Of a DNA stretch of 41,243 nt, positions 1 to 41,243 are shown piece after piece; position 1 is the first letter of the stretch; every line of letters starts with the position of its first letter. Origin of the DNA: Alphaproteobacteria bacterium (lineage in GTDB: Bacteria > Pseudomonadota > Alphaproteobacteria > GCA-2731375); contig JASLLM010000010.1 of assembly GCA_030747035.1 (NCBI GenBank), forward strand, positions 1 to 41,243. Direction: 5' to 3'. The notes beneath the pieces were generated by a model. The model searched no databases. It was not told the origin of the DNA and was given only the letters and a program-made list of their open reading frames with translations. The position numbers and the translations under genes are program-made.

Positions 1-71
1 TCGAATCACAAACACCCATTCAATCAAAGATCAAAAAGCAAAACGTCGATTCAGAAGATCCCGGAAACGCT
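1..71. other. Window edge, non-coding
   Basis: This 71-bp stretch lies downstream of the first minus-strand gene and is clearly more AT-rich than the rest of the window. I see no convincing ORF, tRNA or hairpin with a T-run. The ORF at 20-211 in the track is a shadow of the gene at 72-890. It may be part of an intergenic repeat that continues off the left edge, but this cannot be judged from the part present. Confidence 0.4.
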
Positions 72-890
72 CTAGTCAGCGGATTGCATATGCGCCGCGA
101 TATCGGCGAATGAAGCGGCCTCATCAATGAAAGTGTAACTGCCGTCCTGAATTTCTCTGGCCGCCGCCATGAAGGCGCCCAAGGCGCCGCGGGCCAGGGC
201 CCCGCCCACACTGATACGGCGAACGCCAGCTTCGGCCAACTGCTCTGTGGTCATGTCGCTGCCCGACAGGCCCATGACCACGTTGACCGGCTTGCCCACG
301 GATTGACAGACCGTGCGAATGGCATCCAGGTTGGGCAGGCCGGGCGCGTAGAGCACATCCGCGCCCGCTGACTCAAAAGCCCGCAGGCGTTTTATGGTGT
401 CATCCAGATCCGGGTTGCCGCGGATGAAATTCTCCGCCCGCGCCGTCAGGGCGAAGGGGAAATCCTGCTCCCGCGCCGCCGCCACGGCGGCTTCCACCCG
501 GTCCACCGCCAGATTGAAGTCATAGATGGCACTGCCTGAATAGTCTTCGATGGAGGCGCCGACCAGTCCCGTAGCGGCCGCCAGACGAAAGGTTTCGGCG
601 ACCTCTTCCAACGTCTCGCCATAGCCATCCTCCAGATCGGCGGAAACGGGCAGGGGCGTCGCGGCGACGATTTCGGCCGCATGGGCCAGCATCTCGTCCC
701 GGCCGACCACCCCGTCCATATAGCCCCGGCTGAAGGCATAGCCGGCCGAGGTTGTCGCCAGGGCCTTGAAACCCATGCCGGTCAGAATTCTGGTGGTGCC
801 AATATCCCATGGGTTGGGGATGACAAAGATTTCCGGCCCGGCATGAAGCGCCGAGAAAACCTTCGCCTTATCGTGCTGCGATTGACTCAT
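72..890 (-). CDS. Isocitrate lyase/PEP mutase family protein (non-Cys subgroup)
   Basis: The 272-residue protein has the PEP mutase/isocitrate lyase TIM-barrel pattern. NPWDIGTTRIL opens the barrel, ADLEDGYG near residue 90 replaces the usual DADTGYG metal-binding loop, and SIEDYSG follows. The KKCGH-type loop with the catalytic cysteine of isocitrate and methylisocitrate lyases is absent. It therefore belongs to the broad subgroup of C-C or P-C bond enzymes whose substrates are mostly unknown. I chose ATG 890 (MSQSQHDK) over the longer track start, because the extra N-terminus is Arg/Gly-rich and lies within the upstream gene. The start overlaps the stop of the flavoprotein gene by four bases (ATGA), so the two are probably translationally coupled. 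It is the last visible gene of the importer operon. A lyase or hydrolase acting on a 2-oxo or hydroxy acid is an inference. Confidence 0.85.
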   Translation of the reverse strand: MSQSQHDKAKVFSALHAGPEIFVIPNPWDIGTTRILTGMGFKALATTSAGYAFSRGYMDGVVGRDEMLAHAAEIVAATPLPVSADLEDGYGETLEEVAETFRLAAATGLVGASIEDYSGSAIYDFNLAVDRVEAAVAAAREQDFPFALTARAENFIRGNPDLDDTIKRLRAFESAGADVLYAPGLPNLDAIRTVCQSVGKPVNVVMGLSGSDMTTEQLAEAGVRRISVGGALARGALGAFMAAAREIQDGSYTFIDEAASFADIAAHMQSAD

Positions 891-2305
891 GACCGATCCC
901 CCATATTCGTTGCCCCGATCTGAGCGGCGGCGGCCTGCCCCGCCAGACGGCCAAGATTGACCGCCGTCAACAGGCCGTTGCCGGAAAGATAGCCCCAAAC
1001 CTGGCTGCCCGATACCCCGCAGGCGGCGCCGCCACCAGCGTAAAGGTTTGGCAGCGCACTGCCGTCGGGGCGCAGAACCCGGGCCCGTGCATCGATTGCC
1101 AGGCCCCCTTGGGTGTGGAACAAGGCGCCGGTGACCTTGATGGCATGATAGGGCGCCATCAAGGCCGGCTGGGATGTGAAATCGCGCCCGAACGGATCGC
1201 TTCCCTGGCCCGCGGCAAGCTTTTCCGTCTCCGCCAGGGTTCGGGCCAGGACGTCGGCCGGGACATTGATGGCCTCGGCCAGGGCAGCGGCATCGCTGCC
1301 TTGACGGACGGCACCCGCCGCCTCGGCTTCGTTGAATTCCTCGAACTCATGGCCCAGGGCCAGCAGGCGGTCGTCGAAAACCAGCCAGGCGGTCCCTTCC
1401 GGCTGGGCCAGGACGTCGACGGTCTGCTCCGAATAGCCCCGGTGCTCGTTGGAAAAGCGCTGGCCGCGATTGTTGATCTGAATGCCGCCGTTCATCATCA
1501 GGGCCCAGGTGATCAGGATGCCATGGGGCGCGGCGACCGAGCCATGCCCCTGGTAGGCACCCATGTGACGGATGTCGGCGCCCAATGCCGTGCCCCAGAC
1601 GACCGCATCGCCCTGATTGCCGGGATGGCCGAAATACTCCGCCTCTGTCATCTCCGGAATATGTTCGGCGACCATGGCGGGATTGCCGCCAAAACCGTTG
1701 CAGGCCAGAATCAACGCCTGGCAGCCGATCATCTCCCTGCTGCCGTCGGGCCGCTGTATCGTCAGGCCGGCCACCCGGCCGTCGCTGTCGGCCAGCAAAT
1801 CCGTTACCGTGGCGTTGGTCATGATATCGATACCGGCGGCTTCCGAGGCGCGCAACAGGCCGGCCATCAGGTCGGCACCCTGCCGGGAGGGCGGGGCATG
1901 CATGCGCAGGGCGGAAAAGCCGGGATAGAGAAAACCGCCGACCAGGGTCAATTCGATGCCATGTTCGGCGACCAGCCATTCGACGGTCGGGCCGGACGCC
2001 GCCGCGACCGCCCTTACGATGGCCGGATCGGCCTGGCCCTTGGCCTTGGCCTGGACGTCGTGGATCAACATCTCCACCGTGTCCTCGACACCCTGTTCCC
2101 GCTGCATGGCGGTGCCGCAGGCCGGGATCATGCCGGACGAAAGCCCGGTGGAGCCCGACGGCAGGGCATCCCGCTCCAGTACCAGGGGGCTAAGGCCGGC
2201 GTCTGCGAGGGTCAGGGCGGCGACCAGGCCGCAGGCGCCGCCGCCGACGATGGCGACGGGAACCTCGGTCTCGAACTCAATGCCATCGGCGGGCAGAACA
2301 CTCAT
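887..2305 (-). CDS. FAD-dependent oxidoreductase, fumarate reductase/succinate dehydrogenase flavoprotein-like
   Basis: This 472-residue protein starts with a dinucleotide-binding fold (VAIVGGGACGLVAALTLADAG, quoted in part, near residue 15) and continues with an ERD FAD-ribose motif. The C-terminal FAD-binding LYAGGGAACGVSG block is typical of the FAD_binding_2 family, which includes fumarate reductase, ketosteroid dehydrogenase and tricarballylate dehydrogenase. There is no signal peptide, so it is probably a soluble cytoplasmic dehydrogenase or reductase. I prefer ATG 2305 (MSVLPADG) because GGAAGGGAG lies six bases upstream. The track start at 2362 would run into the preceding gene. It sits between two PEP-mutase-family genes with tight spacing, which suggests that it oxidises or reduces a carboxylic acid handled by those enzymes. 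The exact substrate cannot be read from the sequence. Confidence 0.85.
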   Translation of the reverse strand: MSVLPADGIEFETEVPVAIVGGGACGLVAALTLADAGLSPLVLERDALPSGSTGLSSGMIPACGTAMQREQGVEDTVEMLIHDVQAKAKGQADPAIVRAVAAASGPTVEWLVAEHGIELTLVGGFLYPGFSALRMHAPPSRQGADLMAGLLRASEAAGIDIMTNATVTDLLADSDGRVAGLTIQRPDGSREMIGCQALILACNGFGGNPAMVAEHIPEMTEAEYFGHPGNQGDAVVWGTALGADIRHMGAYQGHGSVAAPHGILITWALMMNGGIQINNRGQRFSNEHRGYSEQTVDVLAQPEGTAWLVFDDRLLALGHEFEEFNEAEAAGAVRQGSDAAALAEAINVPADVLARTLAETEKLAAGQGSDPFGRDFTSQPALMAPYHAIKVTGALFHTQGGLAIDARARVLRPDGSALPNLYAGGGAACGVSGSQVWGYLSGNGLLTAVNLGRLAGQAAAAQIGATNMGDRS

Positions 2306-2324
2306 GGCGGGCTCCCTTCCGCTT

Positions 2325-3212
2325 TCAACCGTCTTCAAAGTTTCCTGCATCGAAGCGTTCACCGGCGGCCAGCATCTCGGGCGTGCCGATCAAGGCATTC
2401 ATCTCGTCGAAGTCGATCATCTGGCTTCTGAATTGCGAGGTGTCGCCATGGGCTTGCAGCGAGGCGAAATAGCGCCCCATCAAATGGCCCACGGCGCGGG
2501 CCAGGCCGCCGGGGAAGATAACCATGGAATAGCCGATCTCTTGCAATTCAGTTGCCGGCCGGATGGGTGTCTTGCCACCTTCCACCATGTTCGCCAGCAG
2601 CGGCGCCTTGCCACCAAGACGGCTGGTGACGGTACGCATTTCCTCCAAATCCCGGGGTGCCTCCACGAACAGGATATCGGCGCCCGCCTCGTGGTAGCGC
2701 TCGGCCCGCGCCAGGGCGGCATCCAATCCCTCGACGGCGATGGCGTCGGTCCGCGCCATGATCAGGGTGTCCTGGCTGCGGCGGGCATCCACCGCCGCCT
2801 TGATCTTGCCGACCATCTCGGCCGCCGAAACCAGGGTCTTGCCGGATAGGTGCCCGCAGCGCTTGGGCAGGCTCTGGTCCTCCAACTGAATGACATTGGC
2901 GCCGTTGCGCTCGAACAGCTTAACCGTTCGGATCACGTTTAGGGCATTGCCATAGCCGGTATCGGCATCGACGATCAGGGGGATTTGCACCCGTTCACCA
3001 ATGGCCGAGAGGACATTGGCCACTTCATCCATCCCCACCAGGCCCAGGTCGGGCCGGCCATAGCGTGTATAGGCGATGGAGGCGCCGGACAGATAGGCGG
3101 CGGGAAAGCCCGCCCGCTCCACCATCAGGGCGCCGAAGGCATCATAGATACCCGGTGCGATCAGGATTTCAGGACCCCGAAGTTGGGCGAGCAGATTGGT
3201 GCCGTCGGTCAT
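2325..3212 (-). CDS. Methylisocitrate lyase-like enzyme (isocitrate lyase/PEP mutase family)
   Basis: This 295-residue protein carries the family landmarks. DADTGYG (about residue 82) binds the metal, QLEDQ follows, and KRCGH supplies the mobile-loop cysteine expected of true C-C lyases such as methylisocitrate lyase and 2,3-dimethylmalate lyase. Databases often label such proteins carboxyvinyl-carboxyphosphonate phosphorylmutase, but the Cys loop argues for a lyase. The likely reaction is cleavage of a 2-hydroxy di- or tricarboxylate to pyruvate or glyoxylate plus a second acid. No methylcitrate synthase or 2-methylcitrate dehydratase gene is near, so a housekeeping prpB role is not supported. 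ATG 3212 follows a GGAG ten bases upstream. The gene lies 48 bp after the ATPase gene and 19 bp before the flavoprotein gene in the same operon. Confidence 0.88.
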   Translation of the reverse strand: MTDGTNLLAQLRGPEILIAPGIYDAFGALMVERAGFPAAYLSGASIAYTRYGRPDLGLVGMDEVANVLSAIGERVQIPLIVDADTGYGNALNVIRTVKLFERNGANVIQLEDQSLPKRCGHLSGKTLVSAAEMVGKIKAAVDARRSQDTLIMARTDAIAVEGLDAALARAERYHEAGADILFVEAPRDLEEMRTVTSRLGGKAPLLANMVEGGKTPIRPATELQEIGYSMVIFPGGLARAVGHLMGRYFASLQAHGDTSQFRSQMIDFDEMNALIGTPEMLAAGERFDAGNFEDG

Positions 3213-3260
3213 AGCTGATTTTCTCCATTGGGTTGGCCGCGACTATGAAGCAAAGCCGTC

Positions 3261-4244
3261 CTAGCCGGAAAGTGGAAAATGGCACGCTATGGTGTGGCCG
3301 GGAGAGACTTCGCCGGCTTTGGGTTCCTGTTCAGCGCACAGCGGCTGGGCGTGGGGGCAACGGGTGCGAAAGCGGCAGCCGCTGGGCGGATCGGTGGGCG
3401 AAGGCAACTCGCCCGCCACCATGTCGATCCGGCCCAAGGGGCGTTTAGGGTCGGGAGCGGGGACGGCGGCCAACAGGGCGGCGGTATAGGGATGGCCTGG
3501 ATGGCGGTACAACTCTTCCGCCGGCGCCAGTTCGCACAATTTGCCCAGGTACATCACCGCGACCCGGTCGGAGATGTGTTTGACCACCGCCAGGTCATGG
3601 GAAATGAACAGCATGGTCAGGGCGTGGCGCGCCTTCATCTCCTCCAGCAAGTTCAGGATCTGCGCCTGAACGGAAACGTCCAGGGCCGAAACCGGCTCGT
3701 CGCAGATCAGGAGTTTTGGCTCCAGGATAATGGCGCGGGCAAGAGAAATCCGTTGGCATTGCCCACCAGAGAATTCATGGGGCAACCGTTCCATGGTCTG
3801 CTCGGCGTTCAGTCCCACATCGGACAGCACTTCCGCGATCCGCCGGTTCTTTTCCTCCGTCCCCAGCTCACCTTGAACAGCCAAGGGCCCGCCGACGATG
3901 TCGCGGACCCGTCTGCGTGGGTTGAGCGAGGCGATCGGGTCCTGGAAAATCATCTGGAACTTGGCCCGCAGGGGCCGCAAATCCTTGCGTGGAAGCGCCG
4001 CCAGGTTCATGCCCTCGAGATGGACCGAGCCCCGCGTGGGCCGGGGCAATTGCATGACGGCGCGGGCGGCGGAGGTCTTGCCGCAACCGGACTCGCCTAC
4101 CAGCCCCAGGGTTTCGCCACGGCGGATATCGAACGAGATGCCGGAAACCGCGTGCACTGTGCGGCCGTCGCCACCGTCATGTTCGACGACCAGATCCCGG
4201 ACGGCGAGAATGATATCGTGGTCATCTTGCCTCTGCCGGTTCAT
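3261..4244 (-). CDS. Oligopeptide/dipeptide-type ABC transporter ATP-binding protein (DppF/OppF-like)
   Basis: The 327-residue ATPase has Walker [10 protein letters not shown], a signature FSGGQCQRISLARA (Cys where Arg is usual) and Walker B LLICDEPVSALDVS, followed by the H-loop ISHDLAVV. The C-terminal oligopeptide/dipeptide domain contains GCRFRTRCPHA and marks the Opp/Dpp/nickel/opine family. It would pair with the DppD-like ATPase to power the two permeases at the inner membrane. ATG 4244 (MNRQRQDD) is chosen because its first bases overlap the stop of the preceding ATPase gene as ATGA. The track start at 4355 lies well inside that gene. The substrate is not predictable from an ATPase. 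Confidence 0.93.
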   Translation of the reverse strand: MNRQRQDDHDIILAVRDLVVEHDGGDGRTVHAVSGISFDIRRGETLGLVGESGCGKTSAARAVMQLPRPTRGSVHLEGMNLAALPRKDLRPLRAKFQMIFQDPIASLNPRRRVRDIVGGPLAVQGELGTEEKNRRIAEVLSDVGLNAEQTMERLPHEFSGGQCQRISLARAIILEPKLLICDEPVSALDVSVQAQILNLLEEMKARHALTMLFISHDLAVVKHISDRVAVMYLGKLCELAPAEELYRHPGHPYTAALLAAVPAPDPKRPLGRIDMVAGELPSPTDPPSGCRFRTRCPHAQPLCAEQEPKAGEVSPGHTIACHFPLSG

Positions 4245-5233
4245 GGCGTGGTCCCTACGCTTTGTGGAAACCAGCAGGCCTGGGCATGGGTACCGTCGGA
4301 GGCCAATTGCAACGGCGGTGAATGGCGCCGGCAGCGTTGCTCCACATGGCCGCAACGGGGGGCAAACAGGCAGCCCTTCGGCGGGTGGATCAGGTCGGGA
4401 GGGCGGCCAGCGATGGCATCGATCCTGCGGTGCGGCGGGTCATCGACCCTGGGGATGGAATTCAACAGGGCGGCGGTATAGGGCATGCGGGTATTGCGGA
4501 ACAATTCTGGAGTCTCCGCCCACTCCACTATGCGGCCCGCATACATCACCGCGACTTCGTCGCTGCGCCCGGCAACCACGCCCATGTCGTGGGTAATCAG
4601 GATCATCGACATGTCGCGCTCTATCTGCTGGCGCCGCAGCAGATCCAGGATATCCGCCTGCACCGTGACATCCAGCGCCGTGGTCGGCTCGTCCGCGATC
4701 AGCAGGCGGGGTTGGCAACTCAAGGCGATGGCGATGGCCACCCGTTGGCGCATGCCGCCGGACAATTGGTGGGGATATTGATCGACCCTTACTTCGGGCT
4801 GCGGTATGCCGACATCGCGCAGTAGTTCCACCGCCCGGCCGCGGGCGGCGTGGCGGGACAGACCGTGATGACGGATCAAGGTCTCGCCGATCTGTTTGCC
4901 GACGGTCAGCACCGGGTTCAGCGAGGTCATGGGATCTTGAAAGATCATGGCGATCTCGGAGCCGCGCAGGGCGCGGAGGGATTTTTCGTCCAGGGCGCCC
5001 AGGTCTCGTCCGTCAAAAATGATCCTGGATCCCTCGCCGACGCGCGTATTGGATGGCAGTAAACCCATGATGGAACGGGCAAGCACGGTCTTGCCGCAGC
5101 CCGATTCCCCTACCACGCCCAGGGTCCGGCCCTGGTGCAACTCGAAGTCGACCCCATCGACGGCCCGCAGCAGACCGCGCCCGGTCTCGAAATAGGTCCG
5201 TTGGTCGATGACCTGTAACAGCGGCATGGCCAT
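4241..5233 (-). CDS. Oligopeptide/dipeptide-type ABC transporter ATP-binding protein (DppD/OppD-like)
   Basis: The protein is 330 residues long. It has Walker A GESGCGKT, signature [12 protein letters not shown], Walker [14 protein letters not shown] and the C-terminal Opp/Dpp motif [10 protein letters not shown]. It is the partner of the downstream DppF-like ATPase. The start is ATG 5233 or ATG 5227 (two residues shorter), and the sequence does not decide between them. Its start lies three bases after the upstream permease stop, and its stop overlaps the next ATPase start. The two ATPases are therefore translated from one tightly packed message. Confidence 0.93.
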
Positions 5234-5235
5234 GG

Positions 5236-6132
5236 CTAGATCGCCCTGTCGCGCAGGTCGGCCAGGCGGCGGCGCACGGTGTCGCCCACCAGATTGAACG
5301 AGAGTACGGTCACGAACATCACCGCCGTCGGGATCAGGCTGATATGGGGCGTTTCCTCCAGATGCTCGCGCCCTTCTGCGATCATGCCGCCCCAGCTTGG
5401 CGTCGGCGAGGCCACGGAGAGGCCGAGGAAGCTGAGCGCCCCCTCGATCACCACGGCGATGGGGATGGCGATCAGAATGTAGGCGACCAGGGGCCAGACG
5501 ATGTTGGGAAATATCTCCAGGGCCAAAATGCGCAGATCCGAGGCGCCCATGGCCCTGGCGGCCAGGACGAATTCCCGGTTGGCGAAATTCATCGTGGTGG
5601 CGCGGGTGATGCGGGCGGCGGCGGGAATAAACAGCAGGCCGAGGCCAATGCAGACTGTCGGCAGGCTGCCGCCGAAAATGACCGAGAACAACAGCAGGAT
5701 GACCAAACCCGGCACGGCGAGCCAGGTGTCGATTGCGGTGCCGACGATCTCGTCCGTCCAGCCCCGGTAATAACCGGCCATGATGCCGATCATCAGGCCC
5801 AGCACCAAGCCGATCAAGGGCGCGGCGACGCCGACGGTGAGAGAGACGCGTGCGCCGTAAACGATGCGCGCCAGGATGTCCCGGCCCAGCACATCCGTGC
5901 CCAGTACATGATCCTCGTTGGGCGGCGCCTGCAGGGCCAGGAAATCTATGTCGGCCGGATCCTGCAGACCCAGACTCGGTGCCAGAACCGCCAGCAATAC
6001 AACGAAGACAATCCAGACCAGTGGTATCCAGAATATTGGACCTAGGCGGTTTCGCCGCCGGTGCGCCGCGATGGCCTCGGCCTGGCCATCCGCTTCGGCC
6101 TCGGGCGTTTCATCGTAGGTGCCGTCAACCAT
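5236..6132 (-). CDS. ABC transporter permease (DppC/OppC-like)
   Basis: This inner-membrane permease of about 298 residues has a first transmembrane segment around residues 30-50 (FWIPLVWIVFVVLLAVLAP). A periplasmic loop contains HVLGTDVLGRD, the hallmark of DppC-type subunits. The cytoplasmic EAA loop reads AARAMGASDLRILALEIFPN. About six membrane spans are visible. I start at ATG 6132. The track start at 6141 is a GTG three codons upstream and is also possible. Either start overlaps the end of the DppB-like gene, so the pair is probably translationally coupled. It forms the heterodimeric channel with the DppB-like subunit. Confidence 0.92.
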   Translation of the reverse strand: MVDGTYDETPEAEADGQAEAIAAHRRRNRLGPIFWIPLVWIVFVVLLAVLAPSLGLQDPADIDFLALQAPPNEDHVLGTDVLGRDILARIVYGARVSLTVGVAAPLIGLVLGLMIGIMAGYYRGWTDEIVGTAIDTWLAVPGLVILLLFSVIFGGSLPTVCIGLGLLFIPAAARITRATTMNFANREFVLAARAMGASDLRILALEIFPNIVWPLVAYILIAIPIAVVIEGALSFLGLSVASPTPSWGGMIAEGREHLEETPHISLIPTAVMFVTVLSFNLVGDTVRRRLADLRDRAI

Positions 6133-7078
6133 GTTGCGCACTCACGCGGATACGGGGGTCAAGCAGGGCATAGGCCATGTCGACCAGGAAATTGGCCAGC
6201 ACATAGGCGATGGCGATAAAGGTGACGCAGCCCTGAATGACGATGAAGTCACGGGCGTAGATGGCGTTGATCAACAGCCGGCCAACGCCGGGGATGCCGA
6301 AAATGGATTCGATGATGATCGAGCCGCCGATCAGGTTGCCGACCTGCAACCCCATCAATGTGATCAGCGTAAAGGACGATGGCCGCAGCGCATGCACCAC
6401 CAAAATATGCCAATCCGCCATGCCCTTGGCCCGGGCCAGGGCGATGTAGTCCTCCTGCAGGACACCGATCATCTCGGCCCGCAGGGTGCGCATCAGGATA
6501 GTCCATTCCGCCAGCGCGATGCTGAGGGCCGGCAGGATCATGCCGCGCAGATTGGCCCAAAGGCCCTCGGAGATGGGTTCATATCCGGTCGCCGGCAAGA
6601 CGCTCAGATACATGGAAAACAACAGGATCAACAGGATCGCGACCATGAAGGCTGGCATGGAGACGGCGGCGAAGCCGGCCGCCGCAATGCCCCGGTCCAG
6701 CCGGCTGCCGGCCCGATAGGCACTGACGACGCCAAGGGGCACCGCCAACAGCAAGGCCAGCAATTGGGCAAACAGCATCAACTCCAGGGAAACCGGAAAG
6801 CGCGAGGTGATGGCCTCCAATACCGGCTCGCCGGTACGGAAGGAAGCGCCCCAATCGCCCACGAAAACACCACTCAACCAGGATATGTAGCGGACCAGCA
6901 CGGGCCGGTTCAGGCCCAGATCCTCGCGAATGGCCTGCACGTCCTCTTCCGAGGCGTCCTGCCCGGCGATGTCATAGGCGATATCGCCCGGCAGGACATT
7001 GACCAGAAGAAAGGTCAGCAAGGTAACGGCGAACATGACGATACACAGCCGTCGCAGCCGCCTCAAAATGTAACGCAT
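6125..7078 (-). CDS. ABC transporter permease (DppB/OppB-like)
   Basis: The 317-residue protein opens with the Arg-rich leader and first helix typical of DppB (MRYILRRLRRL, then a hydrophobic stretch to about residue 30). LPGDIA and the glutamate-rich loop before LGLNRPVLVRYISWL follow, as is usual in this family. The EAA loop is LARAKGMADWHILVVHALRPS. ATG 7078 is followed closely by the membrane anchor, and no better start exists. The gene begins 35 bp downstream of the binding-protein gene and overlaps the DppC-like gene. Confidence 0.92.
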   Translation of the reverse strand: MRYILRRLRRLCIVMFAVTLLTFLLVNVLPGDIAYDIAGQDASEEDVQAIREDLGLNRPVLVRYISWLSGVFVGDWGASFRTGEPVLEAITSRFPVSLELMLFAQLLALLLAVPLGVVSAYRAGSRLDRGIAAAGFAAVSMPAFMVAILLILLFSMYLSVLPATGYEPISEGLWANLRGMILPALSIALAEWTILMRTLRAEMIGVLQEDYIALARAKGMADWHILVVHALRPSSFTLITLMGLQVGNLIGGSIIIESIFGIPGVGRLLINAIYARDFIVIQGCVTFIAIAYVLANFLVDMAYALLDPRIRVSAQHG

Positions 7079-7113
7079 GACCGAAAACGCCCTCTACATA
7101 GGCGCCCGCGGAC

Positions 7114-8640
7114 TTATTTATCCAGCCATACGGTGGTCGCGTCGAACACGCCGCGGCGCAGATAGGGCACGTCCTTGACGTATTTCTGCGCGAAGGCGTG
7201 ATAGCGCCGCCCGCCCCGGTACTGGATATGGCCGGACTCGTTCATGATCTCGGCCATGCGGCACAGGCGGTTTTGCCGGACCTTCATTTCCGTCGCTGTC
7301 CGCATGCCCAAGGCCAGCTTGTCCAAATCGGGCGAGGAATAACCGGTCAGGTTGTAGCTGGATTTGGAAAAATGCAGGGCGAAGATCTGCGGGCCGATGT
7401 CGGCGCCGTCGGCGATGCGCCAGCCGCTGATCTCGTAATCCTTGGTGAATACTTTCTTCACCAGGGTGTTCTGATCAACCGGTTTGAGCACCAGTTCCAC
7501 GCCGACCTTCTTGTAGAGCTGCTGCAAGACTTCACCCAGCTCCCGCCCGCGCGGCGTGGTGGTATGGATCATGGAGATCTTGACCGGCTTGCCGTATTCC
7601 GCCAGCAAGGCCTTGGCCTTGGCCGGATCGTAGTCACGGTAGTTGGTACCGCCGCAATCAAACTGTCCGGTATAGGGATGCTTGACGAAAGGCACCGTGT
7701 CTTTCCAGGTCACTTTGATGATGGCGTTCTGGCTCCAGGCATGGCTTAGCGCGGCGCGCACACGCTGGTCGGACAAGGGGCCCTTGCGGGTATTGAAGAA
7801 GGTGATCAGGGCGCCCGCGCCCTCCGCCTTGTGCACCGCCAGATCCTTGTCCTTCTCGGCCCGTCGGATGGTATTGCCCCTATCGGTCCAGATCACATCG
7901 ACCTCGCCGGATTTCAACGAGGCATAACGGGTTTGGGTATCGGGCAGGATGCGGAACACGACCTTGTCCAGGTGGATCGTATCCTTGTTCCAGTAATTCG
8001 GATTGCGGCTTACGGTGATCCGGTCGCCGCCGGCCCATTTCTCGAAAACGAATGGTCCCGTGCCCACCGGATGACGATTCTGGGTGCCGGCCGCGACCGC
8101 CCTGTGGGAGGGGATCGGACCGCTCATCGATGTGGTTGCCATAAAGGCCATGAATGGCAGCCAGGCGTGTTTCAGATCGAAACGGACAGTGTTGGCGTCG
8201 ACCACCGTGGCGCCCTTGATGGCGGAAATGAAACTGCGGCTGCGGGCCTTGTTTTTGGGGTCCAGGATGCGGTTGTAATGATGCGCCACGTCCGTTGCCG
8301 TGAAATCGTTGCCGTCATGATGTTTGACGCCCTGACGCAGCTTAAATGTGATCTGCTTCTGATCGTCCGAAGATACCCATTCCGTGGCCAATTTGGGCAA
8401 CGGTTTCCAATCCCGCGACATCCCGAGCAAAGGTTCGGTCATGGTGCGCATGACGGTTTCGCCTGATACGCCCAGCACGCCACCCTTGACGGCATCGAAA
8501 CCGCGTACGTCGGTTTCCAGGGCCACGGTCAGGGTGCCGCCTTTCTTCGGGCCCGCCTGCACCGGACCGGCTAGCGCTGCCGCCAGGGCGACCGCGGCGC
8601 TGATGGACAGATAGGTGGATGCTTGTGTCTTCTTCAGCAT
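7114..8640 (-). CDS. ABC transporter periplasmic substrate-binding protein, SBP_bac_5 family
   Basis: The 508-residue protein has a signal peptide with probable cleavage after PVQA (about residue 29) and no lipobox. It should therefore be a free periplasmic protein. The mature part has the family signatures: GGTLTVALETDVRGFD at the start, then FKLRQGVKHHDG and DVAHHYNRILDP, and a central HPVGTGPFVFEKW. Class 5 binding proteins bind peptides, opines, nickel complexes, glutathione and other ligands, so the ligand is open. It is the first gene of the minus-strand importer-lyase operon, with a GGGAG ribosome site upstream of ATG 8640. The downstream PEP-mutase-type lyases suggest an organic acid or modified amino acid rather than a peptide, which is an inference from context only. 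Confidence 0.92.
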   Translation of the reverse strand: MLKKTQASTYLSISAAVALAAALAGPVQAGPKKGGTLTVALETDVRGFDAVKGGVLGVSGETVMRTMTEPLLGMSRDWKPLPKLATEWVSSDDQKQITFKLRQGVKHHDGNDFTATDVAHHYNRILDPKNKARSRSFISAIKGATVVDANTVRFDLKHAWLPFMAFMATTSMSGPIPSHRAVAAGTQNRHPVGTGPFVFEKWAGGDRITVSRNPNYWNKDTIHLDKVVFRILPDTQTRYASLKSGEVDVIWTDRGNTIRRAEKDKDLAVHKAEGAGALITFFNTRKGPLSDQRVRAALSHAWSQNAIIKVTWKDTVPFVKHPYTGQFDCGGTNYRDYDPAKAKALLAEYGKPVKISMIHTTTPRGRELGEVLQQLYKKVGVELVLKPVDQNTLVKKVFTKDYEISGWRIADGADIGPQIFALHFSKSSYNLTGYSSPDLDKLALGMRTATEMKVRQNRLCRMAEIMNESGHIQYRGGRRYHAFAQKYVKDVPYLRRGVFDATTVWLDK

Positions 8641-8717
8641 GATAAACTCCCTGTCTCGGTTAAATTTTTCTTCCAGCGGAACCTCCCAAGGCGCCGGCCA
8701 GCGTTGTTATGACGAGT

Positions 8718-8745
8718 ATGATATCGCCAAGCGCGTTGGGTGCAA
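8718..8745 (-). promoter_or_regulatory. Candidate promoter of the importer-lyase operon
   Basis: On the minus strand TTGCAC (8740-8745) and TATCAT (8718-8723) are separated by 16 bp, a fair sigma-70-type pair about 80 bp upstream of the binding-protein start. The same 147-bp region must also drive the divergent CoA-transferase gene. It contains a direct repeat, GCAACTATG and GCAACTGTG, at 8742 and 8756. Prediction is by eye only. Confidence 0.3.
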
Positions 8746-8787
8746 CTATGTTATGGCAACTGTGCCGCAGTGAGGAGTTTTCCAGCG

Positions 8788-9999
8788 ATGAATCGTCCCT
8801 TTTCCGGTATCCGAATTTTGGATCTGACCCGTGTCCTGGCCGGGCCATATTGCACCTATCAGCTCGGCCTGTTGGGGGCGGAAGTGATCCGGGTGGAACA
8901 ACCCGGCCGCGCCGACTTCGTGCGTTTTGGCGGCCCCGACCCCGATCTGTCAGCGGCGGGCCTGGGGCCGGGATTTCTGGCGCAAAATGCCAACAAGCGG
9001 TCCATCGCCGTCGATCTGAAGACGCCGGAGGGCAAGGAGATTGTCCGCCGCCTGGCGGCCGAGGCGGATGTCTTGACGGAGAACTTCCGCCCCGGCGTCA
9101 TGGAGCGTCTGGAACTCGGTGCCGAACAGTTGATGCAGGCCAATCCGGCGCTTATCTACTGTGCCATTTCGGGCTATGGCCAGGACGGTCCCATGTCCGA
9201 ACGTCCCGCCTACGATCACGTGGTGCAGGCCGTATCGGGCATGATGACGACCAATAGCGATGCCGGCGGCAGGCCGTGGCGGGTCGGCTTTCCGGTGATC
9301 GACTATGTGGCGGGCCAGTCGGCGGCATTTGCCATTTCCACCGCCCTGTTTCAGCGGGAGCGCACCGGTGCCGGGCAGATTGTCGATGTCGCCATGCTGG
9401 ACGCCGCCGTGGCCATCATGGCACCGGCCATGGCGCCGCTGCTGCAAGGCATGACGCCGCCGGCGCGCAAGGGCGACCGGGCTGCCAGCGGCAGTCCTTA
9501 TTCGGGCATGTTTGAAACCACCGATGGTTTGCTGGCCCTGGCCGCCAATGCGCCGCATCAGGCCGCCGCCGTGGCGCGGGAGATCGGCCGGCCAGAGCTG
9601 CTGGAGGATCCGCGGCTCAAGGAGTGGGGCAGCAACGCCGACTATGTGGATCTGGTTCAAGAAGCCTTGGCGGCGGCCTTCAGCACGGCCCCGGCGTTGG
9701 AGTGGGAATCGCGCCTCAGTAATTTGGGCGTGCCGGCGGGCAAGGTACGCAGTCTTGGCGACATCGCCGATAGCGACCAATTGGCGGCGCGCGGCATGGT
9801 GCGGACCGTGGCGGATGACATCACCGGCCGGGAATATCGGGTGCCGGGCGTTGGTTTCAAGCTGGCCGGTGACAGTATGGCGGCGACGGCGCCGCCGCCG
9901 CGCCTGGGCCAGGACACCGAGGCGTTGCTTGCCGATCTGGGCTATGATGAGGCTCATATCGCCCGCCTGCTGGCCGACGGGGTCGTCGCCAACGAATAG
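8788..9999 (+). CDS. Class III CoA-transferase (CaiB/BaiF family)
   Basis: The 403-residue protein begins with the family signature GIRILDLTRVLAGPYCTYQLG, quoted in part, and GAEVIRVEQP. It continues with NKRSIAVDLKTPEG and SGYGQDGP, and the probable catalytic Asp172 lies in VIDYVAG. Class III enzymes move CoA between an acyl-CoA donor and a carboxylic acid acceptor such as carnitine, oxalate, itaconate or mesaconate. ATG 8788 (MNRPFSG) has GAGGAG upstream. The longer track start at 8740 lies in the promoter region. The gene diverges from the importer-lyase operon and is followed by an acyl-CoA synthetase gene, so together they could activate and degrade the imported acid. Confidence 0.92.
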   Translation: MNRPFSGIRILDLTRVLAGPYCTYQLGLLGAEVIRVEQPGRADFVRFGGPDPDLSAAGLGPGFLAQNANKRSIAVDLKTPEGKEIVRRLAAEADVLTENFRPGVMERLELGAEQLMQANPALIYCAISGYGQDGPMSERPAYDHVVQAVSGMMTTNSDAGGRPWRVGFPVIDYVAGQSAAFAISTALFQRERTGAGQIVDVAMLDAAVAIMAPAMAPLLQGMTPPARKGDRAASGSPYSGMFETTDGLLALAANAPHQAAAVAREIGRPELLEDPRLKEWGSNADYVDLVQEALAAAFSTAPALEWESRLSNLGVPAGKVRSLGDIADSDQLAARGMVRTVADDITGREYRVPGVGFKLAGDSMAATAPPPRLGQDTEALLADLGYDEAHIARLLADGVVANE

Positions 10000-10038
10000 A
10001 AACAGCCAAGACGATACCGTGATCCGCAAATGAGCATC

Positions 10039-10047
10039 TGATATGAT
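10039..10047 (+). promoter_or_regulatory. Candidate extended -10 element upstream of the acyl-CoA synthetase
   Basis: TGATATGAT forms an extended -10 (TGn plus TATGAT) 36 bp before ATG 10083. No clear -35 is present. It lies between the arms TCCGCA (10023) and TGCGGA (10050), which could be a weak operator. The acyl-CoA synthetase may therefore have its own promoter besides read-through from the CoA-transferase gene. Confidence 0.25.
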
Positions 10048-10082
10048 CCTGCGGAATAATGCCAACCCGGAGAGCCTGCGCC

Positions 10083-11954
10083 ATGTCTAGTCCCCTGCGA
10101 AGCCCCATTCGAAATAACGCCGATGCCAGGGCTTTGGAGCAGACGCCGCTGGAGGATTTGCTGACCGCGACCAATGCGTTTGATGCGATCCGCCAGCGGG
10201 CGGAACAGGATCCGGACAATATTGCCTTGAAATTCCTGGTGCCCGGTGATGTGGAGGCGCCGCCACGGGATATCAGCTTCGGTCAGTTCATGGCCGGCTG
10301 CTATCAGACGGCAAACATGTTCCACGATAACGGCCTGCGGCCCGGTGAGGTTGTGTCGTTCCTGTTGCCCCTGTGCGAGGAGGCCTATTGCACCATCGTT
10401 GGCGGCGAGGCGGCGGGCATCGTCAACGCGGTCAACCCGATGTTGGAAGACTGGCAGATCGTGAAGATCCTGAAGGCGGCCAATACCAAGATCCTGGTTG
10501 CCGCCGGGCCGGAGTTAAGCGCCGAAATCTGGGACAAGGTCGCGGCCCTGAGGGCAGAACTGCCGGAACTGGCGGTTACCTTCCGGGTCGGCGGCGGCCC
10601 GGCGGTGGAGGGCGTCAAGCCGTTCACGGAAAGCCGCGCGGGCTATCCAGATGACCATCTGGTCAGTGGCAGGCAAATTCAGCCTGGCGAGACTGCCTCC
10701 TATTTCCACACCGGCGGCACCACGGGTACGCCAAAGTTGGCCCAGCACACCCACTTTATGCAGGCGACACAGATTTGGAGCACCGGCCAGGCCATCGATT
10801 ACGGGCCCGAGGACAGCCTGACCACGGGCCTGCCCCTGTTCCATATTGGCGGCTCCATCGTTTGCGGCATCGTACCGCTGGCCCATGGCACCACCTTGGT
10901 GGTGGTCAGTCCCGCCGGCTTTCGCGATCCCACTACGGTGCGCGATATGTGGCAGATCGTGCATCACCATCGGATCACCATTCTGGGCACGGTGCCGACG
11001 GTATTTGGCGCGCTGCTGAACAGCCCCATCGGCAATGCCGATATCTCGTCGATCCGACATGGCTCTACCGGCGGCGCGCCGTTGCCGACGGAAGTCGGCC
11101 GGGCCCTGATCAAGACCATGGGCAAGCCGCTGCTGGAAGGCTATGGCATGACCGAGACCACGTCTTTCGTCACCATGTTGCCCCGGAACGGCGAGCCTGC
11201 CGTCGGCAGCGCCGGAATCGTCGTGCCCCACTGCAAGGTCCGGACCGTGGAACTGGACGAGGACGGCGAGGTGGTTCGTGATTGCGATGTGGACGAAATC
11301 GGCGTGGTGATCATGGGCGGGCCGGGTGTGACGCCCGGCTATGTGCAGGAGCAGTACAACGAAGGCGCGCTGCTGGCTGACGGTTGGCTGAATTCCGGCG
11401 ATCTAGGCCGTTTCGATAGCAAGGGCCTGCTCTGGCTCACGGGCCGGGCCAAGGATTTGATTATTCGCGGCGGACACAACATTGACCCGGCCGTGATCGA
11501 GGAAACCTTGCACCAACACCCGGCCGTGGAGTTGGCGGCGGCCATCGGTAAGCCGGATTCCTATGCCGGCGAACTGCCGATCGCCTATGTCCAGCTTAAA
11601 CCCGGCGCCGAGGCCAGCGCGGATGAGTTGCAGGCGTTCGCGCGGGAGCATATTCCGGAACGGGCCGCCAATCCGGCCAACCTGTTTCTGCTCGATGAAA
11701 TGCCGCAGACCGCCGTCGGCAAGATATTCAAGCCGGCCTTGCGCTGGGATGCCATCGAAAGGGTCTTCTCGGAACTGCTGGCGCCCGTGGCCGAGGCGGC
11801 GGGCGTTGAGATAGATGTGACAGCGGGCGCGAGCGATATTCATGGCACCCTGGTTGATATAGCCGTTACGGGTGCAAATAATAATGACGGTATTACTGGA
11901 GATATTGATGAAATACTGTCGCCATTTACTGTGAAATATGAAATTTCATTTTAG
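10083..11954 (+). CDS. Acyl-CoA synthetase (AMP-dependent synthetase/ligase, ANL superfamily)
   Basis: This 623-residue adenylating enzyme has all core motifs. The phosphate loop is HTGGTTGTPKLA, the adenine motif is GYGMTETTS, the hinge is WLNSGDLGRFD followed by TGRAKDLIIRGGHNIDP, and the C-terminal catalytic lysine is in QTAVGKIFKP. It activates a carboxylic acid to the acyl-adenylate and then the CoA thioester. ATG 10083 (MSSPLRSP) follows GGAGAG. Beyond the normal end of the family lies an extra segment of about 60 residues (from about GVEIDV), seen in some fatty-acyl synthetases. Its last 30 codons are strikingly AT-rich (AAT, ATT, GAT, TTT), quite unlike the rest of the gene. The substrate is unknown. 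The adjacent CoA-transferase suggests the same or a related acid. Confidence 0.92.
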   Translation: MSSPLRSPIRNNADARALEQTPLEDLLTATNAFDAIRQRAEQDPDNIALKFLVPGDVEAPPRDISFGQFMAGCYQTANMFHDNGLRPGEVVSFLLPLCEEAYCTIVGGEAAGIVNAVNPMLEDWQIVKILKAANTKILVAAGPELSAEIWDKVAALRAELPELAVTFRVGGGPAVEGVKPFTESRAGYPDDHLVSGRQIQPGETASYFHTGGTTGTPKLAQHTHFMQATQIWSTGQAIDYGPEDSLTTGLPLFHIGGSIVCGIVPLAHGTTLVVVSPAGFRDPTTVRDMWQIVHHHRITILGTVPTVFGALLNSPIGNADISSIRHGSTGGAPLPTEVGRALIKTMGKPLLEGYGMTETTSFVTMLPRNGEPAVGSAGIVVPHCKVRTVELDEDGEVVRDCDVDEIGVVIMGGPGVTPGYVQEQYNEGALLADGWLNSGDLGRFDSKGLLWLTGRAKDLIIRGGHNIDPAVIEETLHQHPAVELAAAIGKPDSYAGELPIAYVQLKPGAEASADELQAFAREHIPERAANPANLFLLDEMPQTAVGKIFKPALRWDAIERVFSELLAPVAEAAGVEIDVTAGASDIHGTLVDIAVTGANNNDGITGDIDEILSPFTVKYEISF

Positions 11955-11973
11955 TATTATTGTTATAATACTA
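11952..11973 (+). terminator. AT-rich perfect hairpin overlapping the acyl-CoA synthetase stop codon
   Basis: TAGTATTAT and its exact complement ATAATACTA form a 9-bp stem with a TGTT loop. The TAG stop codon is the first three bases of the stem. It has no GC-rich base and no following T-run. On its own it is a weak terminator, but it precedes a GC-stem hairpin ten bases further on. Confidence 0.35.
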
Positions 11974-11982
11974 AATTCATAA

Positions 11983-11998
11983 GGGGTCATACGACCCC
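11983..11998 (+). terminator. Probable intrinsic terminator after the acyl-CoA synthetase
   Basis: GGGGTC-ATAC-GACCCC is a perfect 6-bp GC-rich stem with a 4-base loop, 29 bp after the stop codon. It is followed by the AT-rich run AATTAATAATTT. The T-stretch is broken, so efficiency is uncertain, but position and stem fit a Rho-independent terminator. Confidence 0.55.
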
Positions 11999-12065
11999 AA
12001 TTAATAATTTGTCGAGAAATATTTCATAGTTTTGGTGTGAGGAGAAACAAAACTGGGGCAAACCA

Positions 12066-12647
12066 GTGAGGATTGCACGCAAAGACATTTCCCGGTCGCG
12101 AGCCGCGGAGATACAAAAGCATTTGGGCATGCTGGCGACCATGGCCGGCGAGGCCTGGCCGGTTTGCGGACCGAGGTGTCCCAGCGCCATCGCGCGGGAC
12201 TGTCACCGCGGTTGCCCCGATATTTGCCTGGCGCTGTCGGATGCGCCCAAGGAATACCCGCTTGAGGCGATCATCGCGCCCCTGGTTTACGAGCTGCAGC
12301 GGCTTGACGGTATTCGCCCTTGCTGGTCGTGCGAAGGCCACGAGAGATTTGGCGATCTGTGGAAGGTGCCGCAGGTCTGGTTTTATGCGGACCGGCAAAT
12401 TCATCTTCGCGTGCTGGCCGATGCGGTGACCGCATTGAACCTGCAAGGCGCATTGCGGGTCGATTGGGAAGTCGCGGTGACGTATTCGGATCCGGACAAC
12501 CCTGAAACCACATATACGCTGCGGCCGAAGCAGAATCAGGCCGTGCTGGTGTTGTCGGAATTACAGGCGGACGTGGCCAGCCTGGCGGAAGCGGTGGTTG
12601 AGTTGTGTCGGGAGCAGGCACTGAACCTGGGGAAAATTGGCGCCTAA
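12066..12647 (+). CDS. Conserved-looking hypothetical protein with a Cys/His cluster
   Basis: I do not recognise this 193-residue protein. It has two cysteine groups. The first is C34-x3-C38-x7-C46-x3-C50-x3-C54 (VCGPRC to PDIC) and the second is C86-x2-C89-x2-H92 (RPCWSCEGH), which could bind zinc or an iron-sulfur cluster. The rest reads like a compact alpha/beta domain, with no signal peptide and no membrane span. The start is a GTG at 12066 with only a GGGG before it, and GTGAGGAG lies further upstream. The next in-frame candidates would remove the first residues but keep all cysteines. It is flanked by a terminator upstream and a 104-bp gap before mscS, so it seems to be a single-gene unit. 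Codon use is normal for the window. Confidence 0.7.
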   Translation: MRIARKDISRSRAAEIQKHLGMLATMAGEAWPVCGPRCPSAIARDCHRGCPDICLALSDAPKEYPLEAIIAPLVYELQRLDGIRPCWSCEGHERFGDLWKVPQVWFYADRQIHLRVLADAVTALNLQGALRVDWEVAVTYSDPDNPETTYTLRPKQNQAVLVLSELQADVASLAEAVVELCREQALNLGKIGA

Positions 12648-12751
12648 ACCGCAGCCCATTTTCAATCTTCGATTTCTATTGGACGAAGCGGAATATTGCC
12701 CCAGGATGGGCCCAAGTTCCTGATATGCGCTGTCGCAATTGAGAAATCACC

Positions 12752-13597
12752 ATGCAAAACCTTGATGTCGATGTCCCGGCCCTGATGGCGGAGGCCTATG
12801 GTCTGATGCTGGCCTATGGCCTGGATATTCTGGGTGCGATCGTCATCCTGATTGTCGGTTGGTGGATCGCCGGCGCGGTCGAACGCACCGTCTCGCGGGC
12901 CCTGGGTGGGGTGCCGCGCATGGATCATACATTGCGGCCATTCCTGAGTTCCCTGGCGCGCTATGGCATCCTGGCGATTACCCTGGTCGCGGTGCTTTCG
13001 CAGTTCGGGGTGGAGACGACCTCTATCATCGCTGTCCTGGGCGCGGCGGGCCTGGCCATCGGTCTGGCCCTGCAGGGAACGCTGCAGAACATCGCCGCCG
13101 GGGTGATGCTGCTGTTTCTGCGCCCCTTCAAGGCCGGTGATTACATAGATGCCGGCGGCATAGCGGGTACGGTCAATAGTGTTGGTCTGTTTACGTCCGA
13201 GATGACCACCTACGACGGCGTCTATCTATGTGTGCCGAACGGGCAGCTGTGGAATACCGCGATCACCAATTTCTCCCGCAACCCCACCCGGCGCATGGAT
13301 ATCGTGATCGGCATTGGCTACGACGACGATATCGACAAGGGTCTGGCCGTTCTGCTGGCCTTGATGACGGCTGATCCGCGTACCCTGGATGACCCGCCGC
13401 CGCAAACCATGGTCAAGGCCCTGGGGGCGTCATCGGTTGATATCAATATGCGTTGCTGGAGCGAGGCCGGCGATTTCTGGGACTTGCAGTTTGATTTGCA
13501 CAAGGCCGCCAAGGAGGCGTTGGATGCGGCCGGCATTTCCATTCCTTACCCGCAACAGGATGTCCATATGCATCAGGTTGGTATTAGTCCTGATTGA
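12752..13597 (+). CDS. mscS: Small-conductance mechanosensitive channel, MscS family
   Basis: The 281-residue protein has three predicted membrane helices (about residues 20-42, 67-87 and 92-125). The third is the Gly/Ala-rich pore helix GAAGLAIGLALQGTLQNIAAG, quoted in part, running into LFLRPFKAGDYI. The beta domain follows with VPNGQLWN and ITNFSRNPTRR, and a C-terminal alpha/beta domain ends the protein. Homo-heptameric channels of this type in the inner membrane release osmolytes on hypo-osmotic shock. Length matches E. coli MscS (286 residues). Its last 14 bp overlap the 3-prime end of the convergent cyclase gene. Confidence 0.95.
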   Translation: MQNLDVDVPALMAEAYGLMLAYGLDILGAIVILIVGWWIAGAVERTVSRALGGVPRMDHTLRPFLSSLARYGILAITLVAVLSQFGVETTSIIAVLGAAGLAIGLALQGTLQNIAAGVMLLFLRPFKAGDYIDAGGIAGTVNSVGLFTSEMTTYDGVYLCVPNGQLWNTAITNFSRNPTRRMDIVIGIGYDDDIDKGLAVLLALMTADPRTLDDPPPQTMVKALGASSVDINMRCWSEAGDFWDLQFDLHKAAKEALDAAGISIPYPQQDVHMHQVGISPD

Positions 13598-14393
13598 GGC
13601 GCTGCTCGAAATCCTGTTGAATTAGGCGCAGTTCCTCAATTGCGGCGCGGATGTCGGAACTGTCGATGATGTTGACTTCCACATGGTTGCCGCTCAGATA
13701 CAGGCGCTGCCGTTGGGCGATGTGGTCGCTGGAGCGGAAATCATCAACCTGATAGACCTGTACCGGACGCACGAAACCTTTCGGCATGATCTCGTCAATT
13801 TTGCGGCACTCGATAAGCTCGCTCACAAGACTGTGGGTGGTTTCATCCATCAGGATGCTGTCGGGCTCCGCCATGTTCTGCAGCCGCGCGGCCAGGTTCA
13901 CCGGGCTGCCTAGAACCGTGTAATCAAGACGCTGTTCCGAACCGAAATTGCCCACGGTGCAATAGCCGGTGGTCACGCCCATGCGCACATGCAGGCCGCG
14001 CGAAACACCTTGGCGCTGCCAGTATTTCTGCAGCTCCCCCACGCGCATTTGCATGCGGATCGCCATTTCCAGGCATTTCAGGGCGTCCTCGGTTTCGCCC
14101 GCGCTTTCGGGGTCGCCAAAGAAGACCAGAATGGCGTCGCCGATGAACTTGTCGATGGTGCCGCCGCAGTCAAGGGCGATGGAAGCCATTTCGGAAAGGT
14201 AGGAATTGATCACCAGGGCCAGACGCTCGGGCTCCAGGGTATCGCTCAAATCCGTAAACTGGACGATGTCGGAGAAGAATACGGTCAGGTTCTTCCGGGC
14301 ATGGGTGGTGACTTGTCCGGGCGACTCGGAAAAAATGCTTTCGTAAATCTGCGGTGAAAGATACTTGGCCAGCTTGGTTGCCAGTTCCTCCAA
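13584..14393 (-). CDS. Adenylate/guanylate cyclase catalytic domain (downstream half of an amber-split gene)
   Basis: This 269-codon frame starts directly after an in-frame TAG. It begins with LEELATKLAKYLSPQIYESIF, quoted in part, the usual linker in front of class III cyclases. Catalytic features are intact: metal Asp in FFSDIVQFTDLSD, second metal Asp and the adenine-type Lys in DKFIGDAILVFFGDP, the specificity Asp in RLDYTVLG, and the transition-state Asn/Arg in PVNLAARLQ. The Lys/Asp pair points to ATP, so cAMP is the expected product. The track shows an M because TTG 14391-14393 can act as a start, with AAGAG seven bases upstream. However, the frame is continuous with the PAS half at 14394-14861 apart from the TAG. 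It may be a disrupted gene, a re-initiating second protein or a sequence error (CAG to TAG). Confidence 0.85.
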   Translation of the reverse strand: MEELATKLAKYLSPQIYESIFSESPGQVTTHARKNLTVFFSDIVQFTDLSDTLEPERLALVINSYLSEMASIALDCGGTIDKFIGDAILVFFGDPESAGETEDALKCLEMAIRMQMRVGELQKYWQRQGVSRGLHVRMGVTTGYCTVGNFGSEQRLDYTVLGSPVNLAARLQNMAEPDSILMDETTHSLVSELIECRKIDEIMPKGFVRPVQVYQVDDFRSSDHIAQRQRLYLSGNHVEVNIIDSSDIRAAIEELRLIQQDFEQRLNQD

Positions 14394-14861
14394 CTACCGG
14401 CTCTTTTCCTCGATAATTTCCCTATCGCGCAGCTTTTCCTCCAAAAGCCCTTCCCGCTCCTGTTTCAGTTTCCATTCCTCCGTGCGGTCCACGAACTGCC
14501 CCTGCACACCGTTTAGGTAGGGGAAGGCGTCATCATGGGTGCAGGTGGACAACAGGGAAAAGATGCGCTCCTCACCCTCGATCGTGATGTGGACCTCGGG
14601 GATCAGCACCGAACCCTTATGGTCGATATTCTCAACAAATTCCTCAATTTGTACCCCGGGGACTCCCAACTGTTCCAGGACGTGGGGAAAATAGATGTTG
14701 GTGACATTGCCTAGAATGGGAAAAAAACTTCGGAAGTTGTCGTTGACCTTTTGCACTTCCAGTTTGTCGTTGGCGAAATAGGCCGCAGTGATGGCATTTC
14801 TGAAATTGAAGAAGCTCAAATCAACGATATTGGGCTGATTAAAGAAATCCTCGATCTTCAT
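14394..14861 (-). CDS. PAS-type sensor half of a split PAS-cyclase gene, ending at an in-frame amber codon
   Basis: The 155-residue product starts at ATG 14861 (MKIEDFFN) behind a strong GGGGGAG. Residues 20-125 look like a PAS fold, ending in VQGQFVDRTEEWKLKQE. A Glu/Lys-rich coiled-coil linker (about 125-155) stops at REIIEEKSR-TAG. The next in-frame codons, TTG GAG GAA CTG, continue the linker into the cyclase domain, so the ancestral protein was one polypeptide of about 425 residues. In related PAS-cyclases a Gln is common at this kind of position, and CAG to TAG is one transition. The gene lies 24 bp downstream of nrtS and is probably cotranscribed with it. No ligand can be assigned to the PAS domain. 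Confidence 0.8.
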   Translation of the reverse strand: MKIEDFFNQPNIVDLSFFNFRNAITAAYFANDKLEVQKVNDNFRSFFPILGNVTNIYFPHVLEQLGVPGVQIEEFVENIDHKGSVLIPEVHITIEGEERIFSLLSTCTHDDAFPYLNGVQGQFVDRTEEWKLKQEREGLLEEKLRDREIIEEKSR

Positions 14862-14885
14862 GACAGCTCCCCCCAACGGTGCCGA

Positions 14886-15146
14886 TCAGAGGTGATGGTC
14901 ACGCTGCCATTGCGCCCGTTTGCCCATGATCGCGCCCCATGTGGTCACGCAATAGGGCACGCAATAGGTCAACGCCACTTTCAGCAGCGGCGGCGCGTCG
15001 CCCGCCAGGATGACATCGCCGTGGTTTATGGCGGTCAGGATGGTGCCCACCACCAGCGCGGTGAGGAACGCCTTTTTCGGTGTCTTGTCACCAAACGCCA
15101 TCTGCGACAACGGCGGGGCGGAGCCCTGTTCAACACTCTGAGACAT
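14886..15146 (-). CDS. nrtS: Small nitrate/nitrite transporter, NrtS-like
   Basis: This 86-residue protein has two hydrophobic helices. The first carries FLTALVVGTILTAINHGD and the second KVALTYCVPYCVTTWGA. The INHGD and LTYxVPYxV motifs match what I recall of the NrtS family, first described in cyanobacteria, where two small subunits act together in nitrate/nitrite uptake. I know this family from memory and ran no search. Only one copy is present here, so it would act as a homo-oligomer or with a partner elsewhere. The start ATG 15146 has a poor ribosome site. The gene is immediately upstream of the PAS-cyclase gene in the same direction. Confidence 0.75.
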   Translation of the reverse strand: MSQSVEQGSAPPLSQMAFGDKTPKKAFLTALVVGTILTAINHGDVILAGDAPPLLKVALTYCVPYCVTTWGAIMGKRAQWQRDHHL

Positions 15147-15234
15147 TCATAAACCCATTTTTCCGCGGCCGGCGATCAAGGAGTGGCATCATGGTCCAGT
15201 TTTCCTTTCCAATCCACCAAGCGTATATCACGAT

Positions 15235-16650
15235 TTAGCGGGCAGCCGGCACCAGCTTCCAAACCTTGCCGGTATTGCCCACCGGGATGCCAAGGGCGGT
15301 GGTCAACAAATACAGCTCGCCATCGCTGCCCTCGCTCAAACTATGCAGGCGTACATCCAGTTGCCGTAATCTGGCTATGGTCCACAATGCACCCCATTCG
15401 GGTGATGGCGTCGCGGCGAACAATTGCCCCGATGGTTTTTGCACAATGGAACTGAAATCGCCAAAGACGAAACGGCCGTACAGGGCGGGAATGGCGGAAC
15501 CCCGATAGAGAAAGCCGCCGATGTTGGCGGTGCCCATTGGCTCCACTTTCACCTTTGACCAGGGACGCTTCACCGACCAGTTGGCGTATTCAATGATCGG
15601 ATCGTTTATGCGCTCTCCCAAAGGGCCGTGGCGGGGACAATCTTTTGGTGGATCGAAGGCCCGCTCTCGCAGATAGCAGTGCCGACCCTCGCGGATGGCC
15701 CAGCCGTAGTTGCCCTGGCGGTTGACCAGATAGACCGTCTCCCAAAAGGATTCCGCGACGCCGCTGACGAACATATCGCCATTGCCGATGCGGTCGAACG
15801 AAATACGGAAGGGATTGCGGAAGCCCCAGGCATAAATCTCATCGCGCCCCTCGGCCTTGCCCCGGAACAGGTTGGTTGCCGGAATGCCATAGCCCGGGTG
15901 ACCCTGGTTTACATCAATGCGCAGAATCTTGCCGTTCAGGCGGGCCGTGTCCTGGGCATAGCGGTCGTATTTGTGAAACTTTTTCGGGATTTTGAAGGGA
16001 TCCTCCGAGATTTTCTTGCTGTGGCGATACTTGTCGTCCTTGTCGATCTTCGGCGGAATGTAGATGTCGGGCACGCCGTGGGCACCGCCGCCATCGCCGA
16101 CGCCGATATAGAGATAACCGTCGGGACCGAAGGCCAGGCCGCCGCCGTTATGTTTGCGGTTGACCCAGTCCAATTGCAGCAGCACCCGTTCCGAACCTGG
16201 ATCGGCGCGGTTGGGATTGTTGCCGTCAATGCGGAATTCAGAGGTGCGCCAGGTATAGGCTGTCTTGCCCGTGAACGGTGAATCCGGCCGGCGCTTGGCG
16301 CTGTAGTTGACATAGAACAGGCCGTTTTTGGCAAAGTCCGGATGAAAGGCCAGGGCAAGCAGTCCCCGTTCATCGAATGCCTTCAACAACGGTACGATTT
16401 TCTGGCGCAGATCCAGGAATGGCTCTGCAAGCAACTTGCCGTCCGCACCCAGAACATAGGCCACGCCCATCTGCTCGCCGATGATGCGGCGGCCGCTGCC
16501 GTCCGGCGGCGCAACCAGGAAGATTGGCGCGTTCAACCCTTCCGCCACCAGTTCCAGGGCCACCGCCGGTGTTGACGTTTCCGCGCCGGCGGCCGAAGTC
16601 CGCACGCCAAAACAAAGCGTTAGTAACAGTAGAATGACCGCTCTCGACAT
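15235..16650 (-). CDS. Secreted PQQ-dependent sugar dehydrogenase (glucose/sorbosone dehydrogenase family)
   Basis: The 471-residue protein has a signal peptide (MSRAVILLLLTLCFGVRTSAAGA, quoted in part as VILLLLTLCFG), with cleavage near residue 23. The six-bladed propeller of soluble aldose dehydrogenases follows. Landmarks are LLALAFHPDFAKNGLFYVNY, quoted in part as LAFHPDFAKNG, then NGGGLAFGPDGYLYIGVGDGG, quoted as GPDGYLYIGVGDGG, and WGFRNPFRISFD. A Lys-rich insertion (KIDKDDKYRHSKK region, about residues 195-235) lies after the GVGDGG turn and is longer than in typical members. It should oxidise sugars or aldehydes in the periplasm with PQQ and a cytochrome or quinone acceptor. No pqq synthesis genes are visible. 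I use ATG 16650 because the track start lies far upstream of the signal peptide. Confidence 0.9.
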   Translation of the reverse strand: MSRAVILLLLTLCFGVRTSAAGAETSTPAVALELVAEGLNAPIFLVAPPDGSGRRIIGEQMGVAYVLGADGKLLAEPFLDLRQKIVPLLKAFDERGLLALAFHPDFAKNGLFYVNYSAKRRPDSPFTGKTAYTWRTSEFRIDGNNPNRADPGSERVLLQLDWVNRKHNGGGLAFGPDGYLYIGVGDGGGAHGVPDIYIPPKIDKDDKYRHSKKISEDPFKIPKKFHKYDRYAQDTARLNGKILRIDVNQGHPGYGIPATNLFRGKAEGRDEIYAWGFRNPFRISFDRIGNGDMFVSGVAESFWETVYLVNRQGNYGWAIREGRHCYLRERAFDPPKDCPRHGPLGERINDPIIEYANWSVKRPWSKVKVEPMGTANIGGFLYRGSAIPALYGRFVFGDFSSIVQKPSGQLFAATPSPEWGALWTIARLRQLDVRLHSLSEGSDGELYLLTTALGIPVGNTGKVWKLVPAAR

Positions 16651-16782
16651 AGTGCTTTCCCCCAGAAGCTGTCCGCGCGGTAGTTTCCGGGCTCCGAGGC
16701 ATAAGATCAAGGTCTTCGCACCTATGGTATCAGGGCAACTGGCACGATAAGCTTCAGAGGCGGTATTCGATGGGAATGAAGT

Positions 16783-18486
16783 ATGAGCGCTGATGACGCA
16801 AGCGACGGGGGTCAACTCTCACCCGAAACCTTGAGCGCCCAGGCCCTGGGCCGGGTTGATCCCGTCAGCAAGGCGCTGATCCCATCCCTGCATCCATCGA
16901 CCACGTTCGAGCGTGACGCCGATGGCGGCTATAGCTCCGGGCGGGGCTATGCCCGGCCGCACAATCCCACCTATGACGAAGCGGAGGATCTGTTGGCCGC
17001 CTTGGAAGGCGGGCACGACTGTTTGCTGTTCGCCTCGGGCATGGCGGCGGCGAACGCGGTGTTTCAGGCGCTGTTGCCCGGCGATCACGTGGTCGCGCCC
17101 AAGGTGATGTATTGGGCCCTGCGCAAATGGCTGGTGGATTTCGCCGTCTCCTGGGGCCTGGAGGTGGAGTTCGTCGATTGCCATGACACGGCCGCCCTGG
17201 CTGCCGCCATGCGGCCGGGCAAAACGCGATTGGTCTGGCTGGAAACGCCGGCCAATCCCATGTGGACCATCACCGATATCAGGGCGGCGGCGGAGATCGC
17301 CCATGCCGCCGGCGCCCGCGTCGCGGTGGACAGCACGGTTGCCTCGCCGGTGTTGACCCGGCCCCTTGCGCTCGGCGCCGATCTGGTGGTGCATTCGGCC
17401 TCCAAATATCTGAACGGCCATGGCGATGTTCTGGCCGGCGCCGTTGTCGGCGCCAGGGACGATGGCCTGTGGCAGCGTATCCGTGCCTGGCGGCGCGACG
17501 GCGGTGCCATGCTGGGCACCTTGGAGGCCTGGTTGCTGCAGCGGGGCATGCGGACACTGTTCGTACGCGTCGCCCGTTGCTCCGAGAGTGCTTTGACCAT
17601 CGCGGAACATTTTTCGGGCCATCGGCGTATCTCCCACGTGCTCTATCCCGGCCTGCCGGGGCATCCCGGCCATGATATCGCCGCGCGCCAGATGCAGGGC
17701 GGCTTCGGCGGCATGCTGTCATTGCGGATCAGGGGCGGGGAGGACGCGGCCATGGCCGTCGCGGCATCGGTCAAGGTATTCAAGCGCGCGACCTCCCTTG
17801 GCGGTGTGGAAAGTTTGATCGAACACCGCGCCAGTATCGAAGGGCCGGCGACGCCGGTGCCGTGGGATCTGTTGCGCCTGTCCATCGGTCTGGAAAGCCC
17901 GGCCGATTTGATCGCCGATCTGGAGCAGGCGCTGGCCGCCGTGCCCGGCGAAATTCCGGCCGACGAAATTGACGAGACTGCCGAGGATACTTCTCTATCG
18001 CCCATCGAGGCCATTTTGGAAAATCATGTGGCGGCCATGGTCCGTGAACGGGGCGGCGATCTGAAAGTCCGGTCCTTTGCGGATCATGCGCTGGTGCTGG
18101 AGATGGTCGGCTCGCCAGGTGCGGCGCTCCCGCTCGAGAGCATGATCGCCAATACCGTGCGCCACTACATGCCAGAGGTGCGGGAGGTGCGCGTCCTGGC
18201 TGGGTCGGATGACCCGGTTTCCAGCGACGTTCAGAGCCTGCTGGATGAGGTGATCAATCCCGCCATTGCCGCCCATGGCGGTAATGTCGTCATGGACAGG
18301 CTTGAAGGCGGCACCCTGTTCCTGCTTTTCGAAGGCGGTTGCCAGGGCTGTGCCATGGCCGAATTGACCCTGCGCCAGGGTATCGAGCCGATCCTGGCGA
18401 AACAGATAACGGAGATTGTCGCGGTGGTCGACGAAACCGACCACGCCGCCGGCACGGCCCCTTATTTCAAGACCAAGAAAACCTGA
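16783..18486 (+). CDS. Fusion: cystathionine gamma-synthase/lyase-type PLP enzyme plus two NifU-like domains
   Basis: Residues 1 to about 395 are a Cys/Met-metabolism PLP enzyme. Visible motifs are YARPHNPTYDEAEDLLAALE, quoted in part as RPHNPTYDEAE, then LFASGMAAANAVF and LETPANPMW. The PLP lysine K208 lies in HSASKYLNGHGD. Residues about 410-475 resemble a NifU C-terminal domain (ILENHVAAMVRERGGDLKV) but lack the CxxC. Residues about 485-555 are an intact NifU-type scaffold (VINPAIAAHGGNV, then FEGGCQGCAMAELTLRQGIE) with C520-x2-C523. NifU domains hand iron-sulfur clusters to clients. Cystathionine-type enzymes can cleave cysteine to give sulfide, so a sulfur-supply or cluster-assembly role is plausible but inferred. 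The reading frame is continuous across both parts. The gene is convergent with the nitrile hydratase-like operon, 16 bp apart. Confidence 0.9.
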   Translation: MSADDASDGGQLSPETLSAQALGRVDPVSKALIPSLHPSTTFERDADGGYSSGRGYARPHNPTYDEAEDLLAALEGGHDCLLFASGMAAANAVFQALLPGDHVVAPKVMYWALRKWLVDFAVSWGLEVEFVDCHDTAALAAAMRPGKTRLVWLETPANPMWTITDIRAAAEIAHAAGARVAVDSTVASPVLTRPLALGADLVVHSASKYLNGHGDVLAGAVVGARDDGLWQRIRAWRRDGGAMLGTLEAWLLQRGMRTLFVRVARCSESALTIAEHFSGHRRISHVLYPGLPGHPGHDIAARQMQGGFGGMLSLRIRGGEDAAMAVAASVKVFKRATSLGGVESLIEHRASIEGPATPVPWDLLRLSIGLESPADLIADLEQALAAVPGEIPADEIDETAEDTSLSPIEAILENHVAAMVRERGGDLKVRSFADHALVLEMVGSPGAALPLESMIANTVRHYMPEVREVRVLAGSDDPVSSDVQSLLDEVINPAIAAHGGNVVMDRLEGGTLFLLFEGGCQGCAMAELTLRQGIEPILAKQITEIVAVVDETDHAAGTAPYFKTKKT

Positions 18487-18502
18487 GCCTGCGCCAAGGC
18501 GA

Positions 18503-19156
18503 CTACAATTGGTCTAGATAGTCGCGCCAGATACTGAAATTCAGGCTGTCCCGGGCCGGTGCTTCCGGGCCCCAGACCTCCCGTGCCGTGAAACGGACGC
18601 CATAGACCGCCTGTGGGCCGCGCGCCTTGGCCTCTTCCCCATCGCCTTCAACTTCGGGAAAGGTGAAATCGCCCAGGCGGCTGACCACGACACCTCTCCT
18701 GCCGCGCAGAAACAGGGGCAGATGGGCATGGCCGACGGGTTCCACATCACGCACCCGAACTTGATCACCGATGGCGAAATCATCGCCGGGAGTTTCGGCC
18801 GCCCGCATCTCGGCCAGCTTGGCGTCTAGCTCATCCCGGCTCAGCAGGCCTTTTTCCACCAGCAGGTTTTCGCAGGCCGTCTGCCACAGGACGGCGTAAT
18901 TCTTGTTGATGCTCTTGCCGTCGCCGCTCAGCACCGCCTCGGCCGCCTCCGCCTCGGCGTCGGAAAGGTCGTAATGTCCGGGTGGCGAAATCTGCACGCT
19001 GAATTTGTCGACCCATTCCGGCCAGTCGTAATGTCCCTTTTCGTGCAGCTTCATGACCATGGCGATGCTGCGCGCCGCGGCCAGATGGGCATACTTTTCG
19101 CCGTCATCCTCCCGGATCAACTGTGCCAGATCCACCTCGTCCTGTGCATCACTCAT
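18503..19156 (-). CDS. Nitrile hydratase accessory-type protein fused to beta-like C-terminal domain (second copy)
   Basis: The 217-residue protein has an N-terminal helical half. It resembles nitrile hydratase activator proteins (ARSIAMVMKLHEKGHYDWPEWVDKF, quoted in part as MKLHEKGHYDWPEW) and ends with LLVEKGLLSRDELDAKLAEM. The C-terminal half is the SH3-like barrel of nitrile hydratase beta (FAIGDQVRVRDVEPVGHAHLP, quoted in part, then FTAREVWGPEAPARDSLNF). At the stretch read as GHTRLPRYVRG in true beta subunits it has GHAHLPLFLRG, so both conserved arginines are replaced. That argues for a chaperone or activator rather than a catalytic subunit. ATG 19156 follows GGAG by seven bases. It is the last gene of the six-gene operon, 17 bp after its paralogue. 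Confidence 0.8.
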   Translation of the reverse strand: MSDAQDEVDLAQLIREDDGEKYAHLAAARSIAMVMKLHEKGHYDWPEWVDKFSVQISPPGHYDLSDAEAEAAEAVLSGDGKSINKNYAVLWQTACENLLVEKGLLSRDELDAKLAEMRAAETPGDDFAIGDQVRVRDVEPVGHAHLPLFLRGRRGVVVSRLGDFTFPEVEGDGEEAKARGPQAVYGVRFTAREVWGPEAPARDSLNFSIWRDYLDQL

Positions 19157-19173
19157 TTCGCATCTCCACGGTC

Positions 19174-19890
19174 TTAAGCCGGTTGCAACTGGTAATCCCA
19201 AAGATTGAAGTGAACGTTGTGGCTGCCTTCCCCCCAGATATCGGAAGCCGCGAACTGTACGCAATAGACGTGCTGCAGGATGTCGGTGTCGGCGTGGTCA
19301 TGATTGTGAGCGTGATCGTGTCCGTGACTTACCATTTCAGGGAACATGTACAGACCCTTGTCGCTCTCCACCTCGCCCGTTATGCCGCGCAGGTAAAGCG
19401 GCAGATGGGTATGGCCTTCCCGTTTGATCTCGCGCACCGTCACCCGCTGGCCGGCTTGGAAGCGTGGGCCCCCGCGCTCCGCCTTGGCGAAGGCGGCGAC
19501 GCGTGCATCCAACTCGGCCTTGGGCACCAGATGCATGGCGTCCAACAACTGCTCGGCCGCCGCCTGCCAATAATGGTAATACCTCGCACCGTCACTTTCG
19601 CATTCGGCCAAAAAGCGGCTGTAGTTCGCGCCCGCATGGCTCTCGTCCGCCGCTTCGTCCGCGGGCTTGTCATCGCCGCCGAAATGTCCGGGCGCCTGGA
19701 TGTGATAACCCAGATAGTCGTCCCATTCAGCCCAGCTGTAATGGCCGTCCTGGTACAGGGACATCACCATGGCAAAGGTATGACCCTGCCAGGGTTCGTC
19801 GAAGACCGGATCGCCGCGATCGCGCGGCAGGGCGGCACCGGCCTGTTGTTCGGGCACGGCCAGGTCCGGTACCGTCAGCATCTTACGCAT
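19174..19890 (-). CDS. Nitrile hydratase accessory-type protein fused to beta-like C-terminal domain, with His-rich insert
   Basis: This 238-residue protein begins with an activator-like part, FDEPWQGHTFAMVMSLYQDG with YSWAEWDDYLG, followed by a helical segment ending AELDARVAAFAKAE. The C-terminal barrel contains FQAGQRVTVREI and GHTHLPLYLRG. As in its neighbour, the two arginines of GHTRLPRYVRG are His and Leu. An alternating His segment, HGHDHAHNHDH (H189 to H199), is inserted in the barrel. Such stretches bind Ni, Co or Zn in UreE, HypB and CobW proteins. A role in delivering cobalt to the alpha subunit is therefore a good hypothesis. ATG 19890 overlaps the stop of the beta C-half gene. 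ATG 19881 is a possible shorter start. Confidence 0.82.
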   Translation of the reverse strand: MRKMLTVPDLAVPEQQAGAALPRDRGDPVFDEPWQGHTFAMVMSLYQDGHYSWAEWDDYLGYHIQAPGHFGGDDKPADEAADESHAGANYSRFLAECESDGARYYHYWQAAAEQLLDAMHLVPKAELDARVAAFAKAERGGPRFQAGQRVTVREIKREGHTHLPLYLRGITGEVESDKGLYMFPEMVSHGHDHAHNHDHADTDILQHVYCVQFAASDIWGEGSHNVHFNLWDYQLQPA

Positions 19891-20236
19891 GGTCGAGATA
19901 ATCTTCCCAAAGGTCGATATTCAGGCAGTCCGTGGCCGGTGCGTCGCCACCCCAAAGCTCCCGGGCCTCGAAACGGATGGAGTAATTGTGCTGCGGCTGA
20001 TCGCCGTCTCCCGCGACGCGGGCGTCAGGCAAATGGAAGACGCCGTTGTCACGCCGCACCACGCCTTCCTTACCGCGGACATAGCGGGGCAGACGGGTAT
20101 GGCCGGTCGGATTGATGTTGCGCGCCAGGACTCGGTCGCCGGGTTTGAATTTAGGCTCGATGTCCATTTTCAGGCGTACCGCGCCGGCTTTCTGGTACAG
20201 CCGGTTTACAACCTCGAGATCGACTTTACGGGTCAT
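19883..20236 (-). CDS. Nitrile hydratase beta subunit, C-terminal half as a separate protein
   Basis: The 117-residue protein corresponds to the SH3-like C-terminal barrel of nitrile hydratase beta. It has FKPGDRVLARNINPTGHTRLP, quoted in part, RYVRGKEGVV, and FEARELWGGDAPATDCLNIDLWEDYL, quoted in part as FEARELWGG. The arginines of GHTRLPRYVRG are present, as expected for the residue that hydrogen-bonds the modified cysteine claw in the alpha subunit. It lacks the helical N-terminal half, which is encoded upstream. Thiocyanate hydrolase and toyocamycin nitrile hydratase are known three-subunit enzymes with such a split. ATG 20236 overlaps the previous stop as ATGA, and its stop overlaps the next start by eight bases. 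Confidence 0.88.
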   Translation of the reverse strand: MTRKVDLEVVNRLYQKAGAVRLKMDIEPKFKPGDRVLARNINPTGHTRLPRYVRGKEGVVRRDNGVFHLPDARVAGDGDQPQHNYSIRFEARELWGGDAPATDCLNIDLWEDYLDHA

Positions 20237-20544
20237 GATGTCTCTCCGCGCAGATCGGCCAGCCGAGCGTCGAACTCGGCCTGGCTGACCACGCCCTTTT
20301 CCAACAGCAAGGTGATGCTGCCTTCCAGCCAGCGTTCGTAATAGCTCGAGGTCAGATAATATGACGGCTCGATCCGTTCCATGGCGTGGCGGAATTCATC
20401 TAAATTGAAATGCATGCCGGCCAGCAGGGCGCGGGCCAGGGCCAGGGTGCGCCCTTCCCATTCCTCGTGAAAAACCACATCGTCCGATTCCGTTTTGATC
20501 GGGCCCAGACCATGCATGCCGCCCATGTCATGTACACCGTTCAT
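20233..20544 (-). CDS. Nitrile hydratase beta subunit, N-terminal half, second copy
   Basis: This 103-residue protein starts with MNGVHDMGGMHGLGP, the canonical beta N-terminus. It continues with FHEEWEGRTLALARALLAG, FNLDEFRHAMERIEPSYYLTS and YYERWLEGSITLLLEKGVVSQ. The Arg in DEFRH corresponds to the N-half arginine that contacts the active site in known enzymes. It is clearly a paralogue of the preceding gene, at about 60% identity by eye. I use ATG 20544 since it overlaps the preceding stop as ATGA. The track start at 20652 is inside the first copy. Whether both copies enter the same enzyme is unknown. Confidence 0.87.
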   Translation of the reverse strand: MNGVHDMGGMHGLGPIKTESDDVVFHEEWEGRTLALARALLAGMHFNLDEFRHAMERIEPSYYLTSSYYERWLEGSITLLLEKGVVSQAEFDARLADLRGETS

Positions 20545-20864
20545 GCGGGTTCTCCGTTCTGTTCCGTGCTCAGATCGGCCAGCCGGGCGTCCAGTTCCGC
20601 CTGGCTGAACACGCCCTTTTCCAACAGCAAGGTCATGGTACCTTCCAGCCAATGTTCGTAATAGCTTGAGCCCAGATAGTGGGCCGGCGCCATGCGTTCG
20701 ATGGCATAGCGGAATTCATCTACGCTGAACTGAAAGCCCGCCATCATCGCATTGACCAGCCCCATGGTCCGCCGCTCCCACTCCTCATGGAATTGCGGCG
20801 CATCCACGGTTTCCATGATCGTGCCGAAACCATGCATGCCGCCCATGTCATGTATGCCGTTCAT
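20541..20864 (-). CDS. Nitrile hydratase beta subunit, N-terminal half, first copy
   Basis: The 107-residue protein begins MNGIHDMGGMHGFG and continues with FHEEWERRTMGLVNAMMAG, FSVDEFRYAIERMAPAHYLGS and YYEHWLEGTMTLLLEKGVFSQ. This is a full N-terminal helical half of nitrile hydratase beta, ending where the barrel domain would begin. A strong GGGAGG lies seven bases before ATG 20864, and the gene begins 12 bp after the alpha stop. Its C-terminal partner is encoded two genes downstream. HDMGG and YYEHWLEG match ordinary beta subunits closely, and of the two copies this one looks nearer to the family norm. Confidence 0.88.
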   Translation of the reverse strand: MNGIHDMGGMHGFGTIMETVDAPQFHEEWERRTMGLVNAMMAGFQFSVDEFRYAIERMAPAHYLGSSYYEHWLEGTMTLLLEKGVFSQAELDARLADLSTEQNGEPA

Positions 20865-20876
20865 GGCGAGGCCTCC

Positions 20877-21479
20877 CTAATCCGGTGGCGCCACCTTGGT
20901 GACGCCGATCATCGAGTCTCGCGTCACCAGTTTGGCCAGGGCCTCGGCATCCAGGCCGTCCGTCCCCGTGGGCCGTTCGGGCAGCACCATGTAGCGCAGC
21001 TCGGCATTGGAGTCCCAGACCCGTACTTCTGTATCGGCGCCGATTTCGGTGCCGAATTCCGCCAATACACCGCGCGGATCGGAGGCCGCCCGAGAGCGGA
21101 ATGGGGCCGATTTATACCATACGGGGGGCAGCCCCAGGGTTGCCCAAGGGAAGCAGGAACAGAGCGTACAGACAACGATGTTATGTACCTGAGGGGTATT
21201 TTCGACTACCACCATGTCTTCGCCCTGCACCGCGTCGAACCCCATGTCCGCGATCGCACCGGTGCCGTCCTGCAGCAGCCAGGCCTTGTATTCCGGATCC
21301 GTCCAGGCCCGCGCCACCACCTGCGCCCCGTTCCAGGGACCAAGGCGGTTTTCGAACATATCGATCAGGGCATCGATGGCGCTGCTTTCGACCAGGCCTT
21401 TTTCCAGCAGCAAGGATTCCATGGCCTTGACCCGCAAGGCCACCTCCGAGTCCGGTCCAGGAATGCCGTCTGAGCTCAT
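20877..21479 (-). CDS. nthA: Nitrile hydratase alpha subunit (cobalt-type)
   Basis: The 200-residue protein matches the usual alpha length. The metal claw VCTLCSC (C104, C107, C109) is the cobalt-type form, since iron enzymes usually have Ser in place of Thr. It is followed by [15 protein letters not shown] and [11 protein letters not shown] as in the family. The N-terminal helices ([11 protein letters not shown]) are also typical. Nitrile hydratases convert nitriles to amides in the cytoplasm, and the related thiocyanate hydrolase gamma subunit shares this claw, so substrate identity is open. I choose ATG 21479 (MSSDGIPG). ATG 21494 is five codons upstream and also possible, while the track start lies in the divergent gene. 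It is the first gene of the six-gene operon. No amidase or aldoxime dehydratase gene is in the window. Confidence 0.92.
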
Positions 21480-21572
21480 GCCGTTTCCCAACATTGATTT
21501 TTTGTTTTGTGGAGCGAAAACCATGCCATAGGCGCAATATGTTGGCAATGTCCGGTGCTCTTCGCCCCGGCG

Positions 21573-21593
21573 TGGTATAGTATGACTGTCATA
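21573..21593 (+). promoter_or_regulatory. Extended -10 promoter overlapping a 13-bp palindrome, upstream of the Rieske operon
   Basis: TGGTATAGT (21573-21581) is an extended -10 element. Its last base begins the perfect palindrome TATGAC-T-GTCATA (21581-21593), just where transcription would start. ATG 21611 of the oxygenase lies 18 bp downstream, after AGGGGGA. A dyad at this place could be a repressor operator controlling the plus-strand operon, and perhaps the divergent nitrile hydratase operon 100 bp away. No regulator gene is visible nearby. Confidence 0.45.
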
Positions 21594-21610
21594 AATGCAG
21601 GGGGACAGCC

Positions 21611-22867
21611 ATGACTTTGTCGAGCATGGAAGAACTGAACGAGCCATTGCAGTGGCCGGAACCGGGGGTAACGCGGATTCCCTATCGGGTCTATTCGGAT
21701 CCGGTGATCTACGCGCTGGAGCAGCAGCGGATCTTTCGCGGTCCGGTCTGGAATTTCCTCTGCCTGGAAATCGATATACCAAATTCCGGTGACTACAAGA
21801 CCTCCACGGTCGGTGAAATCCCTATCATCGTCACCCGGGACGACGACGGCGAAATCCACGCCATGGTCAACCGTTGCCCCCACAAGGGCGCCCTGGTCTG
21901 CCTGAAGGAGCGCGGCAACGCCAAGATGCTGACCTGCATCTATCATTCCTGGTCCTTCGACATGGCCGGCAAGCTAAAGGGCATCGCCTTCCGCAACGGT
22001 CTGGGCGGCAAGGGCGGGTTGCCCAAGGAATTCGATCCGGAGAAACATGGTCTGGAGCTGTTGCGCATCGAGGTTTTTTGCGGCCTGGTCTTCGGCACCT
22101 TTTCCGAGGCGACGCCGTCTGTGGAAAGTTACCTTGGCCAGCCCATGTCTAAGTTCATCCGCCGCAACTTGGGCAGGCCGCTAAAGCCCCTGGGCATGCA
22201 CAGTCAGATCATCCACAATAATTGGAAACTGTATGCCGAGAATGTGCGGGATTCCTATCACGCCACATTGCTGCATACGTTTTACACCACCTTCAAGATC
22301 AACCGCCTGGACATGGATGGCGGCATCGTCCTGGCCGAGGACAAATGGCATCACATCAGTTATGCCAAGCGCGAGACCTTCGAGGAGGCGGAGGAATACC
22401 AGCGGGACAAGATCCACGCGGCGCAATACGATTCCCACCTTGAAGGGCCGCATCTCTTGAATGCCTGGAACGAATTCGATGACGGCATCACCCATTCCAT
22501 CCAGGCGATTTTTCCCAACCTGGCGATCCAGTTCACCCTGAATTCCCTGGCCGTGCGTTTCTTCGTCCCCCGAGGCGTCGATAAGACGGAATTGTTCTGG
22601 TTCTATGTCGGCTACGAAGACGATACGGAAGAAAAAACGGCCATGCGGGTGATGCAGGGCAATCTGACCGGCGCCGCCGGCCTGGTCTCGTTGGAGGACG
22701 GCTGCATCAACGAATTCGTCCAGCGCGGCACCCACGGCAGCGAAGGGTCAATGGGCCTGGCCGAGATGGGCGGTGGGTCGGTGGAATCCTCTGACAGCAG
22801 CCGCGCCACCGAGGCCGCGATCCGCGGCTTCTGGACCGGCTATCGCCGGATCATGGAGTTCGATTGA
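21611..22867 (+). CDS. Rieske aromatic ring-hydroxylating dioxygenase, large (alpha) subunit
   Basis: The 418-residue protein has the Rieske [2Fe-2S] ligands C89-P-H91 and C109-x2-H112 (CPHKG and CIYHSW). The mononuclear iron site lies in [20 protein letters not shown], with the Asp and the two His of D-x2-H-x4-H. The beginning ([17 protein letters not shown]) and the linker resemble AndAc and salicylate 5-hydroxylase large subunits from memory, so an aromatic carboxylate or similar ring substrate is likely. It works with the small subunit encoded next and needs a ferredoxin and a reductase, neither of which is in the window. The gene is followed one base later by the small-subunit gene. It diverges from the nitrile hydratase-like operon. 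Confidence 0.92.
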
Positions 22868-22868
22868 T

Positions 22869-23324
22869 ATGGAGGCGATCGAGGAGTTGATCACCGCTTA
22901 TGCCCACGATATCGACGACGGCGTGTTGGACGGCTGGCCCGAATACTTTACCGAGGACGGCAGCTACACCGTGCTGACCCGCGAGAACCTGGCCCAGGAC
23001 CTGCCCATGGGCATCATGTATTGCCAGGGCCGGGGCATGATGGCGGATCGTATCAAGGCCATGCAGACGGCCAATATTTTTGAGGCCCATACCTATTGCC
23101 ATCTGCTGGGCCGCAGCCGGATTGAGCCGGATGGCGATGGCCGATATCGCGCCCGCACCAATTTCAACGTCATCCGCACCATGCAGGACGGCGCCTCGGA
23201 AATGTTCGCGGTGGGCAAGTATCTCGACGTGATCGAGGTCCGAGACGGCAAACCGCTGTTCAGGGAACGCAGGGTGGTGTTGGAATCCCGCCGTGTCGAT
23301 ATTCTTTTGGTCTATCCGTTGTAG
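22869..23324 (+). CDS. Aromatic ring-hydroxylating dioxygenase, small (beta) subunit
   Basis: This 151-residue NTF2/scytalone-dehydratase-fold protein has the sequence course of ring-hydroxylating dioxygenase beta subunits. It runs DDGVLDGWPEYFTEDGSYTVL, quoted in part as LDGWPEYFTEDGSY, then CQGRGMMADRI, THCHLL-like TYCHLLGRSRI, and the terminal FRERRVVLESRRVD. It is somewhat shorter than many beta subunits. It has no catalytic metal and supports the alpha-subunit hexamer. ATG 22869 is one base after the alpha stop, and the longer track start is inside the alpha gene. Confidence 0.9.
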   Translation: MEAIEELITAYAHDIDDGVLDGWPEYFTEDGSYTVLTRENLAQDLPMGIMYCQGRGMMADRIKAMQTANIFEAHTYCHLLGRSRIEPDGDGRYRARTNFNVIRTMQDGASEMFAVGKYLDVIEVRDGKPLFRERRVVLESRRVDILLVYPL

Positions 23325-23335
23325 AGGAGCCGGAC

Positions 23336-24127
23336 GTGTCTCTGGACAGCTATTACAAGGATCACTGGGTCGAAATTGAGCCCGAGCGGCTGGAGCGTTA
23401 CGAGGCGCAATTCATCCTTGGCAATCGCGGCGACAGGTTGCTGGCGCCGGCCGATATCGCGGCCGAGCAGGTGGTGGCCGACTACGGCTGTGGCCCGGGC
23501 TATCTATCGGTGGAGCTGGCTAACCGCGTGGGTCCGATGGGTCATGTGCATGCTTTTGACATCAACGCCGATTTTGTCGAACGCACCAGAAAACGGGTGG
23601 CTGACGAGGGCCTGGCGGAGCGGGTCACGGTAACCCATCTGGAAAGCGATATGCTGCCCCTGGATGATGACTGTCTGGACCGCCTGGTGATCAAGAATGT
23701 CCTGGTCTATGTGGATGATCCCCTCGCCAGCCTACGTGAATTCCGCCGGGCGGTCAGGCCGGGCGGCAAGGTGCATGCCATCGACAGCGATTTCTACATG
23801 GCGGCGTTTGATCCCATTGACATCGACGATTGGCGCCATGTTCTGGATGCGGGCATCCATGCCTTCCGCACCCCGGCCATCGGTCGCAAGATGTACGGCA
23901 TCGCCCTGGGTGCCGGGTTCAGCGAGGTTGCGGTGGAGGTCGTCGCCGTGCCGGACTTCACCGGCCGCATGCTCAGCTTTATCATTAACACCGCCGGCTA
24001 TGCCCGCGAAGGCGGCCGGCATGACGAGGCGGTGGTTAGCCGCGTTGTGGAGGTGGCCAGCAGGGCAGTCGAGGAGGGCACATTCTTCGCCCTGAACCCG
24101 CAGTTCCTCGTGACGGCGACGGTGTAG
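23336..24127 (+). CDS. Class I SAM-dependent methyltransferase
   Basis: The 263-residue protein has motif I VVADYGCGPGYLSVELA and the acidic residue after strand 2 (AFDINADFVE). A post-I region (LPLDDDCLDRLVIKNVLVYV, quoted in part) and RPGGKVHAID follow, as in UbiE/Methyltransf_11 proteins. It uses a GTG start at 23336, seven bases after GAGGAG. The substrate is unknown. Position in the Rieske operon suggests O- or N-methylation of a hydroxylated aromatic or a pathway intermediate. The C-terminal third (from about residue 150) has no motif that I recognise. Confidence 0.88.
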   Translation: MSLDSYYKDHWVEIEPERLERYEAQFILGNRGDRLLAPADIAAEQVVADYGCGPGYLSVELANRVGPMGHVHAFDINADFVERTRKRVADEGLAERVTVTHLESDMLPLDDDCLDRLVIKNVLVYVDDPLASLREFRRAVRPGGKVHAIDSDFYMAAFDPIDIDDWRHVLDAGIHAFRTPAIGRKMYGIALGAGFSEVAVEVVAVPDFTGRMLSFIINTAGYAREGGRHDEAVVSRVVEVASRAVEEGTFFALNPQFLVTATV

Positions 24128-24130
24128 ATC

Positions 24131-24871
24131 ATGGCGGTGACGGTCACATTTGTCGGCGCGGGCGATGCCTTCGGCAGCGGCGGACGCTTCAACACCTGCA
24201 TCATGGTGGATGGCGCCGGCGTGCGTTTCACCATTGATTTCGGCGCCACCTCGTTAACCGCCCTGAACAAACTGGGCATCGCGCACAATTCCATCGATGC
24301 CGTGCTCTTGACCCATATGCACGGCGACCATTTTGGCGGTCTGCCGTTCATGCTCTTGGATGCCATGCTGGGCGCCAAGCGGGACCGGCCCCTAACCATC
24401 GCCGGGCCGAAAAATCTCGAGGCGCGTATCGGCGCGGCCCTTGATGCGCTGTTCCCCGGCTCCTCCGCCAGGGCGGCGAAATTCCCCATCAACTATGTCG
24501 AATTGGCGGTGGGCCAGGCCAACGATGTCCTTGGCCTGACGGTGACGCCGGTAGCGGCGAAGCATACCCCCCAGACCGACCCAACGGCCCTGCGGGTAGC
24601 GGTGGACGACAAGATCGTGAGCTATTCGGGCGATGGCGAATGGACGCCGGAATTGACCCAGGCCAGCCGGGATGCGGATCTGTTCATTGCCGAGTGCTAT
24701 TTTCATGACAGGGCGGTCAAGGGCCATATGAGTTATCCCGATATTCAGGCCAACAGGGCGGCTTTCGCTGCCAAGCGCATGATCCTTACCCATCTGGGCC
24801 CCGACATGCTGGCCAACCGGGAAGACGTGGAGGATGATTGCGCCGAGGACGGCCTGGTCATCACATTATGA
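24131..24871 (+). CDS. Metallo-beta-lactamase fold hydrolase (RNase Z/arylsulfatase-like subgroup)
   Basis: The 246-residue protein carries the two-metal motif LTHMHGDHFGG (HxHxDH). Later ligands are the Asp of YSGDGEW and the His of ILTHLGPDM. The opening VTVTFVGAGDAFGSGGRFNTC, quoted in part as TFVGAGDAFGSGGR, is like RNase Z-related small-molecule hydrolases. There is no signal peptide and no exosite arm of true RNase Z, so a cytoplasmic ester or lactone hydrolase is more likely. The gene starts three bases after the methyltransferase stop and belongs to the same operon. Confidence 0.88.
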   Translation: MAVTVTFVGAGDAFGSGGRFNTCIMVDGAGVRFTIDFGATSLTALNKLGIAHNSIDAVLLTHMHGDHFGGLPFMLLDAMLGAKRDRPLTIAGPKNLEARIGAALDALFPGSSARAAKFPINYVELAVGQANDVLGLTVTPVAAKHTPQTDPTALRVAVDDKIVSYSGDGEWTPELTQASRDADLFIAECYFHDRAVKGHMSYPDIQANRAAFAAKRMILTHLGPDMLANREDVEDDCAEDGLVITL

Positions 24872-24889
24872 GAGGAGCAGCGTGAGACA

Positions 24890-25270
24890 ATGCAGGATTT
24901 CGAACAAGCGGCCCTGGATGTCCTGGGCACCTACCTGGAAAAACTGAACGCCCAGGACAGCGCCGGCATGCGCGACTGTTTCCATTTTCCCCACTACCGC
25001 ATCGCCGGAGGAAAGATGCAGGTGTTCGAGACGGCGGAAGATTACAGCATCGACAATTTTCACGCCCGCACTGACACGGGCGGTTGGGCCTACACCAAGT
25101 GGGACCATCGCAAGGTGGTGCATGGTGACGAGACCAAGGTGCACGTGGATGTGCAGTTCACCCGCTACCGCGCCGACGACAGCGTCCTGGGTCAGTATAA
25201 ATCCCTGTGGATCGTCACCAACCGCGACGGCAAATGGGGCGTCATGGCGCGCTCCAGTTACGCAGCGTAA
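24890..25270 (+). CDS. NTF2-like/SnoaL-type small protein
   Basis: The 126-residue protein has a helical start (FEQAALDVLGTYLEKLNAQDSAG) and cone-shaped beta strands ending KSLWIVTNRDGKWGVMARSSYA, typical of NTF2-like enzymes and binding proteins. FHFPHYRIAGGKM is characteristic of a hypothetical subgroup that I do not know by name. Catalytic residues cannot be assigned. It lies 18 bp after the hydrolase gene with AGGAG between them, at the end of the Rieske operon. A cyclase, isomerase or dehydratase role is possible but unproven. Confidence 0.8.
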   Translation: MQDFEQAALDVLGTYLEKLNAQDSAGMRDCFHFPHYRIAGGKMQVFETAEDYSIDNFHARTDTGGWAYTKWDHRKVVHGDETKVHVDVQFTRYRADDSVLGQYKSLWIVTNRDGKWGVMARSSYAA

Positions 25271-25445
25271 AATATCCGCGCACAGCCCGCTGACTGCCAT
25301 ATCGTTGCGGAAAAGGTTTGATTTTCTATTGCGAGTAACATTAACCTTTTTCTTACAGGCAAGGATTGGATTTTCGAATCCCCGTATCGCGTGGCGTTAG
25401 GTTCAGATTTATTCGTCGGGATCTTGCCGGAGAGGGAGGCTGGTG
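25271..25445. other. Intergenic region before the patatin-like gene
   Basis: These 175 bp are more AT-rich than the surroundings. They contain a small hairpin with a UUCG-type loop (GGATT-TTCG-AATCC, 25368-25381) and an AGGGAGG ribosome site directly before ATG 25446. No clear -35/-10 pair stands out and no ORF fits. It may hold the patatin promoter. Confidence 0.3.
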
Positions 25446-27685
25446 ATGACCATTCCTGCTGTAGCGAGTTCGGATTTGGCCGCGGCGGCGGAAGAAGGGC
25501 AATCGGATTCCAGCACGGCCCAACTGGTTGCCGCGGAGCAGCCATTCATCAAGCTACGCCGTGCCGAAGATGCCGCGGTTGATTGGGAATTCGAACATAA
25601 TTTTGAGATATCGGCGCGGCCGGAATATGGCATGGGACTGTCGGGCGGCGGTATCCGTTCGGCGACCTTTTCCCTTGGCGTATTGCAGGCCCTGGCCCAT
25701 CACGGCAAGCTCGACCGCATTGACTACTTATCTACGGTTTCTGGCGGCGGCTATATCGGCTCCGCGCTGACTTGGTATTTGGCGCAAGAGGAAGCCGAAT
25801 ATGGCCTGGGGTCCGAGACCTTCCCGTTTGGCGCCGGGGATCCGAATGACGCGCCGCCGGCGAAACAGGCTGATCCGTTGAAATATCTTCGACAGCGGGG
25901 CAATTATCTCTCGCCCGGTGACGGCATCACCGTGGTCTCCGGCATCGTGGTGCTGCTCAGGGGCATGGTGGTCAATCTTTGCGTATGGGTGCCGCTGATC
26001 GTGTTGTTCATGGTGGTCATGCTGCAGTTACCCCAGTGGCTGAAAGGGGATAATTTTGCTCCGAAGGACGATCGCTACCTTTCATTCGACTATTTGATGC
26101 TGGGGGGCGCCATTCTTTTGGCCGCATTCGTGATTGCCAGCAAGCTGTATTCCCTGTCCACATTGCTCACCGGCGAACTAAAGGGCATACTTGGTGACCA
26201 GAAAAATCGGTACAAGCTGCGCCGGCTTTTCGAAGACTGGCTGCGCTGGCCGCTGATGGTCATGGTGGCGATGTTGTTCGTCGGTCTGTTTCCCGACATC
26301 GATCGTTTGATTGAAGATACAATCGCTGGGACCGCAAGCGGTCCCGCCGCTGCCATTGTCGGCGCGCTTGGCGGGTTGTGGAGTTATTTTAAGACCTCAA
26401 AAGGCGACGGCGGCGGCATCCCCTTGAGTATCATGACGCCGATCGCCGCGTTCCTGTTTATCGTCGGTATTCTTGCTTCGGCTTATATGCTGGCGCATTG
26501 GCTGGTGCTCAAACAAGACACCATCGTCATTTGGAAGTTGCGCGGTCCGGAATTGGTTTACATAGCCGCCGCCGGGTCGATGTTTTTGGGCTGGCTGGTC
26601 AACATCAACTATATGTCCTTGCATCGATACTACCGCGACCGTTTGATGGAAGCTTTCATGCCGGATCTGTCATTCGTGAAACAGCGGCTGGCGTCGGAGG
26701 GAGACAGCCTGACCCGGCCGCCGGCATCGAAATCCAATAGTGCCAAGGTCCATGAACTTTATGATTTCGCCGAACCAAACGGGCCGTTTCATATTGTCAA
26801 CACCAACCTGGTCCTCATCGGTTCCGATGATCGTGTGCGCGAGATCCGCGGCGGCGACAATTTCATCTTTTCGCCGCTGTATTCAGGCAGTAACGCCACC
26901 GGTTGGAAAAAGACCGAGGCATATCTTGGCGGTGACATGACTCTGTCCACGGCCATGGCGATTTCCGGTGCCGCCGCCGATCCCCATACCGGGGTTGGCG
27001 GTGTTGGACCGACCAGGAACCGTTTTGTATCGCTGATCATGGCGTTGCTTGATATCCGTCTCGGTTATTGGCTTAGAAGCCCCGCTGATACGGGAACCGG
27101 GCGCATTTGCCCGAACCATTTTCATCCCGGCCTGGCAGAACTACTGGGCCTTCGCTATACCGAAAATGACAAATTTCTGCATCTTAGCGACGGCGGCCAT
27201 TTCGAAAATCTGGGCCTTTACGAATTGATCCGGCGGCGCCTGGGCGTGATCGTGATCTGCGACGGCGGCGCCGTGCCCAGTACGCTTTTTCCGATCTGCA
27301 GATTGCCATGCACCGGGCCGAAGCGGATTTCGGCGCACGGATTGAATTCGACCGCTATGGCTTCCCCATCGAAAATCTCATACCTCAAAGGCAGGTGCTT
27401 TTTCCCCAGGGGCGCAAGGTTGCCAAACACGGCTTCGCGGTGGGGGAGATCACCTATTCGGACGAAACAAAGGGTATCCTGATCTTGCTCAAGACCACGA
27501 TGATCAAAGGCTTGCGCCTGGAAACAGCGGGATACCAGGGCGCCAATCCGATGTTTCCCGATCAAAGCACCGGCGATCAGTTTTTCGATGAAGAGCAATT
27601 TGAAGCCTACCGCGAGCTCGGTTGGCGGGTTGCCGATCAAATGTTGCAGAAGTTGACAGAGAAATCGGCGACCGGCGCGGCTTGA
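25446..27685 (+). pseudogene. Patatin-like phospholipase with membrane segments, frameshifted near 27273
   Basis: The N-terminal part has the patatin oxyanion loop GMGLSGGGIRSATFSLGVLQ, the nucleophile region YLSTVSGGGYIGSA and, much later, the DG dyad in HLSDGGHFENLGLYEL. Between them lie four to five hydrophobic segments (about residues 165-395), so this is a membrane-embedded lipase. After VIVICDGGA the frame that starts at 25446 turns into nonsense and stops at 27482. The good continuation (YAFSDLQIAMHRAEADFGAR and on to TEKSATGAA at 27685) is in another frame. One extra base after 27273 would give GCC GAT GCC CAG TAC and restore about 745 residues. ATG 25446 fits the ribosome site better than GTG 25443. 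It is a recent mutation or a sequence error. Confidence 0.85.
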
Positions 27686-27786
27686 AATTCGGGGAGAGGG
27701 ATAAATTGAGCTAACCCGGCCCTTGCTTCCTACAGCGGGTTTGACGATGGGCGGCGTCTCATTCCGCGACGATTGCAGCTATGGCA

Positions 27787-29493
27787 TCAATCCACACCGT
27801 AATCCCGTTTCGCCGCAGCTTTGCTGACGTAGCCGTTCTTCAAATCATCCGCCAGGGCGGCCGGGTCACGCTCGGACGGCGGGCCGTAGCCGCCGGAGCC
27901 GGGAACCTCGAAGATGATGCGGCCTTCCGCCGCCACCGTGAAGGCGCCCTTGCTCAAGGGATGCCGTTGGCTGCCGTCAGGATCCTCCAGCGTGATGCGC
28001 ATGGGCGTTCCTGGTAGGCCGCCTGCCAATCCGAACGGTGCTGATTTGCTGCGTTCGCAACAGACCGCGCCGCGGGTGGTATTGCCCAGGACGCGCCAGA
28101 CCCGCCGCGCACCGCAGCCGCCCCGGTACTGCCCCGCGCCGCCGCTGTCGGGCAGCACGGAATATTCCTCTACCCGCACGGGGAAGCTCATCTCCAGCAC
28201 CTCGATGGGCGTGTTCATCATGTTGGAAATGCCGGCGGCGACGCAATTGATGCCGTCCTTGGTGGGCCGGGCGCCAAAACCGCCCTTGATGGATTCATAG
28301 CTCACATAGGGTTCGCCGCTGCGGTAATCGATCCCGCCCAGGGTCAGCACCGATGAGGTGCCTTGGGAGCAGGCCATGACCCGCTCGGGCAAGAAGGCAT
28401 GCAAGGCGCCAAACAGCATGTCGGAAACCCGGTGCGACATCTCGTGGTTGGCATAGACCACCGGGGCGGGGAAGGCGGCGTTGACCACCGATGCCTCGGG
28501 CGCGGTTACCGTGATGGGCCGCCAGCAGCCCGAATTGGGCGGGATCATGCCGTTCGGATCAACAACCATTTTGACCGCCGTGAAGATGCCCGATGCGGTC
28601 ACCGACAGGGGTGCGTTCATGGGTCCGGATACTTGTGGGTCGGAGCCGGCGAAATCCACCGCCAGGCGGTCGCCGGTTTTCACCGCATGCATGCGGATGG
28701 TGAAGGTCTCGTCATCCTCCTGGCCCGGCTCCAACACACCGTCGCCGTCGCAGAAATCCTCAAACCGGCCCTCGCCGTCAGGCAGCTCGGATAGGAACTT
28801 GCGCATCATGGTTTCGGAATAGTCCATCACCTCGGCCATGATCCGGCGCAGGATATCGACGCCATATTTCTCCGCCAGCTCCGACAGCCGGGCGCTGCCC
28901 CTGCGATTTGCTGCGATCTGGGCGTTCATGTCGCCCCGGCGCTCGTCCGGCGTCCGCACGTTGGTGAAAATGATTGCATCCACGTCCCGGTTCAAAACCC
29001 CGGCGGCGTACAGACGCACCGGCGGCAGGCGCAGGCCTTCGCCGAAAACCTCCGTCACCGCGCCATAACTGCCCGGCGTGGCGCTGCCCACGTCGGGCCA
29101 ATGGGCCCGCACGCAGGCAAAGCCCAGCAGATCGCCCTTGTGAAAGGACGGCGAGACCACATTCACATCCGGCAGGTGCGAACCGCCAAAGTAAGGGTCG
29201 TTGTGGATGAAGACATCGCCATCCTCGAACGTGCCGAAGGCCTGGATCACCGCCTTCACCGCATCGGGCATGGAGCCCAGATGGATCGGCAGATCCGGCC
29301 CTTGCGCGATCATCTCGCCATCCGCATCGAACAGGCCGCAGGAATAATCCCCCGCCACCTTCAACAACGGTGAATAGGCGGTCTTGGCCAGGACGATCTT
29401 CATCTCCTCCGCCGCCGCATAAAGGGCGTTCTTGACCACCTCGAAGGTGGCGGCGTCGGTTCTCATGGGCGCGGCGGTTTCACTATGCGTCAT
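27787..29493 (-). CDS. hyuB: Hydantoinase B/oxoprolinase family protein
   Basis: The 568-residue protein has HyuB landmarks: FEVVKNALYAAAEEMKIVLAK at the start, DPYFGGSHLPDV, GSYGAVTEVFGEGLRLPPV, quoted in part as TEVFGEGLRLPPV, and the C-terminal PGSGGYGPPSERDP. It pairs with HyuA to hydrolyse hydantoins or 5-oxoproline with ATP, in enzymes such as N-methylhydantoinase or acetophenone-carboxylase-like complexes. Its start overlaps the HyuA stop by 11 bp, so the two are coupled. It converges with the patatin gene, leaving 101 bp between them without a recognisable element. Confidence 0.93.
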   Translation of the reverse strand: MTHSETAAPMRTDAATFEVVKNALYAAAEEMKIVLAKTAYSPLLKVAGDYSCGLFDADGEMIAQGPDLPIHLGSMPDAVKAVIQAFGTFEDGDVFIHNDPYFGGSHLPDVNVVSPSFHKGDLLGFACVRAHWPDVGSATPGSYGAVTEVFGEGLRLPPVRLYAAGVLNRDVDAIIFTNVRTPDERRGDMNAQIAANRRGSARLSELAEKYGVDILRRIMAEVMDYSETMMRKFLSELPDGEGRFEDFCDGDGVLEPGQEDDETFTIRMHAVKTGDRLAVDFAGSDPQVSGPMNAPLSVTASGIFTAVKMVVDPNGMIPPNSGCWRPITVTAPEASVVNAAFPAPVVYANHEMSHRVSDMLFGALHAFLPERVMACSQGTSSVLTLGGIDYRSGEPYVSYESIKGGFGARPTKDGINCVAAGISNMMNTPIEVLEMSFPVRVEEYSVLPDSGGAGQYRGGCGARRVWRVLGNTTRGAVCCERSKSAPFGLAGGLPGTPMRITLEDPDGSQRHPLSKGAFTVAAEGRIIFEVPGSGGYGPPSERDPAALADDLKNGYVSKAAAKRDYGVD

Positions 29494-31573
29494 TGTCGTT
29501 CTCCATAAGAATGTGGCCCGTATCCATCACCCGAGCCCGCCAGCCGGGCGGTATGACGATCGTGCTGTCCACGGCCTCAAGCACCGCCGGGCCAAAAATG
29601 TCCGTGGATATGGCCAGCTTGGCGCAATCGTGGATGGCGCTATCCTGGCGCCCGCCCTGACGGAACCAGACCGGGCGCTGGCCCTTGAGGGAGGCCTGAT
29701 CCCCGGCTTCGTTGCCGCCATGGCTCAGTTCGATATTCTCAAAGCGTCCGATCGCGGATAGCCTCAGATTGACCATTTGGATGGATTCGTCCGGATTGTC
29801 ATGGCCGTAGGTCAGGCGATGTTTCTCGTGAAACAATTGCGCCAGCTCCTCCAGGGTTTCACCGGTCACGGCGCCTGGTCGGCAGGGCACGGTCAACTCG
29901 TAAGCCTGCCGGCCGTAACGCAGATCGACCGCCCATTCCATGGCCCGGTCCTGTTCCGGTATCCGGGCCGCTTCCAGCATCTGTCCGGCCGATGCCTCCA
30001 TCTCGGCGAAGGCCGCCGAGACGGCGTCCGGGTCGGCCTCGCCCAGGGGAATAAAATGCGTCTTCACATAGTCCCGCTTCAGATCGGTGGCGACCAGACC
30101 CAGGGCGGAGAAGCCGCCTGGTATGGGCGGAATGATGACTTCGCGGATACCCAATTCGGTGGCAAGTTCGGCCGCGTGCATGGGGCCCGCGCCGCCAAAG
30201 GCGACCAGGCTGAATTCCCTGGCATCGTGTCCCCGTTCCACCGAGACAATGCGCAGGGCCTCGGCCATGGAGGCGTTGACCACGTTCAGAACGCCGGCGG
30301 CGGCGGCATCGGTGTCAATGCCAAGGGGGTTGGCCAGATGTTCATCAATGGCCGCCCTGGCCTTGTCGCCCTGGATGGGCAGTCGGCCTGCAAGCAGGGC
30401 ATTGGAATCCAGATAGCCCAGGGCCAGATTGCAGTCGGTCACCGTTGGCTGGGTGCCGCCCGTGCCGTAACAAACCGGGCCGGGCTCGGCGCCCGCGCTT
30501 TGCGGTCCGACTTTGAGCGCCCCGCCGGGATCGATCCAGGCGATGGAACCGCCGCCGGCACTGACCTCCGCCAGGTCAATGACGGGCACCCTGATCGGGT
30601 GGCCGGTGCCGTTCATCCAGCGGTTGACGTTGCCGTCGCCGCCCACTTCATACTCGGAGGTTGTTTCCACAATGCCGTCCTTGATCAGGCTGGCCTTTGC
30701 GGTGGTGCCGCCCATGTCGAAGGACAACAGGTTCGGTTTGTCCAACTGGCGGCCGATCATGGCGGCGGCGATAACGCCGGCGGCGGGGCCGGATTCAATC
30801 GCCATGGCCGGCATTTTCAGGCCCTCCGCCACGTCGAACACCCCGCCGGAGGAGCCCATGACGTAAAGATCCGGCAGACCCATCTCTCCCGTCGCGCCGG
30901 CCAGACGTTGCAGATAGCTTTCCAGGATGGGCCCCACATAGGCGCAGACGGCGGTGGTGGAGGCGCGTTCGAATTCGCGGATTTCCGGCAGTACTTCCGA
31001 GGAGAGAAAGACCGGAACATCCGGCAGCGCGGCGCGCAGCAGCTCGCCAATGCGGCGCTCATGCACATCATTCAGGAAGGAGAACATCAGCGAAACGGCG
31101 ATGGCCTCGATCTTGTTTTCTCTGGCGAAGGCGATGACCGCCTCGACGTCCCCTTCATCAAGGGGCGTCACCACCCCGCCCGCGGCATCCAGGCGCTCAT
31201 TCACCTCCAGCCGGCAATAGCGCGGTATCAACAGGCCCGGCGCATCCTGAAACATATCATACAGGCTGGAGCGTGAAGACCGGCGCAACTCCAGCACATC
31301 GCGGAAACCCTTGGTGGAGACCAACATGGCGTGGGCGCCCTTGCCCTCCAATATGGCATTGGTCACGACTGTCGTTGCATGGCTGAGCAGCGAGACATTT
31401 CCAGCCGCGATGCCATGTTCTTCCAGCGCGATGGCCAGGCCCTGTACCACGCCCTGGCCGAAATCGCGCGGCGTGGTCGCTACCTTGGCGATGCCGATCT
31501 TTCCGGTCTCTTCATCCACCAGGGCGACATCCGTGAAGGTGCCGCCGATATCCACCCCAACCCGCCAACTCAT
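29483..31573 (-). CDS. hyuA: Hydantoinase A/oxoprolinase family protein
   Basis: This 696-residue subunit starts with the actin-like ATP fold RVGVDIGGTFTDVALVDEETG, quoted in part. It contains SHATTVVTNAILEGKG, SFDMGGTTAKASLI, GGGSIAWID and GGAGPMHAAELA, all typical for HyuA. The ATPase subunit phosphorylates the amide carbonyl so that HyuB can open it. ATG 31573 (MSWRVGVD) is used, since the longer track start would add a non-homologous leader. Neighbouring betaine and dimethylglycine enzymes make an N-methylated substrate such as N-methylhydantoin attractive, but 5-oxoproline cannot be excluded. Confidence 0.93.
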   Translation of the reverse strand: MSWRVGVDIGGTFTDVALVDEETGKIGIAKVATTPRDFGQGVVQGLAIALEEHGIAAGNVSLLSHATTVVTNAILEGKGAHAMLVSTKGFRDVLELRRSSRSSLYDMFQDAPGLLIPRYCRLEVNERLDAAGGVVTPLDEGDVEAVIAFARENKIEAIAVSLMFSFLNDVHERRIGELLRAALPDVPVFLSSEVLPEIREFERASTTAVCAYVGPILESYLQRLAGATGEMGLPDLYVMGSSGGVFDVAEGLKMPAMAIESGPAAGVIAAAMIGRQLDKPNLLSFDMGGTTAKASLIKDGIVETTSEYEVGGDGNVNRWMNGTGHPIRVPVIDLAEVSAGGGSIAWIDPGGALKVGPQSAGAEPGPVCYGTGGTQPTVTDCNLALGYLDSNALLAGRLPIQGDKARAAIDEHLANPLGIDTDAAAAGVLNVVNASMAEALRIVSVERGHDAREFSLVAFGGAGPMHAAELATELGIREVIIPPIPGGFSALGLVATDLKRDYVKTHFIPLGEADPDAVSAAFAEMEASAGQMLEAARIPEQDRAMEWAVDLRYGRQAYELTVPCRPGAVTGETLEELAQLFHEKHRLTYGHDNPDESIQMVNLRLSAIGRFENIELSHGGNEAGDQASLKGQRPVWFRQGGRQDSAIHDCAKLAISTDIFGPAVLEAVDSTIVIPPGWRARVMDTGHILMENDNDA

Positions 31574-31659
31574 ACGAAGTGCCTCCGTCCATTCGAGTAA
31601 TCGGAAGACACTAGCGTATTGTCTCGGCGCCGGCCAATTGAAGCTTTCGTTTGCGCGCA

Positions 31660-31697
31660 TTTTCGAGCTGAAGATTATGTCTATTCAGCCTCGAAAA
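31660..31697 (+). promoter_or_regulatory. Strong dyad/hairpin in the divergent region upstream of the betaine-homocysteine methyltransferase
   Basis: TTTTCGAGCTGAA (31660-31672) pairs with TTCAGCCTCGAAAA (31684-31697), giving 13 base pairs with a single bulged C and an 11-base loop. It lies 58 bp before ATG 31756 and about 90 bp before the divergent hyuA start. The downstream arm has no T-run, so it is not a standard terminator. It could be an operator for both directions or a structured leader. It does not match any SAM riboswitch that I know. Confidence 0.45.
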
Positions 31698-31755
31698 ATT
31701 CTGCCAAGGTCCGCCGTCGGATATCGTTCCGCAGGGGATTAAAAGCGCGGGGTTT

Positions 31756-32814
31756 ATGTCCATGGATACTTCCAGGAAATCACCAGGTTTGTTGCAACGG
31801 CTGGCCGAGGGACCGGTCATTTGTGCCGAAGGGTATTTGTTCGAGCTGGAGCGCCGGGGCTATTTACAGGCCGGCGCCTTCGTGCCGGAGGCGGTGCTGG
31901 AGCATCCCGAAATGGTGCGTCAGCTACACCGGGAGTTCGTTCATGCCGGCTCTGACGTGGTCGAGGCCTTCACCTATTATGGCCATCGGGAAAAACTGCG
32001 CCTGATCGGCAAGGAGCATTTGCTGGAAGAGTTGAACCGCAATGCCCTGGCCATCGCCGGCGAGGTCGCGGCGGAAAGCGGTACCTTGCTGGCCGGTAAC
32101 CTCTCCAACACAAACCTTTTTGAACCCGGCGATAACGAGAGCATCAACGCCGTGCGCGCCATGTTCGAGGAGCAGGCCGCATGGGCGGTGGATGCGGGCG
32201 CGGATCTCATTATTGGCGAGACCTTCTCCTATACGGCGGAGGCGCTGATCGCCCTGGATGTCATGCGCCAGACCGGCCTGCCCACGGTGGTGACCATGGC
32301 CTTTCACCGGGCCGATGCAACGCGGGAAGGGGACACGGCCGGGGAGTCCGCCAGGCGGATCGCGGACGCGGGCGCCGACGTGGTCGGTCTGAACTGCTGC
32401 CGCGGCCCCTGGACGATGTTGCCATTGCTGGAAGATGTGGCGGCAAGCGTGGATTGTCATATCGCCGCCCTGCCGGTGCCCTATCGAACCCATGCCGGCG
32501 AGCCCACGTTTCAGTCCCTGCGCGACCCGCACTGCGATTGCCTGCTGGGCGAGATGCCGTTTCCCATTGCCCTGGATCCCTTCACCTGCAATCGTTTCGA
32601 GATCGCGGAATTCACCAGGAAGGCGCATGCCCTGGGGGTTAACTATCTGGGTGTCTGTTGCGGCGGTGCCCCGCATCACGTACGCGCCATCGCCGAGGCC
32701 TTGGGCCGCACACCCCCGGCCTCGCGCTATTCGCCGGATATGTCCAAGCACGCCTTCTTCGGCACGGATGCCATGCTGCAAGCGCACAACACCGGCGCCA
32801 GCGACCAGATATAG
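31756..32814 (+). CDS. Betaine-homocysteine S-methyltransferase-like protein (homocysteine S-methyltransferase family)
   Basis: The 352-residue protein follows human BHMT closely in its first part (LFELERRGYLQAGAFVPEAV, then HPEMVRQLHREFVHAGSDVV). It has the zinc-binding cysteines in LNCCRGP (C214/C215) and GVCCGG (C301/C302), followed by PHHVRAIAEALG. This Zn enzyme moves a methyl group from glycine betaine to homocysteine, giving methionine and dimethylglycine. The dimethylglycine/sarcosine dehydrogenase encoded next door in convergent direction fits the following step. It is somewhat shorter than mammalian BHMT because the C-terminal tetramer arm is missing. Other methyl donors such as S-methylmethionine remain possible. 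Confidence 0.87.
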   Translation: MSMDTSRKSPGLLQRLAEGPVICAEGYLFELERRGYLQAGAFVPEAVLEHPEMVRQLHREFVHAGSDVVEAFTYYGHREKLRLIGKEHLLEELNRNALAIAGEVAAESGTLLAGNLSNTNLFEPGDNESINAVRAMFEEQAAWAVDAGADLIIGETFSYTAEALIALDVMRQTGLPTVVTMAFHRADATREGDTAGESARRIADAGADVVGLNCCRGPWTMLPLLEDVAASVDCHIAALPVPYRTHAGEPTFQSLRDPHCDCLLGEMPFPIALDPFTCNRFEIAEFTRKAHALGVNYLGVCCGGAPHHVRAIAEALGRTPPASRYSPDMSKHAFFGTDAMLQAHNTGASDQI

Positions 32815-32830
32815 CGATACTATTTCGCCG

Positions 32831-32942
32831 CCCTATTTCGGTGACAGTTTACTAAATAGGACTTCGCGGACCCGCATTCAATACAAATTCAGCATAAATC
32901 ACAGATACTTACCCTATTTAGTAAACTGTCACCGAAATAGGG
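32831..32942. repeat. 112-bp REPIN/MITE-like element with 30-bp perfect inverted repeats
   Basis: Two perfect 30-bp arms (32831-32860 and 32913-32942) face each other across a 52-bp AT-rich spacer. Each arm contains CGGTGACAGTTTACT and is bounded by CCTATTT and AAATAGG, so each arm can itself fold. The element sits between convergent genes, 16 bp after one stop and 3 bp after the other. The structure fits a pair of REP units (REPIN) or a tiny non-autonomous transposon. It could also stop transcription in both directions. There is no transposase nearby and no obvious target-site duplication. Other copies cannot be seen within this window. Confidence 0.75.
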
Positions 32943-32945
32943 GCG

Positions 32946-35360
32946 TCAGCCGCGCAGGCGTTTGCCCAGGGGGTCAAACAGGGGTTCGGTGATCAGGGTT
33001 GCGGGGCGGCGTTCGCCGAGGATTTCGATTTCGAAGGCCGCGCCGGTGGCGATCATGGCCACGGGGACGAAGCCCAGAGCCACGCTCTTGCCCACATAGT
33101 GGGCATAGCCGCCGGAGGTCACCATGCCGACCACCGTGCCGTCCTTCCAGATCGGTTCGTCGGCCCAAACGTCAGCGTCATCCGCCTCCACCACCAAAGT
33201 GACCAGGCGCCGGGCGGGCGGGTTGTCCCTTTCGGCCAGAGCCGCCGCGCGGCCGATGAAGTCGCCCTTGTTGAAATTCACGAAGCGGTCCAGGCCGGTT
33301 TCCCCAGGCGTGTAGTCGGGCTTGTACTCCCGCAGCCAGGATCCGAAGCCTTTCTCCAGACGCAGGGACATCATCGCCCGCATGCCGAAGGGCCGCAGGC
33401 CGAACTCATCGCCGGCCGCTGTAAGGGCCTGATAGAGGGCGGCCTGATCTTCGCGCGGCACGTAGATTTCATAGCCCAGATCGCCGGTGTAGGAGATCCG
33501 GCAAACAATGGCCGCCAGTTCGCCCACCGCCATCTCGCGCACGCCAAGAAATGGGAAGCTATCGGAAGACAGATCCTGATTACTCAGGCGGGAAAGCAGA
33601 TCCCGCGCCCGTGGACCGGCAATCTGGAAACCTATGCGCTCATCGGAAATATTGCGTATTTGCACGCCTGGGCTGGGCAATTGGCCCTCGAACCAACGCA
33701 TATGATAAGCCTGGGCAGCGTAGGAGCCGATGATCTGAAACCTTTCCGGGTTGATACGGGAAACTGTTAGATCGCCGATCAATTTGCCCAGAGGGTTCAG
33801 CATGGGGCTCAGGGTAATGCGGCCCACGGCTGGCATGCGGTTGGCCAGAACCCGGTTCAACCAGGCTTCGGCGCCGGGGCCGGTGACCTGGAACTTGGAA
33901 AAATTGTGGATTTCGTTCAGACCCACCGCGGTGCGCACCGCATGGCACTCGGCGGCCACCGCATCGTGGGCGTTGGAGCGGCGAAAGCTGGGGATCTCGT
34001 AGGGCGTTTCTCCCTCGGGGGCGAAATAGTTCACCACTTCCATGCCATGGGCGGCGCCGAATACGGCGTTCTGTTGCTTCCAGATATCGTAGGCCGGCGT
34101 GGTATGCAGGGGCCGGGCGGCGGGCAGTTCCTCGTTGGGATAGGTAATGGCGAAGCGCCTTTGATAATTCTCCATCACCTTCACGCGGGTATAGTCCGGC
34201 GTCGTGTAGTCGCCGAAGCGGGCCACATCCATGGCGAAGACATCCGATGACGGCTCCCCCTCGATCATCCATTCGGCCACGGTCCGGCCGACGCCGCCGC
34301 CCTGGCTGAAGCCCGCCATCACCGCGCAGGCGGACCAATAGCCGGGCAGCCCCGGCACCGGACCCACCAATGGGTTGCCGTCGGGGGCAAATGTGAAGGG
34401 TCCGTTGATCACCCGCTTGATGCCGGCCTTGGCCAGGCAGGGGTAGCGGTGGTAGGCCTCCGTCAAGGGCGCTTCGATCCGGTCCAGTTTGTCGGGCAGC
34501 AGTTCGGCGCCGAAGTCCCATGATGTGCCGTTCACCGCCCAGGGCTCACAGGCCTGCTCGTAAATGCCGATGACCAGGCCCCGGCCTTCCTGGCGAAAAT
34601 AGCTCTCGCCGGCGGGATCCATGACATGGGGCAGTTCCGTCTCCCGTTCGTAAACCTCGGCGATATCGTCACTGACCAGATATTGATGCTCCATAGGGTG
34701 CAGGGGCAAATAGACCCCCGCCATGGCGCCGACCTCGCGGGCCCAAAGGCCGGCGGCGTTGACCACATATTGGCAATTGATCGTGCCCTGTTCCGTTACC
34801 ACGTCCCAGCTGTCGTCCGGTTTGCGAAGCAATTCCCGGACATGGGTGCGCAGATGGATCTCGGCCCCGCCCATGCGGGCCGCCTTGGCATAGGCCTGGG
34901 TGGTGCCGGAGGGGTCCAGATGGCCGTCCAGGGGATCATAAAGGCCGCCCAGAATATCGTCCGTGTTGAGGACGGGGCAGAGCTGCTTGATCTCTTCGGG
35001 ACCGATGATTTCCGTGTCCAGGTCCATGTTGCGGTGTTTGGCGCGTTCGGCCTTGAGAAAATCCATACGGTTGGGATCGGTGGCGATGGTCACGCCGCCC
35101 ACATGATGCAAGCCGCAGGATTGCCCGGTAATTTCCTCCAACTCCCGGTACAGGCGGATGGTGTAGCCCTGCAGGGCGGCAATGTTGGGATCGGCGTTCA
35201 GGGTATGAAATCCCCCCGCCGCATGCCAGGTGGAGCCTGAGGTCAGCTCCGCCCGTTCGATCAGAACCACGTCGTCCCAACCGAACTTGGTCAGATGGTA
35301 CAGCACGCTGCAACCGACGACGCCGCCGCCGATGACGACAACACGGGCATGGGATTTCAT
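32946..35360 (-). CDS. Dimethylglycine/sarcosine dehydrogenase-like FAD and folate enzyme
   Basis: The 804-residue protein has an FAD-binding DAO domain (VVVIGGGVVGCSVLYHL) and the flavinylation-type motif SGSTWHAAGG, with His46 as the probable covalent FAD link. An FAO_M linker (about 370-425) and a GcvT-like aminomethyltransferase domain (about 430-795, with LGYEIYVPRED and RLEKGFGSW) follow. Such enzymes demethylate dimethylglycine or sarcosine and pass the carbon to tetrahydrofolate as 5,10-methylene-THF. The BHMT-like gene in convergent orientation supports dimethylglycine. ATG 35360 (MKSHARVVVIGGG) is used; the longer track start is not supported. Length is close to bacterial relatives. 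Confidence 0.9.
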   Translation of the reverse strand: MKSHARVVVIGGGVVGCSVLYHLTKFGWDDVVLIERAELTSGSTWHAAGGFHTLNADPNIAALQGYTIRLYRELEEITGQSCGLHHVGGVTIATDPNRMDFLKAERAKHRNMDLDTEIIGPEEIKQLCPVLNTDDILGGLYDPLDGHLDPSGTTQAYAKAARMGGAEIHLRTHVRELLRKPDDSWDVVTEQGTINCQYVVNAAGLWAREVGAMAGVYLPLHPMEHQYLVSDDIAEVYERETELPHVMDPAGESYFRQEGRGLVIGIYEQACEPWAVNGTSWDFGAELLPDKLDRIEAPLTEAYHRYPCLAKAGIKRVINGPFTFAPDGNPLVGPVPGLPGYWSACAVMAGFSQGGGVGRTVAEWMIEGEPSSDVFAMDVARFGDYTTPDYTRVKVMENYQRRFAITYPNEELPAARPLHTTPAYDIWKQQNAVFGAAHGMEVVNYFAPEGETPYEIPSFRRSNAHDAVAAECHAVRTAVGLNEIHNFSKFQVTGPGAEAWLNRVLANRMPAVGRITLSPMLNPLGKLIGDLTVSRINPERFQIIGSYAAQAYHMRWFEGQLPSPGVQIRNISDERIGFQIAGPRARDLLSRLSNQDLSSDSFPFLGVREMAVGELAAIVCRISYTGDLGYEIYVPREDQAALYQALTAAGDEFGLRPFGMRAMMSLRLEKGFGSWLREYKPDYTPGETGLDRFVNFNKGDFIGRAAALAERDNPPARRLVTLVVEADDADVWADEPIWKDGTVVGMVTSGGYAHYVGKSVALGFVPVAMIATGAAFEIEILGERRPATLITEPLFDPLGKRLRG

Positions 35361-35433
35361 GGCTTGTCTCCCCCGATCCGAACAACGCGGTTCGCGCGTT
35401 TCCATTATCTCCCAATTGCGCTAGAAGAAAACC

Positions 35434-36135
35434 ATGTTGGTGAATGGGGCAGACTTGGTGGCGCATCATTCCGGCGCCGTATTCTGGCCGGAACAATCCC
35501 TGCTGATGGTCGCTGATCTGCATCTGGAGAAGGGCTCGTCCCGGGCCGACCGAGGCCGCTTCCTGCCGCCCTATGATACGGCGGTAACTCTGCGCCGGCT
35601 ATCGGCGGTCATCACGGAATTCGCGCCCGCGACGGTGGCCTGTCTGGGCGACAGCTTTCACGATGGAGGGGCCGAGGGGCGGCTGTCCGACGGCGATACC
35701 GCCGCGATCCAGGCGATGACAGGCGCGCGGGAGTGGTTCTGGATCCTTGGCAATCATGATCCCCGCCCGCCGGCGCACCTGGGCGGCGTGGGCCTTGAGC
35801 AAGCAGAGCGCGGGCCGTTGATTTTGCGCCATGTCGCCAATGGTGGCGCGGCGGGAGAGGTCGCCGGTCATCTGCATCCAAAGGCCAGTGTTCGCCTGCG
35901 CGGCCGCCGGCTGACCCGGCGCTGCTTCATCTCGGACGATCTGCGCCTGATCCTGCCGGCCTTTGGCGCCTATACCGGCGGTTTGGATGTCGGCGATCCG
36001 GCCTTTAGTGCGATCTTTCCCGGGCCATTCCGGGTTTATCTGCTGGGGCGGGATCGGGTACATGCCTTTCCATCGAACCGGCTGGATGCACGCCCGGGCG
36101 ATGAAGGCTTCGTGCATCAATTGGAGCGGTTCTAG
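35434..36135 (+). CDS. pdeM: Ligase-associated DNA damage response endonuclease PdeM (metallophosphoesterase)
   Basis: The 233-residue calcineurin-like phosphoesterase has the metal motifs VADLHLEKGSS, CLGDSFHDGG, ILGNHDPRPP and VAGHLHPKASV. LRGRRLTRRCF, LPAFGAYTGGLDV and the ending are characteristic of PdeM proteins, usually encoded with the Lhr-type helicase and an ATP-dependent DNA ligase. Those partners are not in the window, so the gene is isolated here. It diverges from the dehydrogenase gene with 73 bp between them. ATG 35434 is the only reasonable start. Confidence 0.88.
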   Translation: MLVNGADLVAHHSGAVFWPEQSLLMVADLHLEKGSSRADRGRFLPPYDTAVTLRRLSAVITEFAPATVACLGDSFHDGGAEGRLSDGDTAAIQAMTGAREWFWILGNHDPRPPAHLGGVGLEQAERGPLILRHVANGGAAGEVAGHLHPKASVRLRGRRLTRRCFISDDLRLILPAFGAYTGGLDVGDPAFSAIFPGPFRVYLLGRDRVHAFPSNRLDARPGDEGFVHQLERF

Positions 36136-36141
36136 AGTCGC

Positions 36142-36768
36142 TCAAGCTATCCGGGCGATGGTTTCAGTCACCGAACAGGCGCGACAGCAGTCCGCGCCGC
36201 TCCCGTGGCCGCCGCGCGGCGGCCTCCTCCTGGCGCATTTCCAACTGTTGCGACAGGCGCATGACCTTGCGCTCCAGGGGCGCCATGGCCAAACTGGCCG
36301 TTCCGCCTTGGCTTCGGCCTCGCGCACCCGCTCCTGCATCGGCCCTGCATCGTCCTGGCCGCCCTTCTGCAGGGCCTCCAATTTGGTTTCCAGTTCCTCT
36401 TCCAGCTTCCGGACATTTTCCCTAACCGGCGTCACGGCTTTCTCAATGGGTTCCTCGACCTCGGCTCGGCCCCGCTGTGCGGCCTCCTCTGCGGCCTTCT
36501 CCGCGGCCTTCTCCGCCCGTGCGTTCTGCTTGTGGATGAGTTCGGACAGGGATTCGATTGCGTCGGTCAATTCGTTCAATGGCGCGGACGGCAATTCAGA
36601 TTTTACCGGCGCCAGTTCCTGGCCCTGAATGGATTCCTTGGCGCTTTCCATGATGACGCGGCTCAGCCATTCACCGATGGTCAGGCCGGCGCGCCGCGCC
36701 GCCACCTTTGCCGCCACCCGGCATTCGGGCTCGACGCCACTAACGCTCCATCGAGACTTTTGCGCCAT
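36142..36768 (-). CDS. PodJ-like N-terminal/coiled-coil protein, probably frameshifted near 36300
   Basis: The start, RWSVSGVEPECRVAAKVAARRAGLTIGEWL (quoted here as RAGLTIGEWLSRVI), resembles the N-terminus of PodJ and related polarity or localisation proteins. A long coiled coil (about 70-155) of Ala, Glu and Lys follows. After EAKAERP the annotated frame becomes Trp/Arg/Cys-rich nonsense to 36142. In another frame the sequence continues as a natural coil, LERKVMRLSQQLEMRQEEAA, ending RRGLLSRLFGD with a TGA at 36164-36166. A single missing G near 36297-36301 would explain this. The intact protein would thus be about 200 residues. It is convergent with pdeM, and function is unproven. Confidence 0.65.
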   Translation of the reverse strand: MAQKSRWSVSGVEPECRVAAKVAARRAGLTIGEWLSRVIMESAKESIQGQELAPVKSELPSAPLNELTDAIESLSELIHKQNARAEKAAEKAAEEAAQRGRAEVEEPIEKAVTPVRENVRKLEEELETKLEALQKGGQDDAGPMQERVREAEAKAERPVWPWRPWSARSCACRNSWKCARRRPPRGGHGSGADCCRACSVTETIARIA

Positions 36769-36932
36769 TGCAACTTTGCCTGCTTATCGACAACACCCCA
36801 CTACTACCTGGGAAACCTAACCGCAAAACCGGTGCCGTGCAACGCACGGACATCCAAGGGTTTTGGCCTTGAATTGAATGACTTAGCCATTGTCGGTCCA
36901 GTTTAACCGGCGCCAGGGGGTGTAATGTCATG
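36769..36932. other. Intergenic region with a small perfect hairpin
   Basis: These 164 bp separate two minus-strand transcription units and should hold the end of the E1 operon and the promoter of the PodJ-like gene. A perfect inverted repeat, CCGTGC-AAC-GCACGG, lies at 36835-36849. There is no T-run, so it may be an operator rather than a terminator. No ORF fits. Confidence 0.35.
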
Positions 36933-37910
36933 TTATCGTTGCATTTGCTCCAGGGCTGTCGCGAGTATTTTTGCCGGCGTGATGCGCAAAAGGTCCTCCA
37001 GGGGTTTGGCGTAGGAGATCGGCGCGCGCGGGGCGCCAAGGCGGCGAATCGGTGCGACCAGGACATGCGCCATGTGTTCCGCCACCGTGGCCGCGATTTC
37101 GGCCCCGAAGCCGCCAACCTGTACCGCCTCGTGCACTACCATCAGGCGTTTGGTCTTCTCGACCGAGGCAAAGACCATGTCCTGATCCCAGGGCCAGAGG
37201 GTACGCAGGTCGACAATTTCCATATCGATGCCTTTTTCGGCCGCCAGTTCGGCGGCCTGCTCCGCCACGCCAACCATCTTGGACCAGGTCACAAGGGTCA
37301 CATCGGCGCCTTCCCGGGCCAGACGGGCCGGGCCCAGGGGCACCAGGAAATCATCGTCATCGGGCACCTCGCCTTCCAGGGCCCAGTTATCCTTGTGTTC
37401 GATATAGATCACCGGATCGTCGCAACGGATGGCGGATTTCAGCAGGCCCTTGTTGTCCGCCGGGGTGTATGGCGCGGCCACCACCAGGCCCGGAATATGG
37501 GTGTACCAGGCCTCCAGGGATTGTGAATGCTGGGCGGCGGAACTGCGCCACATGCCGCTGGGCTGGCGGATCACCATGGGCACGCGGGCCTGGCCGCCGA
37601 ACATGAAGCGGGCCTTGGCCGCCTGGTTGACCATTTCATCCACAGCGCACAGGGCAAAATCGGCGAAGCGCATCTCCACCACCGGGCGGGTGCCGACCAG
37701 GGCGGCGCCGACCGAGGCGCCCATGATGGTGGCTTCCGAAATGGGCGTATCGGCGATCCGTTCCGGCCCGAACTCGTCAATCAGGCCCCGGTATTGCCCG
37801 AACACACCACCCCGGCCCAGATCCTCGCCCAGGGCCCAGACCGATGGGTCCCGGCGCATTTCCTCCGCCACCGCCTGGCAGCCGGCTTCCTGATAGCTGA
37901 TAACACTCAT
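36933..37910 (-). CDS. 2-oxoacid/acetoin dehydrogenase E1 beta subunit (transketolase-type)
   Basis: The 325-residue protein has E1 beta features: ALGEDLGRGGVFGQYRGL, SEATIMGASVGAALVGTRPVVE (quoted in part), and EIVDLRTLWPWDQDMVFASV followed by VHEAVQVGGFGAEI. It forms an alpha2-beta2 TPP-dependent decarboxylase with the E1 alpha encoded upstream. ATG 37910 overlaps the E1 alpha stop as ATGA. No lipoyl E2 or E3 gene follows; the next minus-strand gene is unrelated. Pyruvate, branched-chain 2-oxoacids and acetoin are all possible substrates. Confidence 0.92.
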   Translation of the reverse strand: MSVISYQEAGCQAVAEEMRRDPSVWALGEDLGRGGVFGQYRGLIDEFGPERIADTPISEATIMGASVGAALVGTRPVVEMRFADFALCAVDEMVNQAAKARFMFGGQARVPMVIRQPSGMWRSSAAQHSQSLEAWYTHIPGLVVAAPYTPADNKGLLKSAIRCDDPVIYIEHKDNWALEGEVPDDDDFLVPLGPARLAREGADVTLVTWSKMVGVAEQAAELAAEKGIDMEIVDLRTLWPWDQDMVFASVEKTKRLMVVHEAVQVGGFGAEIAATVAEHMAHVLVAPIRRLGAPRAPISYAKPLEDLLRITPAKILATALEQMQR

Positions 37911-38920
37911 GACGAACTCTCCCAAACCGGCGCGCCGATATCCTGAATATCCGCGAAGGCGTGCTGCAGCGCCGGTGTCTCGGCGGCCTCGGCCGTCTCG
38001 GCGACCCGGGCCATTTCACCCGCCGCCGCGCTGTCGATCGCGGCCAGGTCGCTGTCCGCTAGCCCGAGGCGGCGCAGCTCTCCCGCCGCGCGAACCAGGG
38101 GGTCCACATCCCATTGCGCCGCCGCGTGGTCCTGATCCCGGTACAATGCCGGGTCGACCGAGGTATGGCCCTTCAAACGATAGGTCCGGGCACTGAGAAA
38201 CATCGGTCCGCCACCGCCCCGAATTCGCGGGATCAGATCGCCGACCAGGCCGTCGACGGCGGCGACATCGTTGCCATCGACCTCATATGCTTCCAAGCCA
38301 AGGCTTTCGGCGCGGGCATTGGCGCCGCCACCGCCCGTAACCGCATCGGAATGAGTGGTGGAGGCGAAGCCGTTCTGTTCGCAGACAAACAGCACCGGCA
38401 GTTTGAATACCGTGGCCCAGTTCAGCCCCTCCATGAATGGGCCCCGGTTGATGGCGCCGTCGCCGAAGAAACAGACGACGACCTTGTCCTCGCCCATCAG
38501 TTTGGCGCCATGGGCCGCGCCCACCGCGATGGGAATGCCGGCCGCGACAACGCCGTTGGCGCCCAGCATACCGACCTCGAAATCCGCGATATGCATGGAG
38601 CCGCCCTTGCCCCCGCAAGTACCCCCCTCCTTGCCAAACAGCTCCAGCATCATCGCGCCCGGGTCCGTGCCCTTGGCGATGCAATGGCCATGGCCCCGAT
38701 GGGTCGTGGTGATCTGATCCGTACGGCGCAGGTTGGCGCAGACGCCGGCGGCGACTGCCTCCTGGCCGATGGACAGATGCACCGCACCGCCCACAAGGCC
38801 ATCGAGAGAGGCTTTTTCCGCCGCCTCCTCAAAGGCGCGGATGCGGCGCATGGTACGATAGAGGTCGACCAGACGGTCCCGGTCGATATTATGGCTGGGA
38901 TGGGCGGCGTCGTTGGGCAC
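37907..38920 (-). CDS. 2-oxoacid/acetoin dehydrogenase E1 alpha subunit
   Basis: The 337-residue protein carries the TPP motif GDGAINRGPFMEGLNWA. It also has HLSIGQEAVAAGVCANLRRTD, THRGHGHCIAKG and GGKGGSMHI, as in E1 alpha and AcoA proteins. The AcoA-like look (GHGHCIAKGTDP and a C-terminus near 335 residues) makes acetoin or pyruvate more likely than branched-chain acids. The start is GTG 38920, with GGAGG seven bases upstream. It heads a two-gene operon that diverges from the duplicated-domain gene. Confidence 0.92.
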   Translation of the reverse strand: MPNDAAHPSHNIDRDRLVDLYRTMRRIRAFEEAAEKASLDGLVGGAVHLSIGQEAVAAGVCANLRRTDQITTTHRGHGHCIAKGTDPGAMMLELFGKEGGTCGGKGGSMHIADFEVGMLGANGVVAAGIPIAVGAAHGAKLMGEDKVVVCFFGDGAINRGPFMEGLNWATVFKLPVLFVCEQNGFASTTHSDAVTGGGGANARAESLGLEAYEVDGNDVAAVDGLVGDLIPRIRGGGGPMFLSARTYRLKGHTSVDPALYRDQDHAAAQWDVDPLVRAAGELRRLGLADSDLAAIDSAAAGEMARVAETAEAAETPALQHAFADIQDIGAPVWESSS

Positions 38921-38989
38921 GGTAATCCTCCGATAAGCAAACTACGGCGCACTTGTATCGGTTTTTTGGCTTCTATAGAAGGGCGGCCT

Positions 38990-39799
38990 ATGGATATTCA
39001 AATCGTCACCGCGCCGACGGTCACCAAGTTGGGGCCAGAGCATATGGGCCAGGTCCTGATCGCCGGCAGCCATGGCGGCGTTTATGCCGGTTATCTTGCC
39101 GCCAAGGCCGGGGCGCGGGCAATTATCCTGAATGATGCGGGCGGCGGTTTGGACGGCGCGGGCTTTGCCTCGCTGCCCTATCTGGATGATCTGGGCCGTC
39201 CCGGCGCCACCGTGGCACACGACAGCGCGCGCATTGGCGATGGCGCCGACATGGCCAGCCGCGGCGTGATCTCTCATGTGAACGAAACGGCGGCCGCGCT
39301 GGGCTGTGCCGCTGGGCAGACCGCCATGGCCTGCGCCGAGGCCATGTGCGCCGCACCCGCGCCGTCGGGCGATGCACCGGCCTATGAAGAGGCGCGGTTC
39401 CTGTTCTCCGGGGAAGGGGAGACACCGGAGATCTGGGGGATCGATTCCGCCTCGCTGTTACGCACGGAAGATGTCGGTCAGATTGTTCTGACCGCCTCTC
39501 ATGGCGCCCTGCTGGGTGGGGAGGCTGCCTCGGCCATCAAATATGATGTTCTGGCCTGTGCCTTCAATGACGCCGGCGTGGGTATCGAGAATATCGGTGT
39601 CAGCCGGCTGCCGGCCCTGGATCAGCGCGAGATCGCCGCCGTGACGGTGGATTGCCAGACCGCGCGCATCGGTGATGCCCGTTCCATGTGGCAGACAGGT
39701 ATCATATCGCATCTGAACAAAACCGCCGCCGCCCTGGGCGTTGGCGCGGGCGACAGCCTGCAAACATTCGCAAGAAAGGCCCAATCGGGAGAGAGTTAG
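38990..39799 (+). CDS. Unknown protein with two tandem copies of one domain
   Basis: I do not recognise the family of this 269-residue protein. It consists of two similar parts of about 100 residues. Part one (about residues 12-110) has IAGSHGG, ILNDAGGGLD, DSARIGDG and GVISHVNETAAALG. Part two (about 160-265) has LTASHGA, AFNDAGVGIE, QTARIGDAR and GIISHLNKTAAALG. The repeated SHG, NDAG, ARIGD and ISHxN motifs suggest a pseudo-twofold enzyme or ligand-binding protein. There is no signal peptide or membrane span. ATG 38990 follows AAGGGCGG; the huge upstream track extension is an antisense shadow of E1 alpha. It ends three bases before the TPP enzyme gene, so the two probably act in one pathway. 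Confidence 0.85.
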   Translation: MDIQIVTAPTVTKLGPEHMGQVLIAGSHGGVYAGYLAAKAGARAIILNDAGGGLDGAGFASLPYLDDLGRPGATVAHDSARIGDGADMASRGVISHVNETAAALGCAAGQTAMACAEAMCAAPAPSGDAPAYEEARFLFSGEGETPEIWGIDSASLLRTEDVGQIVLTASHGALLGGEAASAIKYDVLACAFNDAGVGIENIGVSRLPALDQREIAAVTVDCQTARIGDARSMWQTGIISHLNKTAAALGVGAGDSLQTFARKAQSGES

Positions 39800-39802
39800 A
39801 GC

Positions 39803-41243
39803 ATGTCCGAAGAGAAATTGAGTAACCAGCCGCCCCGCACCATGAGCGGTGGCCGCGCCCTGGCCGAGATGTTGAAGCTGCATGATGCCGCGCCCATGTT
39901 CGGCATGGGCGGTTTCCAGCTATTGCCGTTTTACGATGCGGTGCGCGATGTCGGTTTGACCCATACCCTGATCAACGATGAACGCTGCGGCGCCTTTGCC
40001 GCCGATGCCTTTGCCAGGGTTTCGGGCCGGCCGGGCGTTTGTGATGCCACCCTGGGGCCGGGGGCGACGAACCTGACCACCGGCCTGGTAGAAAGCCTGA
40101 ACGCGGGCGTGCCCATGGTTGCCATCACCGGCGACAGCAACCGGGACCATTCCTGGAAGAACATGACGCAGGAATCGAGACAGCTTGAAATCCTGGCTCC
40201 CGCGGTCAAGGAAGTGATCCGTATCGAGGCCATCCAGCGGGTGCCCGAACTGGTGCGCCGGGCTTATGGCGTGGCGACCTCCGGCCGGGCCGGGCCCGTG
40301 CTGTTGGACGTGCCCGAGGATATCGCCCATGGCGAATACGATTTCGACGAAAATGATCTCTATGCCGATACTTCCGCCATCAACTCGCCGGCCTACCGCA
40401 GCCGTCCCGCCCGTGACGATCTGGCCCGCGCCGCCGCCTTGCTGGCCGGGGCCAAGCGGCCGGTCATCCTGGCCGGTGGTGGCGTGCATCTGTCCGGGGC
40501 CCAAGGTGCCCTGACGGCGTTTGCCGAAAGCCTGAATATCCCCGTTGCCCATACCCTGAGCGGCAAGGGTGCCATTCCCTGTACCCATGCCCTGGCGCTG
40601 GGCCTGTTTGGCCGGTATAGCCGGATCGCCAACGATGTCATTGAAAGCTCCGACTGTATTTTGGTGGTTGGCTGCAAGATGGGCGAGATCGCGACCAAGC
40701 GCTACACCCTGCCGCCCCGGCATATCCCGCTGATCCATCTGGAGATCATGGCGGAGGAAATCGGCCGCTGTGTGCCGGCGGATGTGCCCCTGTGGGGCGA
40801 TGCCTTGGCGGGGATCGAGGATCTTGCGGCGGAGCTGTCCGACAGTGCCGCCAGCCAGCATGCGGCGCGCGGCGAATATGCGGCAGAGGTGGCGCAACGC
40901 ATGACCGCCTGGCGCATGGAGGTACAGGAACGCCTGACCTCCAGCGAGCAGCCGGTCAACATGGCGCGCATGTGCCACGAGCTCAACAACACCCTGCCCG
41001 AGGACGGTATCCTGGTCGCCGATGGCGGTTTCGCGGCCCATTGGACGGGGTTGTTGTGCGAAACCAAGATGGCGGGGCGGACCTATATCGCCAACCGTGG
41101 GTTCGCCTCCATCGGCTATGGCCTGCCGGGCAGCATGGGCGCGCAGCTGGCTGCCGGTGATCGGCCCGTGGTGGGTGTAACCGGCGATGGTGGTTTCAAC
41201 ATGATGATCGGCGAGTTGGAGACCGCGGGACGCCTGCAGCTTG
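39803..41243 (+). CDS. TPP-dependent enzyme, acetolactate synthase large-subunit-like (partial, cut by window end)
   Basis: About 480 codons are visible and the frame runs off the right edge, which is why the track lacks it. The N-terminal PYR domain has the catalytic-type Glu in NDERCGAFAADAFAR and GPGATNLTTGL, and a middle domain contains RPVILAGGGV. The PP domain begins with ILVADGGFAAHWTG and ends at the TPP motif start VTGDGGFNMM. The family decarboxylates 2-oxoacids (acetolactate synthase, glyoxylate carboligase, sulfoacetaldehyde acetyltransferase and others). No small regulatory subunit can be seen, and the pairing with a gene of unknown family argues against ordinary ilvB. ATG 39803 lies three bases after the upstream stop. 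Confidence 0.88.
   Translation, partial: MSEEKLSNQPPRTMSGGRALAEMLKLHDAAPMFGMGGFQLLPFYDAVRDVGLTHTLINDERCGAFAADAFARVSGRPGVCDATLGPGATNLTTGLVESLNAGVPMVAITGDSNRDHSWKNMTQESRQLEILAPAVKEVIRIEAIQRVPELVRRAYGVATSGRAGPVLLDVPEDIAHGEYDFDENDLYADTSAINSPAYRSRPARDDLARAAALLAGAKRPVILAGGGVHLSGAQGALTAFAESLNIPVAHTLSGKGAIPCTHALALGLFGRYSRIANDVIESSDCILVVGCKMGEIATKRYTLPPRHIPLIHLEIMAEEIGRCVPADVPLWGDALAGIEDLAAELSDSAASQHAARGEYAAEVAQRMTAWRMEVQERLTSSEQPVNMARMCHELNNTLPEDGILVADGGFAAHWTGLLCETKMAGRTYIANRGFASIGYGLPGSMGAQLAAGDRPVVGVTGDGGFNMMIGELETAGRLQL

Follow-up and report, generated by a model that had tools for sequence, protein, structure and literature searches.

The two arginines of the nitrile hydratase (NHase) beta subunit at positions 52 and 157 form hydrogen bonds to the oxidised cysteines of the claw and are required for activity (PMC7587978), and salt bridges from these same two arginines have been proposed to power subunit swapping (PMC7193024). 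Swapping chaperones include P14K and NhlE; in Streptomyces canus a beta half itself takes the chaperone role and there is no accessory gene (PMC7329996). AnhE of Rhodococcus jostii RHA1 is a cobalt metallochaperone described as not being a swapping chaperone (PMC3680314), and the His-rich linker of the eukaryotic NHase has been reported to be dispensable for metal incorporation (PMC3323583, PMC7193024). Whether cobalt reaches NHase, an industrial catalyst, by way of a swapping chaperone or a metal carrier is debated.

An NHase operon with two accessory-beta fusions

The window, which is the whole stretch of 41,243 nucleotides analysed here from an alphaproteobacterial contig, carries on its minus strand an NHase operon in the order alpha-betaN1-betaN2-betaC-fusA-fusB. 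The alpha subunit (20877..21479, minus strand) has a Co-type VCTLCSC claw, exceeds the TIGR01323 cut-off and has no His run at its N-terminus; family models and comparison place it nearest to Co-type NHase, not thiocyanate hydrolase. The beta subunit is split into an N-terminal half, betaN2 (20233..20544, minus strand), in which Arg52 is present, and a C-terminal barrel, betaC (19883..20236, minus strand), in which Arg157 is present within GHTRLPRY. The gene betaN1 (20541..20864, minus strand) is a second copy of the N-terminal half, at 65% identity, and likewise has Arg52; this duplication (window 20233-20864), with Arg52 in both copies, is seen in the window genome and two congeners only. 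The fifth gene, fusA (19174..19890, minus strand, 238 residues), encodes a TIGR03889 accessory-type N domain joined to a PF02211 NHase beta C-terminal barrel, and is followed by fusB (18503..19156, minus strand), a paralogue of the same architecture that has no His run and has His at the Arg157 position. Adjacent genes from betaN1 through fusA overlap by 4-8 bases, and relatives have a matching gene order.

Residues 30-74 of fusA match TIGR03889, with a whole-protein score of 53.5 bits that is over the cut-off of 46, and residues 141-235 match PF02211; fusB scores 45.1 bits against TIGR03889, just below the cut-off, or 48 when neighbouring matches are added. Both proteins miss the TIGR03888 beta equivalog cut-off of 152.2 bits (fusA 76.5, fusB 90.9). 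Pfam finds only NHase beta domains in fusA, and the GTPase domain PF02492 is absent, which sets the protein apart from CobW, HypB and UreG. Its genomic context is that of an accessory protein, beside Co-type NHase alpha and beta genes, and an earlier note on this DNA was right to pair it with a Co-type alpha subunit, as fusA is a Co-type NHase accessory/beta fusion adjoining the CTLCSC alpha. A structural model of fusA from a 62-sequence alignment has a mean pLDDT of 75, with ~95 in the barrel strands, and a pTM of 0.60, leaving the packing of the two domains against each other uncertain; it supersedes a model from 12 sequences (pLDDT 52.6) that was too weak. Foldseek searches with the model returned NHase beta chains, and the barrel alone also returned thiocyanate hydrolase alpha.

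Beyond the window, fusA orthologues are carried by ten congeneric genomes, two other members of the class and one GTDB metagenome-assembled genome. Two congeners have the six-gene operon, and eight have alpha-betaN-betaC-fusA with fusB not found, in a lineage whose genomes are fragmented assemblies searched with four small profiles seeded from few sequences. In locus L038 an unsplit beta is followed by fusA and fusB; this unsplit gene (L038:4322-4975, plus strand) lies in a clade that is otherwise split, its sister L058 included, and reflects either re-fusion or repeated splitting. At E <= 1e-25, the fusA alignment matched six of 385 genomes of the class, four of them in this genus and the window's own counted, and in a 399-genome sample of the phylum it matched only the window's own, so the accessory-beta fusion is confined to few lineages. 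A scan of GTDB contigs with fusA gave 2 loci only, the remaining orthologues coming from whole-genome searches. In the tree, the fusion barrels form one clade (99/95) that contains a fusA clade (99/96) and a fusB clade (98/90), and that adjoins the lineage's beta barrels.

Of the window proteins that were run against Pfam, none beside the operon is a cobalt transporter; the cobalt transporter CbtA is encoded in 13 of 13 genomes searched, and in the window genome it lies away from the operon. Divergent from the NHase operon (window 21611-24127, plus strand) are a Rieske dioxygenase pair, with AndAc/AndAd as the nearest models but below cut-off, and a methyltransferase, which are kept beside the operon in L040 and L041 and are a possible clue to the NHase substrate. 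On the other side (window 16783-18486, plus strand) lies a Cys/Met-metabolism PLP enzyme fused to a C-terminal NifU-like domain (PF01053 and PF01106). The genome also has two more Co-type NHase operons, a canonical alpha-beta-accessory operon and an alpha-beta operon (L007, L008).

Histidine in place of a catalytic arginine

With the P. thermophila beta chain as the reference for both arginines (P0003 Arg48 corresponding to beta-Arg157 and P0005 Arg52 to beta-Arg52), fusA has His162 (19405..19407, minus strand) at the catalytic beta-Arg157 position, reading GHTHLP versus GHTRLP, and Asp57 (19720..19722, minus strand) at or beside the beta-Arg52 position. Among ~140 NHase loci, all 19 fusion barrels, which span the window's fusA and fusB together with L038, L040-L049, L058 and L059, have His at the 157 position, and 148 of the 149 beta barrels have Arg there, the one exception being a gap. 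Each of the 152 beta N domains has Arg52, and no fusion does; the alignment at this position is gapped in 8 of the 19 fusions, and fusA has an invariant WDDYLG there, with no Arg.

Because the fusion barrels form one clade, the change from Arg157 to His is a single evolutionary event that has since been kept, and p-values treating the fusion sequences as independent would overstate it. On these alignments, His at position 157 is a sharper and more conserved feature of the fusions than the His run described below. The absence of both arginines fits a swapping chaperone that would release matured alpha to the true beta subunit. We also considered fusA as a catalytic beta subunit, which was rejected since Arg52 and Arg157 are both missing.

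A histidine-rich loop of variable length

The His run HGHDHAHNHDH (19294..19326, minus strand; fusA residues 189-199) lies in the loop FPEMVSHGHDHAHNHDHADTDI (19279..19344, minus strand; residues 183-204), between strands 171-182 and 205-214. The earlier note had described six His at every second position, inserted in a loop of the barrel of one fusion protein only, and all of this was borne out. Translation of the open reading frame gives the alternating pattern from H189 to H199; residues 191-198, mostly with pLDDT <50, lie between two model strands, in a loop that is a ~10-residue insertion relative to ordinary beta barrels; and no 12-residue stretch of fusB contains more than 2 His, nor does the barrel of any available fusB orthologue have a His run. 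The run does not arise from composition by chance, an origin rejected since fusA, although His-rich overall (18 of 238 residues), gave HxHxHxHxHxH in 0 of 20,000 shuffled versions of its sequence. No further HxHxHxH occurs in the window in any of the six frames.

In relatives, conservation of the run, which the earlier note had proposed as its check, held in part: the loop is kept in all 14 fusA proteins, but three of them have only HGH in operons that are intact, which goes part of the way to the refutation that the note had named, homologues without the run. In each of the 14, the window protein included, the loop sits before LQHV(Y/F), and it contains 2-10 His overall, with at least three in 11 of the 14. 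In the window clade the counts are 6 for the window, 9 for L040, 6 for L041, 3 for L038, 4 for L058 and 3 for L059, and in the other clade they are, for L042-L049 in order, 5, 5, 10, 4, 2, 5, 2 and 2. The three orthologues with only HGH (L046, L048 and L049) have alpha, beta and fusA all intact. Since some relatives have almost lost it, the His loop is probably useful and not essential. Ten of the 19 fusion barrels, every one of them fusA, contain HxHxH, compared with a single one of the 149 beta barrels, which has it at another turn.

Codons were read for 12 of the fusA loops, L058 and L059 being read as protein, and in orthologues with codons read the loop is 12-30 residues long. The His positions vary only between CAC and CAT, and the intervening residues are D, G, A, N, S, V or E. 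The repetitive CAYGAY codons suggest that loop length changes by slippage, and we read the pattern as loose selection for His content rather than for a precise site, an account that rests on codon inspection of the 12 loops.

The same repeats admit another explanation, in which the loop is merely permissive, a CAYGAY hexamer expanding and contracting by slippage at an 'AHGxGE' site with no metal function. The wide range of lengths and His counts, repeats such as CATGATCACGATCACGAT in L040 and the three orthologues with only HGH all speak for it, as does the frequency of 'AHGxGE', which places one His in the same loop of many sampled beta barrels. Yet none of the 149 beta barrels has expanded this loop into a His run, the His codons in fusA are always CAC or CAT even as the intervening residues change freely, and some His content is retained in both clades of the tree; we therefore consider a functionless loop rather unlikely, though a reading to be taken seriously.

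A search of the whole window genome (4.3 Mb in 351 contigs, 85% complete) for DNA that could encode HxHxHxHxH gave 23 matches with overlaps counted, versus 1 in a reversed control. Four further matches were read in a CbiX cobaltochelatase, a CobW GTPase, ZnuA and an ABC ATPase, and a fifth stretch has no open reading frame with the motif; on the five other matches read, a motif of this type, where translated, tends to belong to a metal protein of the organism. The CbiX (L218:665-1804, plus strand) has a long His tail, and the CobW GTPase (L220:1094-2023, minus strand) has HDHGHNHNHAH. Given that the same type of motif is on CbiX, CobW, ZnuA and the ABC ATPase, metal binding is the natural reading of the run. 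The fusA loop is likely to hold cobalt or a similar metal.

Runs of alternating His do not select for a particular metal. The loop could bind Zn(II) or Ni(II), serving as a buffer or as a structural or regulatory site, with no cobalt delivered to alpha, and the presence of the same motif on ZnuA, a zinc protein, and on the ABC ATPase of this genome is in keeping with such a role. The operon's only known metal client is the Co-type alpha, which argues against it, and we judge this explanation unlikely.

His-rich segments are not unusual in NHase systems. At least 4 His per 12 residues were found in 16 of 122 distinct alpha N-termini, whose start was guessed as the first upstream Met, and in 8 of 126 accessory C-tails. 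His-rich alpha N-termini occur in L093 (for example MSGHDHDHHHHDHHHDHDHHH), L137, L144, L153, L199 and others, and His-rich accessory C-tails in L061, L062, L105, L118, L135 and L169; a stand-alone accessory tail of this kind is HAHDHHHHDDHEHHHHGHAAK, from Agrobacterium plasmid pAtAF1_95, and the accessory protein in L062 is from Agrobacterium. The idea that each NHase operon has exactly one His-rich segment was rejected: among 133 loci with both alpha and accessory genes, the segment is at the alpha N-terminus in 14, in the accessory tail in 8 and in both in 0, as expected by chance (p = 0.40).

A putative maturation chaperone and its described counterparts

The reading we favour, with somewhat better than even confidence, is that fusA is a lineage-specific maturation chaperone of Co-type NHase that releases finished alpha and has an auxiliary, metal-collecting His loop. 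According to this model, fusA, built from a P14K-like N domain and a barrel that would descend from the beta-subunit barrel, would bind cobalt-free alpha roughly as the beta subunit does. Lacking the arginines at beta-52 and beta-157, it would place no clamp on the oxidised cysteines of finished alpha, which would then pass from fusA to the true split beta subunit. The His loop, predicted to lie beside the alpha-binding surface, may act as an auxiliary weak site that collects Co(II) (or Zn or Ni), raising the local concentration for loading, and would help loading without being strictly required. Metal binding and delivery by the loop are plausible on this analysis. In support of this reading are a TIGR03889 score over cut-off and PF02211 in one protein, a tight operon with an order shared with relatives, the arginine loss, the single fusion-barrel clade beside the lineage's beta barrels, the loops with at least three His (11/14), the rarity of HxHxH in beta barrels, the constancy of the His codons, the metal proteins of this genome with the same type of motif and CbtA in every genome searched (13/13); against it are the HGH-only orthologues with intact genes, the His17 of Monosiga, reported as dispensable, the repetitive codons that also fit slippage and the uncertain domain packing of the monomer model.

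In a more elaborate version, fusA is a decoy beta subunit that would relay cobalt through two stations: the loop would capture Co(II), the His at beta-157, which would face the alpha claw, would pass it on, and the missing clamp would free oxidised alpha; we regard this as doubtful. The match of both domains to NHase beta families and the Foldseek hits to NHase beta chains might suggest that fusA and fusB serve instead as alternative structural beta subunits in the mature enzyme. This is very unlikely, as both catalytic arginines are absent, the N domain scores as accessory, the beta equivalog is missed (76.5 vs 152.2 bits) and the operon already has a complete split beta with both arginines. 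As a putative chaperone that is beta-like, has lost both clamping arginines and varies naturally in loop length, fusA offers a direct test, in one small protein, of both the swapping and the metal-carrier ideas.

A metal-binding NHase maturation protein had been thought new in the earlier note, which does not stand: AnhE was already published, a His-rich linker is known too, and 8 of the 126 sampled accessory proteins have a His-rich C-tail. What is new, as far as we searched, is the placement of the segment in the barrel loop of a beta-like putative chaperone; a search of the literature for histidine in NHase accessory proteins, with most subscription journals outside its coverage, found nothing.

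The N domain of fusA is of the same family (TIGR03889) as NhlE, NhhG and P14K, and like them it is encoded after alpha and beta of a Co-type NHase; like most sampled accessory proteins, fusA and fusB have no Arg at beta-52. Unlike stand-alone accessory proteins, which have no barrel, fusA adds a beta-type barrel in which His takes the place of Arg157, and its His-rich segment is in that barrel rather than in a C-tail. With the NHase beta subunit (TIGR03888; 3qyg, 1ire) it shares the two-domain order, the barrel family and a grouping with the beta barrels of its lineage, but it differs in lacking Arg52 and Arg157, in having the His loop and in falling below the beta equivalog cut-off. The split N and C halves of the window's beta subunit resemble AnhD/AnhE of Streptomyces canus, the plasmid operon of Aminobacter MSH1 and thiocyanate hydrolase; in Aminobacter MSH1 the accessory protein stands alone and has a His-rich tail, whereas in the window dedicated fusions appear to take the accessory role. 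UreE, HypB, CobW/COG0523 and the CbiX tail have the same type of motif in other families, and fusA has no GTPase domain. The alpha/beta-fused opisthokont NHase of Monosiga (17 His) likewise has a His-rich segment within an NHase system, but there it is the linker of a catalytic chain, while in fusA it is a loop of a predicted maturation protein. Set beside fusA by its published description, AnhE of R. jostii RHA1 is an NHase maturation protein that handles cobalt.
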